Virus record (IMG/VR): IMGVR_UViG_3300032271_000084
Location: 1 to 43,039 of that record
Origin: a virus
DNA length: 43,039 bases
Direction: 5' to 3' (one strand)
The notes beneath the pieces are model-generated. The model made no database searches. It was given only the letters and a program-made list of their open reading frames with translations, and had not been told where the DNA came from. Positions within the stretch are counted from its first letter, which is position 1; each line of letters begins with the position of its first letter. The position numbers and the translations under genes are program-made. Of the stretch, positions 1-43,039 are shown piece by piece.

Positions 1-18
1 ACTCAAGGAGAAGAACAC

Positions 19-171
19 ATGAACAACGAAACGCAACGCATCATGGAAGAACTGATGCTGATCTACGGCAGAGACTTGCAAGCCGCGACGATCACGGTGC
101 TACTCAAGGACGGCGACACAGCCTTTCGCTTTTTAACATATACCTTGCCACAAAAGGAAACGGAAAAATGA
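19..171 (+). CDS. small hypothetical protein, 50 aa
   Basis: A 50-codon frame starts at ATG 19 behind an AAGGAG ribosome binding site at 5-10 and ends in TGA inside an ATGA overlap with the next gene. The product begins MNNETQRIMEELMLIYGR and has no domain I recognise. The tight translational coupling and the strong ribosome binding site make it likely real. If the window is circular it directly follows the gene that runs off the right end, so it belongs to the rightward early operon. Function unknown. Confidence 0.65.
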   Translation: MNNETQRIMEELMLIYGRDLQAATITVLLKDGDTAFRFLTYTLPQKETEK

Positions 172-368
172 CTGACTACCTAGCTGGAGGACAGGAATTC
201 CTTTACCCATTTGCCGGTGACCCACCTGCGCCAAGAGATACGAAGGTGCTAATACTTACCCGTGGTGGTATTTGCCTAACTGGATTTTGGAACGATAGCT
301 GGTGCATGGGCTGGTTGCCTTTGCCAAAGCGCAACAAGGAAAAAGAAAATGCAAAGTATGTGGCCTAA
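168..368 (+). CDS. small hypothetical protein, 66 aa
   Basis: This gene starts in an ATGA overlap with the upstream 50-aa gene and is preceded by purine-rich AAAGGAAACGGAAAA. The 66-aa product has a central pattern, VLILTRGGICLTGFW, that suggests a small beta-rich domain. Small phage proteins with a KVLILTxGGI...G-W pattern occur in other phages without an assigned function (recollection, not a search). It overlaps the next gene by 20 bases, consistent with one operon. Function unknown. Confidence 0.6.
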   Translation: MTDYLAGGQEFLYPFAGDPPAPRDTKVLILTRGGICLTGFWNDSWCMGWLPLPKRNKEKENAKYVA

Positions 369-591
369 AAAGATACGTGAAATATTGCGAGAAGAAGAGG
401 AGGGATGTACTATTGCTGAACTTTCAGACAGGCTTCATGCTAACAAAAATTCTATTGCATCTGCTTTAGAACGTATGCCCGATGCTTACATAGACAGATG
501 GACTGAAGCAGGTCAGGGTAGACCCTATGAGGGCATTTGGTGTGCAGTTATACCACCAGAAAATTGTCCTTACCCAACCAAAAAAATGTAA
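349..591 (+). CDS. small HTH-like protein, 80 aa
   Basis: The 80-aa product starts at ATG 349; an in-frame ATG at 358 is an alternative start. Residues 4-50 read like a winged-helix/HTH unit: helix KKIREILREEEEG, then TIAELSDRLHANKNSIASALERMP, then an aromatic-rich strand region with YEGIW. This would fit a small DNA-binding regulator of the early region, but the assignment rests only on pattern. It overlaps the upstream gene and ends about 60 bases before the next one. A GCAGC-ACTCC-GCTGC hairpin follows it. Confidence 0.6.
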   Translation: MQSMWPKKIREILREEEEGCTIAELSDRLHANKNSIASALERMPDAYIDRWTEAGQGRPYEGIWCAVIPPENCPYPTKKM

Positions 592-614
592 TTTTTTAAG
601 TCTAGAATGTGCTT

Positions 615-629
615 GCAGCACTCCGCTGC
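615..629 (+). other. small hairpin in the 5' leader of the acidic-protein gene
   Basis: GCAGC (615-619) can pair with GCTGC (625-629) around a 5-base loop, 22 bases before the start codon at 651. No T run follows, so it looks like a leader or processing hairpin and not a full terminator. Similar hairpin leaders precede several other plus-strand genes in this window. Confidence 0.3.
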
Positions 630-650
630 TCTTAATCTTTGGAGAAGAAC

Positions 651-983
651 ATGCTTTTTACCGTAACAGTTGATTTGGGCACTGCTGGTTATTTTGAGTT
701 TTCTACTGAGTCTTTGTTTGAACTTGCTGAGATGGCTCAGATGCTTGGTAACAGTGACGTTCTAGATGAGGACGAAGAATGCGAGGAAGACGAAGAGTTT
801 ATTAATGTTCCCAATAACATTTCAAAATTCTTTGACGAAGAAGAAGAGTACGTTTATGACGAAAACTCTGACTGTTATTGCTGGTTTGATGAAGAGTACG
901 ACTCTTGGTATTGGCTGGACGAGGACACCGGCGAATGGCTGTTGGTTGAAGACAAAGCTAAAGACGAAGTTGAAGAAGAATAA
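651..983 (+). CDS. highly acidic small protein, 110 aa (DNA-mimic candidate)
   Basis: ATG 651 follows a GGAGAAG ribosome binding site at 641-647, so I prefer it over an upstream TTG. The product starts MLFTVTVDLGTAGYFEF, then becomes extremely rich in Asp and Glu from about residue 38. A C-terminal aromatic/acidic pattern repeats: WFDEEYDSWYWLDEDTGEW. Predicted pI is very low. Length and charge resemble DNA-mimic anti-restriction proteins such as T7 Ocr, but I see no homology to Ocr, so this is inference. It is the last gene of the rightward operon before a terminator. Other acidic phage proteins have unrelated roles. Confidence 0.75.
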   Translation: MLFTVTVDLGTAGYFEFSTESLFELAEMAQMLGNSDVLDEDEECEEDEEFINVPNNISKFFDEEEEYVYDENSDCYCWFDEEYDSWYWLDEDTGEWLLVEDKAKDEVEEE

Positions 984-1001
984 TTCAACGCTAAAAAGAA
1001 G

Positions 1002-1023
1002 AGGGGCTACGGCCCCTTTTCTT
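1002..1023 (+). terminator. intrinsic terminator at the convergence of the two operons
   Basis: AGGGGC (1002-1007), loop TACG, GCCCCT (1012-1017), followed by TTTTCTT. It sits between the last rightward gene (stop 983) and the stop codon of the leftward metallophosphoesterase gene (1022-1024). The stem is symmetrical and could slow transcription from both sides, but only the plus direction has the T run. Confidence 0.75.
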
Positions 1024-1984
1024 ATAGATGAGCAACGTCGATCACTTCGCCGCGAAACTCTACCTGACCATCTTTCCACTTGTGGACTAGCTCAGGCCAC
1101 AATAACTCTCCATCCTTGATTGTTAGTACAGCAAAACCAGAGCGATGGTTCTGTGGGTTTTCTTCGGAGTAATCAAACTGTGGGCCATCAGTCTCTGCAA
1201 GCGTCCCAGTATCCACGCCAAAACGGTTGCCAGAGTAGTCTGCAAATGGAGTGACTTTAAGCGAATGCAAATGTCCAGTAACAATGCTTTTACCAGCATT
1301 TACCGTATTGTTATGAGCTGCATGGACACCGCTCTTGTATCGATGCTTAACGATTAGGTCTTTAGTCACCCACGTACTCATACAAAATTCCCAATCAGGA
1401 AAATGATCTGATAATTTAAACCCGGGTGTCTGCACGTATTGTGGTGCATTAGCCGCCAACCGCATCTCAAATCGAGCATCATGATTTCCCATTGTGTACA
1501 GCAACTTAGCGTTGTGACGTACTTTTTTGGTCAATTCAGAGATTTCACCTAGCATTTCTTTGCAAGCGTTTAGTTCCTCAATTACGCTTGGTGTGCGAGT
1601 CCATCCAAGAGGTGGATGGCGAGAGATAGATGCACCATCAAAAGCGTCGCCATTGCAAATAACTGCCTTCGGCTGTAACTTTTCAATCGCCCACAGTAAG
1701 CCCTGAAAAGCAGTAGACCGTAACCCAGGCCAGAAGTGAGCGTCAGAAAAAACAACAACTGTTCCATTCTCAATCCCTAACTCCAGTTTTGGTTTTGGTG
1801 GCGTCCAAGTTCTAACTTCTTTGTGCGTCTCTAGAGCAATGTTGTGTCTCTTGGCAATAGCATTTCTACGTTTATAAACGGCTCTCTCTGTAGTCTCTAT
1901 AATTTTCGCTATTTTTGATGGCGACTTATGAATGTTCCAAAGTTCAATAAATTCTTCATCACTAGCAACTGATATGGCGGGCAT
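1022..1984 (-). CDS. HTH-domain plus calcineurin-like metallophosphoesterase, 320 aa
   Basis: Calcineurin-like metallophosphoesterase motifs appear in order: SDAH at 80-83, NGDAFD at 111-116, GNHDAR at 166-171, conserved His near 214, and GHLH at 237-240. These are the usual two-metal ligands. Residues about 8-45 form an HTH-like region (SPSKIAKIIETTERAVYKRR), suggesting DNA association and a possible nuclease or phosphodiesterase role; the substrate cannot be read from sequence. AAGGACTATC precedes the ATG. It is the last gene of the late leftward operon, 44 bases after the holin gene. Such HTH-phosphoesterase fusions occur in other tailed phages, usually near lysis or packaging genes. Confidence 0.85.
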   Translation of the reverse strand: MPAISVASDEEFIELWNIHKSPSKIAKIIETTERAVYKRRNAIAKRHNIALETHKEVRTWTPPKPKLELGIENGTVVVFSDAHFWPGLRSTAFQGLLWAIEKLQPKAVICNGDAFDGASISRHPPLGWTRTPSVIEELNACKEMLGEISELTKKVRHNAKLLYTMGNHDARFEMRLAANAPQYVQTPGFKLSDHFPDWEFCMSTWVTKDLIVKHRYKSGVHAAHNNTVNAGKSIVTGHLHSLKVTPFADYSGNRFGVDTGTLAETDGPQFDYSEENPQNHRSGFAVLTIKDGELLWPELVHKWKDGQVEFRGEVIDVAHL

Positions 1985-2028
1985 GATAGTCCTTAATGTA
2001 AAAACTTTTAGAACTTACCACACATTTG

Positions 2029-2523
2029 TTACGTTGTAGGCGTTGATTGGTGTAACAACGAATCTTTATTTTGACTGCTAGCACTGCTACCAAAATAAAA
2101 ACCAATAATCCCAGTCCAAGCTGTACCTAAAGAACCAAGCATGATGTCAATCTGTGGAGCGTGTTGAATCTGTCCAAACATCAAGCCAAACAAGATTCCA
2201 AAAAACCCACCAGTTACACCCATTGCAAGGATAGGGGGGATAAAAGACCGTGTGATAGATTGCATATCACGAGCAGATTTCCTGTCATCATTTGCTAGCT
2301 TGGCAAAGTCTAAGTTCATAGCTTGAGCTTGCTTTTTAAGTTCCAACTCTGCTGTCTGAATAGCAGCTACTTGTGTAGCATCTAGTTTGCCGCTACTAAT
2401 AACATTCTGCACTTCTTCAGGGGCTATTCCAAGAGCTTTAGAAACCGCTGATACAGCCATACCAGCTAGGGGGCCACCTAATGCTGTAGCAATAGTAGGA
2501 GCAAGTTGTGTTAGCCAATCCAT
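2029..2523 (-). CDS. holin, 3-TM type, 164 aa
   Basis: ATG at 2523 (product begins MDWLTQLAPTIATALGGPLAG) follows GAAGGA and lies one base past the stop of the upstream gene. A TTG 18 bases upstream is a weaker alternative. Hydrophobic segments lie near residues 6-27, 94-117 and 125-146, with a charged helical stretch between the first two. This layout matches a phage holin family of the 3-TM type. The protein would form inner-membrane lesions that release the lysozyme encoded three genes upstream. The C-terminus is short and polar. Confidence 0.75.
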   Translation of the reverse strand: MDWLTQLAPTIATALGGPLAGMAVSAVSKALGIAPEEVQNVISSGKLDATQVAAIQTAELELKKQAQAMNLDFAKLANDDRKSARDMQSITRSFIPPILAMGVTGGFFGILFGLMFGQIQHAPQIDIMLGSLGTAWTGIIGFYFGSSASSQNKDSLLHQSTPTT

Positions 2524-2524
2524 T

Positions 2525-2995
2525 TTATTTTCCTTCAACAAGAGTTAGAGTACCCCAGACAGACAACGTAATGACAAGAGCAGCAAGCATAGCAACAAGG
2601 GCTATTGTTATGACATCACTGATTTCTTTTTTACGTTTATCAGCTTTCTTTTGTAAAGCTATTTCTTCAGACTTGCGTCTAGCAACTATGTCGTTGCGCT
2701 CTTTAATGAGAGCGTGCCATACAGGAGCATTGCCACTCCATATCAACATGTCTTTAAGTTGAGTCTCTGCGTCATTTAGCTCTTTAAGGTGCATTACCGT
2801 TTGGAATGCTTTAGATGTATCTGATTGACTAAAAACTTTAGGTTCGGCTGCTATCTTGGCAATTTGATCTTTAGCATCAAAGAACCTCATCATGTCACCA
2901 ACAATGCCGTTGACATCTTTGCCCATCTTAATAAGTTCTTGTGCCCCAGCTATTGCTGCTTTGGCAGTTGCGAATAGCGTTATGGGGTCTAACAT
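2525..2995 (-). CDS. C-terminally membrane-anchored protein of the lysis block, 156 aa
   Basis: The product begins MLDPITLFATAKAAIAGAQELIKMGKD and has a long helical, charged middle (about residues 60-125, probable coiled coil). It ends with one transmembrane segment at about 127-151 and a short tail. I recall proteins with this start next to lysozyme genes in other phages, without a proven function. Position between the secreted 50-aa protein and the holin suggests a lysis role, for example an inner-membrane spanin-like part. However, classic Rz-type spanins carry their membrane segment at the N-terminus, so this remains unassigned. Confidence 0.65.
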   Translation of the reverse strand: MLDPITLFATAKAAIAGAQELIKMGKDVNGIVGDMMRFFDAKDQIAKIAAEPKVFSQSDTSKAFQTVMHLKELNDAETQLKDMLIWSGNAPVWHALIKERNDIVARRKSEEIALQKKADKRKKEISDVITIALVAMLAALVITLSVWGTLTLVEGK

Positions 2996-2996
2996 A

Positions 2997-3149
2997 TTAA
3001 TCCTTACGTCTCCATTCTAGACAATACACCTTGCGTTTATATACATCTCCTGTCCAACCCCACGTTCTGCACTCGTACTTGTGTTTTTCTTCAGCACAAT
3101 CTGCGTGCAAAGATAAAATAAAAACAACAAGTAAAAGCAGTCTAATCAC
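2997..3149 (-). CDS. small secreted Cys-rich protein in the lysis block, 50 aa, GTG start
   Basis: A 50-codon frame starts with GTG at 3149, three bases after the lysozyme stop, and ends one base before the next ATG. The N-terminus (MIRLLLLVVFILSLHA) is a clear signal peptide with a likely signal peptidase I site after LHA. The mature part has three Cys and an aromatic stretch, WGWTGDVYKRKVYCLEW. There is no strong ribosome binding site, so translation may be coupled to the lysozyme gene. It could be a small periplasmic lysis accessory. It is not a standard lipobox protein, because Asp precedes the first Cys. I recall similar WTGDVY small proteins in other phages. Confidence 0.62.
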   Translation of the reverse strand: MIRLLLLVVFILSLHADCAEEKHKYECRTWGWTGDVYKRKVYCLEWRRKD

Positions 3150-3152
3150 ACA

Positions 3153-3611
3153 TTAGCTGCTGGTTGTGTCTGGAGTCAGAAATAACTTTTGTTCTGCTAG
3201 TCTGCGGTTACGTAGACCAGCATTAGGAACACCACCTACCTTGTCCCAACGAAGAAACTGTTCAGCAGCACCTTGCACATCACCAGCATTTAACATGCGA
3301 AGCAAAGTAGAACTGCTAAAAGCACCTATGCCTACGTTGTAAGCAAAGATAACAAGAGCATCAAACTGATTCTGAATGATGATGCTAGTAACACCGTTGT
3401 TTACAGCACCAACAGTCCTTCCAACATCACCACTCAGAAGCTCAGTAGCTTTAAGGGTAGTGATGACATCACCACTACCACCCACACCATCACCGGGAAC
3501 AATGAGGTGTCCGTATCCAACAGTCATCTTACCACCAGAGTCGGCGTAAGGCTTAGCACGAAAGCCTTCTAAAGTTTTAAGCAATTCTAAACCATTGTCA
3601 GAGAATTTCAT
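3153..3611 (-). CDS. endolysin: T4-type lysozyme (muramidase, GH24), 152 aa
   Basis: The catalytic triad pattern of T4-type lysozymes is visible: Glu15 in LLKTLEGFRAKPY, Asp24 in YADSGG, and Thr30 in MTVGYGH, with spacing equal to T4 E11-D20-T26. Downstream QFDALVIFAYNVG and GLRNRRLAEQKLF are typical of the C-lobe. There is no obvious signal or signal-anchor sequence, so export should depend on the holin. The enzyme cleaves the MurNAc-GlcNAc bond of peptidoglycan at lysis. It is followed directly by the small secreted protein, the membrane protein and the holin. Confidence 0.93.
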   Translation of the reverse strand: MKFSDNGLELLKTLEGFRAKPYADSGGKMTVGYGHLIVPGDGVGGSGDVITTLKATELLSGDVGRTVGAVNNGVTSIIIQNQFDALVIFAYNVGIGAFSSSTLLRMLNAGDVQGAAEQFLRWDKVGGVPNAGLRNRRLAEQKLFLTPDTTSS

Positions 3612-3614
3612 TTG

Positions 3615-4334
3615 TTATTCCAGTAGTAGGATGTTATTAGGAGCAGATTGCATAATGACCCAGTTTGTACCATCAGACACCATTGTTGCCCAGTTACCAA
3701 CCACAGCTAACAGTATGGCAGTACCAGCAGTTGTGCTATCAATTGGAACAATGTTTGATGACGCTGAATTTACTAACTGCGGCTGCATGTTTTTTACAGT
3801 GATTGACCGTCCAACCCAAGAAGAAGCAGCAGGGAATGTTAAGGTTAAAGCTGACCCAGATTTGTTGTTAATAATCCAAGTATCACCGTTAGCAATTGTA
3901 TAGTCTGCTGTCTTGGTCAATACAGTAGACACAGAAGTATACGGAAGCGGGGGAATGTCATTAGCAACAAGAGCACGAAACGTAGGAGCACCAGTACTAC
4001 CAGAAGCAGGGCCAGCAAACACATAGTTAATGTGAGCACTGTTAACTCCTGTACCTCCGTAACTAGTTTCTAATGGAGCACCAAGAATAATTGAAGTAAA
4101 GCTACCTGTAGAAGGTACGTCTGATCCAATACGAGTGTTGTCTACTGTACTGTTTGTTATAGCTATGCCATTAAAATTAATGCCGCTTACAGACCCACCC
4201 GTAATAGCTACGTTGTGAGCATCTTGAGTTGCTAACGTACCAAAGACTTTATCACTGAGTCTTTGAAACCAGTCTCTCCAGACAAAGCTTTCCCCAATCT
4301 TATCTTGAGGAATAGGGGTAGTTAATTTAGCCAT
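3615..4334 (-). CDS. tail fibre-like virion protein, 239 aa
   Basis: The N-terminal part (IPQDKIGESFVWRDWFQRLSDKVFGTL) resembles virion-attachment segments of podovirus fibre proteins. The middle is rich in Gly, Ser and Thr with short beta repeats (SYGGTGVNSAHINYVFAGPASGSTGAPTFRAL), as in fibre shafts. The C-terminal part (ANGDTWIINNKSGSALTLTFPAASSWVGRSITVKN) looks like a small beta-sandwich tip. I infer an accessory fibre or receptor-contact protein. It overlaps by one base the stop of the PurD-like gene and is separated from the main fibre cluster by the tail-hub and ejection genes. Confidence 0.6.
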   Translation of the reverse strand: MAKLTTPIPQDKIGESFVWRDWFQRLSDKVFGTLATQDAHNVAITGGSVSGINFNGIAITNSTVDNTRIGSDVPSTGSFTSIILGAPLETSYGGTGVNSAHINYVFAGPASGSTGAPTFRALVANDIPPLPYTSVSTVLTKTADYTIANGDTWIINNKSGSALTLTFPAASSWVGRSITVKNMQPQLVNSASSNIVPIDSTTAGTAILLAVVGNWATMVSDGTNWVIMQSAPNNILLLE

Positions 4335-5662
4335 TACCTGTATTTCTTATTAGAGTACCCCATTTGTTTTAACTCTGGAAGCTGTTTCTCAAGTCTGCAT
4401 CCAATGTCAATGCGGTAGCCAATGCTATTGGGAATGTTAATTTTTTTCTTGACAGTGCCATAGCAATGCTCACGAGCTTCTTCAACAGTCTCACCTGTAC
4501 CAGTAACAATACACACGTAGTTACCAGCAGTAACAAACTGTTCTTCGTTAAGCTTAACCTTGCCACTAACCATAGCAGGAGCTTTAGCACACATAACTTC
4601 AGCCAAATGAACGTTCTTAATAACATCCTCTTTGGTCAAATCAAACATAGGGTAGCCAGCAGACTCTTTCTTAGTAGTTCCCTTGTCAAAGGGGTACGGA
4701 GGCATAGAGATAACAACACCACAAGCAATGTCTTCGCTTACTTTTAAAGTGTCTTTACCGTCTAACAAGTCAAGCATCCACTGAGCTGGATCACCTTTGT
4801 GAAGAGCTTGTTGGATCATAAATAGGGGCCATCCCGGACGCATAGTGAACTCTAGGGGCCAAGGTATGCCTTTGTCATCAACAATGCAGTTAACGTCAAT
4901 GTATCCTGTGTACCGTAGACCCATTAGATAACCCTCTAAGGGTTTCAAAACTTTGTCTGCAAGCAAAGAGTCCTGCACATAATAAAGAATGGTTCCTTCT
5001 TCACCTGTAGACACACCAAGATCGCCAGCTAACAGCTTCTTAAACTCGTGGTTAATACACAGATGTTTAGAGAAACCAGAAGAACCAAACCAACCACCAA
5101 CTGCAATTTCAATGCCACCGTGGAACTCTTGAAGAATAAAAGAGCCTTTGTAAGCATTACTTTTCTTCCACTTCTGAAGCATAAACACCATGTCGGCAGG
5201 GGACTTAGAAACATAGCTAAGAGCCTTGTCACCGTCGCCTAGTGGCTTAGATACGTACCGCTTGTTGTTCTTAATAACAAAAGAAATAGCCTCATCGTAG
5301 CTTTTAAATTCTGTAGAGGGAATAACCGGGATACCAGCACGCTCAAATATTTCTGCACCGTGTTGCCGGTCTTGTTCCCAACGGTTAGTGTCAATGCTAG
5401 GCCCAATAATAGGGTAGCCTTTATCCCGGTAGCGTTCTAGTTGGTGAATGTAGTACGTGTTGTCTGTACAAAAGATTAGGTCAGCCCAGTTCATGTGGGG
5501 TTCCCACTCAGGTACACGAGTAAGCAACCCACCATCACCTACCATAGAACGAGAGCCGTCTTTGTTGTTACGGATGTAAGCTTTAACAGTGTGACCATAC
5601 GCCATACAACGCATAGCAAAATCTAGGCATACACCACCAGCATCTATTAGTAGGATTTTCAT
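4334..5662 (-). CDS. PurD-like ATP-grasp enzyme (phosphoribosylamine-glycine ligase homologue), 442 aa
   Basis: Full-length resemblance to PurD (GARS; about 430 aa), which joins phosphoribosylamine and glycine using ATP. The N-domain begins MKILLIDAGG but lacks the usual GGREH. IIGPSIDTNRWEQDRQHGAEIFERAGIPVIP (88-115) matches the linker before the ATP-grasp fold. ATP-grasp marks are K139 (SKP), LQEF at 177-180 and E185; the metal region near 254-275 reads YIDVN...LEFTMRPG, where PurD usually has EFN. The C-domain (VCIVTGTGETVEEA...IGYRIDIGCR) is strongly PurD-like. Its place among tail and ejection genes is odd for purine synthesis. It may instead be a repurposed ligase acting on another substrate. 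Confidence 0.8.
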   Translation of the reverse strand: MKILLIDAGGVCLDFAMRCMAYGHTVKAYIRNNKDGSRSMVGDGGLLTRVPEWEPHMNWADLIFCTDNTYYIHQLERYRDKGYPIIGPSIDTNRWEQDRQHGAEIFERAGIPVIPSTEFKSYDEAISFVIKNNKRYVSKPLGDGDKALSYVSKSPADMVFMLQKWKKSNAYKGSFILQEFHGGIEIAVGGWFGSSGFSKHLCINHEFKKLLAGDLGVSTGEEGTILYYVQDSLLADKVLKPLEGYLMGLRYTGYIDVNCIVDDKGIPWPLEFTMRPGWPLFMIQQALHKGDPAQWMLDLLDGKDTLKVSEDIACGVVISMPPYPFDKGTTKKESAGYPMFDLTKEDVIKNVHLAEVMCAKAPAMVSGKVKLNEEQFVTAGNYVCIVTGTGETVEEAREHCYGTVKKKINIPNSIGYRIDIGCRLEKQLPELKQMGYSNKKYR

Positions 5663-8600
5663 TGTTGTTTAGCCCGTTGTTTTTCAAGGTTCTTACGCTG
5701 TGTTTCTAGAGACCGTTTTTCTTGAGCATGTTTACTAGTGTAGTCTTTACGACCAGCTTTTATTTCTTTATCCCGGTATTCCCAAGCATTCTCTTTAGTA
5801 CGCAACTCACGTTCAGCACGAGCTAATTTCTTTTGTTCTGGTGTGCTACCGTACATAGGGAAACCTGCTGTTCCTAGTAACGCACGTTTAAGACCTTCTC
5901 CTTCTGGAGCACTCATAGAAGCTTGTGCTTGAAAAGGTATTGCAGACTGAGCAATAACCTTAGCTCGGCTTAAGTAAGCATCTGTTGTTGCATTACCCGT
6001 TATGTTCTCAGGAACAATCTTTTGGGCTTGAGGACTTGCGTACTCAGTACCAGCCAAACCTACCCACAAAGCTTTAGGAATAAACCCTAGTTTACTAGCA
6101 AATGTTTTATCTGGATCAGCAATCCAATGGTACGGTTCCATAGCGTGTTTCATAGCTTGCATAGACGTACCATCAGGCCACTCAATACGAGTTGGGTCTT
6201 TGTTTTCCCACACAGGACGATTAGCGGTCATCATGTTAATGCCGTTAATTAGTGTGAGGTAAGTCAGAGCAGTTTTAAACTGGTACAACCTAGCATAGTC
6301 AGCCTTAGTTGTAGGAGCCATCATTCCCTTAATGCCTTCTACTGGTTGCCACTTAGTAGGATTAAGGTCTTTGGGAAGAGCAGAAGTAAACGCACGCAGT
6401 GTAGACAACGTCCAATCAGGAGCAAACAAAGCAACTTGCAATGCACGACGACCTTCAGGACTGTATGTAGACATAGCTATACGTTTAGCAAACTCATTTT
6501 GAGTCTGCGTAGCAGCATCAAACCAATTCAATCCACCAAAGCTATTGTTTACAAACCCAGCAATTTCTTTACGTTGTTGTGCTTCATCAAAAGGTTTACC
6601 GTCTCTAGCAGCTTGTATACGAGCTTTATCAAGATAGGCATCAGCAACCATAATCTTGCCACCAGTATGCAAGTAATCCCATGTGTACTTGTCAAATATG
6701 CCTAGGGTGTATTTTTCAACAGTAGACAAAGACTTCTCAAGTACACGAGTCTTAGGGCCGTACTTACCAATCATAGAATCAGCAAACTTACCAACAGAAC
6801 TAAGAACACCTTGAGATACATCTTCAGGTGCTTCAAGTTGCAAACCAGATTCTCTAATCCACTTATCTACGTTCTCACCAACACCACCTTTGCGGTATTG
6901 TTCAACAGCTTTAGATATAGCAGACAACTTTAAGTCTCTACCTGTAGCGGCTCTAACACCTCTCTCAACTAGAGGAAGAACAATAGCTTCTTTAATGGGA
7001 GTCCAGATTGGAATCTGAGCACTAGACATAACTTCCATCATGGATTTAGCATGGAAGAAACTACCAATAACGTTTATACGTTTGGTAACTTGGGAAATCA
7101 TCCCAAGAGCTTTCATCAAATCTTTAGGCCCAGCATCAAACACAAACTTCAAAGCAGGCTCTAAATCAGGGTGTACAGCTTCACCAGAAAACTGTGCGCT
7201 CTCAATAGGTTTCCAACCGTAAGGTATTGGATTGTCTTTGTTAACTTCCCGGATTAAAGACTCACCGTTAACGTTACGAACTTGTTTTAGGCTAGCAACA
7301 AGATTTTTGTTTTCAATAGCCTTCTCAACAGACATAGCATAGTCGTGATAAATCTCAGCCAAGTTGTCTGTCTTAAGTTTAAAACGATAGTTTTCACCAT
7401 TGTCAGCTAACCAAGCATTGATACCATCAATGTGTGCTACTAGGTCTTCACGAGTCTTAAGAACACGTTCTTTACCGTATTTAGTAGTAGTCTTAACGCC
7501 TTCACCTTTAGCACCACCCATGCCAAAGATGTCATTCATAAACTCTTTAAGAGCAGTAGGAGGTGCAGCACCCTCAGAGACAACGTTACGAGCTACGTAG
7601 TCTTCATGCCAACCATTAATAACACCAGCATCTAAAGCTTTCTTACCAAGAGAGTCCATCAAAGCACGGAACTTAGTAGCAATCTCTTTAGCTTTACCAG
7701 TCAAGGTTACACCCTTGTCTATGTCATAAGTAAGTTTATTGAGATCAACTTCATTACCTGCCATGTCTAGCAAGTCTTTAGTGTTGTTACTAGTAATACG
7801 TTCGTTAGCAGCTTTGTTACGCAGGTTAATGCCTACAAACTTTTCTGTTTCAGCAATAGGTGTTTTCCAAGTCTTTTGATATTCTTTGTAGCCTTCAAAA
7901 AACTCAATGGCTTTAGTCTCACCATGTTTCTCGTAAATCTCTTGAGCAATCTCATTGAATTCTTGTTGACTCTTAACGTCACGAGGATCAGTCTTAGTAC
8001 GGTCAACAGCAGGCTCGGCAGGCTTAGTCTCAGCAGCAGGTTCTGTAGCTTTAGGTTCTGTTGTAGATTTGTTCCACTCAATAATGGGTTCTTCCATTTT
8101 TCCAGAGTAGTACTCAGCATTAGATTTTTTAAGACGAGCAGGATCAATCTCTACAACTTTGTATTTGCCTTTTGGAATTACAACTGGCTCTGTAGTATTA
8201 ACAGCCCATTCTTCTCTGTTTTCTCTGCTAAGGCTTTTAACCGCATCAGAAGAAATTTCAATTGAAACAGGTTTTAATTTATCAAGTGCTTCTGGGTCGT
8301 CTATTAATTCGTCAGACTGCTTGGTAACACTGTCTCCTGCATAACGATCAGACACACGAGAGTCGTGGCTAAAAGAAACGCTATTAGTTTTTCCACTAAA
8401 GTTAGAAGAAGGACGAAGTATTAAATTGCCAGCAGAATCTATTTGAACGTTTTGAGAAGATGTTCCGTGGTAAATAGTTTTAGGAGCAACAGTGTCGTCT
8501 AACGTAGCCGCACGAAATTCTGTAGCGGGTTCACCAGTAGCCTTAGCTTTCTTTTCAGCAAGAGTTTGGAGAGCAGCTTTGTTAGTCTGGTTTTCGTATT

Positions 8601-9864
8601 GAGCTTTAGTTTGGCCTTCTACTTTAGGAGTCTTAATGTTCTCAGCTTCGTGTTGAAGAACAAAGTCAGCCCACTCTTGAGGTGTTTTAAACGCATCCGC
8701 AGCAATAGGAAACACACCCTCAACTTTAGGTTTAGTCCAAGCTTTGTCTAAAAATTGTTGGTACGTATGTTCTGGGTGTATAGAGACCTCATTAGTCTCA
8801 TGTTTGTACCTAGCACCGACAACACTGCCATCAGAGCGTGTCATACCACGATCTATAGATACAGGCAACCCACCAACTGTTTCTGGGACATTAAACAGGT
8901 CAAAGTTTTTATCACCAGCAGTACGCAAGTCACCACTTTGTAAGCCCATCTTAACGTCTGAAAGCTTCTCTACTTGTCCCAAATCTTTAGCACGGTTCCA
9001 AGCTTCTTTACGATCTAAGAAGTTACCGTTCTCATCAACAAAACCTTGTGTATGTGTGTCAGCAGTCTCAGTTTTACGAAGTGGGTCGTGCATAGGCCCA
9101 TGCAACTCTACCTCACCAGTCTCATTGTTTTTAAACGCAGTCTGTACAATCTTAGCTTGAGCATCTTTTTTAGCTTTATTTTCTTTAAGTTTGTCAAGAA
9201 AAGCTTTTTGTTGTTCAGGTGTAGAGTTAACTTTAGACGGTTGATCTGGGGTCAACGGAGCTTCCGTAGATGTACTGTGTACACTCTTACGTTCTTTGGT
9301 AGCAATGTCTTTAATTACTTGTTTACCAGCAGTTAAAGCAGCTTTGCCACCCTCAGTGCCACCAACTAACATACCAACGTTAGCCATAAGAGGAACAGCT
9401 TCTGAAGGAATTCCAGTAGCAGCTTCTAGTTTTTTGCCACCTGCTTCTAGTTTTTTACTAAACCAAGACATAGCTTGAGGCAAAGGAGCATTAGCATAAG
9501 ACTCAGCTTCTCCAAACAAAGATACGATCTTTTGCATTGGATTCATTAGAGACTGACCTATAGCTTCACCTACTTTAGCTCCACGACCATATGCTTGTTT
9601 AGGAGTTTCTCCAGTAAAAGGACTGGCTAACATACCACCTGTAGTAGTAAGTAATTCAGCACCAGTAGCTGCTACAAATCCAGGAGCAGACAAAGGGAAG
9701 TCTAGAGCAGAAGCAGTGCCTGCTACAAATGCTTTACCAAGCTTAGAAGCAGTAGATGGTTGTGCAGCAGCCTCAGAAGCTACAGGCGTAGCTGTAGTGG
9801 GGTCAAATGCACTAGCAGCAGGTTTATCTTCAACTGGTGTGGCAGTAGATGGATCAAACGCCAT
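5659..9864 (-). CDS. giant internal virion / ejection protein with ART-like and degenerate peptidase-like segments, 1401 aa
   Basis: I choose ATG 9864 (MAFDPSTATP), because GGGAG lies 9 bases upstream and the ATG overlaps the previous stop; an ATG 15 bases upstream lacks a ribosome binding site. The N-terminus repeats AFDPxTATPV, followed by Ala/Gly-rich hydrophobic stretches (about 35-190). FKTPQEWADFVLQHEAEN (near 392-409) resembles a zincin HExxH helix with the second His replaced by Asn. KTIYHGTSS (about 462-470) with later SVSFSHDS and DRYAG resembles an ADP-ribosyltransferase fold. The C-terminal half is helical and ends in a charged coiled coil. Large multi-domain proteins of this type are ejected with DNA. 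It is the last of three ejection-type genes. Confidence 0.72.
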   Translation of the reverse strand: MAFDPSTATPVEDKPAASAFDPTTATPVASEAAAQPSTASKLGKAFVAGTASALDFPLSAPGFVAATGAELLTTTGGMLASPFTGETPKQAYGRGAKVGEAIGQSLMNPMQKIVSLFGEAESYANAPLPQAMSWFSKKLEAGGKKLEAATGIPSEAVPLMANVGMLVGGTEGGKAALTAGKQVIKDIATKERKSVHSTSTEAPLTPDQPSKVNSTPEQQKAFLDKLKENKAKKDAQAKIVQTAFKNNETGEVELHGPMHDPLRKTETADTHTQGFVDENGNFLDRKEAWNRAKDLGQVEKLSDVKMGLQSGDLRTAGDKNFDLFNVPETVGGLPVSIDRGMTRSDGSVVGARYKHETNEVSIHPEHTYQQFLDKAWTKPKVEGVFPIAADAFKTPQEWADFVLQHEAENIKTPKVEGQTKAQYENQTNKAALQTLAEKKAKATGEPATEFRAATLDDTVAPKTIYHGTSSQNVQIDSAGNLILRPSSNFSGKTNSVSFSHDSRVSDRYAGDSVTKQSDELIDDPEALDKLKPVSIEISSDAVKSLSRENREEWAVNTTEPVVIPKGKYKVVEIDPARLKKSNAEYYSGKMEEPIIEWNKSTTEPKATEPAAETKPAEPAVDRTKTDPRDVKSQQEFNEIAQEIYEKHGETKAIEFFEGYKEYQKTWKTPIAETEKFVGINLRNKAANERITSNNTKDLLDMAGNEVDLNKLTYDIDKGVTLTGKAKEIATKFRALMDSLGKKALDAGVINGWHEDYVARNVVSEGAAPPTALKEFMNDIFGMGGAKGEGVKTTTKYGKERVLKTREDLVAHIDGINAWLADNGENYRFKLKTDNLAEIYHDYAMSVEKAIENKNLVASLKQVRNVNGESLIREVNKDNPIPYGWKPIESAQFSGEAVHPDLEPALKFVFDAGPKDLMKALGMISQVTKRINVIGSFFHAKSMMEVMSSAQIPIWTPIKEAIVLPLVERGVRAATGRDLKLSAISKAVEQYRKGGVGENVDKWIRESGLQLEAPEDVSQGVLSSVGKFADSMIGKYGPKTRVLEKSLSTVEKYTLGIFDKYTWDYLHTGGKIMVADAYLDKARIQAARDGKPFDEAQQRKEIAGFVNNSFGGLNWFDAATQTQNEFAKRIAMSTYSPEGRRALQVALFAPDWTLSTLRAFTSALPKDLNPTKWQPVEGIKGMMAPTTKADYARLYQFKTALTYLTLINGINMMTANRPVWENKDPTRIEWPDGTSMQAMKHAMEPYHWIADPDKTFASKLGFIPKALWVGLAGTEYASPQAQKIVPENITGNATTDAYLSRAKVIAQSAIPFQAQASMSAPEGEGLKRALLGTAGFPMYGSTPEQKKLARAERELRTKENAWEYRDKEIKAGRKDYTSKHAQEKRSLETQRKNLEKQRAKQQ

Positions 9865-11156
9865 TATTGAGGCTCCCATTTACCGTTTACATACTTAGCC
9901 TTATTGCCTTTGGCATCTGTGTAAACTTTACCCTCTTCAAATTTAGGAGCACTTGGTTTGGTACTAGTAACATCTGGCTTAGCAACAGGCTTTGCCGCTG
10001 CTTCTATTTGCTGTGGCGTTAATTGTTTTTCAGACGTAGCGGCATCAACAATGTTTAGTTGGTGCATAAGCCTGTCCCTAGTTCCTGATGGAGGAAGACG
10101 CTTAGCAACTTCTACAAGAGCATCATTCTTCTTTTTACTTAGCTTGTCAAGCTCAGATGTTATGCGAGTAACTTCAGCAGAAGTTTTAGGATCAGGTTTA
10201 CCACTAAGACGTTCTAGGTTAGCTTTGCTTTGAAGGTCAGCTAGGTCTCTGTTGAGACGTTCAATAGAAGGTTTGTTAACAGAGTCAATACGACGCTCTT
10301 CTTCAGCGTACAACCTACCTACCTGTATATCAACACGAGTCTCTTTAGTAGCATCTGCTTTAGCTTCTGCTGCTGTTACACCCATTTGTTTAACTTGAAT
10401 TCTTGTGTCACCAGCAATCTTTGCAGCTTTAATGTGAGCTTCGTTAACAGTCTTTTGTTTTATTAATGCTCCCTCAATCTTTTGTTGAGTAATTTGTGCT
10501 ACTCCAGAATTGATTTGACCAAGAAGAGAATCACGCTTTTGTTCAGGAGTAAATTTATTCCAGTTAGCATTTCCAACAGCAGCAATAGCAGACTTAGTAA
10601 CAGACTCTGGCAAGTTGTTTACGTACTCACCAAGTTGTTCTTTGGGAATAGATTTGATGTTTGCTAGTGCCCTGTTCATCTCTTGAGCATGGGTATCTAA
10701 TTCTGTTTGTTTAGCTTTAGCTGTACGTTGTGCAGCCAATTCAATACCAGCATTGTTTTTAAAGTATGCTTCTGAATCATTTGTAGCACCAAGTACTGCT
10801 AGATTAAGAATCCTAGCAGCAGAAATGTCGTCACCTGATTTCATAGCAGCTTTAAACTCAGGGCTGTTCATAGCAGCTTGAGTAGCTTGTTTTGATTCTT
10901 CACCAGCTTTAATGCCAGTGTTAGTCAACATGTTGCTAAGCTTATTTTTTTCTAAAATAGCTTGATCTTCTTGTAACTTAATAGCGGCTTCTTGAGGAGC
11001 ATACGCAGCTTTAAGACGATCTTGTTGAAGCTTAAGTTGTGTCTCTTCCGCAGCAGCAGCAGCTTGATCTTTAACGTAAGGAGCAGCAGCCATGTTTTGC
11101 TGCATTTGCAAAGCTGCTGAACTACCAGCAGCCATATCAGACATCATATAAGCCAT
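9864..11156 (-). CDS. internal virion / ejection protein, coiled-coil rich, 430 aa
   Basis: A very good ribosome binding site, GGAGG, sits 7 bases before ATG 11156. The protein is dominated by Ala, Gln, Lys and Glu helices (for example AAAAAEETQLKLQQDRLKAAY and later TRITSELDKLSKKKNDALVEVA), with Met-rich Ala segments at the N-terminus. There are no enzymatic motifs. It lies between a Gly-rich protein and the 1401-aa protein in the position of the middle T7/P22-type ejection proteins, so I infer that it forms part of the trans-envelope DNA conduit. Its stop overlaps the next ATG (TAATG). Confidence 0.65.
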   Translation of the reverse strand: MAYMMSDMAAGSSAALQMQQNMAAAPYVKDQAAAAAEETQLKLQQDRLKAAYAPQEAAIKLQEDQAILEKNKLSNMLTNTGIKAGEESKQATQAAMNSPEFKAAMKSGDDISAARILNLAVLGATNDSEAYFKNNAGIELAAQRTAKAKQTELDTHAQEMNRALANIKSIPKEQLGEYVNNLPESVTKSAIAAVGNANWNKFTPEQKRDSLLGQINSGVAQITQQKIEGALIKQKTVNEAHIKAAKIAGDTRIQVKQMGVTAAEAKADATKETRVDIQVGRLYAEEERRIDSVNKPSIERLNRDLADLQSKANLERLSGKPDPKTSAEVTRITSELDKLSKKKNDALVEVAKRLPPSGTRDRLMHQLNIVDAATSEKQLTPQQIEAAAKPVAKPDVTSTKPSAPKFEEGKVYTDAKGNKAKYVNGKWEPQ

Positions 11157-11159
11157 ATA

Positions 11160-12203
11160 TTAACCTCCAAGGTAATCTAGAGGATTAAAACCAGACATAT
11201 CAGGAGTGCTTAGTTGCCCTGCTGCTTGCAAGTAATTAGGAGTAGCAGACATAGCAGCGTTGTTTGATAGCATAGTACCGTAATTAGTTATACCACCAAG
11301 ATTACCAAACATACCACCAAGACCACTAACACCTTGTCCAATAGCACCAATACCTTGCATAACACCTGCTTGTTGTTGGTTTTGCATAGTGTTAGCAAGT
11401 TGTGCCCCACCCAAAGGATTGGCACTAGCACCAGAGCCAGTAGCAAGACGGTTAAGGTAGTCCGTCATAAAACCATAGTAACCCTGTTGAGCTTGCTTTT
11501 GAAGAGCAGCAGCTTCACCACCTGAATACAGTTGACCAGTAGCAGCTCCAGCTCTTTGGGTAGCTTGCAAAGCAGGTTGCATTACTCCCGTATTATATTG
11601 AGTGTAACCGGGCATACCTTGAATGTTAGTAGTACCTCCGGGTTGTAGAGCACCTGCATATTGAGCAGCTAGTCCAGAACGATATTGAGCAAATGGATCA
11701 CCCGTAGTAGACCCGCTACTACCACCACCAGTAAGAGCATTGATACCACCAGCAATATTTAAAATGCTACCTAGGTTTCCTGTACCAAATATGTTTCCAC
11801 CAAAACTAGTGGCATCACCGGTTGAACTATCCATACTACCCCCTGTTGTATTACTGCTGCCAAAAGTATTGCTGCCTCCTAAATACCCACCAAGCATACC
11901 GCCACCAATTGCTCCAATAGGCCCAGCTAATGCTCCACCAAACATTTTGCCAAGAATACTTCCTGCAACGTTTCCAAAACCAGAAGAGCCCCCACCACCT
12001 CCTCCACCTGAACCAGTTGGGCCTCCACCTATACCTTGTCCTGCTGCACTTGCTCCGGTTCCAGATAAACCACTTCCCATGCCAGCAAATCCCATACCAG
12101 CACGAGCAGCACTTCCATCTGAAGAACCACCCGATTCTCCACCGCTACCATCTTCTCTAAAAGAGTAGCCTAGTGCTTTGCGCTTTAATTCTAGTATGTT
12201 CAT
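11160..12203 (-). CDS. Gly-rich internal virion / DNA-ejection protein, 347 aa
   Basis: After a short charged N-terminus (MNILELKRKALGYSFRED), residues about 18-165 are almost entirely Gly, Ser and Ala, with glycine-zipper stretches such as MFGGALAGPIGAIGGGMLGGY that could insert into membranes. The C-terminal half (YRSGLAAQYAGAL...GGEAAALQKQAQQGYYGFMTDYLNRL) is helical and resembles DNA-transfer proteins of P22-like and related podoviruses. Proposed role: first of three ejection proteins. It starts 12 bases after the tail-hub gene. Confidence 0.62.
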   Translation of the reverse strand: MNILELKRKALGYSFREDGSGGESGGSSDGSAARAGMGFAGMGSGLSGTGASAAGQGIGGGPTGSGGGGGGGSSGFGNVAGSILGKMFGGALAGPIGAIGGGMLGGYLGGSNTFGSSNTTGGSMDSSTGDATSFGGNIFGTGNLGSILNIAGGINALTGGGSSGSTTGDPFAQYRSGLAAQYAGALQPGGTTNIQGMPGYTQYNTGVMQPALQATQRAGAATGQLYSGGEAAALQKQAQQGYYGFMTDYLNRLATGSGASANPLGGAQLANTMQNQQQAGVMQGIGAIGQGVSGLGGMFGNLGGITNYGTMLSNNAAMSATPNYLQAAGQLSTPDMSGFNPLDYLGG

Positions 12204-12215
12204 ATTGTTTTTTAG

Positions 12216-14132
12216 TTAGCGTCTATAACGTCCACCACCAACACCTTGTTCTTGATCCATCTCACCTATTCTGAAATCTATTTCAGCTCCATCTAAACGT
12301 AAGGGGCAGTTACTAGTAACAAGGAACTCCCAAGCCCTACGACGATCAGAACCGCTTAGATAAATTTGCGAACGAGAAGCGTTAAGGTCTACAGACCTGT
12401 AGCTAGACCAAGTTTTGTAGTCATCACCACTATGTCGTATTTGCATAGTGCCTACAACCTTGTCTCCAATAATCTCAAGCCTACCGTAAAACTTACGTTT
12501 GGTAACACCATTGTCCATGATGTCTGTAACTGTGCGGCAGTAAATAGCTTGTCCGTCATCTTGATACGTATTGGTATCAAAGTAATATATAACGGCTGTG
12601 TCGTCATCTAGTACGTATGGAACATTATTTACTTCAGCATAAAAACTGGGACGGAAATAAGACTCTACATACGTACCAGCATTAGGTTGATCGTTAGAAG
12701 CAATGGCGTATTGTGTCCATGTGTACCACATCTTCTCATCTAGATCAAACACAAGGGTCTGATTAGTTTTGTGTAGCGTTAGTATGTAAAGAGTGTGCCC
12801 ATTAAGCTTGTAGCAATAGGCTGTTACTTTACTCATGTCATCTGCTTCTAAATGCTTGTCTACGCTTTCTGTGGAGATTTTAACAGGACTAACACCATCC
12901 ATTAAATAAACACTACGACCATGAGTTTTAGTGGAACCTATCCACAACACAGTGTTAGTAGTAGAAACGATGCTGTCACCGTTAGCACACCCAATTTCAG
13001 ATGTATAGCTTTGAGATACAGACAGCGGAGAACCTACGGCGTTAGCATTGTCGTAGAAAAACTGCATACTATTTTTACCCATAGCTACCAAGTAGTTAAG
13101 GTGTTTAACAATACCTACTAAGGTGTCTGTAGTCTGTTCAAACGTAATGTAATTTAAAGCATCCCAAGAAGTTGGGTCACCTAAATTAGAGTTGTATATA
13201 CGGTTAGTAGTTGTACCAATAAACACGTAGTTGTCTAAGAACACAGCACCAGCTACATAGGGGCCACTAGGAAAAGAAGCTAATGCAGGGGTTAAAACAC
13301 CGCTAGAACCGTTGTCACTAAAAGTTATAGTGCCAGACACAGAAGCAACGTTTGCAGTGTCTAGGGTCACTGTAGTGCCTGCTACGTTAGTTACCTTAGC
13401 ATTAGGAGCTACACCACTACCTGTAGCAAACATACCAACATAAATGCCAGTAGAGCTAGACACAGTAATGCTAAAAAATCCACTAGAGCCTGTACCAGTG
13501 GGTGTTACAGTACCGGGCTTATTAATAGTGCAAGTAGGTGCAGAGCTTAGACCACTACCAGCATTAGTAATAAAAACAGACGTAATGTTTCCGTTAACAA
13601 CTGTAGGTGTAGCAGCAACAGTACTGCCACCAGAAAACGTTAGGGTAATCCCTGAGCTGTAATTAAAACCAGCATTATCAATGCCTATAGAGACTACTTT
13701 GTCGTTAACTATTTGAGTAAAGACATTGCTGTTACTAAGTAAATACCCGTATGCTTTGTTGTGAAAAAACAAGTAAGCATCAAGAAATGTTTTAACAAAG
13801 TAGCAGGGATAACCCGAAGCCGAGGTGTTGCCTACAACTGTAGTAGCCTTAGTTATTGGATCAGTAGAGTACACCGTAGTAGCAGGTGGACTACCTAAGT
13901 TATTAATAACAGATATGAGCTTGTTATTAAAAGATGTTAAACCAAAGCTAGGTGTGTAGTCAGGAGACACTACTGGAACTACTTTAGTAAAAAATACAAG
14001 CCCGGGTCGTTTAACAAACTCTCGTTTTTGATCCCGTGTTTCAAAGACACAGTTAGAAGAATAAGAGTCTTTAGCAAAGCTACCTGAACGGCTCTCAATG
14101 GGCTGTGTAAGGGGTATACGTTCTGTTGCCAT
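12216..14132 (-). CDS. tail-hub / packaged-DNA stabilization protein, P22 gp10-like, 638 aa
   Basis: The N-terminus (ERIPLTQPIESRSGSFAKDSYSSNCVFET) and the long beta-propeller-like body with repeated aromatic turns (DNYVFIGTTTNRIYNS, GKNSMQFFYDNANAVG, TVLWIGSTKTHGRSVYLMDG) match the podovirus tail-hub family that includes P22 gp10. Residues about 150-280 look like an inserted Gly/Thr/Ser-rich Ig-like beta domain (VTVSSSTGIYVG-type). It follows the gp4-like gene at a 2-base gap, the same order as in P22. Role: closes the head-tail channel and carries the tail tip and spikes. Confidence 0.68.
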   Translation of the reverse strand: MATERIPLTQPIESRSGSFAKDSYSSNCVFETRDQKREFVKRPGLVFFTKVVPVVSPDYTPSFGLTSFNNKLISVINNLGSPPATTVYSTDPITKATTVVGNTSASGYPCYFVKTFLDAYLFFHNKAYGYLLSNSNVFTQIVNDKVVSIGIDNAGFNYSSGITLTFSGGSTVAATPTVVNGNITSVFITNAGSGLSSAPTCTINKPGTVTPTGTGSSGFFSITVSSSTGIYVGMFATGSGVAPNAKVTNVAGTTVTLDTANVASVSGTITFSDNGSSGVLTPALASFPSGPYVAGAVFLDNYVFIGTTTNRIYNSNLGDPTSWDALNYITFEQTTDTLVGIVKHLNYLVAMGKNSMQFFYDNANAVGSPLSVSQSYTSEIGCANGDSIVSTTNTVLWIGSTKTHGRSVYLMDGVSPVKISTESVDKHLEADDMSKVTAYCYKLNGHTLYILTLHKTNQTLVFDLDEKMWYTWTQYAIASNDQPNAGTYVESYFRPSFYAEVNNVPYVLDDDTAVIYYFDTNTYQDDGQAIYCRTVTDIMDNGVTKRKFYGRLEIIGDKVVGTMQIRHSGDDYKTWSSYRSVDLNASRSQIYLSGSDRRRAWEFLVTSNCPLRLDGAEIDFRIGEMDQEQGVGGGRYRR

Positions 14133-14134
14133 GC

Positions 14135-14899
14135 TTACCCCCTGTAAGCAGTGCTGCCAGTAGAACGGAAGTCAGGACTAAAGAATGTGCTAGCTGCTTC
14201 AACATCCCAATCAGACAACTTCTCTTTGTACATAACAGCACGTTGAGAAATCTCTTGTCGAGAGTTCATAGGTACACCATATTGCAAAGCTAATTCGTCA
14301 GCAAGACTCCACACCAAACAGTTCATCCACTCATTAGGAAAGTCTGGAACATCAGAAGATGCAGCTACGTCATTTAAAGGAAGCTGAACAACAAGGTGTA
14401 GTTGAAGATTGTTTTGAGAGTTTGTATCAGGCGTAAGGTACACATACAAGATGCCATTAAGCTTTTTAACGTCATAGAAGATAGTGTTGGCTGTACCTGT
14501 AGAGTACTTAGAACCCAATACGTTGTACTCTTGTTTAGACACAACTAAAACTGGCGTATCAATATACGGAGTGCTCTGTATGTTGCGATAGAACCCTTGG
14601 ATACATTTTAAGGGCCTATCAGTAATAGCAACAGTAGGGGCTTGGGTGTCATACATTAAGTCTGAGTTAGACCCACCAAGAATGTAGCTAGCCTTACCGC
14701 TAGTAAGCGGAACAATAATTTCAGAGACTTTCCAAAGCTTAAGACCATCAATGCTAAATTGTTTAACAAGTAGGTTAAGTACCATAGCAGCATTAGCTAT
14801 AGTGTTGGCATCAGGTGTATCCCCGATTTCAAGCACACCAAGCTTACCAAGAGCTAGTGTAATAATTTGATCTCTGGTAACAGAATAAGTACTGCTCAT
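14135..14899 (-). CDS. head-to-tail adaptor, P22 gp4-like, 254 aa
   Basis: TRDQIITLALGKLGVLEIGDTPDANTIANAAMVLNLLVKQFSIDGLKLW (residues 8-57) is typical of the P22 gp4 tail-accessory/adaptor family. The helical N-domain binds the portal ring, and a C-terminal extension with AVMYKEKLSDWDVEA follows. The product would attach beneath the portal and seal packaged DNA. It is followed by the gp10-like gene, which supports the call. Its start overlaps the previous stop (ATGA). Confidence 0.72.
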   Translation of the reverse strand: MSSTYSVTRDQIITLALGKLGVLEIGDTPDANTIANAAMVLNLLVKQFSIDGLKLWKVSEIIVPLTSGKASYILGGSNSDLMYDTQAPTVAITDRPLKCIQGFYRNIQSTPYIDTPVLVVSKQEYNVLGSKYSTGTANTIFYDVKKLNGILYVYLTPDTNSQNNLQLHLVVQLPLNDVAASSDVPDFPNEWMNCLVWSLADELALQYGVPMNSRQEISQRAVMYKEKLSDWDVEAASTFFSPDFRSTGSTAYRG

Positions 14900-15309
14900 A
14901 TAACACCTGTAAAGTCGTTTAATCCGGGATTAAGTTTGCCAGCTACGGCACACCCAGCAATAGCTGTAAAAGGAAAAGCTATAGAACCCTCCATAGTACA
15001 CACAGGTCGGTAACCATTATCAATGCCTGCTCTAGCACAATCTGCTTGTCCGTAATCTGCAAGTCCTTGAGAGCTTATGGGAGTACAAGAAAAAATAAAA
15101 TAGTCTGAAGACTCTGGTCTAGTCCAAGGTGGTGCTTGTATGTCTGCTACACCGTGTACAAAGTCTTGGGGTTGTCTAGGTTCCCAATCTCCTTCACACA
15201 CCATAAGCCCGTCCCACCGCATACGCAGTTCATGGGACTTGTACATTCTTCCACACTCGTCACATATGACGTTCCAAGAACCTGAGTCGTATCTTGGCGT
15301 ATAAGACAT
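14896..15309 (-). CDS. zinc-ribbon-type virion-region protein, 137 aa
   Basis: Residues 12-50 carry CDECGRMYKSHELRMRWDG...VCEGDWEPRQPQDF, with Cys16, Cys19, Cys38 and Asp41 as probable metal ligands. This resembles a small treble-clef/zinc-ribbon phage family with the WEPRQPQDF signature that lies beside tail-adaptor genes in many podoviruses (recollection). The C-terminal part, about residues 70-137, has three further Cys and no domain I know. It overlaps the adaptor gene. Virion location is inferred from context only. Confidence 0.65.
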   Translation of the reverse strand: MSYTPRYDSGSWNVICDECGRMYKSHELRMRWDGLMVCEGDWEPRQPQDFVHGVADIQAPPWTRPESSDYFIFSCTPISSQGLADYGQADCARAGIDNGYRPVCTMEGSIAFPFTAIAGCAVAGKLNPGLNDFTGVI

Positions 15310-15311
15310 GC

Positions 15312-15599
15312 TTAACCTACAAACTCAACTACAGCGTTAACAGGAACACCTTCAGAAAAGGTAACAGACGTTGTTGATGTTTCAGTGTAACTAGAACCTA
15401 ATATTTGCCGTATACCATTGATATATACATTAAGGTTTTTAGCACCTACAGTGTAAGCAAAAGGAACAGTAAACACAGTTTGACCAGACGTAGCTGTAAC
15501 AGTACCACGTTGTTTACCTTGATAAACAAAGTTGTTTACATCGTTAAGCCAAGCAGAAACAATTGGTGTAGTGTTATCAATGAAGTATGTAGTTGCCAT
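15312..15599 (-). CDS. short fibre-adaptor protein with WLNDVN motif, 95 aa
   Basis: The N-terminus (ATTYFIDNTTPIVSAWLNDVN) matches the WLNDVN attachment segment common at the start of podovirus tailspikes and fibres. Residues 30-95 form a small beta-domain, TATSGQTVFTVPFAYTVG...NVYINGIRQ...YTETSTTSVTFSEGVP, known from many phage fibre N-termini. Here the gene stops after that domain, so it is an adaptor without a receptor-binding part. The same WLNDVN segment recurs in the gene at 18785-19156. Confidence 0.65.
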   Translation of the reverse strand: MATTYFIDNTTPIVSAWLNDVNNFVYQGKQRGTVTATSGQTVFTVPFAYTVGAKNLNVYINGIRQILGSSYTETSTTSVTFSEGVPVNAVVEFVG

Positions 15600-15619
15600 A
15601 GTGTGTTCCTAGTAACAAG

Positions 15620-15853
15620 TTACTTGTCTTGTTTACCATCTAACTTATCAAATATCTTAGCAAGCATAGTCTTGATGTCACTCATGTCTTGTCTATAGTC
15701 ATCTCTAGCTACATAAGTTTTAGGCAAGTCTTCACGCAGCTTAGACAAATCAGCTTTAAGCTCTTTAACAGCAGCCCACAATTCCCTAGCAAACCATCCA
15801 AGGACAGCAAAGCCAATTCCTAGAGCTGTGTCAATAAGGTTTTGTGGTTCCAT
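15620..15853 (-). CDS. small membrane-anchored coiled-coil protein, 77 aa
   Basis: One hydrophobic segment at about residues 6-29 (LIDTALGIGFAVLGWFARELWAAV) is followed by a charged coiled coil (KELKADLSKLREDLP...DDYRQDMSDIKTMLAKIFDKLDGKQDK). I recall very similar small proteins in fibre regions of other phages, without known function. The topology (N-terminal anchor, exposed coiled coil) resembles an inner-membrane spanin or holin-associated protein, but it lies far from the lysis block. Function open. Confidence 0.6.
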   Translation of the reverse strand: MEPQNLIDTALGIGFAVLGWFARELWAAVKELKADLSKLREDLPKTYVARDDYRQDMSDIKTMLAKIFDKLDGKQDK

Positions 15854-15859
15854 AATTTA

Positions 15860-16219
15860 TTACTTTGGTTTTGTAACTACTGCCCAAGGCAAAGCAGGTT
15901 CTGCGGCTTTCTGTGCCAACTGACGAGCAATTTGCCCCGCTACTTGTGCTTCACCCTCATCTTTTATAAGACGAGTAAATATTTGCTCATCGCCGTTAAA
16001 ATCTTTCCAAGTTGTAATTTCAGGTGAAAAACACCAAGCAAGTACTTGCTCTTCTGTAAGCTGGTCATAGGGCGTAAAAGAGCTGCTACGCACTAGATTA
16101 CGGGTGTATGTGGCAGAGGCTATGTTGTTGCTATCAATAGCAGTAATTGTCAACTCAACCCGAGTAACCAAGTTGTCTTCAGCTACTGTAACTTTGTTAA
16201 CTGACCATTTAAATTCCAT
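15860..16219 (-). CDS. conserved phage protein beside the tailspike gene, 119 aa
   Basis: ATG 16219 follows AAAGGA at a good distance, so I start the protein at MEFKWSVNKVTV. The first 70 residues form a likely beta-sandwich (NKVTVAEDNLVTRVELTITAIDSNN). Residues 70-119 are helical and end EAQVAGQIARQLAQKAAEPALPW. I recall this combination as a recurrent unknown phage family placed next to fibre genes. It may be a tail-associated factor or a fibre chaperone. It lies 17 bases after the tailspike stop. Confidence 0.65.
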   Translation of the reverse strand: MEFKWSVNKVTVAEDNLVTRVELTITAIDSNNIASATYTRNLVRSSSFTPYDQLTEEQVLAWCFSPEITTWKDFNGDEQIFTRLIKDEGEAQVAGQIARQLAQKAAEPALPWAVVTKPK

Positions 16220-16236
16220 GATTGTTCCTTTAATGA

Positions 16237-18162
16237 TTACGCCAAATTGCCGTTTGATTTCCAATTTGCGGATGCCCCAACACCATTAGATGTGGCCCAA
16301 TACGCAACTGGACTACCAGATGCGGGCAATGTAGTTTCAAATTTTGTACCTCTGGCCCATTTTCCAGTTGTTGGGGTTGTTGTTGTGGCGGAACGAATAA
16401 TCGCACTCCCATATCCAGTTGCCAAACCAATTACATATTCACTACCGCTAAAAGTACACGCATCTATGGAAACAATTACCTGACTAGCTTGAGACACTTC
16501 AATTGTGCTTGCAGTCCCTGCAAAAGTACATGTTGAAACATCCAAAACACCACCTAAGCTAGAAACAAGGTCATTAATCGTAGCGTTATTAATATCCAAA
16601 TTGCCATAGTTGTACAGTTTTTTTCCTGTAGAAATTGCTGATCCTGATCCTGCAATTGTTAAGTTTCCATAATTTTGCACTATTGCATTGAATGTTAAAG
16701 TGTATGTTGCCAATGAAATTTGTAAATTTCCAAGCAAATTAACTACCGTAGTTATAGTATCATTTTTTTGTAGAATAATTTCTACGTCACATTGAGAAGT
16801 GGAAAGAAAACTAAACGCATCATCAATTGATACAAATTTTAATTGAGCAGGATAATTGGTATTACCAACATAAGCAGTAGCTTTTGGCTTAACTGCGCCA
16901 GATACTGCAAAATACGGAGATGCGAATTTTCTTTCCCAACTTTTAAAAGAACTGGTCGAGAGTGCTTGCCATGTTTGATAATTGTCGGTGCTAGTGCTAC
17001 TCACCCAAGATTGATCTTCTACATAAACCGAGCAATCTGGGGCATAAACTTTAGCATTAAATGTGCCTTGCATTGAAGCGTTTACAAGTCGGATATTACC
17101 CCTATTGCCACCTTGAATATTAATATATGATGTGTTTGCAATAATTGGGGAATACAAGCCACCTTGAATTAATAAAGTTAAATGTGGCTGAGAATCACCA
17201 ACGCCACCACCTACATATTGGGCAAAATATGCTAATATTGCCGTGGTGGGTACAGTTCCGTTATAACCTGATTCTGCATAGCAGTCAGTAAGAGTAACAA
17301 TACCTTGTCCAAAATTATTATAAGCAAATTTTAAAATTGCATGGTTATGAGTTGCATCAATGGCTTGATAGCCGTAAATTTCCCATGCCATTTGTTCCAT
17401 CCAAGTTCCAGCACCATTGCCAAGTAAAACCCCGTTTGCTGCAAATACTATAGAGTTGCTAACTTGGATATTGCTTGAACTAATAGCCATTGCATAACTA
17501 TTGTTTACAGAATTGGTTGCAAATCGAATGTTTTGCACATAGCTATCATCGCAAGAATAATAACTTGTATCAGCACCAGCGGTTGTTGTCATTAAGCACA
17601 ACATGGCAGTCCAAGGGTTGTATTGATCGGGCCAGTCTCCAAGAGTTGTTAAATCGCCAATCTGATTCCAAAAAAACAAATTATGAAAAATGTTTCCTGT
17701 AACATTTCCTTTTGAGCCAGGTGCTGCTGTACCATTGCCAGCACAATAGATCATGCAACTTATTTTAAATCTTCCATCAAGTGTTAAATTTCCAATATCC
17801 ACATAGCTAGAACATCTAGCATTAAATATTGCACCAGAAGAAACAAGAGTGCCAACGTAAGCAATCTGCGTGTTGTATTCAGATTCTCCAATAATCTTAA
17901 TATCATTTCTAAATGAAATGTTAAGTGTTTGACTAATGCGATATGTACCTTGAGGAAAATAAACAGTTTTTTGCTTTCCACGATAAACTACATTATTTCC
18001 ATCCATTGTAGTTTCTGTTGGATCATATTGTTTTAAAGCATAATTAATTGCAGCTTGTATGGCGACATAATCATCAGTCGAATCGTCGCCTTTGGCGCCA
18101 AAATCTTTGACGTTAACAACAGCCCCATTAATCATGGAGAAAGAAACTTTAGTTAGGGCCAT
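16237..18162 (-). CDS. tailspike with pectate-lyase-like beta-helix, 641 aa
   Basis: Residues 12-45 (GAVVNVKDFGAKGDDSTDDYVAIQAAINYAL) are the classic N-cap of right-handed beta-helix tailspikes and depolymerases. YFPQGTYRIS near residue 74 and many short N/G/V-rich turns through about 590 fit the helix body. Catalytic residues cannot be assigned by eye. AAGGAAAATC precedes the ATG. The gene looks more AT-rich than its neighbours: two sampled 60-base lines have 25-28% GC, against about 43% nearby. That suits a recently exchanged receptor-binding gene. Probable role: binding or cleaving a host surface polysaccharide. Confidence 0.82.
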   Translation of the reverse strand: MALTKVSFSMINGAVVNVKDFGAKGDDSTDDYVAIQAAINYALKQYDPTETTMDGNNVVYRGKQKTVYFPQGTYRISQTLNISFRNDIKIIGESEYNTQIAYVGTLVSSGAIFNARCSSYVDIGNLTLDGRFKISCMIYCAGNGTAAPGSKGNVTGNIFHNLFFWNQIGDLTTLGDWPDQYNPWTAMLCLMTTTAGADTSYYSCDDSYVQNIRFATNSVNNSYAMAISSSNIQVSNSIVFAANGVLLGNGAGTWMEQMAWEIYGYQAIDATHNHAILKFAYNNFGQGIVTLTDCYAESGYNGTVPTTAILAYFAQYVGGGVGDSQPHLTLLIQGGLYSPIIANTSYINIQGGNRGNIRLVNASMQGTFNAKVYAPDCSVYVEDQSWVSSTSTDNYQTWQALSTSSFKSWERKFASPYFAVSGAVKPKATAYVGNTNYPAQLKFVSIDDAFSFLSTSQCDVEIILQKNDTITTVVNLLGNLQISLATYTLTFNAIVQNYGNLTIAGSGSAISTGKKLYNYGNLDINNATINDLVSSLGGVLDVSTCTFAGTASTIEVSQASQVIVSIDACTFSGSEYVIGLATGYGSAIIRSATTTTPTTGKWARGTKFETTLPASGSPVAYWATSNGVGASANWKSNGNLA

Positions 18163-18171
18163 TGATTTTCC

Positions 18172-18774
18172 TTAAATAAAATAACTAAATGTTGCTAGCA
18201 AGTATGATGTGGCTTGCAGATTAGTTGATGACAAATAACTTTGCTCATTTGCCAAAATAGTTCCAGTTAAATTTATAAGTGTTCCCGCTCCAACCCCACC
18301 AGAAGGAAAATTGGTAAGGAATGTGACGGCATAATCTGCTTTAAACGTCATTCCACTACCTACCGTAAAAGGCAATCCAGTAATTCGCAAATTTCCAGTT
18401 CCGCCAGATTTTGAGGCAGTTGATATTTCACAAAAACAAGTAACTCTATTTCCAATGCGGACATATTTTCCTGTTTGAGTTGTGTATGTGCAAGTGGGAT
18501 CAGTAGTGGTTGCACCCCAAACAGGCGTCCAAGTCCCCTCCTCATACCAGTTTAGCAACTGACTCGTCATTCCTGCTGCGGGGGTGTTAGCGGTGAAGTT
18601 GTAACCTGTTCCAGCAGTACCTTGCACAATACCATTAGAAGTTTGTGTGCGCCCAGCAGTCAAGTTGGCAACAGACACTTGTTTAGTTGTACTGCTTTGA
18701 ACAATAGGTAGTATCTCAGTACCAGCAAGCGGTGTAGTTGATGCTGGTAATGCGGAGATTTTTGTATCAGCCAT
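18172..18774 (-). CDS. tail fibre / receptor-binding protein, 200 aa
   Basis: The N-terminus (MADTKISALPASTTPLAGTEILPIVQ) is a signature start of phage fibre and spike proteins. Residues 70-200 (LLNWYEEGTWTPVWGATTTDPTCTYTTQTGKYVRIGNRVTCFCEIS) form a beta-sandwich tip also seen at fibre ends. It is too short for a full spike, so it may be a separate subunit or branch. It lies 9 bases before the tailspike gene and forms the same fibre cluster. Confidence 0.68.
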   Translation of the reverse strand: MADTKISALPASTTPLAGTEILPIVQSSTTKQVSVANLTAGRTQTSNGIVQGTAGTGYNFTANTPAAGMTSQLLNWYEEGTWTPVWGATTTDPTCTYTTQTGKYVRIGNRVTCFCEISTASKSGGTGNLRITGLPFTVGSGMTFKADYAVTFLTNFPSGGVGAGTLINLTGTILANEQSYLSSTNLQATSYLLATFSYFI

Positions 18775-18784
18775 GATTTATTCC

Positions 18785-19156
18785 TTATGGGACAAGATTA
18801 GTAATGCTGGTAACAGTTCCGCTAGAAATAGTAACCACACCAAAACTGTAAAATTTGCCTGTAACTGTACCTGTAATTAAATAAGTTCCCGCAGGAACTA
18901 ATACAGCTTTTGGATTGCTTGCTGTCCAAGCGGCAGTAAATGCAGCAGCATCATTTGTAATTCCATCTCCTACAGCGCCAAAGTCTTTAACACTTACGGA
19001 TTCACGCAACTTAGTCTGCACCGTAGTTGCTACGGCTCCTGTGCCTGCTGGAGTGTAAGCAACAGTAGCAGACGTATCGTTGTACGTCTTAGCATTAACA
19101 TCATTAAGCCAAGGGGCTGTAATGACAGTTCCAGTTGTAAATACAGTTGAAGTCAT
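18785..19156 (-). CDS. short tailspike-like protein: adaptor plus truncated beta-helix N-cap, 123 aa
   Basis: Residues 1-25 (STVFTTGTVITAPWLNDVNAKTY) form the virion-binding WLNDVN segment. Residues 50-100 (LRESVSVKDFGAVGDGITNDAAAFTAAW, then VLVPAGTYLI) are the start of a pectate-lyase-type beta-helix. The protein ends about 25 residues later, where a complete spike would have several hundred more. It may be a decayed spike, or a docking piece for the full tailspike encoded two genes downstream. The stop lies 10 bases before the next gene, so it is not an obvious frameshift. Confidence 0.65.
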   Translation of the reverse strand: MTSTVFTTGTVITAPWLNDVNAKTYNDTSATVAYTPAGTGAVATTVQTKLRESVSVKDFGAVGDGITNDAAAFTAAWTASNPKAVLVPAGTYLITGTVTGKFYSFGVVTISSGTVTSITNLVP

Positions 19157-19167
19157 AGGTATCCTAA

Positions 19168-19350
19168 TTACAACAAGATGTTGCTGCTAGACTCTTGCAG
19201 CAAGTTGTCACCTGTTTCTAATAACAACAATGACGCAGTAAATGGGTCAGAAATAACCCCATACAAATCAGTAGCTACTCCGTACTGTGTAATAGTAGTT
19301 GGCCTAGGTTCTTCATAGGCTCCGTACTTGTTCTCAGTAGTGATAGCCAT
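19168..19350 (-). CDS. small fibre-cluster protein, 60 aa
   Basis: The 60-aa product is ...YGAYEEPRPTTITQYGVATDLYG, ending with a leucine-rich LLLLETGDNLLQESSSNILL. The ending resembles LLLE-GD repeat units seen in phage virion proteins. It is spaced 2 bases after the upstream gene and 11 before the next, so it belongs to the late operon. Function unknown. Confidence 0.5.
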   Translation of the reverse strand: MAITTENKYGAYEEPRPTTITQYGVATDLYGVISDPFTASLLLLETGDNLLQESSSNILL

Positions 19351-19352
19351 GA

Positions 19353-19712
19353 TTACACACCCATTATGATTTCAACAACACTAGTTGAGGAGATAGCAGT
19401 TACGTTAGCTCGAACATATCGCCAAGGACAGACTGTAGTAAAACCATCAGTAGCAGTAGTAGTGCCACTCAAAGTAATTGTGCCCATAGTAATCCAATTA
19501 GACTTAACACCGTTAAAAGTGTTTACCTCATTGCTTACTTGAATAAGCACAGTAGCGGACACAGAACCTGTACCAGTAACAATAGCTTGGAAAGTGCCGT
19601 AAGGACTCTCTTTCATAATGGGAGAAGATGCACCTGTTGCAGTTGCAGAGTTGACACCACTAAAAGCAAAGTAACGTGGTTGTTCGCCACTCTTAATAAA
19701 TACATCACTCAT
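19353..19712 (-). CDS. beta-rich virion-region protein, 119 aa
   Basis: The 119-aa product has alternating hydrophobic strands and many Ser/Thr residues (SATATGASSPIMKESPYGTFQAIVTG, VLIQVSNEVNTF, VCPWRYVRANVTAISSTSVVEIIMGV), giving a likely beta-sandwich. There are no catalytic motifs. It sits between two small structural-type genes in the late operon. A head-decoration or tail-associated role is an inference. Confidence 0.55.
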   Translation of the reverse strand: MSDVFIKSGEQPRYFAFSGVNSATATGASSPIMKESPYGTFQAIVTGTGSVSATVLIQVSNEVNTFNGVKSNWITMGTITLSGTTTATDGFTTVCPWRYVRANVTAISSTSVVEIIMGV

Positions 19713-19713
19713 A

Positions 19714-20091
19714 TCAAACTCCCATTTTGCTAATGTCTAGCACAATAAAAAATGAACCAGTACCTTTGAATATCATATCAATCTCGTGTCCAATTAGACC
19801 GCCAACCCAACCCAAGTCAACTTTGCTGCGTCCTTCAAGAGGAAGAACATAAGGTTGATCACGGTAATTAACTTGAACCTTTAATCCAGACTCAACCATA
19901 AACACAATTGAGTCTAGACGAATGTTACTTGGCTTGCCAGCCAACCTAGTCACATCAATAATGTCAAAGACAGAATCATCAGGGTGAACAATAGTTCCTG
20001 TTACTAGGAACACAGTATTCTTTCCACCATCACTAACAATGGAAACGTTAATACTGTCTTTGGTTTCTTGGTGAACTAGTTTGGCGTGCAT
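19714..20091 (-). CDS. conserved-looking virion-region protein, 125 aa
   Basis: The product starts MHAKLVHQETKDSINVSIVSDGG and is built of strands (TVFLVTGTIVHPDDSVFDIIDVTRL, IVFMVESGLKVQVNYRD, FFIVLDISKMGV). No motif identifies an enzyme. It is followed after one base by the 119-aa protein. Small beta proteins directly downstream of capsid genes often decorate the head, but nothing here proves it. Confidence 0.55.
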   Translation of the reverse strand: MHAKLVHQETKDSINVSIVSDGGKNTVFLVTGTIVHPDDSVFDIIDVTRLAGKPSNIRLDSIVFMVESGLKVQVNYRDQPYVLPLEGRSKVDLGWVGGLIGHEIDMIFKGTGSFFIVLDISKMGV

Positions 20092-20097
20092 AGACTA

Positions 20098-20823
20098 TTA
20101 ACGAGAAACTTCTTGAGCTGCCAATACAAAGTCAGTAGTCAATGTATCAGTTGCTGTAGGAGTAATTTGAAATACAGGGCTAAGAACAGCGTTGGTCAAA
20201 GTTGTTCCAGTAGAACCAATGGTAGCAGCAGAGACACGAGCAACTGGGCTGCTATAAGCAGTAGAACTACCAGAGTAGACAATGATGTCAGTACCGTCGT
20301 AATAAAAACCAAGCTCAACCCAAGTAGCTGCGGCAGCAGTAGCTACACCAGTTACCAAAGTAGTTGCCGTGCTGTTAACAGTAGACACCAAGTTGATAGA
20401 GGTAGAAGCAGCAGCTTTAGCAAACCACAAGCCATCAGTAGTAGCAGAACCTTTTTGCAGACCAACGTAAAAAGATACGTTACCTGCTACAGCGGATACT
20501 TGGAAACGGCTAGTAAACCAAGAACGATTGCCAGCTACAAACTGATAGAACGTTCCATTCTTGTAAGCAGAAGTAGCAGTAGTAGTTCCACCGGGAGTAA
20601 GAATAGCTTGACCACCAATACCGGGGGTAAGAGCAAAAGTAGAAGACGTACCTGTAACAGTGTAGTCAGTACCAATCAATGTGTTGAAGTCATTGGTGTA
20701 CGTAGAGCTACCAAGAGATTGTACGCTACCAGTGTGAAATGGATCAGGAAAGGGATACGAGTACAAAGTCTCGTTGGAATATGCAGTAGACAGACCGCTA
20801 TAAAGACGGGTGGGGTTTGACAT
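20098..20823 (-). CDS. virion protein with lectin-like beta domain, 241 aa
   Basis: ATG 20823 follows AAGGAAC, so the protein begins MSNPTRLYSGLSTAYSNETLYSY. Residues about 80-200 have the strand pattern of a concanavalin/laminin-G-type jelly roll (RSWFTSRFQVSAVAGNVSFYVGLQKGS, WVELGFYYDGTDIIVYSGS). The C-terminus (VLAAQEVSR) resembles that of other small capsid-region proteins. I infer a head-fibre or decoration protein from its position two genes after the major capsid protein. Confidence 0.62.
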   Translation of the reverse strand: MSNPTRLYSGLSTAYSNETLYSYPFPDPFHTGSVQSLGSSTYTNDFNTLIGTDYTVTGTSSTFALTPGIGGQAILTPGGTTTATSAYKNGTFYQFVAGNRSWFTSRFQVSAVAGNVSFYVGLQKGSATTDGLWFAKAAASTSINLVSTVNSTATTLVTGVATAAAATWVELGFYYDGTDIIVYSGSSTAYSSPVARVSAATIGSTGTTLTNAVLSPVFQITPTATDTLTTDFVLAAQEVSR

Positions 20824-20897
20824 GATAAGTTCCTTTGACGTTGTTAAAAACAACGCTCAGTTAAGAGCGTCATTGGACAAGTGCATTCTAATACAAA

Positions 20898-20966
20898 TTA
20901 ACACTTGTGTGGAGTTTTACCGGGATCAGGACGTTTGCCTTTTTCCTTTTGGCGTTCAAAGCTCAT
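20898..20966 (-). CDS. possible 22-aa peptide between capsid and decoration genes
   Basis: ATG 20966 follows AGGAAC at a normal distance, and the frame ends at TAA after 22 codons. The peptide is short, basic and ends KTPHKC. It lies in an otherwise gene-free 224-base gap downstream of the capsid terminator. I recall no family with certainty. It is reported because both the ribosome binding site and the frame are clean. Confidence 0.35.
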   Translation of the reverse strand: MSFERQKEKGKRPDPGKTPHKC

Positions 20967-20987
20967 AGTTGTTCCTAATAACATTTA

Positions 20988-21022
20988 AAAATAAACCCCC
21001 CTAGACTTTTGATCTAAGGGGG
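20988..21022 (-). terminator. intrinsic terminator just after the major capsid gene
   Basis: On the minus strand, AACCCCC plus TTAGATC can pair with a TCTA...GGGGG arm around an AAAA-containing loop (one mismatch), followed by TTTATTTTT. It lies 26 bases past the capsid stop. Partial termination here would raise capsid expression relative to downstream genes. Confidence 0.7.
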
Positions 21023-21047
21023 TTACTTGGCTTAACCTAAGTTAAGC

Positions 21048-21968
21048 TTAGGGGCCGTTAACGCCCCACACAGCACGAGGATCAGACCAGCCAAAGCTAT
21101 AACGCTCGTAGCCTTTTGCTTTGACATTCATGGTGTCAAAATCATTGTCTTGATCAAACGTAACTGCATGACGCTCATAGTACTTCATACCAGTACCACC
21201 GGGGATGGTGTTACGGATAAAGAAGGCATGAGGGCTAGTGAAGTAATGGTTCACTTTGAAACCACCGGGCAAGTAGTTGCCAGACTTAATGACGTTGATG
21301 TCATTGTTGGCATTACCTGTTTGGTAGCTAGAGTGCAGAATGCGTTGAGCATTAAACACTTCTTGACGAGCAATGTGCAGAGTGTCAGGTTGAATAGCAA
21401 CCAACAGACCACGGTCGTTTTGCAGACCCATGATTGCGATTACGGCATCTTCCAAAGCAGCTTCTGACAAGTCAACGTCAACAGTAGGCTTGTTAGCAAA
21501 CGTACCACCCGAAGTATTCGGATGAGCAGTAGAGCACAAAGCCACGCCATCACCGCCTTGATACGTGCTGTTAAAGGCACGGTTGTAGACGTTAGCAGCA
21601 ATGTTTTCTTTCGTTTGACGGAAAGACATTGCCAATGCACCAGCGCGTTTTTTAGACACTGTTTCGTACAAGTTGTCATCCAGTTCTTCCTTAGTCACAA
21701 TGTAGCCCATTGCGTAAGCAACGTGCGTATAGCGAGTAGTAAAACCTTGGACTTCAGAGTCGTAAGCAGTGCCTTGACCTTCAGACTTAATTGGCACAAG
21801 ACCAAAACCAGACAACTGAACATCTTCCTCGTAGTTCATTGTAGAAGTGTCTTTATCAAACAAGTCTACATACTCTTCGGGATGCTCGTTGTACATTTGA
21901 CCCCACCAAGCTTTAACGCCGGGCCATAGGGCCTTGGGATGCGATGCGGTAGTAATAACTCCAGCCAT
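21048..21968 (-). CDS. major capsid protein, 306 aa
   Basis: The N-terminus (ASHPKALWPGVKAWWGQMYNEHPEEYVDLF) and body (TKEELDDNLYETVSKKRAGALAMSFRQTKENIAANVYNRAF, ALCSTAHPNTSGGTFANKP, QPDTLHIARQEVF) match major head proteins of the HK97 fold in a podovirus/Mu-type subgroup. Length about 300 aa is normal for these. It is preceded by scaffold and two further head-region genes, the usual order, and followed by a terminator. No protease gene is visible, and the protein starts without an obvious pro-segment. Confidence 0.88.
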   Translation of the reverse strand: MAGVITTASHPKALWPGVKAWWGQMYNEHPEEYVDLFDKDTSTMNYEEDVQLSGFGLVPIKSEGQGTAYDSEVQGFTTRYTHVAYAMGYIVTKEELDDNLYETVSKKRAGALAMSFRQTKENIAANVYNRAFNSTYQGGDGVALCSTAHPNTSGGTFANKPTVDVDLSEAALEDAVIAIMGLQNDRGLLVAIQPDTLHIARQEVFNAQRILHSSYQTGNANNDINVIKSGNYLPGGFKVNHYFTSPHAFFIRNTIPGGTGMKYYERHAVTFDQDNDFDTMNVKAKGYERYSFGWSDPRAVWGVNGP

Positions 21969-21983
21969 GATTTATCTCCTTAA

Positions 21984-22649
21984 TTAAACAGCAAGGTAAT
22001 TAACGACGCTGCCAGAAGCAGAACCGATAGTACCAAACTCGTGGTAGTTGAATTTGCACAATACGCGAACGTAAGGGCTAGCTGCGCTAGTCACTTGGTT
22101 GTCGCCTTTTTGTACAGCACCAAGCAAACGAATTGGCAAAGTAGCCGTAACAGCAGGGCCGGTAAGAACCATGTCAGAGTACGGAGAACTGTTGCTCAAA
22201 GAAGTTTGATTAGCAGCGGAGATGGTCACAGCAGCGTTCAAAGACAACTGAGCTTGGGTAGCACCCGTAGCATCAAACTGAGCTTCAAACAACACAAATG
22301 GATCATCAATAACATACACGTAGCGAACTGAGGTACGAGTACCAGCAGCCAGATAAGCTTTTTCCAAAGCCAAAGAATTACCAACCAAGCTTACGCCCGG
22401 ATCAGCAACACGAATACCAACAATGATACCCAAAGGCAGAGCAGAGGTAGTAGTAGCACCGCCCCACTTCTGGACATAACGAACACCATTGGTATCCGAA
22501 CCAGAAGCAGACATCACGCAATCACCGATTGCATAGCTGTTGGTAGTGTCAGAAGTAGGGATAGCGTAAAGACGACCCTGCTCATTCCACTTGCCACCCA
22601 GCAAGTTACCAACAGGACTGAACCCGTTAGCTTTATTTACGTTAGCCAT
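21984..22649 (-). CDS. head-region virion protein, 221 aa
   Basis: The start (MANVNKANGFSPVGNLLGGKWNEQGRLYAI) is a signature I recall from a recurrent podovirus protein encoded directly before the major capsid protein. The rest is beta-rich (CVMSASGSDTNGVRYVQKW, LPLGIIVGIRV, VLFEAQFDATGATQAQLSLNAAVTI). Probable head decoration or stabilising protein; the role is inferred from position. The gap to the capsid gene is 15 bases. Confidence 0.65.
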   Translation of the reverse strand: MANVNKANGFSPVGNLLGGKWNEQGRLYAIPTSDTTNSYAIGDCVMSASGSDTNGVRYVQKWGGATTTSALPLGIIVGIRVADPGVSLVGNSLALEKAYLAAGTRTSVRYVYVIDDPFVLFEAQFDATGATQAQLSLNAAVTISAANQTSLSNSSPYSDMVLTGPAVTATLPIRLLGAVQKGDNQVTSAASPYVRVLCKFNYHEFGTIGSASGSVVNYLAV

Positions 22650-22669
22650 TTAAGACTCCTTATAAAACA

Positions 22670-23182
22670 TTAATTAAGTTTGATGCCATCACGAGGTGTA
22701 TAAAACGAAGAATTCTCTCCAGTAATCTTTCCCTTGCGAATAGCAGCGTCAATGCGATTGTTTTTTGCTTGAACTTCGGCTTGATCTTCCTCGTACCATT
22801 CTTGCCGAATCTTCATTAGATAACCGTACTGCTTAGAGCCTTCTGCCCTAGGATTTACAAGATACCTAATTCTTTCTCCAAGGTCGCCATTACGACTAAC
22901 GACATTCTCACTTACGCCACCAACTTCGTCGGGTGCGACAAACTCATAACCACCGTCCATAGCTTCTTTGATACGACCACCATCATCGGTAAAGACATGG
23001 AGGTGATACCCCGGAATTTGATTACGAACAGTTAACTTAGCTTCTGTGCCGTTAAATGTATTACGGCGTTTACGGGTAACACCATCAACTGCTTCAGATG
23101 GTGCTTCTTTTGTTTCTTGAGCTGCTTGATGTGCCGCCATATTGCGGTCACGTTTTTCTTCATAAGTCAAAGCGCGTGGCAT
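22670..23182 (-). CDS. head-region protein, 170 aa, function unknown
   Basis: The N-terminal 45 residues are charged and probably flexible (LTYEEKRDRNMAAHQAAQETKE, then TRKRRNTFNGTEAKL). Residues 50-110 (PGYHLHVFTDDGGRIKEAMDGGYEFVAPDEVG) form a compact alpha/beta segment. The C-terminal part is a charged helix with QYGYLMKIRQEWYEEDQAEVQAKNNRIDAAIRKG. I recall similar proteins between scaffold and capsid genes of other podoviruses. Possible assembly factor or inner head protein. Confidence 0.6.
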   Translation of the reverse strand: MPRALTYEEKRDRNMAAHQAAQETKEAPSEAVDGVTRKRRNTFNGTEAKLTVRNQIPGYHLHVFTDDGGRIKEAMDGGYEFVAPDEVGGVSENVVSRNGDLGERIRYLVNPRAEGSKQYGYLMKIRQEWYEEDQAEVQAKNNRIDAAIRKGKITGENSSFYTPRDGIKLN

Positions 23183-23209
23183 AGTATATTCCTTTTAAGT
23201 TAATTTAAA

Positions 23210-24046
23210 TTAAGACCAATCAAAATCTGCAACGTACTGTTCTCGGGTCATAAGCTTTTGCTTAACAAACCGATCACATGCAGCTTTTGCTTCCGAGGGC
23301 AAGTTGTCATACGATTGGCTATTGCCACTAGTACGACCACTACGACCTGAACCGGATTCAACACGACTGCTTGCAGTATTCTTTTTAGCCCCACCAAACT
23401 TACCGGGGAATTCTTCTTGCAACACTTCGTCTAACTTATCAAGAAAAGGTTGTCCTTGAAGACCGGGAAACTCTAGACGAAGGCTTTCACCAATACCGTT
23501 AGCAACGCTAGTCATACGACGGTCTTGACCAAACCAGCTATTGCGATCTAACCAAGATTGCAAACTAGGATCAAGACTTGCAGAAGCTTCTAGTGCTACT
23601 TCTTTGGTACTAATAACATCTTTAACAGCTTGCTTAGCCTCTTTAAGATTGTCCTTTGCTTCATCCAATGCGTCATCAAGAGCATTAACTTTCTGACCGT
23701 CACCATCACTGATGGCTTGGGCACGACTTTCTTTGATCTCCTGAATACGTTTTTCGTAATCAGAGGCTTTGCGTTCGTAAGCTTCTCGCTGAAAGGTTTT
23801 AAATTCTTCAGCAGCTTGTCGGAATTCTTTTAGTTGTTCCTTCGTTTGATTTAAGTCCTTCATTAGGTTCTCATTATTCTTACGCAGAATAGGGAGAATC
23901 TCACGACCTCGTTTTACAAACGTATCCGCATCAACCCAGTCTTGCTCATTGCCCCGGAACCGTTCTTTAGAAACCCAACCTTGCGATTCAGCCTCACGAA
24001 CTATTTCTGGTGCTGTCTCATTAGAGACACTTTGTTCTTCGCTCAT
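23210..24046 (-). CDS. capsid scaffolding protein, 278 aa
   Basis: Acidic and almost wholly helical: a long heptad region from about 50 to 145 (ILRKNNENLMKDLNQTKEQLKEFRQAAEEF...YEKRIQEIKESRAQAI...LKEAKQAVKDVI). A compact C-terminal section (SLQSWLDRNSWFGQDRRMTSVANGI...FPGLQGQPFLDKLDEVLQEEFPGKFG) is shared by podovirus scaffolds. A Ser/Gly linker comes before the end. It would guide procapsid assembly and then leave the shell. Position between portal and capsid genes supports the call. Confidence 0.82.
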   Translation of the reverse strand: MSEEQSVSNETAPEIVREAESQGWVSKERFRGNEQDWVDADTFVKRGREILPILRKNNENLMKDLNQTKEQLKEFRQAAEEFKTFQREAYERKASDYEKRIQEIKESRAQAISDGDGQKVNALDDALDEAKDNLKEAKQAVKDVISTKEVALEASASLDPSLQSWLDRNSWFGQDRRMTSVANGIGESLRLEFPGLQGQPFLDKLDEVLQEEFPGKFGGAKKNTASSRVESGSGRSGRTSGNSQSYDNLPSEAKAACDRFVKQKLMTREQYVADFDWS

Positions 24047-24072
24047 ATCTTACTCCTAAAATTAATTAACTG

Positions 24073-24420
24073 TCAACGCTTAGAAAGATATGGATCAACC
24101 AAATCTACGTCAGCATCTAGTGTGCCTGTAATGTCGTGGTCGTTAATCATGCGGTAATTCTCGCCATCTTTACCCGTGTAAAGTAGGCCAGCATACTTTG
24201 CAAAAATAACTTTATCTCCAACCTCACACCATTTTGAGTGGTCTTCAAGATAGCAATGTTCACCCATTGCAACTACAACACCTGTAGTGTTGCCCATCTG
24301 TTCTCGTTCAGCAGTTACCTCAGTAGTCAAAAGAATTCCACCTTTAGAAACTTTAGCAATCTCTCTAGGCTTAATAAGAATACGATTACCTACAGGGTTA
24401 ATTCCAGACTCATTACTCAT
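24073..24420 (-). CDS. groES: phage-encoded co-chaperonin GroES (Cpn10), 115 aa
   Basis: The Cpn10 fold signature is clear: NPVGNRILIKPREIAKVSKGGILLTTE (8-34), GVVVAMGEH (47-55), VGDKVIFAKYAG (67-78) and MINDHDITGTL. The mobile-loop tripeptide that docks into GroEL is ILL at 29-31, where E. coli GroES has IVL. At 115 aa it is longer than bacterial GroES (about 97): it has an insert near CYLEDHSKWC and a C-terminal extension DADVDLVDPYLSKR. No GroEL gene is present, so it should cap the host GroEL, as T4 gp31 does, probably to fold the capsid protein. It lies between portal-region and scaffold genes. Confidence 0.88.
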   Translation of the reverse strand: MSNESGINPVGNRILIKPREIAKVSKGGILLTTEVTAEREQMGNTTGVVVAMGEHCYLEDHSKWCEVGDKVIFAKYAGLLYTGKDGENYRMINDHDITGTLDADVDLVDPYLSKR

Positions 24421-24431
24421 TTATTTCTTCC

Positions 24432-24647
24432 TTACTTTGTTTGAAATAGGTCTTCGTATTGTGTGTCCAAGATGACAGCAATTACTCGGCAACGGCCTTT
24501 AATTTCTACTTCATCTTCAAACGCACCGTCTGCTAAACCTTCTTTCATGGCTTCACGATCATCCTTAAGAACCTTCATAAATCGTTTGGTTACAGGATGG
24601 TGTTTCCATTCTTCAAAACTTTCTAGCGTAACTTTCTCAAAAGACAT
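24432..24647 (-). CDS. small portal-linked protein, 71 aa
   Basis: A 71-aa acidic helical protein: EEWKHHPVTKRFMKVLKDDREAMKEGLADGAFEDEVEIKGRCRVIAVILDTQYEDLF. I recall the HHPVTK...DDREAMKEGL pattern from small genes directly downstream of portal genes in other podoviruses. Function unknown; a head-assembly helper is possible. It lies 11 bases before groES and 19 after the portal stop. Confidence 0.65.
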   Translation of the reverse strand: MSFEKVTLESFEEWKHHPVTKRFMKVLKDDREAMKEGLADGAFEDEVEIKGRCRVIAVILDTQYEDLFQTK

Positions 24648-24666
24648 ACTTACTCCTAATTAAAGA

Positions 24667-26763
24667 TCATAGTGGTGGTTGCTCCATTCCCCCCATGCCC
24701 ATACCTTCGGCTGGTGCTTGAAGTTGTTGTTGCTCTTTTTGGTTACCCATCATTGATGTGTAGACCTTATTCATTGTGTCAATAGAATTAATAATGCCTT
24801 CTCGACGTTCACGTTGCATACCAATCTGTGTGTTGATTTCTTGTAGACGAAGTTTCTCGCCTTCATGCAACACACCAATCTTAATTACCTCAGCTTCTGC
24901 TTCTAGCTTCTTAATTTTGGCTTGGTTAAGTTCTGCATCACCCATAAGTTTAAGCAAGCCCATCTTCATAGCCAATTCAGATTCAGCTTGTTTACCTTTA
25001 ATCTTCATTTCTTCAATTTGAAGTTTAATGTTTGGTGGTTGAGGAATAGCATTAGGGCCTTTAGGATCAGGCAATAGCTTGTCAATGTTTGTAACCTTCA
25101 TTGCCTTCAAGAAGGTGTACTCAGCTTCATAACGGTTATACAAGCCAGGAGTAGCAGCCACACGTTGAGCAATTGCAGCAGCTTGATTAATACGTTGTGC
25201 ATCAGACGTAACACTTGGATCAGCAGTAGGCATAACGTCTGTTACTGGGCCTTCGTAGTCAGTAGCTAAAACAATGCCTTCGCTCTTAGCATTAGATACG
25301 TATTGCGTGTTCTCAGTAACAAAGATTTGATTTAAGCGGTACAGCTTACGAAACTCTTGTTTCAAACTACGGTGAGTTCGTTTAAAGATTCCGTTAAATA
25401 TTTTCATGCCCTGCTCTGCCATAGTGCGAGTAGTTTCAGCAGGAGTATTCTGTCCGGGGTTTTGTCCGGACAAGATGTCTACAGAGCCACCAATGCGTTC
25501 ACCATAGTTGATTAACAGGTTTAGCAGGGTAAAGAGAACCTGAGAGGGTTCACGGACTGGTAGAGGAACAATACCTTTACGCAGATCATCTCCAGTTGTG
25601 TCCACATGCTTCCACTCCATAGGACGGAAAGAATGCTCACCACCACGAAGCTTGATACCACGACTAAGGAAACCACCAGCAGTATTTGCCAGAGTACCTG
25701 CATCCACAAGTTGGTTGACAATGGTGTTGATTGATTCATTAAGGGGGCCAAGAAGAACGCCAAATCCCAAGTCATAAAAACCACCATCTGGAGAAGGAAC
25801 AAAAGGATATTTAGTAAAGTACTGCTCAGCTTTAATGCTCAAGATTACTTTATCATCACGAGCATACTCAACATCAGACTCAGTGTAGCGTGCAACAATA
25901 CGGGCTACTTGTTTGTTGTCTCTGCGTACATACACAATGTAGGGTTCAGCGTAACCATCATCATCAAAGTCAATGTGGCAATGCTGCTCAAGAATCTCAA
26001 TAGGAGTACTAGAGTCGTTTGGTTCGGGTGGGGTAATGCCTTGAGCTTTGTCTTGAGCTGTTTGCAGGTTGTTACCCATAGCCCAACCAGAAGAACCTTG
26101 TTGAGTAGACTCAGAGATTTCATTCCACAAGCCACGGGCTACACGCTCATAGATTTCATTGCGAGACATTTGCAACACATGTGTTACACGGTTTGCAGTC
26201 TCTAGACTCTTAGTCCAATAGTTAACAACTAGGTCTTTAGCAAGAACGTTTTCAGAAATGTTGTGCTTGCGAATGGGGTCATAATAAGTCTTCTTAAAAG
26301 CACAACCAATAATAGGTTGAGTAATAAGAACTTTATCCATTTCCGATTCCCAGTCTTCATCTTCTTCAAGAAGCTGGTAGCTCATGTGTTGTTCAACACG
26401 AGATGAGCGCAAAGCACGTAGACCTTCTTTGTCATCACCCACTACACGACATTTGACTGGCAAGTCACTGTCAATCAGTACTGGGTAACTACGTGCGTGA
26501 TATTGCAGTGCAGCAATAGTAATAAGGGGAAACTTAACATTACTGGCATTAGGCCAAGGAAAGTTTTTAGTCTCTGCAACTTGTAGAGCAAGCTTGAGAG
26601 AAGCTTCTGTACGTTTTTCCCAAGCACTACGGGACATAAGATCAGCATCAAAGTCTTTGACGATCTGACGACCAATTGCCTCCAAGTCTGCTTTGCAAAG
26701 GAGGGGAGCAATATTGGCCTCATACATGAGGTCTTTAATGTCAAATTTATCTTTGAGGTTCAT
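24667..26763 (-). CDS. portal protein, P22-like, about 698 aa
   Basis: Length and layout match P22-type portals (about 725 aa). An N-terminal helical wing includes RSAWEKRTEASLKLALQV...FPWPNASNVKFPLITIAALQYHARSYP, a signature of this family. A central stem/clip region follows (VPSPDGGFYDLGFGVLLGPLNESINTIVNQLVDAGTL, then SGQNPGQNTPAETTRTMAEQG), and then a helical barrel with LQIEEMKIKGKQAESELAMKMGLLK. The start is uncertain: ATG 26763 lies 4 bases past the terminase stop, while GTG 26778 would add 5 residues and overlap it; neither has a strong ribosome binding site. It forms the dodecameric DNA channel and docks the terminase. Confidence 0.85.
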   Translation of the reverse strand: MNLKDKFDIKDLMYEANIAPLLCKADLEAIGRQIVKDFDADLMSRSAWEKRTEASLKLALQVAETKNFPWPNASNVKFPLITIAALQYHARSYPVLIDSDLPVKCRVVGDDKEGLRALRSSRVEQHMSYQLLEEDEDWESEMDKVLITQPIIGCAFKKTYYDPIRKHNISENVLAKDLVVNYWTKSLETANRVTHVLQMSRNEIYERVARGLWNEISESTQQGSSGWAMGNNLQTAQDKAQGITPPEPNDSSTPIEILEQHCHIDFDDDGYAEPYIVYVRRDNKQVARIVARYTESDVEYARDDKVILSIKAEQYFTKYPFVPSPDGGFYDLGFGVLLGPLNESINTIVNQLVDAGTLANTAGGFLSRGIKLRGGEHSFRPMEWKHVDTTGDDLRKGIVPLPVREPSQVLFTLLNLLINYGERIGGSVDILSGQNPGQNTPAETTRTMAEQGMKIFNGIFKRTHRSLKQEFRKLYRLNQIFVTENTQYVSNAKSEGIVLATDYEGPVTDVMPTADPSVTSDAQRINQAAAIAQRVAATPGLYNRYEAEYTFLKAMKVTNIDKLLPDPKGPNAIPQPPNIKLQIEEMKIKGKQAESELAMKMGLLKLMGDAELNQAKIKKLEAEAEVIKIGVLHEGEKLRLQEINTQIGMQRERREGIINSIDTMNKVYTSMMGNQKEQQQLQAPAEGMGMGGMEQPPL

Positions 26764-26767
26764 ATCT

Positions 26768-28288
26768 TTAGTATCCACAAGTTAAGGAGCGCCCCTGCGC
26801 GTCTGCATTGTTTTCTGCTTTATAAGCTTCGTACTCTTCGTCCTCAAGTTCCTTTTCAGTAGGAGCTTCCCACATCCTATCGAGCATCAAGCCCAAGTAA
26901 GCCCAAGCATCTACTTGGTCATCATGCTTATCTCTAGGAAAGCGTAGAAGCTCATCTTCAAAGTCTTGATACCATTCAGCGTCTTTATCAAACCGGCAAG
27001 CTCCACTTCTCATACGAGCTTGAATGCTTCTAGCACGAGTAAGTTTATCACCGCTTGGTTTTAGCAATACAGTGCTGATAAATTCACCACGCTTAAGCAT
27101 CTCCTCATTGAGGTAGGGGCCAATAGCCTTTTGAATAGTACCTTGCTCAAGTCCAAAGAGTACGGGCTTATAAATCTTTTGTAGCATTAGGATTGTATCC
27201 ACAATTTCTAATGCGTCCATACGTTGCTTTACAACGTGTACTGCGTACAACTTTCCATCCTCATCCATACCACCAACTACAAAAGCAGAGTAGTCAGCTC
27301 GTTGAGATTGAGATACAGCCAAGTCACAGGTAGCATAGTAAATCAGTTTCTTTTTCCTGTCTTCTGGTTTCATAGCTACAAAATCTGTTTTTTTAAAAAA
27401 CGTATCTGTAACATCCATTGGAATGTTTAACATCTCTTGAGAGTAAACGTCAGCCAGACCTTGCCTAACAAAATCATCCTTTTGTAAACGAAACTCTTCA
27501 GCAGACTTCATCTCAGGCCACAACAGAGTTTTAAAGTCGTCTGTGTGGGCACGGTATTTAACTGATCTCCAAGGAAGTTTATTAAGAGAATACTCTTTTA
27601 AATCTTCTTGAATAAGACTCTTAACACCACGATGACTGCTTAACAAAGAAGCAGGCATTAAATTTTGAAGCAAACTATCTAGGTGAAGGATAGTTCCAAC
27701 AATACGAATCCTGCCGCTTGAAGAGACACAAGGAATAAGAGCACCATAGAACCAGCGTTTAAATTTCATACGCCGGTCTTTGTTCATAACAATCTCGTCG
27801 TTCTCCATGTCATCACCAATGACTAGATCAGGACGAAGGTTAGCCCACTTTAATCCACGTAGCTTTTGTTCAGAACCTTTAGCTTGGATACGGAAAGTAT
27901 GTCCGTCTTCCATTTCAACTATTAAGTCGTCTTCAGTATCTTTGGGGAACGGCCCAGACTTAATACCAAACAAAGAACGTAGATCATCGTTATCTAACAA
28001 TTCTTTTTTGATGTCTCCTAGAAACTGGACTGCTTGTGTAACAGTATCTGAAACGATTAAGACGTACCTAGACTCCCTAAACAATACTGAAGCAAGTGTA
28101 TAGGCGTGAGTTACAGCAGTGCTCTTAGCGTGATACCGTGGAGCAGCAATGGCTACTTGCTTGTTGTTACTAGTAACAAGTTCCCATATCTCTTTGTGAA
28201 ACTGGGGAGTAGGAGCAGGCTTGTCAAAGTTTTTACGAAGAACAGAGTTGACAAACCCTTCCATGACTTCAGCATTAAGCTTAGTCAA
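26768..28288 (-). CDS. terL: terminase large subunit, 506 aa
   Basis: The ATPase domain has Walker A APRYHAKST (49-57), Walker B DLVIGDD (154-160) and a coupling motif near IVGTILH. The RNase H-type nuclease domain supplies D322 (TCDLAVS), E381 (LEQG) and D460 (KHDDQVDA). The enzyme cuts concatemers and pumps DNA through the portal encoded next. It overlaps the small subunit gene by 8 bases. The C-terminal 40 residues are acidic. Confidence 0.92.
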   Translation of the reverse strand: MTKLNAEVMEGFVNSVLRKNFDKPAPTPQFHKEIWELVTSNNKQVAIAAPRYHAKSTAVTHAYTLASVLFRESRYVLIVSDTVTQAVQFLGDIKKELLDNDDLRSLFGIKSGPFPKDTEDDLIVEMEDGHTFRIQAKGSEQKLRGLKWANLRPDLVIGDDMENDEIVMNKDRRMKFKRWFYGALIPCVSSSGRIRIVGTILHLDSLLQNLMPASLLSSHRGVKSLIQEDLKEYSLNKLPWRSVKYRAHTDDFKTLLWPEMKSAEEFRLQKDDFVRQGLADVYSQEMLNIPMDVTDTFFKKTDFVAMKPEDRKKKLIYYATCDLAVSQSQRADYSAFVVGGMDEDGKLYAVHVVKQRMDALEIVDTILMLQKIYKPVLFGLEQGTIQKAIGPYLNEEMLKRGEFISTVLLKPSGDKLTRARSIQARMRSGACRFDKDAEWYQDFEDELLRFPRDKHDDQVDAWAYLGLMLDRMWEAPTEKELEDEEYEAYKAENNADAQGRSLTCGY

Positions 28289-28793
28289 TTAATTGTCCCT
28301 CTACGTTGATAGTCTTCATAGAAGCAAACCTAGCAAACTCTTCAGACAACCGTAGCAAACGATCATCAATAGTTTTCTCTAGTTCTTCTTTAATAGGAAC
28401 TTCACGTAGCTTCTCTTGCTTGGTAAGCAGCTCAGTAGTAATCTTAAGAGCTACGTGTGCCTTGATTGGCACTCTAGTAATCTCCCCAGTCTTTTGATCA
28501 TACTGGGCATCACCTAGGTCTAGTCTGTCTTCTACAGCTTTAAGAGCTTTGTCTACAACCCGCTTAAGGTTGGAGTCCATCTGCTGCACATCTTCAGTCT
28601 GAAGCTGAAGAGCAAACTCTTTAAACCAATCAGAAGTTTTCCACAGCTTTAGGGTAGGTAAGGGTATACCCGTAACAATGGCTGTTTCTGACAAGTTGCC
28701 CAGCATCAAGTAGGTACTCACAGCTTGTAGCTTTTGATTGTGAGTCCATTGAGACTTCTTGTACCTACGATCAACTGACTTTCTTCTTTGCAT
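28281..28793 (-). CDS. terS: terminase small subunit, about 170 aa
   Basis: I start at ATG 28793 (MQRRKSVDRRYKKSQWTHNQKLQAV), one base after the upstream stop. Residues 18-58 are an HTH unit for recognising packaging DNA (KLQAVSTYLMLGNLSETAIVTGIPLPTLKLWKTSDWF). Residues 60-110 form an oligomerisation helix region, and the C-terminus carries helices with KITTELLTKQEKLREVP. Its place directly before terL supports the call. The frame is open further upstream, but inside the previous gene. Confidence 0.78.
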   Translation of the reverse strand: MQRRKSVDRRYKKSQWTHNQKLQAVSTYLMLGNLSETAIVTGIPLPTLKLWKTSDWFKEFALQLQTEDVQQMDSNLKRVVDKALKAVEDRLDLGDAQYDQKTGEITRVPIKAHVALKITTELLTKQEKLREVPIKEELEKTIDDRLLRLSEEFARFASMKTINVEGQLID

Positions 28794-28794
28794 T

Positions 28795-28959
28795 TTATTT
28801 CTTAGCTGTCTTGGCAGACTGTTTAAACGCCTTGGCTGTAGGAGCACCCTTGCTGCCCGGTGTACGCATTTTCTCTCCAGAACCTTTGGCTATACGCTTC
28901 TTCTTTGCATGGATATTGGCATACAAGCCTTTAGGTTGTTTACCTGTGTTAATAGTCAT
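28795..28959 (-). CDS. small basic conserved phage protein, 54 aa
   Basis: The frame begins MTINTGKQPKGLYANIHAKKKRI and ends at TAA one base before the terS ATG. It is rich in Lys and Gly (EKMRTPGSKGAPTAKAFKQSAKTAKK). I recall near-identical patterns upstream of terminase genes in many phages. A nucleic-acid-binding role is plausible from charge alone. It overlaps neither neighbour but abuts the next gene. Confidence 0.75.
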   Translation of the reverse strand: MTINTGKQPKGLYANIHAKKKRIAKGSGEKMRTPGSKGAPTAKAFKQSAKTAKK

Positions 28960-29214
28960 TTAACACTTCCATTTCTTAAGAGCTTTATTAATCCTAGAGT
29001 TGGGGTCTTTAGCTTTAGCTGTCCCTGTAAGCTTCTTCTTCATTCCACCCATACGGGCACAGAAGCTATCCTTACGACTACCACCTTCAGGTTGAGGAGC
29101 CTTAAGGTTGTGTCCTTCTTTTTTAGCAGAAGCCCTGCCTTTAGCATTAAGGCCCCCCGAAGGGGATTTGCCTTCTTTACGTTGCCATGCAGGAGATTTT
29201 TTACCTGTAGCCAT
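28960..29214 (-). CDS. small basic phage protein, PAWQRKEGKSPSGGLN family, 84 aa
   Basis: The signature PAWQRKEGKSPSGGLNAKGRASA at residues 8-30 and the end FCARMGGMKKKLTGTAKAKDPNSRINKALKKW match a conserved phage family that I associate with DUF6321. It is strongly basic with two Cys. It sits second in the late operon, before terS. No biochemical role is known to me; DNA packaging or DNA binding is a guess from neighbours. Confidence 0.75.
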   Translation of the reverse strand: MATGKKSPAWQRKEGKSPSGGLNAKGRASAKKEGHNLKAPQPEGGSRKDSFCARMGGMKKKLTGTAKAKDPNSRINKALKKWKC

Positions 29215-29225
29215 ACTGCACTACT

Positions 29226-29360
29226 TTATTTGTAGCTAGCCATAGGCTTCTTTTTAGCCTTAGCCATTTTTTCTTTCATCATTTCTTTTTTCTCTTTAGC
29301 CTTGTCAACCATCTTGGACATAGCTTCTTTTTTAGCTGGCATAGGTTTCTTCTTCATCAT
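29226..29360 (-). CDS. Lys/Met-rich small protein, first gene of the late operon, 44 aa
   Basis: The frame starts at ATG 29360 or the adjacent ATG 29357 behind AAAGGAC and ends TAA at 29226. The sequence is almost only Lys, Met, Ala and Glu (KKPMPAKKEAMSKMVDKAKE), a single amphipathic helix that is strongly basic. It may bind nucleic acid. Codon structure and ribosome binding site support it, but the low complexity leaves doubt. Confidence 0.6.
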   Translation of the reverse strand: MMKKKPMPAKKEAMSKMVDKAKEKKEMMKEKMAKAKKKPMASYK

Positions 29361-29420
29361 GATGGTTCTGTCCTTTAAAAATAAGTTAAGGATGTAGGAG
29401 CAGTCTTCTCTACGGTGGCG

Positions 29421-29449
29421 ACTATATCATCCTTTTAGACTGTGTGTAA
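29421..29449 (-). promoter_or_regulatory. possible promoter for the leftward late operon
   Basis: On the minus strand, TATAGT (29426-29421) is a good -10 element. It has a weak TTACAC -35 (29449-29444) at 17 bases, ending about 60 bases before the first leftward ATG. The poor -35 suggests an activator or a different site. Confidence 0.3.
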
Positions 29450-29478
29450 GTGTTGTCTAAATACAACACATAGACTGT
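29436..29478. promoter_or_regulatory. operator-like palindrome framed by direct repeats
   Basis: GTGTTGT (29450-29456), CTAAAT, ACAACAC (29463-29469) is a perfect 7-base inverted repeat. TAGACTGT occurs on both sides at 29436-29443 and 29471-29478, 35 bases apart. The right copy overlaps the TTGACA of the rightward promoter and the left copy overlaps the leftward promoter candidate, as expected for a shared regulator site. Confidence 0.45.
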
Positions 29479-29508
29479 TGACACCTACTTCAGACCTTGG
29501 TGTACAAT
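29478..29508 (+). promoter_or_regulatory. host-type promoter, rightward
   Basis: A consensus TTGACA at 29478-29483 and TACAAT at 29503-29508. The 19-base spacer is longer than ideal; TGTACA at 17 bases is the alternative. It points into a T-rich stretch that ends at the terminator 29576-29595. Confidence 0.45.
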
Positions 29509-29514
29509 CTTTAT

Positions 29515-29595
29515 ATTCTTTTTCTTTTTACCGTTTTTCTTTTTCTGGTGCAGGTATAGAGCGTTGTTAGTAGTAGGGCCGTAAGGCCCTTTTTT
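29515..29595 (+). ncRNA. candidate short transcript of about 80 nt
   Basis: The stretch runs from the expected start site of the 29478 promoter to the end of the U run. It is pyrimidine-rich at first (repeated TTTTTCT), contains no start codon with a ribosome binding site, and ends in a strong terminator. It could be a regulatory RNA or only an attenuated leader of the early operon. Transcription has not been shown. Confidence 0.3.
29576..29595 (+). terminator. intrinsic terminator / attenuator
   Basis: GGGCC (29576-29580), loop GTAA (a GNRA tetraloop), GGCCC (29585-29589), then six T. It works in the plus direction only and lies about 70 bases after a likely promoter. Confidence 0.72.
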
Positions 29596-29653
29596 ATACC
29601 TACTGTGTTTTGTGTCCTATGCGAGTCCTGTAAGGACGAGCACCAATGGACAT

Positions 29654-29895
29654 CCCCCTCTAGAAGCATCCCCCCCTTGTTCTCCGCAGACCTCAACGAG
29701 GTCGAGGACTGCTATTACAAGGGGTATCCCCCCCTTGTTTAAAAAAGTTGTGGCAGCGTTGTAAGCCTTGATAAGTAAAAATTAAAAACAAAAACATTTC
29801 CCCCCTACCCCCCTACTACTACAGGGAGAATCACTAGCTTGCTATACTTTTTATAGCACCACCTTTTATATCAATAACTTACACCATCTCCCCCC
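29654..29895. repeat. C-tract cluster with A-rich segment (origin candidate)
   Basis: Runs of five to seven C on the plus strand occur at 29654-29658, 29670-29676, 29728-29734, 29800-29805, 29808-29813 and 29890-29895. The word ATCCCCCCCTTGTT is repeated exactly at 29668-29681 and 29726-29739. ACAAGGGG at about 29717-29724 can pair with the CCCCTTGT arm of the second copy. An A-rich stretch (29775-29798) lies between the tracts. No gene is evident here. The mix of repeats and easily melted DNA between divergent operons would suit a replication origin, but no known iteron or primase pattern proves it. Confidence 0.4.
29838..29857 (+). promoter_or_regulatory. extended -10 inside an inverted repeat
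   Basis: TTGCTATACT is an extended -10 element (TGnTATACT) without a clear -35. The same bases form GCTATA (29841-29846), CTTTT, TATAGC (29852-29857), a perfect inverted repeat. It could be a regulated early promoter for the rightward genes about 650 bases downstream. Confidence 0.3.
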
Positions 29896-29935
29896 TACAT
29901 AAACAGGCCACTGATGTATCCATTGATCTATACAT

Positions 29936-30196
29936 CTAGAACGCATTTAAACAACCCTTCTTGCCACCGTTTGAGGTGAGTTGATGGGGAGGTACGTTCC
30001 ACTGCGAATCGGTAGCAGACGACCACTCCTTGATCCGAACGGTTGATTGCTTACGAGCAGAGCTTGCTTTATCTGAGCTCGATCTATGATAGGTTTCCGC
30101 ATACGACCTCACTTGCGAGGGGTACTTCTCCAGCGACCTCATTTCATTTACGTTACGCTGTTTCCAAGAATCTTTGACCTTTGATTTGTGAGTCAT
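29936..30196 (-). CDS. doubtful ORF in the control region, 86 aa
   Basis: An open frame of 86 codons starts with ATG 30196 and has only a weak purine stretch upstream. The product is rich in Ser, Lys and Arg (YHRSSSDKASSARKQSTVRIKEW), with no recognised domain. It lies alone in the 1.1-kb region between the operons, pointing left. It may be a regulator or chance. Its composition is unlike that of the neighbouring genes, so I rate it low. Confidence 0.22.
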   Translation of the reverse strand: MTHKSKVKDSWKQRNVNEMRSLEKYPSQVRSYAETYHRSSSDKASSARKQSTVRIKEWSSATDSQWNVPPHQLTSNGGKKGCLNAF

Positions 30197-30334
30197 TGGT
30201 TGAGCGTTTCCATCTACGTTCTTGTAACATTTTGACCTTAGATTAGGTTATCGTGGTAAAAGCCCCCCCGCTTCTTGTTCAGGTTGCCATCGTTCGCTGC
30301 GCTCACTAGCAGAAACCACGCCAGTCGCTGTCGT

Positions 30335-30483
30335 CCGCTTCGCTCCCTCGGCTTTGTGGCATGGCTCCGCGCGTTCCGCGCTCCGGGCTAGCGCCTTTCT
30401 GCCTTGGCAATCGCCTTCGGCGACTGCGCCCCTACGGGGCTTGCCTTCACTCCCAGCTCCTGTGAGGGGGGCTTTTCCCCCTC
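30335..30483 (+). other. GC-rich hairpin island in the early leader
   Basis: Successive short perfect stems: GCGCG-TTC-CGCGC (30369-30381), TCGCC-TTC-GGCGA (30411-30423), GCCCC-TAC-GGGGC (30428-30440) and GAGGGGG-GCTTTT-CCCCCTC (30464-30483). The stretch is far more GC-rich than the genome and lies directly before the first early gene. No T run follows, so these look like RNA-folding or protective leader elements, not terminators. Two short words recur in the island at 31866-31976. Confidence 0.5.
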
Positions 30484-30508
30484 AATAACCCAACCCAAGG
30501 AACCCAAA

Positions 30509-30736
30509 ATGTCACAAAGTAACTTCGACTTCAACGCTTTCAACACAATGACAGAGCACAAACCAGCACGTCTTCAGATTTACTTGGCTCAACAGCTTCT
30601 CTCCAATGCTCTGTGGTCTTTGGAGAAATACGACAACCCTCGTCAAGTCGAGGTTCGTGATGCTCTCAACGCTATCAAGACTCTTCGCAATCAGATGAAA
30701 GCTGACGCTGCTGCCCGTGAAGCTGCTCAAGCCTAA
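30509..30736 (+). CDS. first early gene, hypothetical protein, 75 aa
   Basis: ATG 30509 follows AAGGAACCC, so I reject a longer frame running through the GC-rich hairpins. The protein (MSQSNFDFNAFNTMTEHKPARLQIYLAQQLLSNALWSLEKYDN, then VEVRDALNAIKTLRNQMKADAAAREAAQA) is helical and soluble. No family is recognised. It stands first in the rightward operon and is followed by a strong hairpin terminator, so it may be transcribed separately and at a high level. Confidence 0.7.
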   Translation: MSQSNFDFNAFNTMTEHKPARLQIYLAQQLLSNALWSLEKYDNPRQVEVRDALNAIKTLRNQMKADAAAREAAQA

Positions 30737-30743
30737 TCTCCCC

Positions 30744-30773
30744 AAGGTAGTGGTTCAGTCCACTACCTTTTTC
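30744..30773 (+). terminator. intrinsic terminator after the first early gene
   Basis: AAGGTAGTGG (30744-30753), loop TTCAGT, CCACTACCTT (30760-30769), followed by TTTC. A ten-base perfect stem. The short T run means read-through into the next genes is likely. Confidence 0.65.
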
Positions 30774-30799
30774 TTTGTTTCACTATTGGAGAATAAGTT

Positions 30800-30997
30800 A
30801 TGAATAATTTAGATTTAGTCGATGAGATGGATTGGGAAGATAGTGACAAAGTTACTATCTTGACTCTTGATGAAGCAGGTTTGGAAGAACTTGCTTTGGA
30901 GACAGAGACACATCGGTATGGCAATGTATTTCGTTCTGGAATCATTGCTTATTTAGATTGGTTCTATGACGGAGAATCATCTGAGTATACGGAATAA
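30800..30997 (+). CDS. acidic hypothetical protein, 65 aa
   Basis: GGAG lies 8 bases before ATG 30800. The product is acidic (MNNLDLVDEMDWEDSDKVTILTLDEAGLEELALE) with an aromatic C-terminal part (YGNVFRSGIIAYLDWFYDGE). There is no recognised domain. It is expressed from the early operon between two hairpin elements. Small acidic early proteins often inhibit host enzymes, but nothing specific can be said here. Confidence 0.6.
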   Translation: MNNLDLVDEMDWEDSDKVTILTLDEAGLEELALETETHRYGNVFRSGIIAYLDWFYDGESSEYTE

Positions 30998-31007
30998 AGT
31001 ATCTTAC

Positions 31008-31048
31008 TAAGTAATTGGAGACAGTTACTTACTGAGGCTATTTTGCCT
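31008..31048 (+). promoter_or_regulatory. dual-hairpin leader element, copy 1
   Basis: TAAGTAA (31008-31014) pairs with TTACTTA (31025-31031) around a 10-base loop. Then AGGC (31035-31038) pairs with GCCT (31045-31048), followed by TATATGGAG and the ATG at 31063. It has the same order of parts as the leaders at 32169 and 32668. Confidence 0.45.
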
Positions 31049-31062
31049 ATATGGAGTTTATT

Positions 31063-31200
31063 ATGAGACAACATTACGACATAACTAATGATATTTACTA
31101 TCGTAAACAACGTAACTCTCTTATACGAGAGATTATTGCATCACTCATACTAGCTGGTGCTATAGGTATACCCTTTGCAATATATTTCTGGAGAATGTAG
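31063..31200 (+). CDS. small single-pass membrane protein, 45 aa
   Basis: The frame starts at ATG 31063 after TGGAG and ends TAG at 31200. A charged N-terminal half (MRQHYDITNDIYYRKQRN) is followed by one transmembrane segment (IIASLILAGAIGIPFAIYF) and a short Trp-Arg tail. Early small membrane proteins of phages can block superinfection or alter the host envelope. No family is recognised. It is one base from the next gene. Confidence 0.6.
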   Translation: MRQHYDITNDIYYRKQRNSLIREIIASLILAGAIGIPFAIYFWRM

Positions 31201-31201
31201 T

Positions 31202-31486
31202 ATGTATCACATAATATATCTTAATGACAATGCTACGTTACGTAGAGCTAATCATGGTGCTACTGATATTGAGTGGGAGCATGGATGTAGAACTATCCTT
31301 ATCTCTGGTGATCGAGAGACTGAAGCTCTAAAGTATGCCAATCAGCTAGGCTTTTACATGCTTAACGCTAACGATTGGAACGAGTTTATAAGCTCACGAG
31401 ATGATCCTAGTGTTACTAGTAACAACAGCTACATCAACTCACGACCACGACCTGACAAGTGGGACAACAGTCGGGAGATTTACTGA
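31202..31486 (+). CDS. hypothetical protein, 94 aa
   Basis: I start at ATG 31202, because GGAGAA lies just upstream at the end of the previous gene; an upstream ATG lacks one. The product (MYHIIYLNDNATLRRANHGATDIEWEHGCRTILISGDRETEALKYANQLGFYMLNANDWNEF in part) looks alpha/beta with a disordered tail. There is no recognised motif. Its stop overlaps the next ATG (TGATG), so the genes are translationally coupled. Confidence 0.6.
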   Translation: MYHIIYLNDNATLRRANHGATDIEWEHGCRTILISGDRETEALKYANQLGFYMLNANDWNEFISSRDDPSVTSNNSYINSRPRPDKWDNSREIY

Positions 31487-31626
31487 TGTATTACTTACTA
31501 AAGTTCTTTAGATTTCTCGGTATGGTGACAGCAACACTGTTGTTAATTAGCTACACATGGGCAACTACACCCATAGTTCTACCCAAAACTTGTACTCCAT
31601 CTGTCATAGATAGGATTCTCAAATGA
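31486..31626 (+). CDS. small secreted or membrane protein, 46 aa
   Basis: A frame coupled by TGATG to the gene before and ATGA to the gene after. The first 26 residues (MYYLLKFFRFLGMVTATLLL, then SYTWAT) form a signal peptide or anchor, with a possible cleavage after WAT. The remainder (PIVLPKTCTPSVIDRILK) holds one Cys. With the 45-aa membrane protein it makes a small envelope-directed pair in the early operon. Function unknown. Confidence 0.6.
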   Translation: MYYLLKFFRFLGMVTATLLLISYTWATTPIVLPKTCTPSVIDRILK

Positions 31627-31838
31627 ACGAACACTACCTTCCAATCTGTACCTGCTGCTACGCAGTACGTGTTGAACCACAACGAGCAAAGATGACTCGA
31701 CCAACGTGCATGGAATGTGGAGAGATGCTGGCACAACGTGTCAAGCACACCATAGCACCAATGAACAAGAGCAACTACATGCTCTTCACTGATCCAGAGA
31801 TGCTCAAGCAGCTCAATCCTAAGCGCACATCGACGTAA
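31623..31838 (+). CDS. small zinc-ribbon protein, 71 aa
   Basis: Two CxxC knuckles, C9-x2-C12 (with C11 between) and C29-x2-C32 in MTRPTCMECGEML, indicate a zinc ribbon or DksA/TraR-like finger. The arrangement ...RVEPQRAKMTRPTCMECGE recalls small phage zinc-finger proteins that bind DNA or RNA polymerase. It starts in an ATGA overlap. It might modulate transcription, but this is inference from fold type only. Confidence 0.62.
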   Translation: MNEHYLPICTCCYAVRVEPQRAKMTRPTCMECGEMLAQRVKHTIAPMNKSNYMLFTDPEMLKQLNPKRTST

Positions 31839-31865
31839 TGACGCTCACCCCTAGCACCCCGAGAC

Positions 31866-31976
31866 GCCAGCGGAGCTGGCATACGGGCTGCGGCGGGCTT
31901 CGCTCAACCAGTGTACCGGGCTAGCTCCCGGCCCTTAAGGGGGGCCGTGAGGCTGCGCCCTCTGTTGTTTTTTAAC
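31866..31976 (+). other. second GC-rich hairpin island, possibly with terminator
   Basis: GCCAGC-GGA-GCTGGC (31866-31880), CCGGG-CTAGCT-CCCGG (31916-31931), CCCTT/AAGGG (31932-31941) and a weak GAGG...CCTC stem followed by TGTTGTTTTTTAA (ends about 31974). No gene lies in 31839-31997. It shares GCTTCGCTC and CCGGGCTAGC with the leader island at 30335-30483. Confidence 0.45.
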
Positions 31977-31997
31977 CACACATAGGAGTTAACTATT

Positions 31998-32159
31998 ATG
32001 ACCTTGTTTTACATAGAATCAAATGACTACGACGACGTGCTCGTAGAGCTAAATCCAGAGGATACTCGTGACCTTTTCAATGACGAGAACAACAACGTCA
32101 AGCAACAAACGGGAGACAGTTCAGAGTTCTACAACTGGCTTCTCAATCACCCCAAGTAA
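31998..32159 (+). CDS. small acidic protein, 53 aa
   Basis: AGGAG lies 10 bases before ATG 31998. The product is rich in Asp, Asn and Glu (YIESNDYDDVLVELNPEDTR, DLFNDENNNVKQQTGDSS) and ends FYNWLLNHPK. There is no recognised domain. It is flanked upstream by the GC-rich island and downstream by a dual-hairpin leader, so it may be on its own processed RNA. Confidence 0.55.
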   Translation: MTLFYIESNDYDDVLVELNPEDTRDLFNDENNNVKQQTGDSSEFYNWLLNHPK

Positions 32160-32168
32160 CACAACACT

Positions 32169-32223
32169 ATAGGTCATTCACACGAGTGACCTATGTTGGC
32201 AATGTTGCCTACATTGGAGATAG
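32169..32223 (+). promoter_or_regulatory. dual-hairpin leader element, copy 2
   Basis: ATAGGTCA (32169-32176) pairs with TGACCTAT (32187-32194) around a 10-base loop. Next, GGCA (32198-32201) pairs with TGCC (32106-based arm at 32206-32209) inside an ATGT/ACAT outer stem. GGAGATAG (32216-32223) then serves as ribosome binding site for the gene at 32227. Copy 3 repeats CTATGT, GGCAATGTTGCCTA and GGAGATAG at nearly the same spacing. Confidence 0.55.
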
Positions 32224-32226
32224 ATC

Positions 32227-32658
32227 ATGGGCTTAGACATGTATTTAAATGGTCACGTTCACGTTGGTTACAACGACGAAGTAGTAGCAGATAAGATTGC
32301 TGCATTTTTTCCTGAAATCAAAACAAGAGCTAAGACAATCATTGTTGAAGCTGCTTATTGGCGCAAAGCAAATGCTATTCATGGGTGGTTTGTAAAGAAC
32401 ATTCAAAGTAATGTTGATGATTGTGGTGCTTATTGGGTTAGTAGAGAAGAACTAAAAAAACTTGTAGATACATGCAAAGAAGTTCTTAATAACAAAGACA
32501 GGGCATTAGAGTTACTTTCACCTACACCGGGGTTTTTCTTTGGTGATGCTGCTGTAGACGATTGGTATTTTGAGGGAATCAAATTAACTATTGAGCAAAT
32601 AGAGACTTGTTTAGCATGGCCTGATTATTGGAGCTTTCAATACCAGTCTTTTTGGTAA
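32227..32658 (+). CDS. conserved phage protein, MGLDMYL family, 143 aa
   Basis: The start MGLDMYLNGHVHVGYNDE and the core AAYWRKANAIHGWFVKNIQSNVDDCGAYWVSREELKKLVDTCKEVL...PTPGFFFGDAAVDDWYFEGIKLTIEQIE match a widespread family in phages and bacteria. I know it by pattern (YWRKANAIH, FFFG, DWYF) and know of no proven activity. Conserved Trp, His, Cys and Asp residues suggest a folded binding domain. It is translated from GGAGATAG in a hairpin leader, directly ahead of the VWA/AAA+ group. Confidence 0.8.
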   Translation: MGLDMYLNGHVHVGYNDEVVADKIAAFFPEIKTRAKTIIVEAAYWRKANAIHGWFVKNIQSNVDDCGAYWVSREELKKLVDTCKEVLNNKDRALELLSPTPGFFFGDAAVDDWYFEGIKLTIEQIETCLAWPDYWSFQYQSFW

Positions 32659-32667
32659 ATCACTTTT

Positions 32668-32721
32668 ACATAGCCTTGGATCAGGGCTATGTGGAGGCAA
32701 TGTTGCCTAAACCGGAGATAG
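32668..32721 (+). promoter_or_regulatory. dual-hairpin leader element, copy 3
   Basis: ACATAGCC (32668-32675) pairs with GGCTATGT (32685-32692) around a 9-base loop. AGGCA (32695-32699) pairs with TGCCT (32704-32708). GGAGATAG (32714-32721) precedes ATG 32724. The first stem differs from copy 2 in sequence but keeps its pairing, while the second hairpin and ribosome binding site are identical. Confidence 0.55.
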
Positions 32722-32723
32722 TA

Positions 32724-33173
32724 ATGGATACACCAGTCTTATCGACTTTGTATGCTGCTGCTACTGAATCGTTAGTTTCAGACGCTAGTGCAACTAGTAC
32801 GTTTGAGAAGATGATTACAGAAGCATTTACGCATGGAACTATTGATACGTTTGCTAAAGACCTTCTTGACACTGAGAGGCAGATCAAGAAAGACTTTGAA
32901 GTCAAGTCAATGCCCGGCCCTTGGCGGTCTGCTAAGTCCGTCATTATGGGAGCCATGAAACTCAGCATCAAGCTAGTAGACAGTAATGGCAACTACTTTG
33001 GCAAGACTGCTCTTCAGAACAAAATCAAGGATTGCAAGGTTCACACTAAAGAACCAATCAACTCTGATGCTTATGCAAACAAAATTATCAAACTTCTTAT
33101 GGAGATACCAGAAGACCTTGACGCTGGTCTTATTCTCCGTTTGGTTGGTGACTTCATTCGCGATGCTGACTAA
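32724..33173 (+). CDS. unknown protein coupled to the VWA gene, 149 aa
   Basis: ATG 32724 follows GGAGATAG, so I reject an upstream in-frame ATG inside the previous gene. The protein is helical with a charged middle (FAKDLLDTERQIKKDFEVKSMPGPWRSAKSVIMGAMKLSIKLVD) and ends EIPEDLDAGLILRLVGDFIRDAD. There is no recognised domain. Its stop overlaps the ATG of the VWA protein (TAATG), so it may be a third part of the VWA/AAA+ system, for example an adaptor. Confidence 0.65.
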   Translation: MDTPVLSTLYAAATESLVSDASATSTFEKMITEAFTHGTIDTFAKDLLDTERQIKKDFEVKSMPGPWRSAKSVIMGAMKLSIKLVDSNGNYFGKTALQNKIKDCKVHTKEPINSDAYANKIIKLLMEIPEDLDAGLILRLVGDFIRDAD

Positions 33174-34954
33174 TGCTAACGCAAGGCATTGAAGTAATGA
33201 GGTACATCCGAGCTAGTGCTGGCAGAGCTGGCATCTCGGTTGTATTTGAAAATATTAATCAGCCTAGGCATGATGGCAAAACTATTTATCTGCCTAGGAT
33301 CACTGACAAAACCAGTGATGACGAACTTAAACAGCTAATGGCATCTGTAGACCACGAGGTTGCACATGATCGCTTTAGCTGCTTTGATGTTCTTGCGGAG
33401 AAGAAGCTTGATGGTTCTGGTATCTTGATGTTTGTCTGGAACTTCTTAGAAGACTCTAGGGTTAACGTCATAGAGGCTAAGGAGTACAGAGGTTTCAGAG
33501 AGAACTGGGATCACTGTAGCTCTGAGCTAGTAGCAGACATTCTTAAAAGAGCTGAGAAAGAGAAAACAGCTTCTTCAAAGCTTACTTCTTCGTTGCTATG
33601 TTGGGAAAGCCACATATCTGCGACTTACTTTCCAACAATGGAGTTGGTGGTTAGCCGATTCGTTCCCAACAAAGAGATTACAAATGTTCTTAATAACTAT
33701 TGTGATCGTCTTGTTTCTTGTCATCAGATTCTCAACAAAAGACTAGGTACTGAAGCAACGTATCAACTGGCTGTAGACATACTTACAGAGCTGGGTGCTA
33801 AGTGCAAAGAAGAGCTTAAGGAAGACAAAAAGCCTTCAGATAAATCTAGTGGCAAATCAAAAGGCAAAGCAGAAGAGTCTGAATCTGAAGATAAAGAGTC
33901 CGATGAATCTCTGGAGCATGAAAAGGGTGAACAAGACTACAAAGTCATCAACATAAAGCTCACCAAAGAAGACCTAGAAAAGTTCTCTTTGACTATGCCT
34001 CAAGATGGTGCTGAGATGGGTAAGGTTGGTGTTAACTTTGAACCTGTAGACATTGGTAGAGATAGATGGGACTTGACTGACTACAAAGATTTCATTGTAG
34101 TTAACTATCCTAAAAAGACTGGTGATACTACTTTTTTTAATAAAACAGCCACTAGTGAAAAGTTTAAAACTGAGTACAGGAGTAGGGTTAGTGACAAGCT
34201 AGTCTCTCAAGAAAATTTTGCTCAACAGGTTCGTAGGCTAATACAAATCAGAGCTAGAGTACAAACTCAATACGGCACTAAACGCGGCAAGCTAGACCAG
34301 TCTAGACTGTCTCGTATTTGCTTTGATGCTCCCGGATTCAATGAGCGTGTGTTTAAGACTCGGATTGAGAACAAGACTCTGGATGCTGCTATCACAGTTC
34401 TAGTAGACATGTCTGGCTCTATGGCTGGTGATAAGGCGTACTACGCTTTAGCTTCTACTTTGCTGCTAAATGAAGTGTGTTCAACACTAAACATACCACT
34501 AGAAATCATTGGTTTTACTGATGGATACATCTCTGGCTCAACAGTTGCTCCAGTCATGTTTATCTACAAATCTTTCTCTGACCTAAAAGTCACTGAAGAT
34601 GCACTAGTGCATGATTTTTCAATGAGTAGTCGTCACATGAATGGCAACCCTGATGGTGAAAACATTCTCTGGACACATGATCGCTTGATCAAACGTAAAG
34701 AGAAGAAAAAGATCATGGTTGTTATGTCTGATGGTAGTCCAGCAGCTTCTAAAAGTTCTTATGGCTTAGAAGGCTTTACTAAAAAAGTCATCGATGAAAT
34801 ACAGGGCGGTAAAAAAGTAGACATCTATGGCCTAGGTTTGTGTAGTGACTCAGTTAAGTACTACTACAAAGCACACGATGTTGTCTCTGAACCCCAAGAA
34901 ATTCCCAGCAAGTTGTTATCCTTAATAGAAAGAAAGGTGTTAAGTCATGTCTAG
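33173..34954 (+). CDS. CobT-like VWA protein with HExxH (zincin-like) N-domain, 593 aa
   Basis: The N-domain holds HEVAH at 61-65 and NFLEDSRVN at 90-98. This HExxH...LED pattern suggests a zincin-like domain, seen in some CobT/VWA relatives. An acidic/Lys/Ser linker covers about 212-258. The C-terminal VWA domain carries the MIDAS DMSGS (412-416), with NPDGENILW (492-500) and MVVMSDGSP (516-523), as in CobT. The AAA+ partner overlaps by 8 bases. CobT with CobS inserts cobalt in B12 synthesis, but no other B12 gene is present. N4-like phages also carry an AAA+/VWA pair of unknown role (recollection). The likely job is ATP-driven remodelling of an unidentified target. ATG 33197 is an alternative start. 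Confidence 0.8.
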   Translation: MLTQGIEVMRYIRASAGRAGISVVFENINQPRHDGKTIYLPRITDKTSDDELKQLMASVDHEVAHDRFSCFDVLAEKKLDGSGILMFVWNFLEDSRVNVIEAKEYRGFRENWDHCSSELVADILKRAEKEKTASSKLTSSLLCWESHISATYFPTMELVVSRFVPNKEITNVLNNYCDRLVSCHQILNKRLGTEATYQLAVDILTELGAKCKEELKEDKKPSDKSSGKSKGKAEESESEDKESDESLEHEKGEQDYKVINIKLTKEDLEKFSLTMPQDGAEMGKVGVNFEPVDIGRDRWDLTDYKDFIVVNYPKKTGDTTFFNKTATSEKFKTEYRSRVSDKLVSQENFAQQVRRLIQIRARVQTQYGTKRGKLDQSRLSRICFDAPGFNERVFKTRIENKTLDAAITVLVDMSGSMAGDKAYYALASTLLLNEVCSTLNIPLEIIGFTDGYISGSTVAPVMFIYKSFSDLKVTEDALVHDFSMSSRHMNGNPDGENILWTHDRLIKRKEKKKIMVVMSDGSPAASKSSYGLEGFTKKVIDEIQGGKKVDIYGLGLCSDSVKYYYKAHDVVSEPQEIPSKLLSLIERKVLSHV

Positions 34955-36074
34955 TACAGATAAAGTAGAAGACCTCGTTAAGAAAGCTCTTAAGGAGGCG
35001 TTAGATAAGCGCAAAGTATCTACTCCAACCCCGGCAGAAGCAGCATTCACAGAGATTCTTGAAGAAATGTGTCCCAGAGAGCTAGCTACTCCACATACCC
35101 CACATTTAGGTAGGATCGCCCTTAAAGCTGATCAAGCATATTTCTCCGTTGTTACTAGAAACACGGACATAAATGCAGAAGATGACTTTCCTGTCTCAAT
35201 CTTTGACTCATATGATTGGGATGAGCGTATTGCTTCTTTTATTCCAAAGGTAAACCTTAACTACGTCATTGATGCAGAGCTTGCAGCTAGCATCTTACGT
35301 GCTTGGGAAATGGACGAAAAGGTACTTTGTTATGGCCCTACTGGTGCTGGTAAGTCTTCTCTGGTTGAACAGTTGTGTGCTATTACTCGTCGCCCTTTTA
35401 TCCGTATTAACTGCACAGGAGACATGGATAGCTCCATGATCTTTGGTCAGCTAACAGCTAGGGATGGCTCTACACACTGGGTTGATGGTGCTGTTACAGA
35501 GGCTGTACGCTATGGCGCAGTTTTTGCTTGGGACGAGTGGGACGTAACTCCTCCAGAGATTTCTATGGGTCTGCAATGGCTCTTAGAGGACGAAGGCAAG
35601 CTGTTCCTAAAAGAAATGCCCGGTAGTACCAAAGACAAACAAGTGATACCACATCATCACTTCAGGCTTGTGGCAATCGGTAATACACAGGGTCAAGGTG
35701 ATGACACAGGTGCTCACGCTGGTACTAACGTACAAAACTCAGCTACACTAGATCGCTTCGGCACAGCCGTTTACGTAGGCTATCTCAAACCAGATGTAGA
35801 AGAAAAAATGATCCTAAACAAGTGGGGTTCCACTATCACGGTCAAAGCAACCAAGGAGCTTGTTAAACTTGCTAACTTGATTCGCCAAGGCTACCAAGCT
35901 GGTCAATTCAACTTGACTATGTCTCCTCGCTCATTGTTCAGCATTTGCAAGAAGCTGTCGTATGGTTCTACCTTACACAAAGCTTACCAAGTGGTGTATC
36001 TCAACAAGCTGAATGAAACACAACGCAAAGTTGCTGACGAACTCTTCATCAAAATTTACGGCAACGTAGTCTAG
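34947..36074 (+). CDS. CobS/MoxR-like AAA+ ATPase, 375 aa
   Basis: The AAA+ core has Walker A GPTGAGKS (130-137), Walker B VFAWDEWD (192-199), sensor Asn in IGNTQGQ (244-250) and the arginine finger in ATLDRF (266-271). GDDTGAHAGT ahead of LDRF is a CobS-type feature. The N-terminal 100 residues are a helical adaptor. The overlap with the VWA gene (ATG inside its last codons) implies a complex, as for MoxR/VWA chaperones and CobST. A strong terminator follows. Substrate unknown. Confidence 0.87.
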   Translation: MSSTDKVEDLVKKALKEALDKRKVSTPTPAEAAFTEILEEMCPRELATPHTPHLGRIALKADQAYFSVVTRNTDINAEDDFPVSIFDSYDWDERIASFIPKVNLNYVIDAELAASILRAWEMDEKVLCYGPTGAGKSSLVEQLCAITRRPFIRINCTGDMDSSMIFGQLTARDGSTHWVDGAVTEAVRYGAVFAWDEWDVTPPEISMGLQWLLEDEGKLFLKEMPGSTKDKQVIPHHHFRLVAIGNTQGQGDDTGAHAGTNVQNSATLDRFGTAVYVGYLKPDVEEKMILNKWGSTITVKATKELVKLANLIRQGYQAGQFNLTMSPRSLFSICKKLSYGSTLHKAYQVVYLNKLNETQRKVADELFIKIYGNVV

Positions 36075-36088
36075 AACTGCAAAACCAT

Positions 36089-36120
36089 ATAGCCTTCCCT
36101 TTTGGGAGGGCTATTTATTT
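36089..36120 (+). terminator. strong intrinsic terminator after the AAA+ gene
   Basis: ATAGCCTTCCC (36089-36099), loop TTTT, GGGAGGGCTAT (36104-36114), then TTATTT. An eleven-pair stem with one GU pair. It separates the VWA/AAA+ group from the replication genes. Confidence 0.8.
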
Positions 36121-36142
36121 TGGGTTTTATTAAAAGGAACTT

Positions 36143-36319
36143 ATGAAACAAACTCCTAAATCATGCAGTTGCCCAGCATGTAAAGCTGGAAAAACTACTA
36201 AAGGTGGTAAGTACATGATGAATCAAAAAGAACGTTCTATTCGTACTGCATGGAGAAATCAACGCACTAAGGAAGACCCAATAGTGAGTCCAGCACCAAG
36301 TGGGAGTTACTTTGATTGA
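36143..36319 (+). CDS. small Cys-cluster protein, 58 aa
   Basis: AAAAGGAACTT precedes ATG 36143. SCSCPACKAGKTTKGGKYMM gives Cys8, Cys10 and Cys13, followed by basic residues (QKERSIRTAWRNQRTK). I recall small phage proteins with this CxCPxCK...K pattern. It may be a zinc-binding nucleic-acid binder. Its end overlaps the start of the primase gene, so it probably belongs with the replication group. Confidence 0.65.
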   Translation: MKQTPKSCSCPACKAGKTTKGGKYMMNQKERSIRTAWRNQRTKEDPIVSPAPSGSYFD

Positions 36320-37130
36320 TCGCAGACTTATCTTAGCTAATGCACCATCTGTGATGGGGCAGCAGGTACACGTTAATCACGTTGGATGCCCCTCTGGTGA
36401 GGACACAAAGCGTAGGTTGTATATCAAACGTACACACAAAGGTGTCGTGGCATATTGCCACCATTGTGCTGAAGCTGGCTTTGCTTCTGATGGTATTAGT
36501 GGTGATCGTATGGCTACGTGGCTCACTGAAGAGAAGGTACTTGATACAGTAAAAACACCAACACCAAAGCTAGGCCCACTAAGCAGTGCTGCAAAAACGT
36601 GGCTGTTAAAACACTACTGTAGTACTGATTACTTTGGGTTTAGTGGCGTAGAAGGGAAAGACCATCAAATTGCGCTTACACTTCGCAGCCCAGAAACAGA
36701 CATCATTGGTTATCAGGTACGTAACTTGCTTCCTAGTGCTACACCAAAATATATAACTACTTATTTACGTAACGGTAACAAAGGTGACTCCGCATGGTTT
36801 CACTACAAAAACAACAGATCACTTGTGATTACTGAAGACTACCTCAGTGCATACAGAATAGCCCAAGATTCTGATGGAATGATTAGCTCTTTGGCGTTAC
36901 TAAGAACAACAATCACAGATCGCACACTACTTCAAATATATGAGCTTGATTTCAAGAACATAGTTATTTGGCTTGATCCTGATGAAGCAGGTAAAAAAGG
37001 AGCAGACAAAGCACAGAAAGAACTAAAACACTTCCTACCTAGAGAGACATCTATTCAGTACATAGACATTGGCTTTGAGCCAAAAGAATGCACAGTAGGT
37101 GAATTAATATCAATGCTTATAGGACTTTAA
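36312..37130 (+). CDS. DNA primase, TOPRIM type, about 272 aa
   Basis: I place the start at TTG 36312, since GGGAG (36302-36306) lies just before it; GTG 36300 is the alternative. The N-part has Cys/His pairs typical of a primase zinc ribbon (HVGCPSGED, then VAYCHHCAEAG). The TOPRIM part has ITEDYLSAYRIA (Glu) and IVIWLDPDEAGKKGADKA (DxD). It resembles the primase half of T7 gp4, but the helicase is a separate gene that overlaps by one base (TAATG). It would lay RNA primers at the fork. Confidence 0.78.
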   Translation: MIDRRLILANAPSVMGQQVHVNHVGCPSGEDTKRRLYIKRTHKGVVAYCHHCAEAGFASDGISGDRMATWLTEEKVLDTVKTPTPKLGPLSSAAKTWLLKHYCSTDYFGFSGVEGKDHQIALTLRSPETDIIGYQVRNLLPSATPKYITTYLRNGNKGDSAWFHYKNNRSLVITEDYLSAYRIAQDSDGMISSLALLRTTITDRTLLQIYELDFKNIVIWLDPDEAGKKGADKAQKELKHFLPRETSIQYIDIGFEPKECTVGELISMLIGL

Positions 37131-38395
37131 TGGACTACGACGTTCTATTTCTTTGCGCTGAAAGCAAAGAAAACTTACAAAAGTACAGGCGGCATATCAA
37201 ACCGCATGTAGTGGTCAAAGAGACCAACATCATTCTTGATGGCATGGAGAAATACTACAAAACATTTCCAAGTGTCACAAGCTTTAACTGGGATGCCTTC
37301 AGTGCATTTTTGATAGCAGATCAGAGCAAACGACTAACTGACGATGCAATCGTTAAGTTGCGTATGACTTTGACTAAAGCAAAGATGTACACACCCCACG
37401 TAGCACACGAGGAAGTTATTAAAAGCATTATTGAGCTTGACTACTTAGCTCAGATCATGGAAGAGTGTGAGCGCGTTAAGGAGGGTTCTAGTGACCTAGA
37501 GCATGTACACATGCTTGCAACTGATGCTCTTAAGAGCGTGGAGAGATTCATTGAAAAAGATGAGCTATTTGTTTCTGCTGATTTATCTGGTATTGCAGAT
37601 CGCATTAGTAGTACTGGCTATGAGTGGCGATTGGACGTGCTTAATCGTTCTCTTGGGCCTCTCCGTAGCGGTAATTTTGTCATTGTTGCAGCGCGTGTTG
37701 AGGTAGGTAAAACAACATTCCTAGCAAGTGAGGTTAGTTACATTGCACAGCAGTTGCCTAAAAATCGACCTGTTGTGTGGGTTAACAACGAGGAAGAGTC
37801 TTCAGTTGTGTTCTTTCGTATTGTTCAAGCTGCGCTTGGTAAAGAGTCTAAAGAACTTATTGTTGATTCAAAGGTAGCTATGGAGACCTACACAGCCTTG
37901 ATGGATGGGGACAAGAACAAGATTCGTGTTACTAAAGACACCAATCATGTGCGTGACCTAGAGACTTTGTTTCGAGAAGTTAATCCCGGATTGATTGTGT
38001 TTGACCAGCTAGACAAAGTAGATGGTTTTAGCAAAGGAGACGAACGTGAAGACATCAAACTTGGCAAGATTTATAAGTGGGCTAGGGAACTTGCCCGCAC
38101 TTATGGGCCTGTCATTGCAGCTTCTCAGCTTAGTGCTTCGGTTGTTGATCTTAAAGACCCTCCGTTTATCGGAATGGATGCTCTCCGTGGAAGTAAGACG
38201 GACAAACCGGGCGAAGCAGACGTTGTACTTACTTTGGGAAAGTACAAAGAACCCAAAAGCCCCGAAGAAGAAATGATTCGGACTATCAATGTTCCTAAGA
38301 ACAAACTACCCGGAGGAGGTGCTAAACACGTCGAGTCAGATCGACACGGACAATTCCTAGTAACTATTGACCCAATCAGGGCAAGGTTTGAATAA
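37130..38395 (+). CDS. replicative DNA helicase, DnaB/T7 gp4-like, 421 aa
   Basis: The RecA-type core has Walker A AARVEVGKTTF (187-197), catalytic Glu in VNNEEES (218-224), Walker B GLIVFDQLDKV (287-297), and the ASQLSASVV...GMDALRGSKTDKPGEADVVL motif. The first 150 residues form a helical N-domain typical of DnaB-like phage helicases. Walker A carries Arg-Val-Glu-Val where DnaB usually has RPSM. It is translated in overlap with the primase, so the two probably act as a complex. Confidence 0.88.
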   Translation: MDYDVLFLCAESKENLQKYRRHIKPHVVVKETNIILDGMEKYYKTFPSVTSFNWDAFSAFLIADQSKRLTDDAIVKLRMTLTKAKMYTPHVAHEEVIKSIIELDYLAQIMEECERVKEGSSDLEHVHMLATDALKSVERFIEKDELFVSADLSGIADRISSTGYEWRLDVLNRSLGPLRSGNFVIVAARVEVGKTTFLASEVSYIAQQLPKNRPVVWVNNEEESSVVFFRIVQAALGKESKELIVDSKVAMETYTALMDGDKNKIRVTKDTNHVRDLETLFREVNPGLIVFDQLDKVDGFSKGDEREDIKLGKIYKWARELARTYGPVIAASQLSASVVDLKDPPFIGMDALRGSKTDKPGEADVVLTLGKYKEPKSPEEEMIRTINVPKNKLPGGGAKHVESDRHGQFLVTIDPIRARFE

Positions 38396-38424
38396 ACAAT
38401 GATCAATACTATAGGTGGAAAACC

Positions 38425-40362
38425 ATGACCATCCCGCTGTTCGCAGCTATTGACGTTGAAACAACACTCAACGGCAATGAAGAAATAGGACTAGCTCATC
38501 CTATGAGCCCCGATAACAGGGTAGTGCTATACGGCATTACCAACAGCATCGGTGTTCCTCTTACAACTGACAGTTCCAAAACTTTTAAATTGGCTATAGC
38601 TGACTTTATAGGAACAGGTGTTACTTATTGTGGTCACAACATATCGTTTGATTTGTTGTACTTGTATCGAGAGAGTTCTGCTCTTAAAGAAGTATTTCAA
38701 TGCAGTAAGATTTGGGATACACAATTAGCTGAATACATTCTTACTGGACAGCGCAGCAAGTGGTCTAGTTTGGATGAATTGTCTGTCAAGTACAACTTGC
38801 CAGTCAAAGACGACAAGATTAAAGCTTACTTTCAAGCTGGTCTTGGTTCTGACAAAATACCAAAAGAAGAACTAGAGCCGTATCTCAAACAAGACCTTGA
38901 GAACACTTTTGTTATAGCAAATTTGCAATACGTAGAAGCTGAAAAGAATGGTCAGGTTGCACTAATACTGTCTCAAATGGAAGCACTACACGCAACCACA
39001 GAGATGATGTTTAACGGCTTACACATTGACAAGGCAGCGTTAGACTTGTACACCGTAGAGGTAGTTAACAAGTACGTGGATGTACAACTTGCTTTGACAG
39101 ACCTTGCAGCAGGACGAGTTGATGACATCAACAGTCCTAAGCAGTGGAGTCAATTCTTCTTTGGTGGAACCAAGAAGGTTAAAGTCAAAGAAGAAGTTGG
39201 TGTTTACAAGAACGGTAACACTAAGTACAAACTTGTAGAGAAAAGCATTAAGATTCCAGCGTTTATTAAGTACGTGCCTGACCCGGAGAAAGTGTCTGCA
39301 AAGACTGGTCAAGTAAGTGTTGATGATGCTGTTCTCAATGACATGTTGCTACATACAGTTGACGCTGTTGCAATTAGTTTGATTAAGAAGCTTTTGCAAT
39401 ACCGAGAGCTGTCTAAGCAACTATCAACGTATGTGCAAGGCTTAAGTAAACACATCATTGGTGACTTTATTCACGGCAAGCTTAACCACACAGCAACCGT
39501 CACAGGTCGTTTGTCTTCAACCAGCCCTAATTTACAAAATATAAGTAATAACCCCATCAAACAAATCTTTACTTCGAGGTATGATAGAGGTTTGATTGTT
39601 GAGGTAGACTTCAACCAATTAGAAGTTGTTGCTCTAGCACATGTTACTAAGGACAAGCAATTGACCAAAGACATCGGTGGTGGCGCAGACATTCACTCAG
39701 AGCTGTACAAAGACATGTTTGGCAAGTACCCAACTAAAGACGAACGTAAGCCTTTCAAAGCTAGGACGTTTCAGCTTATCTATGGTGCTGGAGCTAAGGC
39801 TATCAGCAAGCAAGCTGGATGTAGCCTAGACGAAGCCAAGAAGTTTATTGATGTCTTCTACACACGTTATCCACAAGTGGCAGATTGGCACAAGAACTTT
39901 GCAGCAGAAGTAGAGCGCAATGCTACCTACTCTAAAAACGCAGACGGACTAACAGAGAAAGTTAGGACGTACACACTACTTACAGAAACTGGTCGTAAAT
40001 TCTCATTCTCTGAGTACCACAACGAAAGTACTTGGTCTACAAGAACTTACAACTTTAGCCCTACAGAGCTTAAGAACTACCCAGTACAAGGATTAGCAAC
40101 AGGAGACATTGTTCCGCTTATGCTGGGCATTATTTTCCGTTTGCTAAAGAATAGGGATGACGTAAAGATGGTTAACACTATTCACGATTCCCTAATGTTC
40201 GATGTCAAAGGCGATTCTGCCGCTAACTTTATATTGGAGATTACAGACATACTTAAAGAAACAGACAAGTATTTTCAAAAGACTTTTAACAAGCCGCTAT
40301 CGCTGAAGCTCAATGCAGGCGCTAGTTATGGCCCCAATTGGTTCAACATGGAAGAAATGTAA
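38425..40362 (+). CDS. family A DNA polymerase with 3'-5' exonuclease, 645 aa
   Basis: The exonuclease domain has AIDVET (D10, E12), HNISFDLLYLY (D76) and a third-motif Asp157. The polymerase domain has motif A VEVDFNQLE (D395), motif B KPFKARTFQLIYGAG (K445, F449, Y453) and motif C TIHDS (H587, D588). Size fits T7-type phage polymerases (about 700 aa). Position 449 equals E. coli Pol I Phe762 and T7 Tyr526; this enzyme has Phe. An insert of charged residues (250-300) is not in the core. It replicates the phage genome with the helicase and primase. Confidence 0.93.
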   Translation: MTIPLFAAIDVETTLNGNEEIGLAHPMSPDNRVVLYGITNSIGVPLTTDSSKTFKLAIADFIGTGVTYCGHNISFDLLYLYRESSALKEVFQCSKIWDTQLAEYILTGQRSKWSSLDELSVKYNLPVKDDKIKAYFQAGLGSDKIPKEELEPYLKQDLENTFVIANLQYVEAEKNGQVALILSQMEALHATTEMMFNGLHIDKAALDLYTVEVVNKYVDVQLALTDLAAGRVDDINSPKQWSQFFFGGTKKVKVKEEVGVYKNGNTKYKLVEKSIKIPAFIKYVPDPEKVSAKTGQVSVDDAVLNDMLLHTVDAVAISLIKKLLQYRELSKQLSTYVQGLSKHIIGDFIHGKLNHTATVTGRLSSTSPNLQNISNNPIKQIFTSRYDRGLIVEVDFNQLEVVALAHVTKDKQLTKDIGGGADIHSELYKDMFGKYPTKDERKPFKARTFQLIYGAGAKAISKQAGCSLDEAKKFIDVFYTRYPQVADWHKNFAAEVERNATYSKNADGLTEKVRTYTLLTETGRKFSFSEYHNESTWSTRTYNFSPTELKNYPVQGLATGDIVPLMLGIIFRLLKNRDDVKMVNTIHDSLMFDVKGDSAANFILEITDILKETDKYFQKTFNKPLSLKLNAGASYGPNWFNMEEM

Positions 40363-40363
40363 A

Positions 40364-40888
40364 ATGGTAATGATGACAGGCGTTGTGGAAGCCGTATCCA
40401 CTAAAGATGTGACTACTAAGTTTGGTACAAAACCAACTTACTCCTTCAAAGTCAATGGAGGATGGATTAAATGTGGTTTCAAGAACCCCGGTGTTGACGT
40501 TGGTTACACTGTAGACTTTGATGGTGTTACAGGTACGTATGGTATAGAGACTAAGGCAGTCAACATTACTAGCCGTACAGCAGCACCAGCAGCAGCACCT
40601 AGTGCTACAGCAGCAGCACCAGCTAAAAGCTACGGTGGTAGCAGCTACAAAGAAAAAGTATTTCCTATTCCAGCATTGCACGGTGATCGTGCTATCGTTC
40701 GTCAGAACGCTCTAGCTCGTGCAACTGATCTGTACATTGCAGCTCGTGGTGCTAAGCCTTTTGAGTTGGAAGCAACCACCTTAGATGTAATCATTAAATT
40801 TGCTCGCAAGTTTGAGGCTTACACCGCAGGTGATCTAGATATGGCAGAAGCTATGTCTGAAAACTCACAAGAGGCTGTAGAATTTTAA
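40364..40888 (+). CDS. OB-fold, single-strand DNA-binding-like protein, 174 aa
   Basis: GGAAGAA lies 7 bases before ATG 40364. Residues 5-70 have the strand pattern of an OB fold (GVVEAVSTKDVTTKFGTKPTYSFKVNGGWIKCGFKNPGVDVGYTVDF). A Pro/Ala-rich linker (75-95) and a helical C-part follow, ending in acidic LDMAEAMSENSQEAVEF, as SSBs often do. It sits between polymerase and exonuclease genes, where an SSB is expected. I recall similar proteins annotated as ssDNA-binding in other phages. Other OB proteins are possible. Confidence 0.62.
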   Translation: MVMMTGVVEAVSTKDVTTKFGTKPTYSFKVNGGWIKCGFKNPGVDVGYTVDFDGVTGTYGIETKAVNITSRTAAPAAAPSATAAAPAKSYGGSSYKEKVFPIPALHGDRAIVRQNALARATDLYIAARGAKPFELEATTLDVIIKFARKFEAYTAGDLDMAEAMSENSQEAVEF

Positions 40889-40897
40889 TTGTTTTAC

Positions 40898-41043
40898 GGA
40901 AGCTGTTAAGCCAGCATTCGAGGATGTCAACGTAGGGAGTTTTCTGGCTTTCTGTCCTACCTAGTTGAAGACCAAATCGAAGCTTCCACCATATGGGTCA
41001 GAGGAGAAATCCTCTGGCCTATTGGACTGCGGTCTATGCCGCA
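40898..41043 (+). ncRNA. candidate structured RNA leader before the exonuclease gene
   Basis: No gene lies in 40889-41060. GGAAGCT (40898-40904) can pair with AGCTTCC (40981-40987). Within it, AAGCCAG (40908-40914) pairs with CTGGCTT (40944-40950), and GTAGGG (40932-40937) pairs with TCCTAC (40955-40960). These two cross, so together they form a pseudoknot. A second hairpin CAGAGGA-GAAA-TCCTCTG (40999-41016) has a GNRA loop, and TGCGG...CCGCA (41028-41043) follows. It could be a processed leader or a regulatory RNA. This rests only on base pairing by eye. Confidence 0.4.
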
Positions 41044-41060
41044 TAACCTAGAAAGTAAAC

Positions 41061-41810
41061 ATGAGATCATTAATTGATGGTGACATTGTGGTATACAGAG
41101 CCGCAGCGTCAGCAGAAGACGAAGAGCAATGGGTAGCCCTAGCTAGAGCCGATAAGCTTATGCAAGACATTCTAGAAGAGACTACAGCAGACAGCTACAG
41201 TGTGTACCTTACAGGTAGCGGTAACTTTCGTAGAGAAATAGCACCCAGCTATAAAGCTCAACGACCTGATGCTAGGCCCAAACATTGGCAAGCAGTACGA
41301 GAGTTCTTAGTAACACAGCACAAAGCTGTTATATGCAACGGGTTTGAGGCTGATGACCAACTAGGCATTGACCAAGACAAGACTCACAAATCAACAGTTA
41401 TTTGTTCGATTGACAAGGACTTGCTTCAGATACCCGGTAGGCACTACAACTTTGTCAAGAAGGTGTTCCAAGAAGTAACACATGATGAAGGTATCAAGTT
41501 TTTGTACGTACAAAGCCTTGTTGGAGATCGCAGTGACAACATCTTTGGTGTTCAGGGCATAGGCCCAGTCAAAGCTGCTAAAGCTTTAGACGGACTGCTT
41601 CCAGAAGAATACTACGACAAATGCAAATCTATGTACGACGATGAGGAACGCTTTCATCTCAACATGAAGCTACTCTACATCTGGCAAAAACCCAACGACA
41701 TATGGCAGCCGCCAACAACTGCGAAGCAGAACATCTCCGAGGAACGTACCCCCACGGGTACGAATCCGACGGAGCAGCACAACACAACCACAGAGGGCGG
41801 CAATGCCTAG
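41061..41810 (+). CDS. 5'-3' exonuclease, FEN / T7 gp6-like, 249 aa
   Basis: Metal-binding acids of the FEN family appear in order: LIDGDIV (D6, D8), YKAQR (64-68), GFEADDQ (E96, D98, D99) and CSIDKDLLQIPG (D118, D120). The helix-three-turn region is GDRSDNIFGVQGIGPVKAAKAL (D156, D159). The C-terminal 40 residues are low-complexity and probably disordered. It removes RNA primers or 5' flaps and may degrade host DNA. The gene overlaps the endonuclease gene by 8 bases. Confidence 0.88.
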   Translation: MRSLIDGDIVVYRAAASAEDEEQWVALARADKLMQDILEETTADSYSVYLTGSGNFRREIAPSYKAQRPDARPKHWQAVREFLVTQHKAVICNGFEADDQLGIDQDKTHKSTVICSIDKDLLQIPGRHYNFVKKVFQEVTHDEGIKFLYVQSLVGDRSDNIFGVQGIGPVKAAKALDGLLPEEYYDKCKSMYDDEERFHLNMKLLYIWQKPNDIWQPPTTAKQNISEERTPTGTNPTEQHNTTTEGGNA

Positions 41811-42204
41811 ACCAAAACGACACAACCCTTCTGGATATAGAAGCGGATTAGAAGTTAAGTTTCAAGCTGCTTGTGCAGCTAAAGGTTGGACTCTAGGATA
41901 CGAACAAGACAAGATCAAGTACGTAATCCCGGCAAACAACCACACCTACACACCTGACTTTACTGTTACTAAGAACGTCTACATAGAGACCAAAGGTCTA
42001 TGGACAGGAGCTGACAGAAAGAAAGCAGTGCTACTTAAACAACAGCATCCAGACATTAGCATTTTGTACGTGTTTCAACGTAACCAAGGGTTGTCTAAGA
42101 AGAGTACTACAACGTACTTGGATTGGGCTGCTAAGAACGGTTTGGAGGCGTGTGTGTTCTCAGACACAGCACACTGGACAGAGTACATCTTGAAACACAT
42201 TTGA
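41803..42204 (+). CDS. endonuclease I, T7 gp3-like Holliday-junction resolvase, 133 aa
   Basis: Catalytic residues E17 (RSGLEVKF), D52 (YTPDFTV), E62 and K64 (IETKG) have exactly the spacing of T7 endonuclease I (E20, D55, E65, K67). Length is close to T7's 149 aa. The enzyme cuts branched DNA, trimming replication and recombination intermediates before packaging and helping to degrade host DNA. It follows the exonuclease gene, as in other T7-type replication cassettes. Confidence 0.88.
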   Translation: MPRPKRHNPSGYRSGLEVKFQAACAAKGWTLGYEQDKIKYVIPANNHTYTPDFTVTKNVYIETKGLWTGADRKKAVLLKQQHPDISILYVFQRNQGLSKKSTTTYLDWAAKNGLEACVFSDTAHWTEYILKHI

Positions 42205-42209
42205 GTGAT

Positions 42210-42377
42210 ATGACTATTAAGCAAAACAAACAAAGCAAGTACCAGTCTTCGGAAGAACGACTTGCTAAAAAAGATTGGAGTAACCGTAAACAAGCTAACA
42301 AACAAAGAGTGTTATTGGAAGCTAAGAAAAAAGCTTTCCAGTACAAAGATTACTTAAAAGAAGATGAAAACTTATGA
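42210..42377 (+). CDS. small basic protein, 55 aa
   Basis: I start at ATG 42210, five bases after the previous stop, where the frame gives MTIKQNKQSKYQSSEERLAKKDW. The product is almost entirely charged and Gln/Lys-rich (NRKQANKQRVLLEAKKKAFQYKDYLKED), one probable helix. It could bind nucleic acid or be a small accessory to endonuclease I. Its end overlaps the MazG-like gene (ATGA). Function unknown. Confidence 0.55.
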   Translation: MTIKQNKQSKYQSSEERLAKKDWSNRKQANKQRVLLEAKKKAFQYKDYLKEDENL

Positions 42378-42688
42378 CCTATGCAGATATAGAGATGAAG
42401 ATTGTGCAGTGGGCTGAGGCCCGCAAGATTGTTCCTAATAGCACGCCAGCAACACAGTTGCTCAAAGCTATGAGCGAACTAGGTGAGCTAGCTGACGCTA
42501 CCATCAAGAATGATAAGCCGGGTATTGTGGATGGTGTTGGTGACGTAATGGTGTGCTTGGTAGCTTATTGTGCGTTGCATGACATCAACCTTGTTGGGTG
42601 TATGTACGCAGCTTACGACGAGATTAAACACCGCAAAGGTACGTTGTTGCCTAACGGAGTCTTTGTTAAGGAGAACGCATTGCTATGA
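42374..42688 (+). CDS. MazG-like NTP pyrophosphohydrolase, 104 aa
   Basis: All-alpha MazG/dUTPase-type pattern: LLKAMSELGELADATIKND (E35 and E38 of the ExxE motif), then VDGVGDVMVCLVAYCALHDINL (D53, D57). The second motif has DGVGD where ExxD is common, so one Glu is Gly. This variant occurs in other phage MazG proteins (recollection). The enzyme would hydrolyse nucleoside triphosphates or the alarmone pool to aid phage DNA synthesis. It overlaps both neighbours by 4 bases. Confidence 0.82.
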   Translation: MTYADIEMKIVQWAEARKIVPNSTPATQLLKAMSELGELADATIKNDKPGIVDGVGDVMVCLVAYCALHDINLVGCMYAAYDEIKHRKGTLLPNGVFVKENALL

Positions 42689-42951
42689 AACTTGACGCAG
42701 GCAATCCAAATCTGATGAAAAAAGCCATGCGGGTAAACACTATTACCCCGCTCAGTTCATTTGCTAAAACAACCGGCGATAAAGAGATACAAAAATACCG
42801 CACGGGGTATGTGCCGATAGAGAAAGAACCCGGCACAGCACTGCCACAATCACTAAATATTTGGGAGCAACCTGTTTACACACCAGATTACACTGGTTAC
42901 GTTCGCCCCGGCGCAGATGACCACCTGAAAATTAAAAGCAAGGGGATGTGA
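42685..42951 (+). CDS. hypothetical protein, 88 aa
   Basis: The frame starts in an ATGA overlap with the MazG-like gene and stops at TGA overlapping the next ATG. The product is Pro- and Lys-rich (ITPLSSFAKTTGDKEIQKYRTGYVPIEKEPGTALPQSLNIWEQP), with Tyr-Thr repeats (VYTPDYTGYVRPG), and looks unstructured. No family is recognised. Operon coupling supports it as a real gene. Confidence 0.6.
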   Translation: MKLDAGNPNLMKKAMRVNTITPLSSFAKTTGDKEIQKYRTGYVPIEKEPGTALPQSLNIWEQPVYTPDYTGYVRPGADDHLKIKSKGM

Positions 42952-43039
42952 TGACTAAAGATGTATTAAAAAAGCTGGCGGAGGTCACAGAAGAGCTGGG
43001 GCTGTACGCACAGCCAACGCAAGAGCTTGAAGCCTGCTG
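42951..43039 (+). CDS. small hypothetical protein running off the right edge, 29 aa visible
   Basis: The frame begins at ATG 42951 (GTGATG coupling) and reads MTKDVLKKLAEVTEELGLYA, continuing to an unfinished TG at the edge. If base 1 follows base 43039, the last codon becomes TGA and the gene is 29 aa. It is helical and charged, with no recognised domain. The same junction places the AAGGAG ribosome binding site of the gene at 19-171 right behind this stop. Confidence 0.55.
   Translation, partial: MTKDVLKKLAEVTEELGLYAQPTQELEAC

Follow-up and report, generated by a model that had tools for sequence, protein, structure and literature searches.

A virus-type CobT/CobS pair with a zincin-like N-domain: a probable AAA+/VWA remodelling machine with a built-in metallopeptidase

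The DNA analysed here is a 43,039-base virus record (IMGVR_UViG_3300032271_000084, positions 1 to 43,039; hereafter the window) in which two gene blocks diverge. On the minus strand lie the genes for terminase, portal, major head protein and head closure. The plus-strand block encodes a primase, a DnaB-like helicase, a 5'-3' exonuclease, endonuclease I and a DNA polymerase, the last with ICP2 polymerases among its best phage relatives. Two genes related to cobT and cobS sit at the start of this replication block, on the strand opposite the head, portal and terminase genes. The CobT-like open reading frame (33173–34954, plus strand, 593 aa) comprises an N-domain, a charged linker and a VWA domain with a MIDAS, and it overlaps by 8 bases the AAA+ frame that follows (34947–36074, plus strand, 375 aa). 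Upstream, a 149-aa frame (32724–33173, plus strand) ends at 33173, sharing one base with the CobT-like start, and an intrinsic terminator-like hairpin on the plus strand at 36089–36114 (11-bp stem with 6 G-C pairs, T-rich tail) closes the group. A first-pass annotation had described these overlapping genes, with HEVAH at residues 61–65, LED at 92–94, a CobT-type MIDAS, a CobS-style AAA+ domain and a closing terminator; open reading frames and motifs confirmed each of these, as well as the overlap with the 149-aa gene.

Conservation across 35 relatives begins at ATG 32724, which supports the 149-aa reading from that codon. Relatives were found in 68 loci of the same phage group, directly before cobT in most of them and about 2 kb upstream in two (L098 and L101). 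The family shares a conserved core, MPxxWRSAKSV...GKT/S, and the AlphaFold2 (AF2) model of the protein is all-helical (pLDDT 88.3, pTM 0.65). It had no Pfam or PHROG match, and its fold matches among viral models were uncharacterised proteins. A similarity to AcrIIA26 was also seen and is a lead only. The earlier view of a three-gene unit holds locally, in one phage clade, but not more widely, as the SSU5-type, Rhizobium, ICP2 and Roseobacter loci yielded no 149-aa relative. The gene therefore does not belong to the wider system; its product may be an adaptor or a substrate, or the gene may simply be an unrelated neighbour.

The CobT-like protein matched PF11775 (4.5e-24) and phrog_17276, with PF06213 (1.2e-5) slightly below the Pfam cut-off. 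Its linker spans residues 211–345. The MIDAS elements (34406–34735, plus strand) are DMSGSM at residues 412–417, NPDGE at 492–496 and SDG at 519–521, and D412, S414, S416, D494, S519, D520 and G521 are invariant across 13 diverse phage proteins. The AAA+ protein carries GPTGAGKSS at residue 130 and AWDEWD at 194, and matched phrog_249 (5.7e-66) and TIGR01650 (4.2e-33); solved CobS chains align to its residues 97–372. In 125 of 128 loci, cobT is followed directly by a CobS-like gene. The window thus holds a MoxR/CobS-clade AAA+ gene adjoining a VWA gene with an intact MIDAS, the arrangement of a MoxR AAA+/VWA pair. Assignment to a defence system was considered and rejected: the VWA protein had no PADLOC match, and the ATPase had only weak generic AAA+ matches.

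Structure prediction, which had been proposed as a check on the HExxH site, gave a confident model of the N-domain (residues 1–220, 33173–33832, plus strand) but no significant match in the PDB. In the AF2 model (pLDDT 93.1, pTM 0.89), built on a 47-row alignment, HEVAH (33353–33367, plus strand) lies in helix 49–68, and LED (33446–33454, plus strand), with the acidic residues E93 and D94, lies in a second helix, 84–104, that follows a two-strand element. HExxH on a helix, here a predicted one that would bind zinc and catalyse, is the arrangement of a zincin. The best Foldseek hit in the PDB had an E of 1.3, but the top three entries, all with E above 1, were metallopeptidases (selecase 4qhi, aminopeptidase N 5z65 and ERAP1 3qnf), and more aminopeptidase and selecase chains followed at lower ranks. 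Against viral models, the significant Foldseek matches, where named, were phage CobT or cobalamin-biosynthesis proteins, and the ranks below them were mostly VWA proteins. The predicted fold is best described as zincin-like, with E93 and D94 as candidate third-ligand residues on the following helix.

The motif is strongly conserved. HExxH would be expected by chance in 1.7% of shuffles of the 593-aa protein, and H61, E62 and H65 are invariant in 47 close relatives (roughly 60–85% identical). Among the loci fetched, the CobT profile matched 132 ORFs, of which 116 had a complete N-domain; other matching ORFs without the motif were cut off by contig or frame ends. HExxH is present in 114 of the 116 complete phage N-domains (86 HEVAH, 14 HEVGH, 10 HETSH, the rest other variants), the two exceptions being Stenotrophomonas phage ANB28 (REVST) and Pseudomonas phage Nican01 (SEISK). 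The codons for H61 (CAC 62, CAT 51), E62 (GAG 73, GAA 40) and H65 (CAT 84, CAC 29) vary synonymously, which indicates that these residues are under purifying selection. The downstream acidic pair is ED in 111 of the 112 HExxH proteins scored and VD in ICP2. D94 is therefore retained in every HExxH protein scored, ICP2 included, and other residues replace it in canonical CobT, Nican01 and AciPP2; E93 is V in ICP2 and is kept in most forms that lack HExxH. From this pattern, the functional partner may be D94; E93, which canonical CobT retains without HExxH, may be structural. HExxH has been lost, and the protein kept, in a Paraburkholderia homologue and in at least three lineages of mobile elements (Nican01, ANB28 and AciPP2). 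Since such lineages retain the protein, proteolysis would be dispensable in some settings, and the repeated loss suggests that a remodelling function can stand alone.

We compared the virus protein with CobT of the aerobic cobaltochelatase. When 13 phage proteins were combined into a profile, it aligned along the whole of the solved CobT chain 9uka_G (E 2e-73), and hhalign of the virus and canonical N-domains gave a probability of 96.7% (E 3.7e-10). The HExxH domain had been taken for an addition to a CobT-like protein; it is instead homologous to the canonical N-domain, and the motif is its common state in viruses. In the canonical comparison set, 37 alphaproteobacterial sequences, H61, E62 and H65 are absent from all 37. 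At the aligned sites D60 is kept, H61 is replaced by S or A, E62 by M in 31 of the 37 and otherwise by another hydrophobic residue, and H65 by R or K (Y in one); E93 is kept, and D94 is Q in 36 of the 37. Members from CRP-810 and an Acinetobacter element exceed the Pfam CobT threshold with HExxH intact. When the VWA domains were placed on a tree, canonical CobT grouped with the HExxH-bearing CRP-810, T5S1 and IncC proteins (95/96). The distribution of HExxH on this tree requires five changes, with long branches that make the details unsure. Although the tree is not rooted, repeated loss would be the simplest history and multiple gains far less likely, because each gain would need the same three residues. 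As judged from these alignments, the HExxH N-domain is the usual state of virus-type CobT, and canonical CobT would be its degenerate form.

Relatives of the pair are widespread. Using tblastn, the CobT-like protein was found in 52 phage records and the AAA+ protein in 670. The CobT-like protein was also found in 1124 plasmid records, many of them ~110-kb elements of Klebsiella, E. coli and Acinetobacter, the size of phage-plasmids. In three cyanophages the 'peptidase' gene beside cobS encodes HEVGH, a NVLEDARIE-type motif and DWSGSM. HECGH occurs in the haloarchaeal virus HVTV-1 and HEIGH in a Gordonia phage. VWA proteins with HEAAH, adjoining DUF3150, are encoded by an IncC plasmid and by a Vibrio plasmid related to it, and HEVGH is present in a plasmid protein labelled 'nitric oxide reductase activation protein'. 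With the ICP2 and CRP-810 CobT proteins as queries, no relatives were found in viral contig scans. In many lineages the pair has replication genes as neighbours: a primase/helicase in ICP2, DNA polymerase and primase/helicase in T5S1, sliding clamp and clamp loader in cyanophages, and DNA polymerase III alpha in an Acinetobacter phage-plasmid and in phages of the SSU5-type, Rhizobium, Stenotrophomonas and Pseudomonas groups.

We consider it probable that the pair forms an AAA+ remodelling machine of the MoxR/VWA type that carries its own zinc metallopeptidase. In general, MoxR/VWA machines are thought to grip a target through the MIDAS while the ring drives the target (PMC7159879). Here the CobS-like protein would form the ATPase ring, and the CobT-like protein would grip its target by the VWA/MIDAS domain and engage the ring. 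The zincin-like N-domain, with H61, E62, H65 and either E93 or D94 at its site, would dock on the C-terminal small domains of the ring, as in NorD and probably also in CobT. In NorQD, a finger of the VWA domain enters the ring pore, the N-domain of NorD attaches to the small domain of NorQ, and the linker is stretched by ATP-driven rotation (PMC13036017). In PDB entry 21vu one chain is a CobT N-domain and another is a CobS chain of 104 aa that matches the C-terminal part of the AAA+ protein, consistent with NorD-like docking of the CobT N-domain on the small domains of the ring. An intact HExxH in an N-domain docked in this way would place a protease beside a moving target, and ATP-driven movement, presumably a similar twisting, would carry a segment of the target to the zincin site for cleavage. 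Because the pair sits in the early/replication block, we infer early expression and a target that is probably a host or phage protein important for takeover or replication, and not a corrin ring. The first-pass suggestion of a remodelling or protease-like complex is thus retained as the best reading of the sequences.

Several other explanations have to be weighed. The one that survives best, although we hold it to be unlikely, is a metal-loading chaperone, in which the HExxH/ED metal would be inserted into a phage or host metalloenzyme in the manner of NorQD, with no peptide cleavage. NorQD, CoxDE and CobNST do insert metals (PMC13036017, PMC7159879), and HExxH would be a metal site on either reading. 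Canonical CobT, however, is active in metal insertion and has lost the HExxH site. In zincins the Glu of HExxH, here E62, is the catalytic base and not a metal ligand. E62 is as invariant as the two histidines, which argues for chemistry rather than mere metal carriage.

The next explanation, also with a low probability in our judgement, is the published one, that phage CobS and CobT are an auxiliary B12 pair that uses the host CobN to insert cobalt and boost cobalamin (PMC8651126). Phage cobST clusters have already been read as cobalamin genes there, with hijacking of the host CobN proposed, and cyanophage cobS is a core gene listed among metabolic genes (PMC3037559). The full-length homology to CobS and CobT is real, but both proteins fall far short of the equivalog cut-offs, the CobT-like protein scoring 101 bits against 759 for TIGR01651 and the AAA+ protein 115 bits against 558 for TIGR01650. 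No B12 genes lie near the pair, as had been noted at first pass, and CobN (PF02514) matched in none of 30 phage or phage-plasmid records, the source record included, although a host could still supply it. Relatives are abundant in plasmids of E. coli, Klebsiella and Acinetobacter, hosts that are not known to have an aerobic CobN. The N-domain also keeps an HExxH that is absent from every canonical CobT examined, a further point against a B12 function.

Less probable again is a chaperone or protease of virion assembly. This was proposed for a jumbo-phage pair of similar architecture, a MoxR ATPase and a VWA protein fused to a metallopeptidase, with a tail-assembly precedent cited from an archaeal virus (Iyer et al. 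2021; PMC7824862). In the window, however, the pair is on the plus strand with the replication genes and the head, portal and terminase genes are on the minus strand; the cyanophage, SSU5-type and ICP2 pairs likewise adjoin replication genes, and the jumbo-phage type present in GAP32 and SCTP-2 is a different family. Finally, an idle zincin remnant, whose N-domain would do no more than dock on the AAA+ ring, with HExxH kept for folding, would fit the several lineages that retain the domain without the motif, but it is very improbable given that HExxH-bearing proteins keep H61, E62, H65 and D94 together despite great divergence and that canonical CobT has lost three or four of these jointly.

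Beyond the preferred reading of a remodelling machine with its own peptidase, a broader claim would be that the widespread virus 'CobST' acts as an AAA+/VWA machine for proteolysis rather than as a set of B12 genes, and that CobT arose from a protease of this kind when the active site was lost; we regard this as evenly balanced. In cyanophages cobS, with its neighbour, belongs to the core genes and is a standard illustration of an 'auxiliary metabolic gene', and if virus CobT is a zincin protease, claims about B12 drawn from phage cobS and cobT in metagenome papers need rereading. An as yet uncharacterised protease driven by ATP, or relatives of it, would then be present in hundreds of sequenced phages and about a thousand plasmid records, and CobT, as a subunit of cobaltochelatase, would have an evolutionary origin in an inactivated protease.

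How far the system is new depends on its comparison with known ones. It had been put forward as undescribed; this goes too far, since phage cobST, the cyanophage 'peptidase' and the 2021 jumbo-phage pair are known. A literature search that left out most subscription journals and all preprints found no paper joining a zincin site to CobT-type proteins. The jumbo-phage pair is alike in architecture, with an HExxH-bearing N-domain fused to a VWA-like domain and a MoxR ATPase as partner. A DUF2201_N (PF13203) protein was found in the GAP32 and SCTP-2 jumbo-phage genomes, and we infer that this type belongs to the same family as the published pair. PF13203 had no match in the CobT-like protein (Pfam), and a search of GAP32 and SCTP-2 with profile A1 found nothing; identity with the jumbo-phage pair was rejected, there being no detectable homology by profile in these two genomes. 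The GAP32 protein has HEILH followed by a W-N-x3-D-x2-I-N motif without the Glu of LED; its WNKAADYAIN shares W, N, D and the last N with WNFLEDSRVN here, although the proteins are unrelated by profile, and this match, too, hints at D94 rather than E93 as the functional residue. Accession ASV44728 does not seem to lie in Salicola phage SCTP-2, whose record starts at ASV44016 and has 541 features.

NorQ/NorD has the same layout, with a hexameric MoxR ring, a VWA protein, an N-domain and a linker, but it serves iron insertion, and its published model is without a peptidase role. The aerobic cobaltochelatase subunits CobS and CobT (TIGR01650/TIGR01651; PF06213, PF11775) are homologous over the AAA+, VWA and N-domains, and differ in that the canonical N-domain has the signature D-S/A-M-A-L-R and VEQxR where the phage protein has DHEVAH and LEDSR. 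The phage and cyanophage 'cobST' genes (phrog_249 and phrog_17276; T4-GC 146, the 'peptidase', and T4-GC 150, cobS) are the same pair, with the HExxH and ED motifs, but are usually read as cobalamin genes. The 'peptidase' label of the cyanophage gene has been called a mistake (PMC8651126); the present comparison suggests that it is nearer the truth than the cobalamin reading.

HExxH is degraded in a number of CobT-like proteins, being replaced by SEISK in Nican01, REVST in ANB28, QEVAK in an Acinetobacter phage-plasmid (L137) and QLAAR in a Paraburkholderia locus (L134). The predicted active site of the zincin-like N-domain has apparently been lost repeatedly among these proteins. A CobS-like AAA+ gene is also present in Listeria phage P200 and Acinetobacter phage YMC13/03/R2096, with neither HExxH nor DxSxS, the VWA/MIDAS signature, found in the examined genes directly flanking it.

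HEAAH was found in VWA proteins of IncC (L138, 1888-3684) and a related Vibrio conjugative plasmid (L139, 1927-3687), with NVLEDCRIE/NVIEDCRIE as their acidic motif and an adjoining DUF3150 gene on each plasmid. These are putative zincin-VWA proteins carried by conjugative plasmids. A plasmid from the Bacillota encodes, next to an AAA+ gene, a 'nitric oxide reductase activation protein' (L140, 1921-3744) in which HEVGH is present, a hint that the site is retained in some NorD-like proteins.

Elsewhere in the window, a metallo-phosphoesterase-like gene (1022-1984; phrog_221, 2.2e-30) closes the block of structural genes on the minus strand, and a 1406-aa minus-strand ORF (5659-9879) showed only a short match to phrog_839, a family of unknown function.

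Profile searches with the N-domain gave a weak match (E 0.013-0.016) to the anti-CRISPR AcrIIA26 (PDB 9zq6_B), spanning the LED helix (residues 86-116, window 33428-33520). AcrIIA26 was not found among the Foldseek matches listed for the N-domain model. E49/D50 of AcrIIA26, which are reported to be essential for Cas9 inhibition (PMC13089141), are the positions aligned with the ED pair (E93/D94) in this weak profile match, and the likeness of the N-domain to AcrIIA26 may reflect either chance or exaptation.
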